In this document: piece after piece, positions 1 through 35,000 of the stretch
Layout of the letters: each line of letters starts with the position of its first letter
Numbering within the stretch: the first letter of the stretch is position 1
From: Rhodothermales bacterium
GTDB taxonomy: Bacteria > Bacteroidota > Rhodothermia > Rhodothermales > UBA10348
Assembly (NCBI GenBank): GCA_024711125.1
Contig: JANJTM010000036.1
Location: 1 to 35,000, forward strand
Length of the DNA: 35,000 nt
Direction of reading: 5' to 3'
Notes under the pieces: model-generated
Databases searched by the model: none
Told to the model about the DNA's origin: nothing
Seen by the model: only the letters and a program-made list of their open reading frames with translations
Translations under genes and position numbers: made by a program

Positions 1-621
1 GTCGAAGGCATCGGGGTGCAGGGCGGCCTTCTGCCGGATCTTGCGGCGCAGGGTGCGCAGGAATCGGCGCAGGTAATGACGGTTGGAGGGCCGCTCCAGG
101 TGGAGCGAACTCGCCCGGAGATCGGTCGGAACCGAGAACGCGACGGCCGCCGCGATGCGGTGGCGTTCGGCTTCACCCAGGTACTTGAGCACCAGGTTGC
201 CGCCGAGGCTGAACCCGACGAGTGCTACGGTGTCGTAATCTCCGGCGGTGTGATCCACGACGGCTTCGAGGTCCTCGGTCGCGCCGGAGTGGTAGGACCG
301 TGGCAACCGGTTCGGCTCTCCCCCGCATCCGCGGTAGTTCCAGCATACCACGTCCCAGCCGGCCGCGGAAAGCGCCGAGGCCATGCCCCGCATGTACGGT
401 CGGTGCGCATGGCCCTCCAGGCCGTGACAGACCACGGCGACGCGCCGATGACCGCCTCGCACGCGGAAGAGGTCGAGGAAATCCCCGTCGGGCAGTTCGA
501 TACGCTCTTCCGAATAGCCCGGGTCGGCAGCGCGCCGCGCGAGGCCTGCCCACGCCGTGTGCAGGTGGGCATTGCGCAGCCCGGCGGGAGCGCGGTATCC
601 GCTGGTTTCCAGGATCGGCAT
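1..621 (-). CDS. YheT-like alpha/beta hydrolase, C-terminus off the window
   Basis: The reading frame is open from an ATG at 619-621 to the window edge, giving 207 residues of a family that is usually about 320 long. The alpha/beta hydrolase core is clear: HGLEG at residues 66-70, NYRGCGGEPN at 95-104, and the nucleophile elbow GFSLGGN at 136-142 with Ser138 as the likely catalytic serine. The Asp and His of the triad would lie in the missing part. The start MPILETSGYRAP.GLRNAH resembles the N-termini of the YheT/AB-hydrolase-4 group, which are predicted carboxylesterases of uncertain physiological substrate. It has no signal peptide, so it should be cytoplasmic. It diverges from glpK with fewer than 70 bases between the starts. 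The family call is strong; the substrate is unknown. Confidence 0.85.
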   Translation of the reverse strand, partial: MPILETSGYRAPAGLRNAHLHTAWAGLARRAADPGYSEERIELPDGDFLDLFRVRGGHRRVAVVCHGLEGHAHRPYMRGMASALSAAGWDVVCWNYRGCGGEPNRLPRSYHSGATEDLEAVVDHTAGDYDTVALVGFSLGGNLVLKYLGEAERHRIAAAVAFSVPTDLRASSLHLERPSNRHYLRRFLRTLRRKIRQKAALHPDAFD

Positions 622-688
622 GGAGCGTCGGTCGGGGCCCTGAATATCGTATCCGGCTGCTATTTTGCCGTCAAACCCGCCGGAATCC

Positions 689-2161
689 ATGCTGCTCGCA
701 CTCGACCAGGGCACGACGTCCTCACGGGCCATCGTCTTCGACGAAACCGGCCGGATTCGCTCGGTCGCGCAGAAGGAGTTCAGGCAGCACTATCCTCGGC
801 CAGGCTGGGTCGAGCACGACGCCCAGGAGATCCTCGATTCGCAGCTCGAGGTTGCATGGGCGGCGCTACGGGGCGTCGATGGGCCCGTGGCGGCCGTCGG
901 CATCACCAATCAGCGCGAGACCGTCGTCGTGTGGGACCGGACGACGGGACGCGCCATCCACCGCGCCCTCGTCTGGCAGGATCGGCGCACGGCCGCCGTT
1001 TGCGAGCGCCTGCGCGCCGGGGGACACGAGGCCCTCGTGCGGTCCCGGACCGGGCTCGTGCTCGACCCGTATTTCTCGGCCGCCAAGATCGCGTGGATCC
1101 TCGACGCCGTCCCCGGGGCACGGGACCGCGCCCGGAGGGGGGAACTGGCGGCCGGCACGGTCGACTCCTGGCTCGCCTGGCATCTGACGGGGGGGCGGGT
1201 CCACGTCACCGACGCATCCAACGCGAGCCGCACCTCGCTGTACGACCTGCACCATGGCGCGTGGGATGCCGAGCTGTGTGCCCTGTTCGACGTTCCGCCC
1301 GCGATCCTTCCCGACGTCGTGGCGTCGGCCGGAACGGCCGGCGTGGTCACGGGAGGCCTGCCGGGGGCCGGCCTTCCGATCGCCGGCATGGCCGGTGACC
1401 AGCAGGCCGCGCTATTCGGACAGGCCTGTTTCACCCCGGGCCAGGTCAAGAACACCTATGGAACGGGGTGTTTCCTGCTGATGCAGACGGGCGACACCCC
1501 CGCCGCCTCGACCAACGGGCTGCTCACGACCGTCGCCTGGCAGATAGGCGACCACCGGAGCTATGCCCTCGAGGGCAGCGTCTTCATCGCCGGAGCCGTC
1601 GTGCAGTGGCTTCGCGACGGCCTGGGCATCATCGAGCGTTCGTCTGACATCGAGGCGCTCGCGGCCTCGGTGCCGGATTCCGAGGGCGTCGTGTTCGTCC
1701 CGGCCTTCACGGGCCTCGGGGCCCCGTGGTGGGATCCGCACGCCCGGGGAACGATGGTCGGAGTGAGCCGGGGGACGACGCGCGCCCACATCGCGCGCGC
1801 CGCGCTCGAGAGCATCGCCTTCCAGGTGCACGACGTCGCCGAGGCCATGGCGACCGACGCCGGCGCGCCGCTCGTCGACCTGCGCGTGGACGGCGGCGCA
1901 TCAGCCAACGATCTCCTGATGGGAATGCAGGCTGACCTTCTCGGAATCCCGGTGGTGCGTCCGGCGGTCACCGAAACCACGGCCCTGGGCGCGGCGCTTC
2001 TCGCCGGCCTCGGGGTCGGCGTCTACGGTTCGCTGGAGGACATCGAAGCTCTCTGGGGCGCCGATCGCCGTTTCGAACCCCGCCTGTCCCGACGGGAATC
2101 CGGGGCCCGTGTCGCGCAGTGGCGTCGGGCGGTGGAACGGTCGCGCGGGTGGACGGCCTGA
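689..2161 (+). CDS. glpK: Glycerol kinase
   Basis: FGGY-family kinase of 490 residues that phosphorylates glycerol to sn-glycerol 3-phosphate with ATP in the cytoplasm. The N-terminal phosphate loop DQGTTSSRA is at residues 5-13. Glycerol-contact motifs are present: NQRET (Arg-Glu pair), VWQDRRT (Trp), LDPYFSA (Tyr) and [13 protein letters not shown] (catalytic Asp). The FGGY C-terminal signature [17 protein letters not shown] is at about 358-374 and the adenosine-binding [12 protein letters not shown] at about 400-411. I chose the ATG at 689 because it leaves the usual short lead into LALDQGTT; an in-frame TTG at 665 would add eight residues. TATTTTG at 661-667 is a weak promoter candidate. 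No glpF, glpD or glpR lies next to it, so it appears to stand alone. Its stop codon lies in a 16-bp palindrome shared with the convergent gene. Confidence 0.97.
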
Positions 2162-2172
2162 CCGCGGTCAGG
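2157..2172. terminator. Perfect 16-bp palindrome across two convergent stop codons
   Basis: CCTGACCGCGGTCAGG is its own reverse complement. It can fold on either strand as a 6-bp stem with a CGCG loop. The glpK stop TGA (2159-2161) and the opposite gene's stop (2168-2170) sit symmetrically within it. There is no clear T-tract, so a role in bidirectional termination is inferred. Confidence 0.4.
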
Positions 2173-3532
2173 ACCTTTCGGCGCGCCGACCCGGGTTTCG
2201 AAGGGCGAAGATCAGACCGGCCCGCGGGGTACCCGTGACCATGTCGACTCCGGCCAGGAAGAAGGCCCGTCCGAATCCCGCCGCCAGACCCGCTTCGACC
2301 GACATCGCCGAGGTCGTGGCCCCCGAGTGGTCCTCTACGCGCACGCCGAGGCCGGCCATCGGCATGACCGGACCCGCGATCGGGCGCCCGATTCCGCTGA
2401 TCCCGAACCGCAGGCGTTCGTCGGCTCCTCCCGTCAGGACGTCCGGATCGACGGCCGCGTGCACGAGATATCCCCCGCGCCACGTGATGCGGCCGGCCGC
2501 CAGTCCGTAGGGCGCATCACCCCACCCCGCCGGACCGACCGACCCGCCGATGAAGACCATCGCAACCACGGCGGCCGCGCCGGCGATCGCCGGGACGAGC
2601 AGGTCGTTCGTGTCGTCGTCGTCATCCTTGTCCTTCTTCCGATCGCCGAACAGCCCGTCCAGCGGGCCGGCACCGTCCGCGGGCTTCTTTTCGCGCCCAC
2701 CGCGGGTAACCTCGCGCGTTACCGGGGCGCGTCCCGACTCGCCACCGCGGGGTTTGGAGGGCACGCGGACCGTGCGCACCGGCGGCCTGTGTCCCTCGGT
2801 GAGGATGACCCAGTCCACGTAGATGCCCGGATCGGGCACGTACACGGTGCGCCGCCCCCGGACGTGAACCACCGCAGGGACATCCCGTCCCGCGGCGGTT
2901 TCGACCGATGCCTCGACGAACGTCACGCGCAGTACATCGAGATTCTCGAGACGGAATCCGGACCGGAATGCGGCCCTCGCAGCCATCGAGTCCACGTCGG
3001 CAAACAGACCGTCCCATCCCACTCCGGCGGTCTCGAACGCGTACGCTGCCGTATCGGGGAGGAGCGCCATGCCGTCGAGACGGACCTGGAGGTACCCGAT
3101 CGTTCCGCCGTCCGATACGACGGACGCCTGGAGGTCGATCGCTTCCAGGAGGATACCATCGGGCAGACTCTCGGGCCCTGCGGGTTCACCGTCGACGATG
3201 CCGCCGAAGCCCCGGTACCACGCGAGATCGAACCGGATCACGGGCATCCCCGACGTCCCGTCCCAGGCGTAATCCAGTACGAGGGAATCCACGGCGGGCA
3301 GCAGGTCGAGCGATCCGTACTGCTCGGCCGCGCGGGCAAAGGGCACGTCCATCGCACCCTGGGTCTCGTAGAGCATGTCCGGGAAGTGCGGACGCACGAC
3401 CCTCCCCTGCCCCGATTGCCGGGCAAGGGTGTCCAGCGGCGTGGTCAGCATGACGAGCGCGATGGTCACGGCGAAGAGCGTCGGGCGCCCTGTATGCCAT
3501 GCGATGCCGGTCGAATCGGGAATCGGGGTCAT
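2168..3532 (-). CDS. Exported protein of unknown function with a central membrane segment
   Basis: 454 residues from the ATG at 3532. A GTG at 3556 could add eight residues, but its AGGA lies only two bases upstream, too close to be a good ribosome site. An N-terminal hydrophobic stretch (TLFAVTIALVMLTTP) followed by TLARQ looks like a signal peptide. Residues up to about 260 are a beta-rich, Gly/Asp-rich region with no family I recognise. A basic, proline-rich linker follows, then a charged run KKDKDDDDD, then a hydrophobic segment LVPAIAGAAAVVAMVFIGG at about 325-345. The C-terminal 100 residues are glycine-rich with alternating hydrophobics, ending in a block that could be beta strands of an outer-membrane structure. 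It converges on glpK with six bases between stops. I assign no function. Confidence 0.7.
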   Translation of the reverse strand: MTPIPDSTGIAWHTGRPTLFAVTIALVMLTTPLDTLARQSGQGRVVRPHFPDMLYETQGAMDVPFARAAEQYGSLDLLPAVDSLVLDYAWDGTSGMPVIRFDLAWYRGFGGIVDGEPAGPESLPDGILLEAIDLQASVVSDGGTIGYLQVRLDGMALLPDTAAYAFETAGVGWDGLFADVDSMAARAAFRSGFRLENLDVLRVTFVEASVETAAGRDVPAVVHVRGRRTVYVPDPGIYVDWVILTEGHRPPVRTVRVPSKPRGGESGRAPVTREVTRGGREKKPADGAGPLDGLFGDRKKDKDDDDDTNDLLVPAIAGAAAVVAMVFIGGSVGPAGWGDAPYGLAAGRITWRGGYLVHAAVDPDVLTGGADERLRFGISGIGRPIAGPVMPMAGLGVRVEDHSGATTSAMSVEAGLAAGFGRAFFLAGVDMVTGTPRAGLIFALRNPGRRAERS

Positions 3533-3648
3533 GTTGACGAGCGTGCGGTGGGGCACGATCCTTTACTTCAAACGCAGTGCCATCCTCGGTTCCGCATGGA
3601 ACACGGGGCCGGGTCGGGTTTTGCATCGGTTCACCCAACCGGTTCGCC

Positions 3649-4371
3649 ATGCGATTCCTCCTCCTGGCCTCCCTGCTCCTCGCGGGTTGCGCGGCACCCG
3701 AGACCCCCTCCGCTCCGGCCTCCGACACCCCTTCGGCCGCCATTGACCGGCCCAATGCCCAGAACCCCGGCGGCAATGCCGAGGGCGAAGTGCCGCCCGG
3801 ATGGCTCGCCCGCTTCGACCACGAGGGCGAGTACGTCATCGGCTCGAATGCCGACTCCTCGGACGTCTTCTTCGTGACCATGACGCCCGGCTGGCACATC
3901 ACCGCCAAGCCGGCCGGAATCTACTGGCATCCGGCATCGACCGCCGAGGGCGAGTTCTCGGCCGTTGCCCAGATACACCTCTTCGACCCCGGCGAACGCA
4001 ACGAGGCCTACGGACTGTTCGTGGGCGGAAGCGACCTCCAGGGTCCGAACCAGGCCTACCTGTACTTCCTGGTCCGCCGCTCCGGCGAGTTCCTCGTCAA
4101 GCGCCGCGCGGGCGGGGAGACGGTGAACGTGATCGACTGGACGGCCCATCCCGCGATCGTTCCGTACACGGCCGAGACCCAGGGAACCGCCGAGAACACG
4201 CTCAAGCTGACGGTTTCGGGCGGAACCATCGCCTTCTCGATCAACGGGACCGAAGTCGCGACGGTACCGGCGGACGGGCTCGTGACCGACGGAATCGTCG
4301 GCCTTCGCGTGAACCACGGTCTTAACCTGCACGTGGAGAACCTCGCGGTCGAGCCCGTGCCGGCGATGTGA
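3649..4371 (+). CDS. Small lipoprotein with a LamG/concanavalin-like fold
   Basis: 240 residues. The start MRFLLLASLLLAGC gives a classic lipobox (L-A-G-Cys14), and this fixes the ATG at 3649 rather than an in-frame codon further upstream. After a Pro/Ala/Ser-rich linker of about 45 residues comes one beta-rich domain: GWLARFDHEGEYVIGSN, then WHITAKPAGIYWHP, AYGLFVGGSDL, YLYFLVRRSGEFLVKRR and a closing block NGTEVATVPADGL...GIVGLRVNHGL. This order resembles the concanavalin-like 'family 16 glycoside hydrolase/DUF1080' sandwich, but I see no catalytic motif, so it is more likely a binding domain than an enzyme. It is predicted to be a membrane-anchored protein. Only three bases separate its stop from that of the convergent M24 peptidase. 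Confidence 0.8.
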   Translation: MRFLLLASLLLAGCAAPETPSAPASDTPSAAIDRPNAQNPGGNAEGEVPPGWLARFDHEGEYVIGSNADSSDVFFVTMTPGWHITAKPAGIYWHPASTAEGEFSAVAQIHLFDPGERNEAYGLFVGGSDLQGPNQAYLYFLVRRSGEFLVKRRAGGETVNVIDWTAHPAIVPYTAETQGTAENTLKLTVSGGTIAFSINGTEVATVPADGLVTDGIVGLRVNHGLNLHVENLAVEPVPAM

Positions 4372-4374
4372 TCG

Positions 4375-5709
4375 TCAGCGGGACTGCCCGACGAGGTACA
4401 GCCGCTCCTGTCTCGGATCGATATACCACACGCTGGAGCCGTCGAAGAAGGCGTCCTCCTCGAGCATGATGCGCACGTCCTGCCCGTTCCACTCGGGAAC
4501 CGAGACGGTCGCGTTCAGCTCGATCGAGTGCGCCGTGTTGGCGTGGAGCGGAAAGTCCCCCGTACCGACCACGCGGCCCTGGTTGTCCCACATCCCGATC
4601 GCGGGACCTGCCGCGTGGCCGTGGAAACCGATCGGGTGCGTGTAGATGGACGGGCGGATGCCCTCGGCCTTCGCCGCGGCCAGCGCGCCCGCCAGGATCT
4701 CGTTGCCCGTTCGACCCACCGCGAATTCGCGCGTGAGCAGGTCCTGCAGGCGGTTTCCGACCGACAGCGCCTTCTTCAGCCCCTCGGGCGCGTCGGTTTC
4801 GCCCGGCTTCAGCACGTACGCGTGCTGCTGCGTATCGGTGTTGAGGCGCAGGTACGTGATACCGAAGTCCACGTGCAGGAGGTCGCCGGGCTGGATGACC
4901 GACGCCGGGGGCCTTGACGAAAAGTCGTCGCCCCGCGTCAAGCCTTCGGCCCGCTGCACGTCGACGCTGGGATGGAACCACGTGTCGAGTCGCAGCTCCC
5001 GGATCCGGTCGCGGTACCACCACACCACGTCGTCGGTGGTCGTGACTCCCGGCTGGATCACCCGGTCGGACAGTCCTTCGCGGATGATGGTGCGCGCGAT
5101 GCGAACGATCTGCGGATAGACCGCCATTTCCTCGGGAATGCGGGTTTCCAGCCAGCCGACCGCCAGCCGCTCGGCCGATGCCACGCGGCCGGCCAGTGCC
5201 GGGCCGAGGGCCTCGAGCAGCGCCTCGTGCTCGGTATGGGTGATGCCGTCGGCATGCCCGAACGTGGTCGACGTATTCACGGCGATGCGCTTCGGATCGC
5301 GCTCGCGGACGAGTTCGGCCAGTCGCGCCCACTGGTCGGGTTGCGCCTCCGGATCCCACGCGGCCTCGAACGAACGGCCCACGGCGTACCGCGCCACGGC
5401 GAGGCGCTCGATGCGGTCGCCCCGGTCGAAGAAGACCAGGATCGTCCGGCGACGCGCGGCGAACCAGGTCGCGGGCAGCAGCGTGCGGATCACCGGGTCC
5501 TCGTTGTACTCGCGCGCGGCGACGATCCAGCAGTCGATGCCTTCCCTGCGCATGAGGGCAGGAACGACGGTCTCCATGCGACGCTCGAGCCATGCATCCA
5601 CCACCGCCGCCTGCTCGCGGCTCGACAGGATGCGGGGCATCTCCGGAACGTCCTGGGCGGCGACCGGCGCGACGAAGGAAAGGAGCAGGAAGGGAAGAAT
5701 GCGTCTCAT
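4375..5709 (-). CDS. Secreted M24-family metallopeptidase (Xaa-Pro aminopeptidase-like)
   Basis: 444 residues with a signal peptide (MRRILPFLLLSFVAPVAAQ, cleavage likely after AAQ). It has the two-domain layout of the family: an N-terminal creatinase-like domain and a C-terminal pita-bread domain. Candidate dinuclear-metal ligands are Asp281 (HVDFG), Asp292 (LNTDTQ), His365 (GFHGHAAG), Glu397 (HSIELN) and Glu417 or Glu418 (MLEEDA). The five-ligand set of M24 enzymes therefore seems complete, and it is probably active. Family members remove N-terminal residues ahead of proline, but some are only generic aminopeptidases, so the specificity is inferred. The export signal puts it in the periplasm or outside the cell, where it could act in peptide scavenging. 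AGGA lies three bases before the ATG. Confidence 0.88.
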   Translation of the reverse strand: MRRILPFLLLSFVAPVAAQDVPEMPRILSSREQAAVVDAWLERRMETVVPALMRREGIDCWIVAAREYNEDPVIRTLLPATWFAARRRTILVFFDRGDRIERLAVARYAVGRSFEAAWDPEAQPDQWARLAELVRERDPKRIAVNTSTTFGHADGITHTEHEALLEALGPALAGRVASAERLAVGWLETRIPEEMAVYPQIVRIARTIIREGLSDRVIQPGVTTTDDVVWWYRDRIRELRLDTWFHPSVDVQRAEGLTRGDDFSSRPPASVIQPGDLLHVDFGITYLRLNTDTQQHAYVLKPGETDAPEGLKKALSVGNRLQDLLTREFAVGRTGNEILAGALAAAKAEGIRPSIYTHPIGFHGHAAGPAIGMWDNQGRVVGTGDFPLHANTAHSIELNATVSVPEWNGQDVRIMLEEDAFFDGSSVWYIDPRQERLYLVGQSR

Positions 5710-5764
5710 GGATCCTGGAATTGGGTGCGGAACGGGTGCCCGATCGGCTCGCGCCTCCCTGCCG

Positions 5765-6142
5765 TCAGCCGGAGATGCCCAACGAATCGGGCACGTCGTT
5801 TCGCTGCGGCTGCGGGTTGACGAGTGCGCCCGTGAGCGGAGTATCGAAGGCCGTCACGAAATGCGCCACCGTGGCGAACCAGAAATCCTGCTGGAACTCG
5901 AAAAAGTCCTCGTCGAAGCCGTGGCGGTCTCCTCGATGCCCGACGATATCCAGGTAGAACGTGCGCGGCCAATCGGGATAGCGCTCCTGCGCTTCCCTCA
6001 CGAGCGAGAATACGGCCCGGGCGGCGTCCTCGAACGAATCGTCCGGCGATACCACGTGCCGGATGGACACCGTATTGTCGAAGTGCATGGCGATGCCGGG
6101 CTCTTCGGGTTTGCGGTATTCGGGCACGAATTCGGGTTCCAT
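5765..6142 (-). CDS. Small acidic protein of unknown function
   Basis: 125 residues starting MEPEFVPEYRKP. It has no signal peptide or membrane segment and is predicted cytoplasmic. It is rich in Asp, Glu, Phe and aromatic residues. The most distinctive stretches are FYLDIVGHRG, DEDFFEFQQDFWF and the tail NPQPQRNDVPDSLGI. The middle looks helical. I recall similar small proteins only as unnamed conserved proteins of Rhodothermia, so no function is given. It lies 55 bases upstream of the M24 peptidase on the same strand and could be cotranscribed with it. Its codon usage is like that of the neighbours, which supports a real gene. Confidence 0.65.
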   Translation of the reverse strand: MEPEFVPEYRKPEEPGIAMHFDNTVSIRHVVSPDDSFEDAARAVFSLVREAQERYPDWPRTFYLDIVGHRGDRHGFDEDFFEFQQDFWFATVAHFVTAFDTPLTGALVNPQPQRNDVPDSLGISG

Positions 6143-6260
6143 GTCTCACGGAAGGGATGGGGGGATCGGAGCGTGCGGACCGCGCACGCGGGTCGATGAG
6201 CCAACGCGGGTGGGCCACTCCCGTTTCGAGGCTCCAGGCACGACCGGAATTCGATTGGGC

Positions 6261-6287
6261 TTGACTTTTTCACGTCGTTTCCATAAA
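6261..6287 (+). promoter_or_regulatory. Candidate promoter for the collagen-like protein gene
   Basis: TTGACT at 6261-6266 is followed after 15 bases by CATAAA (6282-6287), about 35 bases before the ATG at 6322. The region is clearly more AT-rich than its surroundings. A six-base inverted repeat, CACGTC (6271-6276) and GACGTG (6288-6293), overlaps it and could be an operator. The spacer is shorter than ideal, so this is tentative. Confidence 0.3.
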
Positions 6288-6321
6288 GACGTGTGCCCCC
6301 CCATCCAATCGTGCTACCCCC

Positions 6322-9042
6322 ATGACTCCGTTCGCCATCCGGCGCGGTGCACAGGTGGTTCTTTGCCTGGTTGTACTGCTCGCCTGCCGGCCCGCCTCGG
6401 GCCAGGTGCCTCCGACGCTCTCGCTTCAGGCCTCGGCCCTGGCCGCCGGTGGCGGTGCCCTGCCCGACGGACCCCATTCGGCCGTATTCGGCATCTACGA
6501 CGTGGCGACCGGCGGTACGCCGCTGTGGACGGAGACGCAGACCGTCACGGTATCCGGAGGGATCTTCAGCGTGTTGCTCGGATCGACCACGCCACTGACC
6601 GTGGCGTTCGACGGGCCGCGCTGGCTCGGCGTGGCCCTGGATGGAGCGGCCGAAGGCTCGCCGCGCCTGCCGTTCAGTTCGGTACCCTACGCGCGGACGA
6701 GCTTCGAGGTACTCGGATCCACCAACGTCTTCCCGGCCACCGGGGCCGTCGGCATCGGTACCGGGGGATCCTCGAGCCCGGGCGATCCGGTCGCACTGCT
6801 CGACGTGCGGGGAGACCTCGCACTCGGCGACGTGCCGGCATCGGGCGCACCGGGAACGGCCCGCCTGCTGGTCCAGGATTCGGGAGACCCCATGGTGCGG
6901 CACCTGTCGCAGGATGCTTTCGTCGCGCTGGGTCTCGCGGGGCCGCCCGGACCGGCGGGTCCCGCCGGTCCCGCGGGGGCAGCCGGTGCGGCAGGGCCGG
7001 CCGGTCCCGTGGGTCCGTCGGGGCCTGTCGGGCCCGCGGGTCCGCAGGGCCCCCCGGGCGAAGCCTTCGACGGAATCCTCGAGGACACGCCGCTCGTCCT
7101 GCTCGACGAGAACGGCGACGAGGTCTTCCGGGTGAATCCGGACGGTACGTCGTTCCATGCCGGGCACGAGACGTTCGCCGGCGGCATCACGGTCGACGAC
7201 GACGGGTCGGGGGACGGCGGCATCCTCGTTCGTGACGACCAGGGCAACTCGGTCGGGGAGGTCGGCGCCTACGGAATCGGCTTCCTGTCTCCGGCCGGCG
7301 ACCTTCTGATCGGCATGACACCGGATGACGGGTTGTTCGTGGAGAACGAGCAGGGAGAGGTGCTTTTCCAGGTCGCGCCCGACGGCACGTCCTTCCACGC
7401 GGGGCACGAGACCTTCGCCGGCGGCATCACGGTGGAGGACGACGGCTCGCCGACGGGCGGGCTCCGGGTGGAGACGGAAGAGGGCAATCTCGCCGGTCTC
7501 ATCAACTCCGACGAAATGGGATTCGTATCGGCGAACGGTGAGGTGATCATCGGCATGTCGGGCGAGGACGGGCTGTTCGTCCTGAACCAGGAGGGGGAGG
7601 TTCTCTTCCAGGTTGCGCCGGACGGAACCTCTTTCCACGCCGGGCTGGAGGAATTCGCGGGAGGAATCAAGCTCGCCGACGGCACGGAAATCCACGGGGC
7701 GGACGACCTCGGCTCCGGGACCGGAGGAACGTTCGACGGCACGCTCGAGAATCAGCCTCTCGTGGTCAAGGACGCGGAGGGAAACGAGGTCTTCCGTGTG
7801 GATACCGACGGAACCTCGACGCACGTCGGGCACGAGACCTTCGAAGGCGGTATCACGGTCGAGGATGATGGTTCGATCGAAGGCGGCATCGTGATCGAGG
7901 ACACCAATGGAGATGCCGTGGCCGAAGTAGGCGCTTTCGGAATAGGGTACACGACACCGGACGGCACCATCACGCTCGGAATGACTCCGGACCTGGGTTT
8001 CGTCATTCTCGACGAGAACCTGCAACCCGTCTTCCAGGTGGAGCCCGACGGCACATCCTACCATAAGGGTCACGAGACCTTCGACGGGGGCATCACCCTC
8101 GGCACGGGAGCGACGCTCACGTTCGGCGACGGCTCGTCGATGTCGACGGCACCGGGCGGGGGAGGCTCGTTCGACGGCATCCTGCAGGACTCCCCGCTCA
8201 TCGTCAGGAATCTGGGGGGCGACGACGTGTTCACCGTCAACACCAACGGATCAACCTCCCAGGCCGGTCCCGGCGTGATGGTCGGCTTGACGAATACCGG
8301 TCCGTTGACGCAGGACGGGTTGGCGACCTTCGGTCCTCCGGGCATCGACAACCCCGGACCGTTCTCGCAGGGAGGCGACCTCACGGTGGCGGGGGATGCG
8401 CTGTTCCAGAACGGCCTGGACGTTCTGGGCTCCGTCCCCATCCAGATCGAGGCGATGGGCCTGGGTTCGGCTCCACCCGGGGGTTCGACGATCCCGGACG
8501 GATCGGACATCCTCCAGATCGTGCCCGAGAACATGGAGCAGCCGAATTCCCTGTACCCGGTCCTGTTCGGCTGCCCGGGCTGTCCCCCGGTCAACGTGCG
8601 CCAGTTCGAGGGGTACTTCTACGTCAATATCCTCCAGGCCGACCAGCTGCAGGTCTTCGGGCCGAAGTCCTTCCGGATCGACCATCCGCTGGAGCCGGAC
8701 CGTTACCTGCAGCACGCCGCGATCGAGAGCGACCGCGTGATGAACCTCTACGACGGGGTCGTGACGCTCGATGCCGCCGGCGAGGCCACCGTTACCCTGC
8801 CCGAGTGGTTCGAGGCGGTCAACCGGGACTTCCGGTACCAGCTGACCGCCCTCGGCGCTCCGGCGCCGGGCCTGTACATCGCGCGCGAGCTCGCGGACGG
8901 TTCGTTCTCGATCGCCGGTGGCCCACCGGGCGGGCGCGTCTCGTGGCAGGTTTCGGGAGAGCGGAACGACGCGTACATGCAGGAGAACCCGTTCGTGCTC
9001 GAGCCCCTCAAGTCCGACTCCCCGCCGGGGAACCGGCCATGA
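6322..9042 (+). CDS. Large exported collagen-like repeat protein
   Basis: 906 residues with an N-terminal export signal ([17 protein letters not shown]; either cleavage after SGQ or a weak LLAC lipobox). Residues 30-205 form a beta-rich head like those on bacterial collagen-like and tail-fibre-like proteins. Residues 207-248 are 14 uninterrupted Gly-X-Y triplets. Next comes a repeat region (about 265-650) in which VF.V..DGTS.H.GHETF.GGIT recurs at alternating spacings. The C-terminal ~170 residues contain [35 protein letters not shown] and [18 protein letters not shown] recall this block from large bacterial surface proteins; it has no assigned function. A role in surface architecture or adhesion is inferred. 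The stop overlaps the next ATG (ATGA), implying translational coupling. Confidence 0.85.
6940..7065 (+). repeat. Collagen-like Gly-X-Y coding tract, 14 triplets
   Basis: In-frame tract coding [42 protein letters not shown] with no break. Such tracts form trimeric collagen helices in bacteria, so the parent protein may be a trimer. Confidence 0.9.
7120..8290 (+). repeat. Six internal protein repeats with alternating spacing
   Basis: A unit like [19 protein letters not shown] begins at about 7120, 7357, 7597, 7786, 8026 and 8224. The distances are 237, 240, 189, 240 and 198 bases, all multiples of three. Long (79-80 residue) and short (63-66 residue) units are therefore mixed. The short steps lack the extra 'GLF...[10 protein letters not shown]' segment and instead carry FDG.L...PL.V before the next unit. 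The last copy is degenerate. Confidence 0.85.
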
Positions 9043-9578
9043 CGCGGCCGACCCTCACGGCCATCGCGCTCGTCGCCGCAGGCATGGCCTTGGCGGCTCC
9101 GGACGGACGGGCCCAGCCCCGCCTGGATTCGGCGGGATTCGTCGCCGCCGGGGGCGCCACGGCCGCTATCCCGGCACCTGGGCTGGGCGTCTCGGCGGGC
9201 AGCATCGTGGTGGGTCGTAGCGGGACGGTGGATTTCGGGCTGGGTGCCGCGTTGTTCGGCGGCCCTTCGCGGGGCACGTCGAACGAAGGCCCCCCGGGGG
9301 AATCGTCGATTCCCGAACGCTTCGTCGTCCATCCGAACTACCCCAACCCGTTCAACCCCGCCACGCGGTTCGTCGTCGAACTGCCCGAACCGGCCGATCT
9401 GCGCATCGAGTTGTTCGACGTCATGGGCCGGCTACGCCAGGTGGCGATCGATCGCCGATTCGAGGCGGGGCGTCACGATGTCGTGCTGACGGTGGGCGAC
9501 CTGCCGAGCGGCGTATACGTGGTGCGCGTCGACGCGGGGGGTCGTTCGGTCAGCCGAAGGATGGTGCTGCAGCGGTGA
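9039..9578 (+). CDS. Small exported protein with a C-terminal sorting-like domain
   Basis: 179 residues from the ATG at 9039, which overlaps the stop of the preceding gene as ATGA. A signal peptide ([20 protein letters not shown], cleavage near GRAQ) is followed by about 65 residues rich in Gly, Ala and Ser. A complete C-terminal domain then begins at HPNYPNPFNPATRF (about 98-111) and runs through LRIELFDVMGRL and LPSGVYVVRVDAGG to RRMVLQR. This is the pattern of the type A C-terminal domain of Bacteroidota type IX secretion. In Rhodothermia and related phyla it is common even where its secretion role is unproved. With almost no other domain present, it may act as a partner or anchor for the collagen-like protein; that is inferred from the overlap. 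Confidence 0.85.
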   Translation: MTRPTLTAIALVAAGMALAAPDGRAQPRLDSAGFVAAGGATAAIPAPGLGVSAGSIVVGRSGTVDFGLGAALFGGPSRGTSNEGPPGESSIPERFVVHPNYPNPFNPATRFVVELPEPADLRIELFDVMGRLRQVAIDRRFEAGRHDVVLTVGDLPSGVYVVRVDAGGRSVSRRMVLQR

Positions 9579-9603
9579 GCGCTCGCTGCCGCCGGCGCAC
9601 GCA

Positions 9604-12591
9604 TCACGCCGGGTCGACGGCTCCGTTCGCCGGATTCGCTTCGAAGTCGTCCTCCTCTTCCTGGGGCTCGTCCTCGGCCGATCCCGACTCGTCGTCGTCT
9701 CCCGCAAACGCATCCAGGTCGATCGCGAACTCGTCGGCGTGGCCTTCGTAGCCCGCCTCTCGTTCCAGTTCGACGGCCAGGTACCGGCCGGTGAACGTGT
9801 CGGTCCCGGCGACGGCCTCCGGCGTACCCTCGGCCGTGATCCATCCGCCCGCGTCCCCACCGTCGGGCCCGAGGTCGACGACGTGGTCGGCGACCTTCAC
9901 CACGTCCAGGTTGTGTTCGATCACCAGGACGGTATTACCCTTTCGGACGAGCGCCTGGAGGACCGCGATGAGGTGCCGGATGTCCTCGAAATGCAGGCCG
10001 GTGGTGGGTTCGTCGAGGATGTAGACGGTGCGGCCGGTCCCCGGGCGGGAAAGCTCGCGCGCCAGCTTGACGCGCTGCGCCTCTCCGCCCGACAGCGTCG
10101 TCGCCTGTTGGCCGAGGCGGATGTACCCGAGTCCGACCGACGCCAGCGTGCGCAGCTTGCGCTCGATCCGGGGCACGTTCTCGAAGAACTCCAGCGCCTC
10201 GCTCACGCTCATTTCGAGCGCTTCGGCGATGGAGCGGCCCTTGAACCGCACGTCGAGCGTCTCGGCGTTGTAGCGCCGCCCGCGGCAGGTTTCGCACGCC
10301 ACGTACACGTCGGGGAGGAAGTTCATCTCGAGCTTCACGATGCCCGCGCCCTTGCAGGTTTCGCAGCGCCCGCCCTTGACATTGAAGGAGAACCGTCCCG
10401 GCTTGTAGCCGCGGATCTTCGCTTCGGGCATCTCGGCGAAGAGATCCCGGATGTGGGAGAACAGGCCGGTGTAGGTCGCAGGATTCGAGCGCGGTGTCCT
10501 TCCGATCGGCCCCTGGTCGATGTCGATGACCTTGTCCACGTGCTCCAGCCCTGACACCGTGTCGTAGGCGAGCGGAATGAGCCTGGCCTGGTGGAAGTGG
10601 TTTGCCAGAACCGGGTAGAGGGTCTGGTTGACCAGGCTGGACTTGCCCGAACCGGAGACCCCGGTGATACAGGTGAGCGTGCCTAGCGGAATCCGCAGCG
10701 TCACGTTCTTCAGGTTGTGCCCACGCGCACCCCCGAGCGAAAGGAACTCGCCGTTTCCGGTCCGACGCTCCTTCGGCATGGGGATGCGGCGGCGACCGGT
10801 CAGGTAGGCCCGTGTCAGGCTCTCCATGCCCCCCGTCGAATCGGGCAGGTCGTCGGGCGGGGCCGCGCCGAGAACGAATCCTCCGTGCTCGCCGGCGCCG
10901 GGCCCGAGATCCACCACGAAATCGGCCGATTCGATCATCTCGCGATCGTGTTCGACGACCAGGACCGAGTTCTCGAGGTCGCGTAGCTGCTTCAGGGAGT
11001 CGATCAGCCGGCTGTTGTCGCGCGCGTGCAGACCGATCGAGGGCTCATCGAGCACGTAGAGGACACCCGTCAACTGGGTGCCGATCTGCGTCGCGAGGCG
11101 GATTCGCTGGCTTTCCCCACCCGACAGCGTTCGCGCCGACCGGTCGAGGGAGAGGTAGCCGACGCCGACGCCGAGCATGAAATCGAGCCGTTCGGTGATC
11201 TCCTTGACGATCTGCCGGGCGATGACCCACTGCCGCTCCCGCCACGGTACGCCGTCGAAGAAGGCCCGCAGCGAGCGCAGGTCCAATCGGACGAGGTCGG
11301 CGATCGAACGGCCGCCGATCCGGTACGACAGGCTTTCGGGCTTGAGGCGCCCGCCACCGCAGTCCGGGCACGGCATGTTCCGCATGAACGCTTCGGCCCA
11401 CGTGCGCGAACCGCCAGACGACGTATTCTCGTACGTGTGCCAGACGTGCCCGTTGACGCCTCCGAACCGGTGCTGGTACTTGACCTCGCGGTCCTTGTAC
11501 CGGTAGACGATGTCGAACTGCTCGTCGCCGGCACCTTCGAGCACGACGCGGCGCTGCTCTTCGGTCAGGCTCGCGAGCGGCGCGTCGAAATCGATCGCGT
11601 ATCGATCGGCCACCGCGCGCAGCTGGCTGAAGATCCAGACGTCCCTCGGTTTTCCGAGCGGGGCCAGCCCGCCTTCGGCGATCGATCGGGAGGGATCGGG
11701 AACCACGAGCGCCGGATCGATCTCCCGCCGCGCGCCGAGACCGTTGCACGCGGGGCACGCGCCGTACGGAGAGTTGAACGAGAACGTGTTCGGAGAGGGG
11801 TCCTCGTACGAGATCCCGTCTTCCGGAGAGAACAGGTGGCGCGAGAACAGCCGGTCTCCCTCGGGAGCCGGCCCCCCGACGACGGCCGCAACCAGCGTGC
11901 CGCCTCCCATTCCGAGGGCCGTGTCCACCGACTGGGATACGCGGGAGCGGGCGTCGGCCTGGATGACGACCCGGTCGACCACCACCTCGATATCGTGCGT
12001 CTTGTACCGGTCGAGCTTCAGCCCGGGCCCCAGCTCGCTCAATTCCCCGTCGACGCGCACCCGCTCGAATCCCTGCCGGGCGATCTGCTCGAACAGTTCC
12101 CGGTAATGGCCCTTCCGCCCTTTCACCAGCGGAGCCAGCAGCAGCACCCGGGTACCCTCGCCCAGCGCCATGACCCCGTCGACGATTTCGTCGTCGGTCT
12201 GCTTGCGCATGGGGGCTCCGGACACGTACGAATACGCGTCGCCCGCGCGTGCGAAGAGCAGGCGGAGGAAGTCGTAGATCTCGGTGACCGTCCCGACCGT
12301 GGATCGCGGGTTTCGGCTGACCGTCTTCTGCTCGATCGCGATTACCGGCGAAAGCCCGTCGATGAAGTCGACGTCGGGCCGCTCCATCATGCCCAGGAAC
12401 TGCCGCGCGTAGGCGCTGAGGCTCTCCATGTAGCGCCGCTGGCCTTCCGCATAGATCGTGTCGAAGGCCAGCGACGACTTTCCCGAGCCCGACAGGCCGG
12501 TGATCACGACCAGCCTGCCCCGCGGAATGTCTAGGTCGACATTCTTCAGGTTGTGCTCCCGCGCACCCCGTATGACGATCTGGTCATGCAT
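9604..12591 (-). CDS. uvrA: Excinuclease ABC subunit A
   Basis: 995 residues, a little longer than the roughly 940 of E. coli UvrA. It is the damage-sensing ATPase of nucleotide excision repair and works with UvrB and UvrC in the cytoplasm. Two ABC modules are complete. The first has Walker [10 protein letters not shown] at 32-40 and signature [12 protein letters not shown] with [11 protein letters not shown]. The second has Walker [10 protein letters not shown] at about 642-650, [12 protein letters not shown] and [11 protein letters not shown]. Zinc-module cysteines are present: [17 protein letters not shown] and CETCKGAG...CETCRGRRY. The last ~50 residues are an unusual acidic tail ([20 protein letters not shown]). 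It is the last gene of an apparent operon with the reductase-like gene (21-base gap) and rpoZ. No separate promoter or LexA box is evident in that gap. Confidence 0.98.
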
Positions 12592-12612
12592 GGAATCGGT
12601 ACCCGACCCGGC

Positions 12613-13341
12613 TCAGAGAATGCCGGGCACGAGGGCACGCCTGTGTGCCGGATAGCGATCGAACGTTTCGTGGTACCACCGGTGGTGGGCGACGGCTCGA
12701 GGCGCCAGGTTGGCGATCGTCCAGACGGCAAACGACAGCGCGGGCAGATTCCACGCCGCGATCGCGAAGCCGATCCACTGCACGATTTCGCCGAGGTAGT
12801 TGGGGCAGGAAATCCATTCGAAGAGCCCTCCGCGCGGAACTTCGTAGCCGTCGTCTGCCCGAGCCCTGAGCCGGAACAGGATCCGGTCGGAATGCAGGTT
12901 GACCGCCGCCCCGAGTCCGAATACCCCGACGCCGATCCAGAATCGAACCGATCCGTCGACAGGGTCCGCGAGCGCCCATCCGTTCAGCGTACCGTTGACG
13001 ACATTGAACACCACCGCGCTCACTGCCACCACCAGGGGCATCCGTCGCCCGGCCCAGCGTGCGCGCATCGGATAGATGACGGCACGGTTCGCGTAGTGGA
13101 GCAGCCAGAGCCCGACCAGGAGCGCCGCGTGGAAGCCGGATCCGCCGGCGATGGCAAGAGGAACGAGGAGCGCGATCGGAGACACGGTCTCCATCACGAT
13201 CCATCCGACGCGATGGGGAATCGTCGGCCCCCACCCGGGGCGCGCGTGCCGGCCGTACGGCGCGACCACCCGCAGCAGGAGCACCGCCGTACCCACGGCG
13301 ATTCCCATCCAGACCAGGGAGACGATGGAGAGCGCGCTCAC
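12613..13341 (-). CDS. Steroid 5-alpha-reductase-like membrane protein
   Basis: 242 residues, strongly hydrophobic, with about six or seven membrane segments. The C-terminal third carries the signature of the 3-oxo-5-alpha-steroid 4-dehydrogenase family: [16 protein letters not shown], then [19 protein letters not shown] and [16 protein letters not shown] at the very end. In eukaryotic SRD5A enzymes these residues bind NADPH and reduce the delta-4 bond of 3-oxo steroids. The bacterial substrate is not known and could be another enone or isoprenoid lipid. The protein should lie in the inner membrane. It sits 26 bases after rpoZ and 21 bases before uvrA on the same strand, so the three are probably one transcript. 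The family call is firm; the reaction is inferred. Confidence 0.82.
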
Positions 13342-13367
13342 GTTCGGCTACCGGCCGACGGAGCGCG

Positions 13368-13679
13368 TCAGAACAGCTCTTCTTCCTCGCCGATACCCGC
13401 GTCGCGGTAGTACACCTCGCCGCCGAGGAACTGACCGATGGCCATCTCGGTGGCCTCGGGCCGCATCTCGTACTCCTTCGAAACCTTCTCCTGCTCCTCC
13501 TGGAACCGCGGATCCTCGACTTCCTGCTCGAAGCCCTCGAAATACGCCAGCTTCTCGTCCAGCTCCGCCTTCGTGTGCATGGCCACCTGGCGGGCGCGCT
13601 TGGAGAGAATCGCGACACTCTCGTAGATGTTGCCGGTCATCGTCGCCAGCGTATCCATGTCGACGGTCTTGATGGACAT
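13368..13679 (-). CDS. rpoZ: RNA polymerase omega subunit, Bacteroidota type
   Basis: 103 residues. The match to Bacteroidota omega subunits runs along the whole length: TGNIYESVAILSKRARQVA near the N-terminus (the Rpb6/omega helix that packs on the beta-prime C-terminus), then KAELDEKLAYFE, EYEMRPEATEMAIGQFL and the end GGEVYYRD. Omega helps assemble and stabilise the core polymerase. It is acidic and has a Glu-rich tail. AGGA is placed seven bases before the ATG, one of the better ribosome sites in this window. It is the first gene of a probable operon with the steroid-reductase-like gene and uvrA. A start-stop mini frame (ATG GCA TAG) with a strong AGGAGG lies in its leader at 13731-13752. 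Confidence 0.78.
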   Translation of the reverse strand: MSIKTVDMDTLATMTGNIYESVAILSKRARQVAMHTKAELDEKLAYFEGFEQEVEDPRFQEEQEKVSKEYEMRPEATEMAIGQFLGGEVYYRDAGIGEEEELF

Positions 13680-13872
13680 ATCGTTTCCTGCGCGTGCTGG
13701 GTTATCCGTACGGGTCGGTCGAGCACGGTCCTATGCCATATACCCACCTCCTGGTTTCCGGTGCCGGCAAGAATTCACAATCGAAACCCGCCCGGCCGGC
13801 CCCAGGCCCGGGACCCTTAAGCCGGCCGGCGGCGCGACGATACTCGACGCATACCGAACCGCGAATTCCGCC

Positions 13873-15357
13873 ATGCCACGCCCGTTCCGCCCATTTCTTC
13901 CGCTTGTCCTCGTCCTTGCCCTCGCCTGGGCCGGTTGCGACGCAGCCTCGGACGACGATACCAGCGGCGTGGTCACGCTGCAGGGGCAGGTCCTCAACAA
14001 CCTGACCAACAATCCCGTCACCGGGGCCTACGTGCGGGTGCTCCCGCTCGACCTGCTCTTCCCGGCCGACGACGAGGGACGGTTCGACTTCGAGGTCGAA
14101 ATTGATTCGACCATGGATCTCCAGGTAGTGGCTTCTGCCGACGGGTACTCCCAGAGCACGGTCACCGTGCTGGCGCTCGCCGGGCGGGTGATACCCGTTC
14201 CGCCCCTGCGTCTCACGCAGACCGTGGACGAGCGGCCCGTTTCGGGGCGCGCGTGGAGCATCCTGCTCCTGGACCAGTCGTCCGAAGCCATCGGCGTGCG
14301 CGAAAGCGGATCCACCGAGGTTGCGAGCCTGACCTTCATGGTGGCCGACTCGGTCGGTCGTCCGGTGGTCCTCGACAACTCGGCCCTCATCCGGTTCGAG
14401 TTCGGCGGACGGCCCGGCGGCGGCGAGTCGCTGGCGCCGGCCGAGAGCCCGACCGACAACAACGGCCAGGCGACGGTGACGCTTTCTTCCGGCACGAAGG
14501 CCGGGCACGTCCAGGTCATCGCCTCGACCACGGTCGCCGGCCGCGTGATCCGGTCGCAACCGGTCGCGCTGTCGATCCACGGCGGCCTTCCGGACCAGGC
14601 CCATTTCTCCATCGGCCCGTCGGTCTTCAACTTCCCCGGGCTCAACGTCTACGGGCTCGAGAACGAGATGTCGGTCATCGTGGGCGACCAGTACGCCAAC
14701 CCCGTGCGACCGGGTACCTCGGTGTATTTCACCACGACCCACGGCGTGATCGAGGGATCGACGGCGACCGATGCCCGCGGGCAGGGTTCGGTCACGCTGC
14801 TCTCGGCCAATCCGCTGCCTGACGACGGAATCGGCGTCATCACCGCGACGACCAGCGATCGCAACCAGGCCCAGGTCATCGGCCGCACGCCCGTGATCTT
14901 CTCGGGCTTCCCGGTCCTCACCGTATCGCCGACATCGGTCGACGTGGGCCAGACGTACCAGATGACGGTGACCGACCAGAACGGCAATCCGCTCGCGGGC
15001 GGAACCACCATCACGGTCGCCGTCGAGGGGACCGCCGTCAAGGGCGTCGGCGCTACCAGCGTCACGCTCGCCGACTACGGCTTCGCCGGCGGAATGACCT
15101 ACCAGCACGTCGTGCGTGGGCCGGGCGTCACCGAATTCGTCTTCCGCGCCGTGCCCGACATCGATCCGAACGCGCTCAATCCCGAGACCCCGGTGGTCGA
15201 GGCCATCACGATCACGGTCGAGGGCCCCAACGGCGGCCTGGTCGTCGTGCTCGGCGGCGCCGGCAAGCGTCGGGGCATCACGGCCAGCGAAGGCGCGGTG
15301 ATCACCGAGCTGCCCGACGGCCGCTTCGAGATCCGCGCCCCGGATCCGAGGCGCTGA
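13873..15357 (+). CDS. Lipoprotein with carboxypeptidase-regulatory and Ig-like domains
   Basis: 494 residues from the ATG at 13873. The start MPRPFRPFLPLVLVLALAWAGC gives an acceptable lipobox (A-G-Cys22), although tryptophan at -3 is unusual. Residues 35-100 resemble a carboxypeptidase-regulatory-like sandwich (GQVLNNLTNNPVTGAYVRV...DDEGRFDF). At least three bacterial Ig-like (Big_1/invasin type) domains follow, recognised by FMVADSVGRPV, VGDQYANPVRPG and VTDQNGNPLAGG, each with 'T.NNGQATVTL' or 'DARGQGSVTL' closing strands. A short tail follows. It is probably a surface-anchored structural or adhesive lipoprotein; no enzyme motif is visible. It converges on the TonB receptor, and a strong hairpin separates them. 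Confidence 0.85.
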   Translation: MPRPFRPFLPLVLVLALAWAGCDAASDDDTSGVVTLQGQVLNNLTNNPVTGAYVRVLPLDLLFPADDEGRFDFEVEIDSTMDLQVVASADGYSQSTVTVLALAGRVIPVPPLRLTQTVDERPVSGRAWSILLLDQSSEAIGVRESGSTEVASLTFMVADSVGRPVVLDNSALIRFEFGGRPGGGESLAPAESPTDNNGQATVTLSSGTKAGHVQVIASTTVAGRVIRSQPVALSIHGGLPDQAHFSIGPSVFNFPGLNVYGLENEMSVIVGDQYANPVRPGTSVYFTTTHGVIEGSTATDARGQGSVTLLSANPLPDDGIGVITATTSDRNQAQVIGRTPVIFSGFPVLTVSPTSVDVGQTYQMTVTDQNGNPLAGGTTITVAVEGTAVKGVGATSVTLADYGFAGGMTYQHVVRGPGVTEFVFRAVPDIDPNALNPETPVVEAITITVEGPNGGLVVVLGGAGKRRGITASEGAVITELPDGRFEIRAPDPRR

Positions 15358-15394
15358 CCGGGCGCATGCCGGCCGCGAAGACTCCGCTCAACGA

Positions 15395-15428
15395 AAAGGG
15401 CCCCGCCGCACACGCGACGGGGCCCTTT
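15395..15428. terminator. Strong bidirectional intrinsic terminator
   Basis: AAAGGGCCCCG (15395-15405) pairs perfectly with CGGGGCCCTTT (15418-15428). An inner CGC/GCG stem closes an ACAC loop after a single C/A mismatch. The arms end in A and T runs, so the hairpin has a U-tract in both directions. It lies between the convergent stops at 15357 and 15466. Confidence 0.9.
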
Positions 15429-15465
15429 CCCGTTCACCCGGAGGGCAGGCTGCTACGCCGTCCGA

Positions 15466-18400
15466 TCAGTTGAACTTGTACTTGATGCCGAACTGCGCCT
15501 GCCAGCGCGAGCCGAGGTCCGCGTTGTCGCGGAACGACTCGATGGTGCGGGCGACGTTCGGGTCGTTGGCGTTACCGCCCTCGGTCGCGACCGGGAAGTT
15601 GTTCGGGCGGAACGAGAACACGGGCTTGTTGTCGGTCGCGTTGTACGACCGGTAGACGATCGGCTGGGTATCGTTGGTCGTCTGCTGCACGCCCCAGTCC
15701 GAGTTGATCATGTTGCCCGCGTTGACCACGCTGAAGGAAATCTCCAGCGTGTTCTTCTGGCCGCCGGCGTTGATCGTGAACTCCTGCGAGACGCCGAGGT
15801 CGAAACGGTTCGTCCACGGGGCGACGGCACCGCCGCGCTCGGCGTACTGGCCGCGGCGGGTCGACAGGTACGGATCCTGCTCGATGAACTCGTCGAGCTG
15901 GGCCCAGATCTGGTCGACCGTCCGGGTGTCGGTGTAGCGCACGCCGCCGACCGTCGACGCCGAAAGCGTCGTGAGCGAGATCTCGTCCTGCGATGCCGGC
16001 ACGTAGATCAGGTCGTTGCCCGAGATCAGGTCGCCGTTCATGTCGCCGGCGTAGGTGTACGAGTAGTTGAAGCCCGAACCGCCTACGTACACGAGATTGA
16101 CCTTCGTCCCGGCCAGGTCGAGGTAATCGAGCCCGTACGACAGCATGCCGACGATGCGGTGCTGCTGGTGGTTGGACGCGAATCCGAGGACCGGGTCGTT
16201 GGGGCTCGTGTAGACCTGGTTACCCGTCCACGAGGTATTGGCGATCGCCGAAATCGAGCTGGTCAGGTCCTTCGCCGTGCCGTACGTGTAGGCGATCGAG
16301 CCGTCGAGGCCGAAATCGAACGCCTTGCGCAGCTGGCCGGTCACGAAGTACTGGTAGCCCTTGTCGGTGTTGTCGAGCACGATCGCGCCCGACTGCGCCG
16401 TGTTCACGCGCGTCGTCGCCGTCGTGCCACCGAAACGCGGCCGGTCGTCGGCGCCGTCGAACGTCCCGACCTGGGCCGCGAAGTTCGCGTTGCGGTGGAA
16501 TACCGCGTTGAGGTCCTTCGTGTAGATGCCCTCGAGCGTTCCGATCACGCCGAACGGAAGCTCGGCGTCCACGGCGAGGTTCGTGCGCCACACCTGCGGA
16601 AACTTGAAGTCGGGGTCGGTGACGTTCAGGAGCAGGTTGCTGGTCGGCGGCGTGCCGCTGGCCGGACGGTACACGAACGGATCCGGATTGAAGACGATCG
16701 GCGCGCCGCCGTTCACGTTGGCGTTCGTCAGCGGCGTCGTGCTGGTCGCCGAGCTGGGCGCCGTGATCGACGCGTAAAGCGACCACACGCCGTTGTTCGA
16801 CGCCTGGTTCGACAGCCACACGAACGGAATCTTGCCGGTGAAGACGCCCGTGCCGCCGCGCAGCTGGAGCGACCGGTCACCCTTCACGTCGTAATTGAAC
16901 CCGAGACGCGGCGACCAGAGCGGCGTCGCGCCCGGGAGCTTCGACACGTCGAGCGTCTCGCCGTCGGCCCAGGTGAGCCCTTCGACGAACTCGTTGCGCG
17001 GCAGGTCCGTCTCGTCGGTCGTGTAGATCGGCATGTCCATGCGGAGGCCGACCGTCAGCTTGAGCCGATCGATCGGCTCGAACTCGTCCTGTACGTACAC
17101 GCTGGCCTGGGTCGCGCTGATGTTCGCGAGCCACGGGTCGGCCTCGGTGATCGGGTACTGCACCGTGTAGAACGACGGCTGCGGCACGCCCGCGGCGGCC
17201 GGATTCGGCGCCGTCACGTGCGCGATGAAGTCGTCGAGCGAGCGGAAACGGTACGAACCGTAGTAGTCCGGCGTGAAGCCGTTCGAGAACGCGTACGACT
17301 CGATGCCGACGCCGGCCGTGACCGTGTGGCCGCCGAGGTAGGCCGTGAAGTTGTTCGACAGCTGGAAGATGTCCGTGTCGAGCAGGTTGTTCGCGGTGAA
17401 CTTCTCGTAACCGACCGTGGTCATGGTCGAGCCCGCGCCGTTCTCGATGTCGACGAGCGGGAAGATGCCTCCGCCCGAGGAACGGCTGTCGCGAAGGGCC
17501 GTGTAGCCGATCACGAACGTGTTCGCGTACTTGTTGCCGATCGTCGAGTTGAGCTGACCGATCACCGAGTACACGTCGTTGTTGATGCGGTAGTTCGAGT
17601 TCGCGAAGGGCATGCGGGTGGCGCTGTTCTGGCGGCCGCCCGTGGCGCCCGAATTGGACAGCGGCACGTCGCGGTACGAGTTCAGGTAGTTGAACCGCAC
17701 GTTGAAGCGGTGCGCCTGCGACAGGTTGACGTCGAAGCGGGCCGTCAGGTTGTCGCTGTAGGTCTCGAGCGAGTAGTCCTGGTACGGGCCCGGGTCATAC
17801 CCGAACTCGTCCCGCAGCACCTGCGACAGGCGGTCGAGGTCGCTCTGGAGCACGCTCGACACGTCGGGGCCGGTCTCTCCGCCCGTATTCGCGCGGAACG
17901 CGGCGCCCGGATCGTCGCGACGTCCGAGCTCGGCGTTCACGAAGAAGAACGCCTTGTTCTTCTTGATCGGGCCGCCGATCGTGAAGCCGGTGGTCGACTG
18001 CGAGAAGTCGGCGTTCGTCACGTCCTGACCGGCAACCGAGCCCGAAATGAGCCCCTCGTTCCGGCGGTACGTGTAGAGCGAGCCCTGGAACTGGTTCGTT
18101 CCCGCCTTGGTGATCACCGAGATGCCCGCTCCCGTGAACTGGCCCTGGCGCACATCGTACGGCGCGGTCGCGACCTGGACCTCTTCGACGGCGTCGAACG
18201 AGATCGGCTTCGCGTTGGTCTGGCCTCCCACTTCCGAAGCGAGCCCGAAGACGTTGTTGAAGACCGAGCCGTCGATCGAGATGTTGTTGTAGAGGTTGTT
18301 GCGACCCGCGAACGAGTTGAAGCCCGTCGAGCGGGGATCGAGACGCACGAGGTCAGACAGCGAGCGGTTCACGGTCGGAAGGCTTTCGATCGTCTCGCGG

Positions 18401-18831
18401 CTGATCTGCGTCGCGGCGCCCGTGCGGTCGGCATTCATCAGGTCGTCGGTGACACCCGTCACCACGATGTCGCCCAGCTGGGCGGTCTCCTCGACCAGCT
18501 CGAAGTTCAGCGTCAGCGACTGGCCGAGCGAGATCGAGCCGACGGACTCGGTCTTCGTGCGGAAGCCGACGAACGTCACGGTAAAAGCGTACGGGCCGCC
18601 GACGCGGACCGCAGGAAACGTGTAGCGGCCGTCGGCACGGGCCGCGGCACCGTACTGCGTGCCGGACGGCTGGTGCACGGCGACGACGTTGGCGCCGGCG
18701 AGAGGCTCTCCGTTCACGTCGGTGATGCGACCGGCCACGGCGGCCGTCGTGACGCCCTGCGCGTACGCAGAACCGGCCATCACGAGCGTGAGCACGAAGA
18801 GACCCAGCAGGGACTTGAGGATTTCCCGCAT
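15466..18831 (-). CDS. Oar-like TonB-dependent outer-membrane receptor
   Basis: 1121 residues from the ATG at 18831, chosen because it begins the signal peptide MREILKSLLGLFVLTLVMAG with cleavage after AYAQ. Residues about 27-110 form a carboxypeptidase-regulatory-like domain (VAGRITDVNGEPLAGANV). A linker with GDIVVTGVTDDLM follows, then a plug domain (SLSDLVRLDPRS, NNISIDGSVFNN, FDAVEEVQVATAPYDVRQGQFTGAGI). The remainder is a long beta-barrel ending QAQFGIKYKFN, with the terminal aromatic pattern used for outer-membrane insertion. The order and plug wording resemble Myxococcus Oar-type transporters, which are involved in substrate uptake or protein secretion. The substrate cannot be told: there is no SusD partner and no iron or B12 gene nearby. 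Confidence 0.93.
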   Translation of the reverse strand: MREILKSLLGLFVLTLVMAGSAYAQGVTTAAVAGRITDVNGEPLAGANVVAVHQPSGTQYGAAARADGRYTFPAVRVGGPYAFTVTFVGFRTKTESVGSISLGQSLTLNFELVEETAQLGDIVVTGVTDDLMNADRTGAATQISRETIESLPTVNRSLSDLVRLDPRSTGFNSFAGRNNLYNNISIDGSVFNNVFGLASEVGGQTNAKPISFDAVEEVQVATAPYDVRQGQFTGAGISVITKAGTNQFQGSLYTYRRNEGLISGSVAGQDVTNADFSQSTTGFTIGGPIKKNKAFFFVNAELGRRDDPGAAFRANTGGETGPDVSSVLQSDLDRLSQVLRDEFGYDPGPYQDYSLETYSDNLTARFDVNLSQAHRFNVRFNYLNSYRDVPLSNSGATGGRQNSATRMPFANSNYRINNDVYSVIGQLNSTIGNKYANTFVIGYTALRDSRSSGGGIFPLVDIENGAGSTMTTVGYEKFTANNLLDTDIFQLSNNFTAYLGGHTVTAGVGIESYAFSNGFTPDYYGSYRFRSLDDFIAHVTAPNPAAAGVPQPSFYTVQYPITEADPWLANISATQASVYVQDEFEPIDRLKLTVGLRMDMPIYTTDETDLPRNEFVEGLTWADGETLDVSKLPGATPLWSPRLGFNYDVKGDRSLQLRGGTGVFTGKIPFVWLSNQASNNGVWSLYASITAPSSATSTTPLTNANVNGGAPIVFNPDPFVYRPASGTPPTSNLLLNVTDPDFKFPQVWRTNLAVDAELPFGVIGTLEGIYTKDLNAVFHRNANFAAQVGTFDGADDRPRFGGTTATTRVNTAQSGAIVLDNTDKGYQYFVTGQLRKAFDFGLDGSIAYTYGTAKDLTSSISAIANTSWTGNQVYTSPNDPVLGFASNHQQHRIVGMLSYGLDYLDLAGTKVNLVYVGGSGFNYSYTYAGDMNGDLISGNDLIYVPASQDEISLTTLSASTVGGVRYTDTRTVDQIWAQLDEFIEQDPYLSTRRGQYAERGGAVAPWTNRFDLGVSQEFTINAGGQKNTLEISFSVVNAGNMINSDWGVQQTTNDTQPIVYRSYNATDNKPVFSFRPNNFPVATEGGNANDPNVARTIESFRDNADLGSRWQAQFGIKYKFN

Positions 18832-18903
18832 GGAGGTGTGGATTTGGGGTACGGGGTGGGTGAAGGAGAAAGGCGGCGAAAGTTGCGATTCCCCCTGTCG
18901 GCC

Positions 18904-18931
18904 CACAATATCCCGACTGTGAACAATGCAA
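18904..18931 (-). promoter_or_regulatory. Candidate Bacteroidota-type promoter of the TonB receptor
   Basis: Read on the minus strand, TTG (18931-18929) is followed after 18 bases by TATTGTG (18910-18904). This resembles the Bacteroidota -33 TTG and -7 TAnnTTTG elements. It lies about 73 bases before the ATG in a locally AT-rich patch. The -7 match is imperfect. Confidence 0.3.
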
Positions 18932-19006
18932 TTTCCAGCGGTCCCGAAGTGCCCTTTTTCGACCCATCCGAGCCGGTTTGCAGGCATTTCACACGCGGAA
19001 GGGCTT

Positions 19007-19684
19007 TCAACTTCCGCCGCGGTCGACCGGCTGCACCTCGTACGCCCCGAAAAGGCCCGGATCGTACCGGTCGAAGTGGAACCGGTGCTCCGACCGCGCT
19101 TCCCGGAAGGGGATCACGAAGGCCCGGGATGGCAGGGCCCATGCATCCCGAAGCGCGCTTCGCACGGCCTCGGCGACCGGAGCGGGGGAAAGCAGGGCCC
19201 AGTCCACCCCATGGAAGGCTGCTTCGGTCCAGAAGACCACGCAGCCCGACAGCGCGAGATCGAGACGCGGCCCCCGGCCTGAAGGACCGGATTCGGCCAG
19301 GGCCTCGAGGCAGCGGACGGCGAGCGCATCGTCGGGCGGATGCGAGCCGGCCACCAGCAGGGTACCGGCTGCCCTTTCGAGGAATCGGCGCGGGTTCTCC
19401 ACCGCCACGACCTGCCCGGACGGCCCGACGCCGGACACCGTCCACCAGCCGAGATCCGGGAAGACGCGCGTGAGCGGAATCGACCAGGCCTCCGGGCGCG
19501 CGATGCCCGTCGCACCCGAAATCCCGCGCCCCGGTTCGCTCGCCGACAGGTAGCCGCGGTATACTCGCGGGCGAGCCAGGAAGGCGTCCAGCGCCTCGCG
19601 AGCCCCTTCCGAACCCGGCGACGGCATCTCGGCCCCGCTTTCCCAGGCGGCGGGCTCCTCGTGGAAGTACTTGACGACGATCAC
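19007..19684 (-). CDS. Protein of unknown function coupled to a cation transporter
   Basis: 225 residues. I chose the GTG at 19684 (MIVVKYFHEEPAAW) because it overlaps the stop of the upstream transporter as GTGA, the arrangement of translationally coupled genes; an ATG at 19705 would add seven residues inside the transporter. There is no signal peptide or membrane helix, so it should be cytoplasmic. It has hydrophobic strands (GTLLVAGSH, LALSGCVVFWTEAAF) and a C-terminal charged, aromatic end (FREARSEHRFHFDRYDPGLFG). I do not recognise the family. Its place after a cation-diffusion-facilitator gene suggests a linked role, but that is inference only. Confidence 0.65.
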   Translation of the reverse strand: MIVVKYFHEEPAAWESGAEMPSPGSEGAREALDAFLARPRVYRGYLSASEPGRGISGATGIARPEAWSIPLTRVFPDLGWWTVSGVGPSGQVVAVENPRRFLERAAGTLLVAGSHPPDDALAVRCLEALAESGPSGRGPRLDLALSGCVVFWTEAAFHGVDWALLSPAPVAEAVRSALRDAWALPSRAFVIPFREARSEHRFHFDRYDPGLFGAYEVQPVDRGGS

Positions 19685-20388
19685 GCGTGGCAACCGTCTT
19701 CGCACCGCTCACCGCGTAACCCTTCGAGCCCTTCCCGAATCAGCCACGGCACCATGGCCAGCGCGGCGACCGGATCGGCCCACCACCACCCGAGCCACGA
19801 GTTGAGCCCGAGCCCCACCAGGAGCGTCAGCGAGAGCATCGAGCAGGCGAGCGTCTCCTTCGCCTCGGCCCGCAGCGAGCGACTGCCCAACCGGTCGGCC
19901 ACCCGGAGTTTGCTCCAGGCCACGACCGGCATGATCACCAGCGACAGGGTGGCCAGGGCCAGGCCCACGGGGCTCTCGGAGGGGGCTTCCGATCGGAACA
20001 GCGTCGTCGCCGCCTCGAATACGACGTAGGCGGCCAGCAGCAGGAAGGTGAAACCGACGAAACGCAGCACCCGCACTTCGGTCCGCTCGACCGTCTCGTG
20101 GTCGGCGCCGCGGGCCTCGACTCCCAGCCGCCACAGCAGCACGGCCGCCGCGGCGAACTCGATGACCGCGTCGAAGCCGAATCCGACGAGGGCAATCGAG
20201 CCGGCCGCGAAACCGGCCCAGGTGGCTACCCCCGCCTCGACCACGTTGTAGGCCATCGTCAGGCGCACTAGGCCGAGGCCACGGCGCAGCAGCCGTGCCC
20301 TTTCGCCGACGTCCGGCGTCGCCGACTGTCCCTTCGTCGGCGCACGGTCCGCGACGACGGGCGGTTCTTCGGTGTCGTTTCGATGCAT
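19681..20388 (-). CDS. Cation-diffusion-facilitator transporter lacking the C-terminal domain
   Basis: 235 residues with about six membrane helices. An N-terminal soluble stretch of some 35 residues precedes LRRGLGLVRLTMAYNVVEAG. The second helix has GFGFDAVIEFAAAAVLLWRL, where Asp73 and Glu77 would line the metal site, and the fifth has AEAKETLACSMLSL with WWADPVAAL after it. These are features of the CDF (cation efflux) superfamily, which exports Zn, Co, Fe or similar divalent metals by proton antiport at the inner membrane. The usual cytoplasmic metal-binding C-terminal domain is missing: the protein ends soon after the sixth helix with LRGERCEDGCHA, a Cys/Cys/His tail that may bind metal. 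The metal is unknown. It is divergent from plsC by 47 bases. Confidence 0.82.
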   Translation of the reverse strand: MHRNDTEEPPVVADRAPTKGQSATPDVGERARLLRRGLGLVRLTMAYNVVEAGVATWAGFAAGSIALVGFGFDAVIEFAAAAVLLWRLGVEARGADHETVERTEVRVLRFVGFTFLLLAAYVVFEAATTLFRSEAPSESPVGLALATLSLVIMPVVAWSKLRVADRLGSRSLRAEAKETLACSMLSLTLLVGLGLNSWLGWWWADPVAALAMVPWLIREGLEGLRGERCEDGCHA

Positions 20389-20435
20389 TCCGAAAGATAG
20401 GGACCCTGCCCGGGGGCTGGTTTGTATTGATCGCC

Positions 20436-21197
20436 ATGATGTCGACCCTCCGCTCCGCCTGGGCCTGGCTGGCCATCACGCTGCTCATCCTCGTGTGGGC
20501 ACCCATCATGGCCATGGTCCATCTCCTCGACCGCGAGCCTGCCAAGTACCGCACGGGGCTCTGGTTCCGGAGACTGGGCCGCGCCATGGTCGCGGTGAAT
20601 CCCGCGTGGCGCGTGGTGTTGACCGGCACCCTGCCCTCCGATCCGCGCCGTCCGTACGTCGTGGTGGGCAACCACCAGTCGTTGGCCGACATCCCGATCA
20701 TCAGCCGGTTGCCGTGGGACATGAAGTGGCTCGGAAAGGCGTCGCTCTTCCGCATTCCCGTGCTGGGGTGGTACATGCGACTCTCGAGGGACCTGTCCGT
20801 GGAGCGCGACGACCGGCGCAGCCGGGTCGAGGTGATGATCCAGGCCCGCGAGCGGCTCGAGCAGAAGGTCTCGGTGATGATCTTCCCCGAGGGCACGCGT
20901 ACGCGCGACGGACGCGTGCTGCCGTTCAGCGACGGGGCGTTCCGGCTGGCGATCGCGACCGGATGTCCGGTGCTTCCGATCGCCATCGACGGGTCGTTCG
21001 ACGCGCTTCCGAGCGACGGGTGGCGGTTCGGACCCCCGCTGACCGTGCGGCTGCACGTGTTCGACCCGGTGCCGGTGGACGGCCTCGTCGCGACGGATGC
21101 GCGCGACCTGTGCGAGCGTGTGCGCACGCTGATCGTGGAGCGGATCGCCGGATGGCGCGGGGTGGAGCCGGCCGAAGCGGCTGCCGCGCGGGACTGA
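20436..21197 (+). CDS. plsC: 1-acyl-sn-glycerol-3-phosphate acyltransferase
   Basis: 254 residues (ATG at 20436; the adjacent ATG at 20439 is equally possible). The acyltransferase HX4D motif is NHQSLAD with His80 and Asp85; the second key motif FPEGTR is at about 150-155 with Glu152, followed by LPFSDGAF and CPVLPIAIDGSF. An N-terminal hydrophobic segment (AWAWLAITLLILVWAPIMAMV) anchors it to the inner membrane. PlsC-type enzymes acylate lysophosphatidic acid to phosphatidic acid in phospholipid synthesis; some relatives act on other lysolipids, so the exact substrate is inferred. Its promoter must lie in the 47 bases shared with the divergent transporter gene. Confidence 0.9.
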   Translation: MMSTLRSAWAWLAITLLILVWAPIMAMVHLLDREPAKYRTGLWFRRLGRAMVAVNPAWRVVLTGTLPSDPRRPYVVVGNHQSLADIPIISRLPWDMKWLGKASLFRIPVLGWYMRLSRDLSVERDDRRSRVEVMIQARERLEQKVSVMIFPEGTRTRDGRVLPFSDGAFRLAIATGCPVLPIAIDGSFDALPSDGWRFGPPLTVRLHVFDPVPVDGLVATDARDLCERVRTLIVERIAGWRGVEPAEAAAARD

Positions 21198-21294
21198 GTT
21201 TCGGCCCGAGGGCGGGCATCCGAGGGCCGGGCAAGGGGGTATTCGGTCGCCCGGGTGTACCTTGGGCAGATCGCACCGTACCGAGGGAATTGCC

Positions 21295-23178
21295 ATGTTC
21301 GCACGAATTCCTGTCCTGGTCCGTTGGAGCGGGGTAGTCCTCTGCCTGCTCTCCGCCCGCCCGGTCGCCGCGCAGCCGCTCTGGCATACCGTGACCGGCA
21401 AAGCGGTGGCGGAATGCGCTTCCGAAGCCGGTGCCTCGCTTGTCCCGGTGGCCTGCGTCGTGCCCGACCTCGGCGTCGTGCGGCGCCTCCTCTCCGACGG
21501 GGTCGGCTCGGAAGTCGATCCGGGCGGGTCCGCCGGCCGGTTCGTCGTCGACCGGGTGCTGCAAAGGGCGGACGGGGGGTCGCTCGCCGCGGCCGGATCG
21601 GTCGATCCCCGGCGGCGGTTCCAGGCGACGCTGCACGGTGAACATTTTACCGCCTGGGTGCAGGACCACGGCGCGACGCACGAGGTCAGGCCGGGTGCGG
21701 GCGGGATGCACGCACTCTACCGGGTCGTGGAGGGCGCGGTTCGGCTCGTCGAACCGCCGGCTGTGCCGGATGTCGGTGCACTGTTCGACGGTGACCCTGC
21801 GTCGTCGTCGGAGCCGGCTGCGGAGGGTTCGACGGCCTTCCTTTCGCCGTCCGCCGCGGAGGTAACCATCCTCGTCGCGTACACGACCGCCGTCAAGAAC
21901 CGGCTGGGCACGAGCGGACTCGCAAGCCGCGTCCAGTCGCTCCAGGACTGGCTCAACCAGGCATTCGTCAACAGCGGGCATCCGGAAATCACGGCCCGCG
22001 TCGTCGGCACCGTCGAGACGACCTACACCCCGTCGACCAGCATGTCCACGGACGTCGACCGCCTTCTCAACCCGTCGGACGGCTTCCTGGATGATCTGCA
22101 CCCGCAGCGTGTGTCGGCCGGCGCCGACCTGCTGCACCTGCTCATCCCCGACCAGACCGATGCGTGCGGCATCGCCTACGTGCCCCACGACCTGCGACCG
22201 GACCTCGGTGTCGGCCTGTCGGCGGCGAGTTGCCCGCTCTCGACGTTTGCCCACGAGATCGGGCACAACTTCGGCATGGGCCACGACTCCTACGTATCCG
22301 CCAGCGATGCCTGGTGGCCGTGGGCGTACGGATACGTCGACCCGGATTTCCGATTCCGGACGATCATGGCCTACTCGAACCAGTGTTCGGCGGCGGGACG
22401 CACGTGCCCCGAGGTCCAGTACTTCAGCGATCCGGACCGGACGTACCAGGGCTATCCGCTCGGCATTCCGTTCGTGCAGGGCGGGCGCTCGGCCGACAAT
22501 GTCAGGGTGCTCGAGGACATGGTCGGCAACGTCGCCGACAACAGCCGGTACCTGCATCCCGCGTGCGACTGGACGCTGCGGTCCATGTCGGTCTCGCCGA
22601 ACACGCTGTCGTCGTCCACGGTCTCGAACTTCCGCGCGACGCTCGAGGCCGGTTCCGGCGGCTGCTCTCTCGAGCGCGTGCGCCTGGAATTCGCGCCCGC
22701 GGGCTCGGGGTCGTCGGCCCCTACGTATCCGGCGGGTTCGCACGAGATCACCGCGTCGGCCGGGCAACAGATCCAGCTCTCGTCGTCGTTCACCGTCAAC
22801 TCGGCGGGACTTCCGGCCGGCTCGTTCCAACCGCGCGTGTTGATCGTGCGTCGCGGATATTACTGGTATATCAACACCAACACGACCGTGACGTCCGGAG
22901 TGGCGGTGGAGCCGGACGCGGTTCTGCCGGCCGATCCCGGCCTGTCGGCGCCCTGGCCGAATCCGGCCGTGGACCGGGTGCACGTGCGCCTGCAAAGCGG
23001 CGGCGCGGCCTCCCGATCCCTCCGGATCTTCGACGCGCTCGGACGCCCGGCCCTGGCCGTCGAGGTGGCAGCCGGAGAGAACGACGTGGCAGTCGACGTC
23101 AGCGGATTGCCGAGGGGCGTGTACTTCCTGCGGGTGTCGGGCGAGGCCGGCGCGCGGGTGATCAGCGTCGTGCGGTGA
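21295..23178 (+). CDS. Secreted reprolysin-like zinc metalloprotease
   Basis: 627 residues from the ATG at 21295, preceded by GAGGGA. The signal peptide runs to ARPVAAQ. A propeptide-like region of about 180 residues follows, then the catalytic domain: EVTILVAYTTAVKNRLG at its start, HEIGHNFGMGHD with His320, Glu321, His324 and His330 (metzincin zinc site), and the Met-turn TIMAYS with Met358. This is the M12B/reprolysin-like arrangement. A beta-sandwich region follows, and the protein ends with a sorting-like domain (APWPNPAVDRVHVRL, LRIFDALGRP, LPRGVYFLRVSGE). It is probably an exported, surface-held or released endopeptidase; the target is unknown. All key zinc-site residues are intact, so it is likely active. 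Confidence 0.9.
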   Translation: MFARIPVLVRWSGVVLCLLSARPVAAQPLWHTVTGKAVAECASEAGASLVPVACVVPDLGVVRRLLSDGVGSEVDPGGSAGRFVVDRVLQRADGGSLAAAGSVDPRRRFQATLHGEHFTAWVQDHGATHEVRPGAGGMHALYRVVEGAVRLVEPPAVPDVGALFDGDPASSSEPAAEGSTAFLSPSAAEVTILVAYTTAVKNRLGTSGLASRVQSLQDWLNQAFVNSGHPEITARVVGTVETTYTPSTSMSTDVDRLLNPSDGFLDDLHPQRVSAGADLLHLLIPDQTDACGIAYVPHDLRPDLGVGLSAASCPLSTFAHEIGHNFGMGHDSYVSASDAWWPWAYGYVDPDFRFRTIMAYSNQCSAAGRTCPEVQYFSDPDRTYQGYPLGIPFVQGGRSADNVRVLEDMVGNVADNSRYLHPACDWTLRSMSVSPNTLSSSTVSNFRATLEAGSGGCSLERVRLEFAPAGSGSSAPTYPAGSHEITASAGQQIQLSSSFTVNSAGLPAGSFQPRVLIVRRGYYWYINTNTTVTSGVAVEPDAVLPADPGLSAPWPNPAVDRVHVRLQSGGAASRSLRIFDALGRPALAVEVAAGENDVAVDVSGLPRGVYFLRVSGEAGARVISVVR

Positions 23179-23233
23179 ACCTACCGCGCGGTCGAAAAAG
23201 CGTCGAAGTCGCCCCTGTCCTCGGCGATCGGCG

Positions 23234-23241
23234 TATCTTTC
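23234..23241 (+). promoter_or_regulatory. Candidate -7 element upstream of tRNA-Gln
   Basis: TATCTTTC matches TAnnTTTG at all but the last base and lies about 60 bases before the tRNA. No clear -33 TTG is visible, so this is weak. Confidence 0.2.
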
Positions 23242-23301
23242 GGATCCTGTGGCGTCGTCGCGGGTTCGTGCGCCCATTGCGGCGCAACCGCAACGCCCAT
23301 A

Positions 23302-23377
23302 CTGCCCTATAGCTCAATTGGCAGAGCGCCTGACTCTGGATCAGGAGGTTTCAGGTTCGAATCCTGGTAGGGCAACC
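23302..23377 (+). tRNA. tRNA-Gln, anticodon CTG
   Basis: A full cloverleaf is visible. The acceptor stem TGCCCTA (23302-23308) pairs with TAGGGCA (23367-23373). The D stem is GCTC/GAGC. The anticodon stem CCTGA/TCAGG (23328-23332, 23340-23344) holds the loop CTCTGGA with anticodon CTG at 23335-23337. The T arm contains GGTTCGAATCC. The discriminator is A and CCA is encoded (23375-23377). A hairpin terminator follows directly. A damaged copy of the same tRNA lies at 26891-26992. Confidence 0.97.
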
Positions 23378-23381
23378 ACTC

Positions 23382-23424
23382 GAAACGCCCCGTAATCGCC
23401 GATTCTGAGCGATGCGGGGCGTTT
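23382..23424 (+). terminator. Intrinsic terminator after tRNA-Gln
   Basis: AAACGCCCCG (23382-23391) pairs with CGGGGCGTTT (23414-23423), with an inner ATCGC/GCGAT stem and a short T run at the end. It starts five bases after the encoded CCA. Confidence 0.8.
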
Positions 23425-23446
23425 TGCGTTGGTGCCTGATGGGCCG

Positions 23447-23519
23447 GTTCTACACATGTTCTACACGGGATGCGCAGGGAAATGCACCTGTGCGCAGGGA
23501 TTTGTAGAACATGTGTAGA
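23447..23519. repeat. 18-bp perfect inverted repeat made of TTCTACA units
   Basis: TTCTACACATGTTCTACA (23447-23464) recurs as its exact reverse complement at 23502-23519. Each arm is itself two TTCTACA (or TGTAGAA) units 11 bases apart around CATG, so there are four 7-base sites with helical spacing. The 37 bases between the arms hold a direct repeat TGCGCAGGGA (23470-23479 and 23490-23499). It lies just beyond the tRNA terminator and before an HNH gene. Its nature suggests a binding or recombination site, but no known site matches. Confidence 0.9.
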
Positions 23520-23616
23520 AACTCTGGACGACCTTACTTGCCCATGCCGGCCTTTGGGCAGGCACCAACCGACCTTCACGCGCCCTCACGGGCCGTGTCC
23601 CCGATATCCCGGCGCC

Positions 23617-23940
23617 GTGTCCAAACGTCGTGCATATCTATCAACCTCCCTGGCCAATCGACCGGTATGGGAGTCGGCTTCCACCTGTTGCGTGTGCGAG
23701 GATTGTCGCCGTCCTTTCCAGATCCATCATGGGGACGGGAACTCCGCCAACAACGACCCGGACAACCTGTTCGTACTCTGCTCGCTCTGTCATTCTCGAG
23801 CGCACCAGTATGGTGCATTCGGAAGAGACCTAACCCCCTCCCTGCTAAGGTTGCACAGGACGAAGTGGCTTGATCAGTTCACGTCGAGCGAGACGACTTC
23901 TTCGTCGATCACGTTCCAAGCGCAACCGGGTCGGGTCTGA
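23617..23940 (+). CDS. HNH endonuclease
   Basis: 107 residues from a GTG at 23617 (MSKRRAYLSTSL). The core is a typical HNH zinc-finger nuclease: paired cysteines in CCVCEDC, then FQIHHGDGNSANNDPDN with the catalytic His-His and Asn, then LFVLCSLCHSRAH with the second cysteine pair and final His. A C-terminal stretch GAFGRDLTPSLLRLHRTKWLD matches the helix that follows the nuclease motif in this family. Members nick or cut DNA and are common in mobile elements. The last ~20 residues overlap the 3' end of the opposite gene and may not be functional. The start is uncertain, and an ATG further upstream at 23470 gives a less convincing N-terminus. Confidence 0.75.
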   Translation: MSKRRAYLSTSLANRPVWESASTCCVCEDCRRPFQIHHGDGNSANNDPDNLFVLCSLCHSRAHQYGAFGRDLTPSLLRLHRTKWLDQFTSSETTSSSITFQAQPGRV

Positions 23941-24587
23941 CGCAGCGTGTACAAGGTCTCGATAACTCCGGACCTCGTGGTGCTGGTAACGGCCACCCGG
24001 CGCATCCCTTCCGACAAATCGGCGGAAAGTCCGACTCGCAGAACGGCCGCTCCGTCCACCAGCTCGGCACATCCGGTTGGCTTTCCGTCCCAGACGACAG
24101 TTCCGCGCGCCTCGCCGGACTCCCACGCCGTCCACGAGCATGCGATTCGGAATGAATCCTCGTCCCCGGGGTCCAGTCCGAGCGCCTGGATCACTCTTGC
24201 CCGGGCCCGCTCCATGATCCCGAGAACGGCCATCCGCATCCGATCGGCACTGTCGAGGTGCGCCCAGTCGGTACGTGACGATCCATCCGGCGACGGAGCC
24301 GTCGTGGGAAGTCTGGGGTCGACTCGAACCTCCCGGGTCCTCGGTACGGCGATGTGTCTCAACACCGCCGAAAAGAGGTCCAGTTCGAGCGATATCGATG
24401 TCGAATCGACTGCGTTCCGTTCACCTACGACGCACTCGGTCGACGCCCCGATACCGATGGTCACCAGACACTGGGCCGCGGCGGGTACCGAGCATGCCGG
24501 CATCCAGAGGCCGGCAATGAGCCACAGTGCGGGTCGGACCAGACCCGCTCGGGTATGCACGACGACTACAGCCAATCTGCTCCACAC
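23874..24587 (-). CDS. Secreted protein of unknown function
   Basis: 237 residues. The N-terminal hydrophobic segment (LWLIAGLWMPACSVPAAAQC) looks like a signal peptide with cleavage after AAAQ. The mature part has mixed strands and helices, including SADRMRMAVLGIMERARARVIQALG, a likely amphipathic helix. Several cysteines are present (four in the mature part), consistent with disulphides in an exported protein. I do not recognise a family. Its start overlaps the 3' end of the broken lipoprotein peptidase by about 22 bases, so the two look like a translationally coupled pair. GC content is visibly lower than that of the flanking housekeeping genes. Confidence 0.7.
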   Translation of the reverse strand: MWSRLAVVVVHTRAGLVRPALWLIAGLWMPACSVPAAAQCLVTIGIGASTECVVGERNAVDSTSISLELDLFSAVLRHIAVPRTREVRVDPRLPTTAPSPDGSSRTDWAHLDSADRMRMAVLGIMERARARVIQALGLDPGDEDSFRIACSWTAWESGEARGTVVWDGKPTGCAELVDGAAVLRVGLSADLSEGMRRVAVTSTTRSGVIETLYTLRQTRPGCAWNVIDEEVVSLDVN

Positions 24588-25693
24588 GCTATGTTCGATG
24601 TGGTCTGCGTCCCATCGCCGGATACGTGCTGGTCATTTCGATTGAGGTAGTGTTCGCCCTCGTGGGCCAGCGCCCAGGTCAGCGTGAGCCGATTTTTGGA
24701 AGGCAGCATCGGCCCTCCGGTCGGATACCACTCATCCAGGGTCTCGATGCGAATGCCGATCATGACAACTCCGCCGCTGAATGACTTGACTACTCCCATT
24801 TCGGAGGTTCTGTTCAGCATGCCATATGGAAAAATCGCATGTGTCCGGCGTCGAGTACAGACCTCGCTTTCGCGGCAATGGCAGCACACGTCGACGATCG
24901 TGCCGCTATGTCATCGAGGGCGGCAGACACACGTTCAAACGCCCATCCTGCGAACCGGGGATTCAGACCTTCGCAGAATACCCTGGCTCGATCACTTATC
25001 CACGTTCCGGGTAGGCTGCAGTCAGGCAGGGGCTCGCTGTCCGCCAGATCCACTTCCGCGTCGTTCGGCGAGGTCGGCTGACCGTACCCGGCTGTGCCGC
25101 CCCCCGCCCCCCGAGGGCGGTCCCACGTATTCCGGCATATCCGAATAGATCGTGGCGTCCCCCTCCACATGGAACACCACCCAGTCCTCGTCCGCGGTCA
25201 CGGTGATCTCATCCAGGGAGCACCCCCCGTCAAGGCCGTTGGGACAGGTGATCTCGGACTCTGATCCCTTGCCTGCCGTCGGCCGATCGTTCGCTGCCGA
25301 GCCGGGAACTGCAGCCGAGCGGTCCAACCTCCGGGCCACCCAGGTCAGCGCTTCCTCCGTCGCGGGAACCACGCACCAACCACGCCGGAGAAGATCCCCC
25401 TGTGGGGTGCGGAGCGAATGATACAGGGAAGTCGTCCGGTCAGGCGAACCCACATCGACCTGGTTCATCGGGATCGGAATGCGAACGGTGCGCCGTGCGA
25501 AGATCGCGGAACCGTCGGCGCGTGGAACCCGCATCACGAGCGAGCACGTCGCGACATGTCGAGTCCCTTTGCCGGCGGCCTCCAAGGTCGCGGGCCCATC
25601 GGACACGTGGTCACCCACGTTGGAGTCACACCCTGCGCCGATCATACATATCAGGGCAGCGATGAACGAGAGTGATCGGACGGACTGAAGCAT
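24566..25693 (-). pseudogene. Lipoprotein with an HExxH peptidase domain, broken by two frameshifts
   Basis: Reading from an ATG at 25693, the protein begins MLQSVRSLSFIAALICMIGA with lipobox Cys22. It continues in frame to about 25112, where a C-rich tract on the plus strand (25100-25112: six C, one G, six C) shifts the frame. In the next frame it reads on (GQPTSPNDAEVD...VSAALDDIAARSSTCAAIAAKAR...AGHMRFF) to an A5 run at 24830-24834, where the frame shifts back. The final part contains LTWALAHEGEHYLNRNDQH with HEGEH at 24650-24664, a candidate zinc motif. Removing one G and restoring one T (coding-strand bases) gives one continuous protein of about 375 residues. The join matches a family layout I recall from Rhodothermia: lipoprotein, glycine-rich linker, helical segment, HExxH-type domain. 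It could be a true pseudogene, phase-variable, or carry two sequencing errors. Confidence 0.75.
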
Positions 25694-25847
25694 GGTGTCG
25701 ATTCTCGGGGTCGGTCTCATCACGAAGAGCGTAGAGTCCTGCCTTGATGCGACACGCCGGAACGACGGCTCGAAACCGCACCGCCCCCTCCCGTGTGCCG
25801 TCACTTCCCGGAGCACGAGCCGGGCGCATGCGCGCCGGCCAAGAGGA

Positions 25848-26369
25848 TCATGACGCCGCGGCAAGCGCCTCGGCCAGATCGTCGATGAGGTCCTTCGGGT
25901 CCTCGATACCCACCGAGTAGCGGATCAGCGACTCCGGGATTCCCATCGCGGCGCGCTCTGCCGGCGTGCACTCGACGTGGCTCGTCGTCGCCGGCGGCCC
26001 GACCACCGTCTCGACCGCGCCGAGGTTGGCCGCCGGATGCGCGTACCGCAGGTTCGGAATGAACCGCCGGACCGCGTCGAACGACGGATCGGCCAGGGCG
26101 AACGAGAGCAGCCCGCCAAATCCCCGCATCTGCTGCGCCGCGACCTTGTGCCCCTTGTCTCTTGCGAGGCCGGTGTAGTGCACGGTCGCGACGGCCGGAT
26201 GGGCCTCCGGGTAGCTTGCGACCGCGAGCGCGTTCGTATTCTGCCGCTCGATCCGGAGAGTCAGGGTCTTCATGCCGCGCAGCAGCAGGTACGCCGCTTC
26301 GGGATGCAGCGACGCGCCGTGGATCTCGCGGAAACCGTAGACCTTTCGCACGAGGTCTTCCCGGCGGCA
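25848..26369 (-). pseudogene. C-terminal fragment of a cystathionine gamma-synthase/lyase-like enzyme
   Basis: About 174 residues match the C-terminal half of the PLP-dependent Cys/Met metabolism family: FREIHGASLHPEAAYLLLRGMKTLTLRIERQN, then GGLLSFAL, NLGAVETVVGPPATTSHVE and the end SLIRYSVGIEDPKDLIDDL. The normal enzyme is near 390 residues; the N-terminal half with the PLP-binding lysine is missing. Recognisable sequence stops at about CRREDLVRKVY (near 26369). The residues before that in the open frame (MCFGRSRRRQLVNRAL) do not fit the family. It cannot be catalytically active as it stands. The break next to an unrelated lower-GC gene suggests a rearrangement. Confidence 0.85.
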
Positions 26370-26423
26370 GAGGGCTCGGTTCACCAACTGCCGTCTCCGC
26401 GATCGGCCAAAACACAACAGATC

Positions 26424-26753
26424 ATGTCTTCAACACCTGAGAAACGCGAGATCGACGCGAAGAAGTACATCGCAATGAAGCTCGCCAGAATTGATGGCCC
26501 GGTTGTGCTCAGTTCCAAAGAACTTGAGCAGCTCGGTATGATCCTGAATCCGGACACTTGGAGTATCTCCGCAATTTCCACCGCGGAAAAGTGGATCGGC
26601 GGGGGTTCCCTGCTTTCCGGCAAGGACAGTCTTCAGACTATTGCCGCTATGAACGGCGTCCGGGCCGCCCTCGGTGCCGCTCCGAGGCGTCGCCTTGGCA
26701 CAGCTCCGAGACGTCGCATTGGTGATGGGGAACCTGATCAATCGGAGGAATAG
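26424..26753 (+). CDS. Small protein of unknown function, possibly foreign
   Basis: 109 residues from the ATG at 26424. It starts MSSTPEKREIDAKKYIAMKL, continues GPVVLSSKELEQLGMIL and ends with a basic repeat (APRRRLGTAPRRRIG) and an acidic tail. No membrane segment or signal peptide is seen. The GC content is clearly lower than that of the surrounding genes, and codon use includes more A/T-ending codons. I do not recognise it. The basic repeat could bind nucleic acid, but this is a guess. It begins about 50 bases from the broken end of the cystathionine-synthase-like fragment, so it may be part of the insertion that caused the break. Confidence 0.5.
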   Translation: MSSTPEKREIDAKKYIAMKLARIDGPVVLSSKELEQLGMILNPDTWSISAISTAEKWIGGGSLLSGKDSLQTIAAMNGVRAALGAAPRRRLGTAPRRRIGDGEPDQSEE

Positions 26754-26890
26754 TTCGTTGTTAGCCAGTTTGCGGACCTGCAGCCGGCCTCCGTGCAGAA
26801 CATGCGTGGAAGCGCGCTCGAGTCCGTGATGCCCATGACGCTGTAAGCTGTTGCCCGCCCTTACCTTACGGTCTCCTTCACAATACAACA

Positions 26891-26992
26891 TGCCCTGACT
26901 CTGGATCAGGCGGTTTCAGGTTCGACACGAGCGAGCGCAGCGAGCGACTGATGGAGGCCGCGCAGCGGCCGGAATAATCCTGGTAGGGCAAC
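26891..26992 (+). pseudogene. Degraded tRNA-Gln copy with a deletion and an insertion
   Basis: Starting with TGCCCT, it jumps to GACTCTGGATCAGG, so the rest of the acceptor 5' side and the D arm are missing. It then continues GGTTTCAGGTTCGA as in the intact tRNA with one A-to-C change. Fifty-one foreign bases (26926-26976) interrupt the T loop, and the sequence resumes ATCCTGGTAGGGCAAC. The insert contains a direct repeat CGAGCG...CGAGCG and a hairpin GGCCGC-GCA-GCGGCC. It cannot fold as a tRNA. It may be a decayed tandem tRNA copy or a remnant attachment site. Confidence 0.85.
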
Positions 26993-27083
26993 TTGGGAAG
27001 CCGGCGTGGCCTGACGGACTGCGCCGGCTTCTCACATTTTGCCTGGACGCGAACCGTCTTGCGGTGCGGCACGCGATTCGCAC

Positions 27084-28334
27084 TCACGGCCCCAACGCCG
27101 CCGCAGGCATTACCGACACCCCGTCCGGACGCCGATAGCCATATCCGCCAGGAACGATCACGCCAAGGGCCGTGGGCGGTCCGATCCGCGACGTATCGAC
27201 TCGATCGGCGAACCGCAGCAGAGTGGCAGCGGCCTCGTCGATGTACGCGGCTCCAAGCTTGACCTCGAAGGCGGCCCAGCGTCCATCCGCTCCTTCGACG
27301 ACCGCATCGACCTCCAGCCCGGTGTTATCGCGGTACTGCAGTACACGCGCGCCTGCGGCCTGGGAGAAGATCCTCAGATCCCGGATCACCAGCGACTCGA
27401 ACAGGAAACCGGCCGTCTTGAGGTCGGAGAGCAGCCCTTGAGGCATGGCGCCCATCGCGGCCGCCGCCAGGGACGGGTCCGCGAAGTGCCTCTTTGCGGC
27501 CGATCGAAGCCGGGACCGGGATCGCAGATGGGGCGCCCACGCGGGTTGGTCCTCGACAATCATCAGTCGATCCAGGGCCTGGAGATAATCCGAAACGGTC
27601 TCGGGATGCGGCTCCACATCGGCGCCCGCTGCATCGGCCGAGATGGTGGCGACCGATGCATACGTGGCGGTGTGTCGTGCACAGGATCGCAAGACGCGCT
27701 CCACTCTGATCGGGTCTCTGTCCACGCCATCCACGCGGCGAATATCGGCGCGTCTCACTTCCTCGAGGTAGTCGCGCACATACTGATAGGCGACTTCGGC
27801 CGGCTCCGTGACGGTGGCAGGCCAGCCGCCTCGACAGATCCAGGACAGGACATCGCCAATGGGGATGGAGTGGTCGGCCGCCGCGAGCGGCTTCCCGTCA
27901 AGGACCTCCGTGAACGATATGTCTCCCGATGACCAACCTGCTTCTGAAAGCGACATGGGACGCATTCGTAGCCTTGCGATGCGTCCGGCCCCCGTGTGCC
28001 GCACGATGTCGTCCGTTGGCACCGCAGAGCCCGCCAGGATGAACTGCCCCTTCGCCTTCCGCTCGTCGATGGCGCGCCGGACGTGGTTCCAGATTCCCGG
28101 CTCGATCTGCCATTCGTCGATGAGCCGCGGAACGGCCCCGGCAAGCACGATCTCGGGCGCCACGCGCGCGGCCTGTCGGGCGCCTTCATCGGCGTCGAGC
28201 CGTACGGAGCTCGCGGCCTTCTGCAGGCCCGTCTCGGTCTTCCCGCATGCTTTCGGACCCTCGATGACCACGGCACCGGCCGACCGCAGGCGGCGGCTGA
28301 GTTCGTCGTCGACGATGCGTGGGAGATAGGCCAT
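27084..28334 (-). CDS. AAA ATPase with a DUF4143 C-terminal domain
   Basis: 416 residues. The N-terminal AAA_14 domain has Walker A GPKACGKT (26-33), Walker B-like LIDEWQ (71-76), and a sensor stretch FILAGSA (98-104). The C-terminal DUF4143 part ends with GLEVDAVVEGADGRWAAFEVKLG, a pattern (E..D...FEVK) like a PD-(D/E)XK nuclease fold. The family is widespread in bacteria and archaea, often in defence or mobile regions, with no settled function. It is cytoplasmic and looks intact. A remnant of a second copy lies just upstream, and four 23-bp repeats (28379-28470) lie between them, before this gene's ATG. Autoregulation through these is possible but unproved. Confidence 0.9.
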   Translation of the reverse strand: MAYLPRIVDDELSRRLRSAGAVVIEGPKACGKTETGLQKAASSVRLDADEGARQAARVAPEIVLAGAVPRLIDEWQIEPGIWNHVRRAIDERKAKGQFILAGSAVPTDDIVRHTGAGRIARLRMRPMSLSEAGWSSGDISFTEVLDGKPLAAADHSIPIGDVLSWICRGGWPATVTEPAEVAYQYVRDYLEEVRRADIRRVDGVDRDPIRVERVLRSCARHTATYASVATISADAAGADVEPHPETVSDYLQALDRLMIVEDQPAWAPHLRSRSRLRSAAKRHFADPSLAAAAMGAMPQGLLSDLKTAGFLFESLVIRDLRIFSQAAGARVLQYRDNTGLEVDAVVEGADGRWAAFEVKLGAAYIDEAAATLLRFADRVDTSRIGPPTALGVIVPGGYGYRRPDGVSVMPAAALGP

Positions 28335-28378
28335 CGGATCGTTGTCTAAACGGTGGTATCAGAGCTCTTTCATCATCG

Positions 28379-28470
28379 CTCCGTCTTGTGCAATGTAATC
28401 ACTCCGTCGTTTGCAATCCGTGTGTTCCGCCAAATGCAATTTCCTTGTTCCGTCGTCGGCAAGATGGTAC
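28379..28470. repeat. Four tandem 23-bp repeats upstream of the DUF4143 ATPase
   Basis: Units begin at 28379, 28402, 28425 and 28448, exactly 23 bases apart. Each follows YTCCGYC-NNN-TGCAAT-N7 (the fourth has GGCAAG in place of TGCAAT). On the coding strand of the ATPase this reads ATTGCA-NNN-GRCGGAR. They are contiguous with no spacers and are much more AT-rich than their flanks. The nearest unit ends about 45 bases before the ATPase ATG. They look like iterons or operators. Confidence 0.85.
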
Positions 28471-28534
28471 CGGCATTCCCAACGGGCTGTAAGCGCCCCT
28501 TCGGGCGGTCAGGCTGGCCGCGCAAGAGGAATGA

Positions 28535-28976
28535 TCACGCCCTCAGAAACGCCGCCGGAACCACCGCGATTCCGTCGGTCCGTCGATACCCGCGGCTGCC
28601 CGTGTGCTCGACGATTCCGACCAGGAAATCGGGTCCCATCCGCTCACGCAGCCAGAGCGGATGGCGCAGATCGCCGGCTTCCACCGTCGAGCCGAGCTTT
28701 GCTTCGAGGGCCACGACGTTCCGATCCGCCCGCTCCACGACGAGGTCGATTTCCCGGCGACCGTCCTTGGCTCGCAGGTGCCCCACGCCGGCCTCGTCGT
28801 GCTGCGCGTACGCCCGCGCTTTGGGTCACCAGCGATTCCAGGAGATAGTCGAGCAGCGTGCCGTCTCGTGGGATGACCGGACCCTCGACCTTCCCTGCAA
28901 GGAGTGCATCGACCCCGACGCCAAGGAGGGCCGCTGCCAAGGCGGGTTCCGCCAGGTGGCAGCGTCGACGGGAGTC
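28535..28976 (-). pseudogene. Remnant of a second DUF4143 ATPase
   Basis: Two pieces in different frames reconstruct the C-terminal part of a DUF4143 ATPase. From about 28976, DSRRRCHLAEPALAAALLGV...DYLLESLVTQ aligns with the matching segment of the intact neighbour. The frame then changes near 28818, where a base insertion or equivalent is needed to continue AYAQHDEAGVGHLR, and the rest (REIDLVVERADRNVVALEAKLG...GYRRTDGIAVVPAAFL) has the nuclease-like end motif. The AAA domain with Walker A is absent. It is diverged enough from the intact gene to be a separate family member rather than a recent duplicate. Confidence 0.8.
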
Positions 28977-29068
28977 GCCGAACGGGTCAGCGGGACGCTC
29001 GTCGGAGACGTGTCGTCCGGGGCGTGAGGTGGCCGTGAGCGGGTTTCCGCTCATCCCCGGGAAGGCGC

Positions 29069-32000
29069 TCAGCGGGTCAGCACCATGCGCCTCGACCGGA
29101 CGGCGTCGCCTGCCGAGAACTGCACGACGTAGACGCCGCTCGCCAGATCGTTCGCTCTGAAGGCGACCGCGTATCGCCCGGCCGCGCGTACTTCGTCCAC
29201 CAGGGTTTCGACGAGGCGTCCCATCATGTCGAAGACTACCAGCCGAGCGTGGGCAGACTCCCTCAGGTCATATCCGATCTGCGTCACCCCACTGAACGGA
29301 TTCGGGTAGTTCTGATGCAATTCAAAACGCTCCGGTACGTCGCTCGATTCGATGCCCGTTCCGTTGGGTAGACCGGAAACCGCCAGGGTATCGGCGCGGC
29401 AGCACCAGTCGTTCGCGTCGGTCGACGGGTCGTACGGTCCCCTGAGGACTACGGCGATCTCTGCAGACGGGCCACCCGCGAAGGTGAGCGCGACCGTCGC
29501 GCTGCTTCCTACCGAGAGGGGCGTCGAGAAGCCGAAAAACGTAGGACTGACGAATACCCCCGGAGTAAGCGAGAAGATGGTCAGACCGGCGGCCGGGCCC
29601 GGACCCATATTCTCGACGGTCAGCTCGTAGATCGGATTGGCCTGTGTACCGCTGACGTCGAGGTGCACGTACTGGCATGTCGCCGGGGCGTTACCGAAAT
29701 CCAGGTTCGAGACTACCTGCCCCGCGTTGACATAGACCGGAGCATGGACCCCGGAAGCGGGGAAGGTCTGGTAGGAACCCGCCGGAACCGTCTCCGCCAC
29801 CGAATACATGCCCGGAGGCACCTCGAAGGCATACGAACCGTCGGGGTTCGTCCAGAAGGTCTGCTGCTGCCCGTTCGCCAGGTTCGTGAGCGTGATCAGA
29901 ACACCTCCTTCACCGGCTTCGCCGGTCGCCAGGTCCCAGGTGCCGTCTCCGTCCTCGTCGTCGAACTTCGAACCCGTGATGAACCCGTTTCCGGAACAGC
30001 AAACGTGGTCCTGGAAAAAGACCCCGGGGCCCGAGACGGTCCCCACGACATTCAGGCCGGTCCAGCCTCGCGGCGCAACGTTGACCACGTCCACTTCCAG
30101 TGCGTAATCCGCGGTCGGAGCGAAGGTCCAGGTGACGGTCTGGGCGACGGCTGTAGGCGTGTTGAACCCGGCGACCGGCGGCGCGAAGTCGAAGAAGCGT
30201 ACCCCGGCCTCGGAAAGATGCAGTGTCGCGCTTTCGTCAGCCAGGACCCTGAGATCGAAGCTCAGCGCCTCCACGGTGTCGGTCACGCAGAACTTGAATC
30301 GATACGTGTAGAGGCCGACGGTGTCGAAGTTGAAGTCGTACGGCAGCTGACCAGGGCCCGTACCCACGAGGGGCGGTATCAGCGTTGTCCGACCGCCGAT
30401 CCACGAACTCGGTACCGATCCGGGCACGGACAGCTGGGCCGGCGCCCAGTTTTCCCATTGCGTGGGCGGTGCGAAGGGCGGTATGGGCGAAATCACATCG
30501 GCCGGCTGTGGAGGAGTCCAGCCCGGCTCGGGGTTCGCCGCGATCGTCCAGAACGCGTCCTGCGTGGATACGGAGTTCGTGCCGTCGTTCGTGCTCGGCG
30601 GACCGTAGACCTGCCCGCTGACGTGATCGAACCCTGTATTCACGACGAGCGCCTCCGTGGCGCCGCAGCCGTTTCCGAAGTGGAGTCCGGTGATGCTCTG
30701 GCCCTCGGAGACGGTGACCTGGTAGACGCCTCCGGACGTCGTAGGGAAGCACTGGATCCAGCCGTCCTGCGGCTCTTCGAAGACCAGGTACTGCCCCGGC
30801 GGAACGTCCTCGAAGCAGTATGCCCCCTGTGCGTCCGTGACCGCGGTGGCAACCACCGCCATATTCTGGCTGAGGTGGATGGTCCATCCGGCGAGTGGAG
30901 GGTCGGTCCCCGGGTCATACTCATGGTCCAGGTCCGTGTCGTCGAACTTGATCCCGCACACTTCGGTCGATTCGCTCGCCTCGTACGCCCCCATGTCAAC
31001 CCTCTGACCTTGAATTCGGTCGGCCTTTGCAAGGTCGAACGGAATCCCCTCGGACACATCCAGGTCGCCGTCCAGATCGTCGAGGTCCGCGACAAGGTCC
31101 GCGTCATGCCCTGCATCGATGGCGGGAGAACCGGGTGACGGAATGAAATCGACGCCGAGGTCCGGGTCCACGTCGATGTTCTGGCAGGTTCCGGGCGAGC
31201 CGTCGGTGCCGATCGCAGGGTTCCAGGCACCCGATCCGCCGCTTCCTGATACGAGCGAACACACGAAGGTCGCGTTGGGCTGCGACATGGAGATGACCGG
31301 ATCGCCTGCATCCCAGAGGATGCTGTTCGTGAACGTGGGGAAAGCTGCCCAATAATGGATGTCGGCTGAACCCTGGTCGACCGTCTCGTTGTTCATGAAG
31401 GTGACATTGACGACGACTGGGTGGCCATCGCTGTCCATGTACCAGGCGGATCCGGCCTTGGCCGTGTTCTCGGCCACCAGGCTGTTCGAAACGCGCGGAT
31501 TTCCGCCTCGTGTATACAGGCCGCCCCCCTGTTGATCTGCGTTGTTCTGCCGGATCACGAGGTTGTTGAGCCGGACGGGCGACCCCTCCGAATAGACTCC
31601 GCCACCCCAGTTCGGATTCGTGAAGTGCAGCGGGTCTTGTGTCCCCTGCGCAAACCCGTGCTGAATCACGAAGCCGTCCAGCACGGTGTTCTGGTCTGCC
31701 CCGCCCGCGTTCACCACGTGGAGACTGTTGTCGGTGGCCGTGCCGGGATCTCCGATTTCGCCGCTCAGGATCGTCGGGTGAGCGTGCCAGTTGCGGAGAT
31801 GCCTGTCGTACTCGCCATCGAAACCGCCGTATATCGCAACGCCGGGCTCCAGCATGAAGGACTCGGCGCGAGCCGTGGTGGACGTCGAGAGAATGCCCGC
31901 CAACGGCGTGTAGACGCATAGATCGCCCCGGCCGGCAACCCAGATCTCGTCGCCGGGCTCGGCGATCTGCAGCGCCCGTTGAAGGGTCCGGAGAGCCCCG

Positions 32001-33328
32001 TTGGGACCGGGTGTCCACGTCATGCCCGAGCTGGCATCGCTGCCCACCAGGCAGTCGACGAGCAACCGGAGGGATTGAACCTCGACGGCCCCGACGTCGC
32101 AGTTTCCTCCCGGCGGCTGGGGCCGCGGCTCGGCCCGTTGGTCGCCCTGCGGACAATTCGCCGCCGGAATGGCATTGAGTGCGGGACTTCCGACCAGGGG
32201 CTCGTGGGTTTGTGTGGGTCCGCCGTTGTCTGCCAGCGGTCCCAGGAGAACGATCTGCCCGGTCAGGTCGCCTGTGCCGTTCAGCGTTTCCGAGGTATCG
32301 CCGATCCGGTTGTATGCCGTGGTGCCGAACGAGCCCTTGAGGTCGGTCGGGAGATTATTCGCGACGATGCTGTTCGTCAGCCTGCCGCCCGGCGCCGTGA
32401 AGGACCCCGAATAGTTCCACAGCCCACCGCCCTCGTCATGCGCGCTGTTGCCGACTACGGTCACATGATGCATGTCGACGGTCCCGTACCGGTTGAAAAG
32501 GCCACCGCCGTTCAGAGCGCTATTGCCCGAAATCGTGCTGTTTATCACGGTGAGCGTCGAGTCGATATTGTAGATGCCTCCGCCACGTCCTTGCGTCCCG
32601 TTGCCCGCCATGTTGCCTGAGACGGTGGATCCGGTTATCTCCAGGTGACCCTCGTTCAGTATTCCGCCGCCGCCGGCCGCCGCCGTCGACCCAATCGTCC
32701 GGTTGCCTCGAACCGTGGACTCGAGAATCGACAATGTCACAGGGGCCGCGTTGTAGGTCCCGAGATTATGTATCCCTCCGCCCCAGTTGTACGCCCGGTT
32801 CTTCTCGATGAGAACGCGCCGCAATGCGAGGGAACCCCTGTTCAGTATCCCACCACCATCTCCCAATCCGTCGGTGACGGCGAGATCCTGGATCACGACC
32901 AGGCCGGGCGGGAATACATCGAACACCCGATCCAGGCTGGCGGCATCCACCCTCGTCAACAGGGGTCCGGAGCCGGAGATCGTCAGCTCTCCAAGGATGT
33001 CCAGGTCGCCGAGCGCGGCGTTGTCCTCGTTGACGCCCTGGATCGCGAGAACGAACGATCCGGCCGGCAGCGTGATGCTGCCGGGACCTGGAACGACATT
33101 CGCCTGCATGACGGCGGCCCGGAGCGTACAGGATCCGTCCGCGGCTGCACAGATACCGTCGCCGGGATCGGCATCGGGCATATCAGCAACGCTTGTGACA
33201 ACGAAATTCTGGGCCGTGACGCCGAATACAACCGTCAGATTCAGGACGGCCGAAGCGATGATTGATATGGCCACATTCGGAAACTCCGTCGGATAGCGCG
33301 CATCAGCGGAGCCTGCTTTCCTACCCAT
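29069..33328 (-). CDS. Giant secreted CSLREA/beta-helix surface protein with sorting-like domain
   Basis: 1419 residues. A hydrophobic segment (ISIIASAVLNLTVVFGVTAQ) ends a signal peptide after a long n-region. A CSLREA-type domain follows (FVVTSVADMPDADPGDGICA...CTLRAAVMQAN, about 42-77). Two blocks of parallel beta-helix repeats come next (about 150-330 and 560-700, with GGGI.N.G, ISGNSA, GGGLYTRGG). Two SdrD-B-like domains then occur (CGIKFDDTDLDHEYDPG near 789; GSKFDDEDGDGTWDLATGE near 1113), and the last ~85 residues are a sorting-like domain (NYPNPFSGVTQIGY, LVVFDMMGRLVE, LASGVYVVQFSAGD). It is probably a secreted or surface adhesin/structural protein. AAAAATA just before the ATG suits Bacteroidota initiation without a Shine-Dalgarno site. 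Confidence 0.9.
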   Translation of the reverse strand: MGRKAGSADARYPTEFPNVAISIIASAVLNLTVVFGVTAQNFVVTSVADMPDADPGDGICAAADGSCTLRAAVMQANVVPGPGSITLPAGSFVLAIQGVNEDNAALGDLDILGELTISGSGPLLTRVDAASLDRVFDVFPPGLVVIQDLAVTDGLGDGGGILNRGSLALRRVLIEKNRAYNWGGGIHNLGTYNAAPVTLSILESTVRGNRTIGSTAAAGGGGILNEGHLEITGSTVSGNMAGNGTQGRGGGIYNIDSTLTVINSTISGNSALNGGGLFNRYGTVDMHHVTVVGNSAHDEGGGLWNYSGSFTAPGGRLTNSIVANNLPTDLKGSFGTTAYNRIGDTSETLNGTGDLTGQIVLLGPLADNGGPTQTHEPLVGSPALNAIPAANCPQGDQRAEPRPQPPGGNCDVGAVEVQSLRLLVDCLVGSDASSGMTWTPGPNGALRTLQRALQIAEPGDEIWVAGRGDLCVYTPLAGILSTSTTARAESFMLEPGVAIYGGFDGEYDRHLRNWHAHPTILSGEIGDPGTATDNSLHVVNAGGADQNTVLDGFVIQHGFAQGTQDPLHFTNPNWGGGVYSEGSPVRLNNLVIRQNNADQQGGGLYTRGGNPRVSNSLVAENTAKAGSAWYMDSDGHPVVVNVTFMNNETVDQGSADIHYWAAFPTFTNSILWDAGDPVISMSQPNATFVCSLVSGSGGSGAWNPAIGTDGSPGTCQNIDVDPDLGVDFIPSPGSPAIDAGHDADLVADLDDLDGDLDVSEGIPFDLAKADRIQGQRVDMGAYEASESTEVCGIKFDDTDLDHEYDPGTDPPLAGWTIHLSQNMAVVATAVTDAQGAYCFEDVPPGQYLVFEEPQDGWIQCFPTTSGGVYQVTVSEGQSITGLHFGNGCGATEALVVNTGFDHVSGQVYGPPSTNDGTNSVSTQDAFWTIAANPEPGWTPPQPADVISPIPPFAPPTQWENWAPAQLSVPGSVPSSWIGGRTTLIPPLVGTGPGQLPYDFNFDTVGLYTYRFKFCVTDTVEALSFDLRVLADESATLHLSEAGVRFFDFAPPVAGFNTPTAVAQTVTWTFAPTADYALEVDVVNVAPRGWTGLNVVGTVSGPGVFFQDHVCCSGNGFITGSKFDDEDGDGTWDLATGEAGEGGVLITLTNLANGQQQTFWTNPDGSYAFEVPPGMYSVAETVPAGSYQTFPASGVHAPVYVNAGQVVSNLDFGNAPATCQYVHLDVSGTQANPIYELTVENMGPGPAAGLTIFSLTPGVFVSPTFFGFSTPLSVGSSATVALTFAGGPSAEIAVVLRGPYDPSTDANDWCCRADTLAVSGLPNGTGIESSDVPERFELHQNYPNPFSGVTQIGYDLRESAHARLVVFDMMGRLVETLVDEVRAAGRYAVAFRANDLASGVYVVQFSAGDAVRSRRMVLTR

Positions 33329-33827
33329 TATTTTTCTCGGGTGCGGGGCAGGGCGAGTGGTCGCGCGCTCTCGAATGGGCGCCCGGCTCCTGCAGCCGGA
33401 AACCCGGGGAAGCTGATCGCCGAGCTCCAGTGGATGTGACTGCGCCTCTGCGGCATCGAGGACAGACGAATCCGGGTCGTGCAGGCCGGCCGCAGGGAAA
33501 TTCTTCGCACGTTACCCGCGGAGTCGTTTCCGCGGTACCGGGAGACCTGTGATCTTCGCGTAGGACCGCGTCGCACCGATTGACGATTTCGTAGGGATGG
33601 GTCCTTCAGCGGGGCAAGGCATGGATCCCGATGGGCGGCATGCACTTGGGCCGCGGGAGCGGCGAGTCGGATGATCGCGGAGTTCACCGGGGGCCGGCAG
33701 ATACCCGTGCCGCCGGTCGTCTTCCGAAGGCTTCCTGCGTCTACCCAGCCTCCTGCATTCGTGCATCACCTCCCACGGGCGCGGCTGCGTGGCGACTCGT
33801 ACACTGGGCCACGAACCTTCCGCATCC
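33329..33827. other. Long intergenic region with no gene I can support
   Basis: About 500 bases between the surface-protein start and the small membrane protein. The open frames here do not have convincing protein sequence. A CCGCGG pair separated by eight bases (within 33518-33540) is the only small symmetric element I noticed. It must hold the promoters of both divergent genes. Confidence 0.4.
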
Positions 33828-34232
33828 ATGCAGATCCTCCACGCCGCCGCCACCTGGGCCATGCTGGGCGTCATCCTGACCGTCCAGTGGGTCGTCTATC
33901 CGCAGTTCCTGCGCGTGGGTCCCGACGAGTTCATCGCGTATCACCGCGAGCACACGCGCCGCATCACGTGGGTCGTCGGGCCGCTGATGCTGGCGGAACT
34001 CGGGGCCGCGGTGGGCCTCGTCGTGCTTCATTCCGCATCCCCGGTCGCGTGGGCCGGCATCGCCTGCCTCGCCGGGATCTGGAGTTCGACCGTGTTCGTG
34101 CAGGTTCCGCTCCACGATCGGCTCGCCGGAGGGTTCGACCGGGACCTCGCGACGCGGCTGATCCGCACGAACGCACTGCGCACGGGATTGTGGGCCGTGA
34201 GGGCGGGTCTGGCGGTGTGGTGGCTGGCGTGA
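33828..34232 (+). CDS. Small four-helix membrane protein of unknown function
   Basis: 134 residues from the ATG at 33828 (MQILHAAATWAMLGVIL). Four hydrophobic segments are visible: ATWAMLGVILTVQWVVY, WVVGPLMLAELGAAVGLVVL, VAWAGIACLAGIWSSTVFV and a last segment ending GLAVWWLA. Between the first two is a conserved-looking stretch FIAYHREHTRRITW, with histidines and arginines that could line a site. I recall the pattern as an unnamed membrane family in Bacteroidota and others. No function can be given. It is followed 46 bases later by a second membrane gene on the same strand, probably in one transcript. Confidence 0.7.
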   Translation: MQILHAAATWAMLGVILTVQWVVYPQFLRVGPDEFIAYHREHTRRITWVVGPLMLAELGAAVGLVVLHSASPVAWAGIACLAGIWSSTVFVQVPLHDRLAGGFDRDLATRLIRTNALRTGLWAVRAGLAVWWLA

Positions 34233-34278
34233 CGGCGCGGCACTTGCGCCGTTGGCGCCCCGCGCCCGATCATCCGCC

Positions 34279-35000
34279 ATGCTCGACTACCTCTCCCCCC
34301 ACTACACGGGCGCCCCGTTCGATCTCTTCGGGCCGGGACACCTCCTCGCGCTCGCGTTCGTCGCGACGGCCGCTACCTGGCTGTTGCGCACGGGGTTGCG
34401 GGCCGACGAGGCGCAGCGCGCGACCATCCGCCGGATTTTCGGCGCCTCCCTGATCCTCGACGAGTTGCTCCTGAACGTATGGCGACTCACGCACGGCACG
34501 TGGGAGCTGCACCTGCACCTTCCGCTCCAGATGTGCGGCGCGATGCTGTACCTGACCGGGTTCACGTTCCTCTTCGGATTCCGGCGGACGTACCCGTTCG
34601 TCTACTTTTTCGGAATCGCCGGGGCGATCCAGGGGGTACTGACACCTGACGCCGGGGCGTACGGCCTGCCGCACTACGTGGCGATCGAGACGATCTTTTC
34701 CCACTCGGCGCTCGTCACGGCGGGGCTCTGGGTCGCGATCGTGGAGGGCTTCCGCCCGCAATTCCGGCAGTTCTTGATGGTGTTCGGAACGCTGAATCTC
34801 GCCGCCCTCGTGATGTTTTTCGTCAACCTGGCGCTGGGGTCGAACTACCTGTACGTGAACGCCAAGCCGGCGACCGCGTCGATCGTGGACCTGCTGCCGC
34901 CGTGGCCGACGTACATCCTGTACCTCGAGGGCGTGGCGCTCGCGCTGTTTTTCCTCCTGTACCTGCCGTTCGCGATCCGGCGCGGGAGGTCAGCCGAGGC
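34279..35000 (+). CDS. YwaF/TIGR02206-like integral membrane protein, 3' end off the window
   Basis: Open from the ATG at 34279 to the window end (240 complete codons). About six or seven hydrophobic helices are visible. The family marks are the N-terminal FDLFGPGHLLALAF, the middle LHLPLQMCGAMLYLTGF and GIAGAIQGVLTPD, and the later GSNYLYVNAKPATASIVDLL followed by WPTYILYLE. These fit the TIGR02206 (YwaF) group of uncharacterised bacterial membrane proteins. The family length is near 230-250, so only the tail is missing. Function unknown. Confidence 0.82.
   Translation, partial: MLDYLSPHYTGAPFDLFGPGHLLALAFVATAATWLLRTGLRADEAQRATIRRIFGASLILDELLLNVWRLTHGTWELHLHLPLQMCGAMLYLTGFTFLFGFRRTYPFVYFFGIAGAIQGVLTPDAGAYGLPHYVAIETIFSHSALVTAGLWVAIVEGFRPQFRQFLMVFGTLNLAALVMFFVNLALGSNYLYVNAKPATASIVDLLPPWPTYILYLEGVALALFFLLYLPFAIRRGRSAE

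What the first reader, a model, noticed from the sequence alone, without database searches (positions are those of the whole stretch)
24566..25693. Lipoprotein peptidase with two compensating homopolymer frameshifts
A +1 change in a C6-G-C6 tract and a -1 change in an A5 run leave lipobox and HEGEH motif in the same frame with a shifted middle. Both sites are homopolymers, where slipped-strand changes or sequencing errors occur. The gene could switch phase, be newly dead, or be wholly intact in reality.
Basis: partly seen in the sequence, partly recalled or inferred. Interest (0 to 1): 0.62.

Follow-up and report, generated by a model that had tools for sequence, protein, structure and literature searches.

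The report
Broken lipoprotein toxin with polymorphic relatives
The finding is a real gene whose reading frame is broken twice; its relatives suggest that it belongs to a family of modular lipoprotein toxins that bacteria of one class may use against each other, and in this copy the toxin half cannot be made as one protein while the gene next to it, which may give immunity, is intact.

Summary
On the minus strand a lipoprotein start and an HEGEH end share one frame; the middle lies in another. Profiles without any window row match these three segments in order (E 1.6e-7, 3.8e-5, 1.4e-5; next best 0.37). Three related genomes carry the same domains in one frame: one gene, broken twice.

Its N-terminal lipoprotein domain occurs in 35 of 244 class genomes, joined by Gly/Asp-rich linkers to different C-terminal domains: M23, Tox-MPTase3, GH19, JAB-like, HExxH and others. 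Genes downstream sort by toxin class; stand-alone toxin domains follow several members. This is a polymorphic toxin family on a lipoprotein carrier, in anatomy like myxobacterial SitA; five paper searches showed no description. Six of 35 judged relatives are frame-broken too. Toxin decay beside a kept downstream gene is likeliest here. Sequencing error is not excluded, though 33 full ABC domains of this genome are unbroken. Phase switching is untested.

The parts
25160..25693 (-). N-terminal lipoprotein domain (signal-like start, lipobox GAGC-D, two further conserved Cys)
   Evidence: 17-row alignment, invariant lipobox Cys, C50, P75, C107, P110 in window numbering; hit by a profile without the window row, E 1.6e-7.
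25100..25132 (-). Short linker EYVGPPSGGGG
   Evidence: Sequence; relatives with a C-terminal toxin have a Gly/Asp-rich stretch at this place, by eye.
25100..25112 (-). G6-C-G6 tract (C6-G-C6 on the + strand), zone of the first frame break
   Evidence: past it the first frame runs on to 25022 without matching the family, while the homology continues in another frame.
24829..25095 (-). Front half of the C-terminal peptidase domain, in the second frame
   Evidence: E 3.8e-5 with a profile lacking the window; conserved C...A columns of the family.
24830..24834 (-). A5 run (T5 in the coding sense), zone of the second frame break
24566..24829 (-). Back half of the peptidase domain with HEGEH (24650-24664), back in the first frame
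   Evidence: E 1.4e-5 with a profile lacking the window; conserved H...H, H, N, C columns.
23874..24587 (-). Downstream gene, 237 aa from a GTG start, signal-like start, overlaps or abuts the end of the peptidase gene: candidate immunity gene
   Evidence: role inferred from position. No detectable homologue among the fetched loci (best E 0.1; E 0.37; no pair).
23303..23378 (+). tRNA-Gln(CTG)
26894..26925 (+). 32-nt partial copy of tRNA-Gln, 97% identical: possible other end of a small tRNA-linked island
   Evidence: family D1.

Best explanation
The locus is a toxin-immunity module of a polymorphic lipoprotein toxin family found, as far as sampled, in one class of Bacteroidota (probably Rhodothermia; class name recalled). 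An intact member would be exported, lipid-anchored through the lipobox Cys, and would carry behind a Gly-rich linker a C-terminal zinc metallopeptidase that acts in the envelope of a neighbouring cell; the protein encoded just downstream, with a signal-like start, would protect the owner. In this genome the toxin is broken by two indels, one at the linker and one inside the peptidase domain, so that the HExxH half cannot be joined to the anchor, while the downstream gene stays open: a spent weapon with its immunity kept, on what looks like a decaying tRNA-Gln island. Shown: the domain make-up, the family, the toxin-class-specific downstream genes in relatives, the two breaks in the assembly. 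Inferred: toxicity, delivery, target, immunity by this particular downstream gene, and that the breaks are real mutations.
For: One gene. Modular family: N-domain in 35 of 244 class genomes at E 0.001 or better, with ends M23 (E 7.7e-17, 7.2e-20, 6.9e-17), Tox-MPTase3 (5.7e-18, 2.4e-17), GH19 above cut-off in two members, DUF4329 below cut-off in one, and others. Toxin exchange: L090 and L114 of one genome are 96% identical over 187 bases from the linker into the toxin start and 45% identical in protein beyond; three genomes of one genus share the upstream gene but carry M23, GH19 and HExxH types there. Downstream genes sort by toxin class: 27 of 32 linked locus pairs within class, shuffled mean 4.1, maximum 15 in 10,000 shuffles. 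Stand-alone toxin domains follow several members; in G053 and G043 they have HLLDH for HExxH. Recurrent breaks: of 35 judged relatives 6 are frame-broken and 2 have an in-frame stop (my classification); five of the six keep a downstream gene that matches its class, two of them only at E 1e-4. Assembly: 33 full ABC_tran domains of this genome, none split. Island: tRNA repeat, truncated PLP enzyme. Fold: the peptidase model resembles zinc peptidases, weakly.
Against: No toxicity, delivery route or activity was tested. The window's downstream gene has no detected homologue, so its immunity role rests on position. No same-species genome or reads: error cannot be excluded. The middle frame lacks a GC3 excess. 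An earlier profile test with fewer rows gave E 0.2 for the middle and no hit for the N part. The best structural matches are weak (Z 5.6, rmsd 4.5; Foldseek E 0.53). Toxin class labels are partly by eye. None of 37 relative loci scanned holds a tRNA, so the island link is for the window only.
Confidence: 0.66

Rival explanations
1. The gene is intact in the living organism and one or both indels are sequencing or assembly errors in homopolymers.
For: Both breaks sit at homopolymer tracts; three relatives' break zones are also runs of six or more (L112, L116; L090). No reads were available.
Against: 33 full ABC_tran domains of the same genome are unbroken (4 further matches are partial). The window's other long ORFs, such as those of 925, 1002, 1215 and 1480 codons, are open, though they were not checked against homologues. 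Two errors in one 1.1-kb gene would be unusual at such a rate. Breaks recur in this family in genomes of different contig number, including 3 and 10.
Confidence: 0.2
2. The tracts are contingency loci: slippage in the linker or toxin switches toxin production on and off in the population while immunity stays on.
For: Breaks recur at homopolymers: G8 in the linker of L116, C6 in the linker of L112, a G run in the toxin of L090 whose length differs from its counterparts in relatives, a stretch with an A4 run in L125. Five of six frame-broken loci keep a downstream gene of their class.
Against: The sites differ between members; most runs are only 4-6 bases; L120 is not at a homopolymer and L111 is broken in more than one place; the window has two breaks. 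13 of the 27 one-frame members also have G5 or G6 runs in the linker region. No population data.
Confidence: 0.1
3. Programmed ribosomal frameshifting joins the frames.
For: The first and last parts share one frame, so two shifts of opposite sense would join them.
Against: Break positions differ among members, and 27 relatives carry N-domain, linker and C-terminal domain without any shift.
Confidence: 0.02
4. The frames are separate real genes.
For: Each frame is open for over 100 codons.
Against: Single-frame homologues and collinear profile matches.
Confidence: 0.02

Closest known systems
SitA/SitI lipoprotein toxins of myxobacteria (PMC5562445, PMC8546572; passages read)
   Same: Lipoprotein signal, conserved N-terminal domain, variable C-terminal toxin, cognate immunity gene downstream. 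SitA1-3 lie on Mx-alpha prophage units; the window gene lies on a possible tRNA island.
   Different: Other phylum; shorter N-domain (model of 206 positions, against about 375 aa); many toxins here look like envelope enzymes rather than nucleases (inferred from families); no upstream gene shared by more than 3 of 41 loci. PMC5562445 reports no SitA homologues outside Myxococcales; I compared no SitA sequence and did not look for TraAB.
Polymorphic toxin systems in general (PMC3482391; abstract and passages read)
   Same: Constant N-terminus, exchangeable C-terminal toxin, adjacent immunity, stand-alone toxin cassettes; shares Tox-MPTase3 and a weak DUF4329 (Tox-JAB-2) match.
   Different: The N-terminal lipoprotein domain is hit by no Pfam model in the proteins scanned and by no NCBIfam model in the window, G053 and G107 proteins. 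PHROGs and PADLOC were not scanned.
Zincin metallopeptidases (deuterolysin, abylysin)
   Same: HExxH and a weakly similar predicted fold.
   Different: No Pfam match and no solved structure by sequence below E 0.9.

Membership tests
Polymorphic toxin system | Conserved N-terminal domain fused to many different C-terminal domains | tested here: met
Polymorphic toxin system | Known toxin domains among the C-termini | tested here: met
   Tox-MPTase3 in L047 (same gene as L106) and L092.
Polymorphic toxin system | Toxin-class-specific gene directly downstream (immunity) | tested here: met
   For relatives: 27 of 32 linked locus pairs within class. For the window's own gene: no homologue found.
Polymorphic toxin system | Stand-alone toxin cassettes nearby | tested here: met
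   in relatives; in the window the profile hits only the broken gene.
Polymorphic toxin system | Toxicity neutralised by the immunity protein | not testable with these tools
   Needs expression tests.
SitA lipoprotein toxins | Lipobox at the N-terminus | tested here: met
   pattern only, lipidation not shown.
SitA lipoprotein toxins | Sequence homology to a SitA escort domain | not tested
   No SitA sequence was compared.
SitA lipoprotein toxins | Upstream sitB-like partner | tested here: inconclusive
   No upstream gene shared by more than 3 of 41 loci within 1.5 kb; sitB itself was not searched, and many sitA genes lack it (PMC5562445 passage).
SitA lipoprotein toxins | Delivery by TraAB outer membrane exchange | not tested
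   TraA/TraB were not searched.
Zincin metallopeptidase | HExxH motif | tested here: met
   HEGEH in the window, HELDH in intact relatives; some stand-alone copies have HLLDH or HQLDH.
Zincin metallopeptidase | Zincin fold | tested here: inconclusive
   Best Z 5.6 to deuterolysin, rmsd 4.5, 129 aligned; Foldseek E 0.53. The model is of the G043 domain, not of the broken window copy.
Phase-variable contingency gene | Tract length varies between cells or strains | not testable with these tools
   One genome per species; no reads.

The most novel reading that the evidence does not exclude
The class owns a second, independent lipoprotein-toxin system for telling kin from non-kin, comparable with myxobacterial SitA but armed largely with envelope-degrading enzymes; its toxin half is repeatedly silenced by slippage in the linker or toxin while immunity is kept, so that lineages drift between armed and immune-only states, possibly reversibly.
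Probability: 0.25. Interest if true: 0.78.

Novelty: new variant of a known kind. Interest (0 to 1): 0.55.

Why it matters
Modular lipoprotein toxins with an N-terminal carrier domain were known to me only from myxobacteria (papers read in passages). A class-wide family with its own carrier domain, its own metallopeptidase toxin and class-specific downstream genes gives another case in which to ask how surface lipoproteins reach a neighbour. The repeated loss of the toxin with the downstream gene kept makes an armed/immune-only model testable by comparing strains at one locus.

Tried and rejected
No Pfam or NCBIfam match for the window pieces or the nearest relatives. No solved structure by sequence (one unrelated-looking match at E 0.99). 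A genome-contig scan with the window pieces found no relative; with profile A2 it found one named record, DDTM01000015.1 of Bacteroidetes bacterium UBA2364, whose contig length, 6792, equals that of G053's contig. No plasmid or phage record matches the L018 protein. The N-domain model gave no convincing PDB match (best E 0.018, a ribosomal protein, rmsd 21). I tried to link the window's downstream gene to relatives' genes by hhalign and phmmer: no support. One search, an earlier independent test with fewer rows, gave E 5e-4 for the HEGEH part, 0.2 for the middle and nothing for the N part, with more rows, is the stronger test. Programmed frameshifting and separate genes were rejected (see rivals). 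An empty-site comparison of the island in relatives and a search for an integrase were not run.

Rows dropped: one search lists 50 places besides the window's. 46 are in my set of loci (L012, L018, L022, L054-L056, L087-L126); the other 4 (G125:C4:32079, G481, G486:C210, G489; open frames of 189-208 codons) were not classified. Of the 46 I judged 35: 27 in one frame (L093 and L094 begin at a contig end), 6 frame-broken, 2 with an in-frame stop. Left out: 3 decayed remnants (L096, L103, L124), 4 cut by contig ends (L099, L101, L102, L108), 2 short ones without a C-terminal domain (L122, L126), 1 with an incomplete N-domain (L121), 1 doubtful member (L104). The class labels are partly by eye from motifs and from tblastn; only M23, Tox-MPTase3 and two GH19 members pass a Pfam cut-off. 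The JAB and REase names are recalled readings.

Full report
Observation. On the minus strand of 24566-25693 the sequence reads as a lipoprotein start (ATG 25693, lipobox GAGC-D), a Gly-rich stretch at the G6-C-G6 tract (25100-25112), a middle in a second frame and an HEGEH-containing end back in the first frame after the T5/A5 run at 24830-24834.

Is it one gene? The pieces, searched with X at the breaks, gave weak matches: 8 of 148 genomes at E 0.01 or better, the own genome included. Of the seven others, two (G107, G053) are related on reading, the rest are not. G053 spans middle and HExxH in one frame. A profile search of 114 genomes of the order found G053, G043, G029 and G107 besides the own genome (5 of 114). 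In G053, G043 and G029 lipobox, Gly-rich linker, middle and HELDH lie in one open frame of 443, 427 and 415 codons. In G107 the frame breaks just before the motif. Profiles without any window row then matched the three window segments in order, with nothing else in the window better than E 0.37. The window gene is therefore one gene broken twice.

What family? The peptidase domain is rare: 5 of 394 genomes in a phylum sample, the own genome included. The N-terminal domain is not: 15 of 244 class genomes with a five-row profile, and 35 of 244 genomes and 19 of 89 genera with a 17-row profile (the weakest, G060 at E 7e-4, is doubtful). In a phylum sample 17 of 394 genomes match at E 1e-4, all of them in the same class. 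I gathered 46 relative loci and read them. After a Gly/Asp-rich linker the proteins end in different domains: Peptidase_M23, Tox-MPTase3, GH19-like, JAB/DUF4329-like, a weak SprT-like match, the HExxH type of the window and several without a Pfam match. Stand-alone toxin domains follow several members. In G053 and G043 the stand-alone copy has HLLDH in place of HExxH.

Toxin exchange is visible. Two loci of genome G069 (L090, L114) share 96% DNA identity over 187 bases from the linker into the toxin start; beyond that the proteins are 45% identical. Three genomes of one genus (L116, L120, L125 from G048, G095, G107) share the upstream gene but carry M23, GH19 and HExxH ends. All three are frame-broken, which is striking and unexplained.

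Immunity. I took the ORFs just downstream of members with a labelled toxin class (91 ORFs, 32 loci with the window) and compared them all against all. Of 32 linked locus pairs 27 join the same toxin class; shuffled labels gave 4.1 on average and at most 15 in 10,000. By eye, the linked downstream proteins of the M23, GH19, JAB and HExxH classes begin with signal-like stretches, those of the REase-like class do not, which fits envelope against cytoplasmic targets. The window's downstream gene (23874-24587) has a signal-like start and overlaps or abuts the broken gene, but matches none of the others.

Frame breaks. Of 35 relatives that could be judged 27 are in one frame, 6 are frame-broken between N-domain and toxin end (L090, L111, L112, L116, L120, L125) and 2 have an in-frame stop (L089, L117). 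Break zones lie at a G8 run in the linker (L116), a C6 run in the linker (L112), a G run in the toxin whose length differs from its counterparts in relatives (L090) and a stretch with an A4 run (L125). L120 is not at a homopolymer and L111 is broken in more than one place. Five of the six keep a downstream gene that matches their class, L112 and L120 only at E 1e-4; L125's did not match. 13 of the 27 one-frame members also have G5 or G6 runs in the linker region. The pattern fits indels at hotspots in genes whose toxin is no longer needed; reversible switching is possible but unshown.

Assembly quality. In the own genome (3.79 Mb, 81 contigs, 99.3% complete) 33 full ABC_tran domains are each in one open frame; 4 further matches are partial, two of them in one 1002-codon ORF of the window that I take for UvrA. 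The window's other long ORFs are open, but I did not check them against homologues. This speaks against a generally error-rich assembly and cannot clear these two tracts.

Setting. The gene lies between tRNA-Gln (23303-23378) and a 32-nt, 97% copy of part of it (26894-26925), in a stretch of GC 0.62-0.67 (23-27 kb) against 0.63-0.72 elsewhere in the window, beside a PLP enzyme of which only the C-terminal half remains (profile positions 214-380 of 381). This looks like a small decaying island; I did not search it for an integrase. None of 37 relative loci scanned holds a tRNA.

Structure. The peptidase domain of G043 (A7, unchanged translations) was modelled at pLDDT 79, pTM 0.81. The top matches in the second look are zinc peptidases with weak scores (1eb6 Z 5.6, rmsd 4.5, 129 aligned; 4jiu Z 5.5, rmsd 3.9, 92 aligned); Foldseek's best E is 0.53. 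The N-domain model is moderate (pLDDT 70, pTM 0.52; four strands and a helix in the core) without a convincing match.

Literature. Searches gave the SitA papers and the polymorphic toxin survey, of which I read passages; in the listings I saw nothing on such a family in Rhodothermales or Bacteroidota. The library holds open-licence papers only. The record that matches G053 is filed under unclassified Bacteroidota Order II; equating this with Rhodothermales is from memory.

Verdict. A broken member of a modular lipoprotein toxin family that I could not find described. The breaks themselves are ordinary; the family is the interesting part.

Noticed in passing
L116, L120, L125 (G048, G095, G107): Same upstream gene (opposite strand) in three genomes of one genus, each followed by the N-domain with a different toxin type, and all three toxins frame-broken.
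   Followed up: partly
L033 1498-2718 (-): A window-type HExxH domain behind a Gly-rich linker, with a different N-terminal part and an in-frame stop between them.
   Followed up: no
L005/L012, L013, L014: Stand-alone HExxH-type domains with a signal-like start carry HLLDH or HQLDH and alternate with copies of one downstream gene family.
   Followed up: partly
window 25848-26417 (-): Only the C-terminal half of a Cys/Met-metabolism PLP enzyme remains.
   Followed up: partly
window 23448-23465 and 23503-23520: Perfect 18-nt inverted repeat just downstream of tRNA-Gln.
   Followed up: no
window 23470-23940 (+): ORF with an HNH-like stretch (CEDCRRPFQIHHGDGNSANNDPDNLFVLC) beside the tRNA; family not tested.
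   Followed up: no
window 27084-28334 (-): AAA_14 plus DUF4143 ATPase at the island's far side.
   Followed up: no
window 21262-23178 (+): Secreted metallopeptidase-like ORF with HEIGHNFGMGH and a C-terminal sorting-like tail; family not tested.
   Followed up: no
A6 alignment: 13 of 17 N-domains have Asp or Glu directly after the lipobox Cys; its role in sorting in this class is unknown to me.
   Followed up: no
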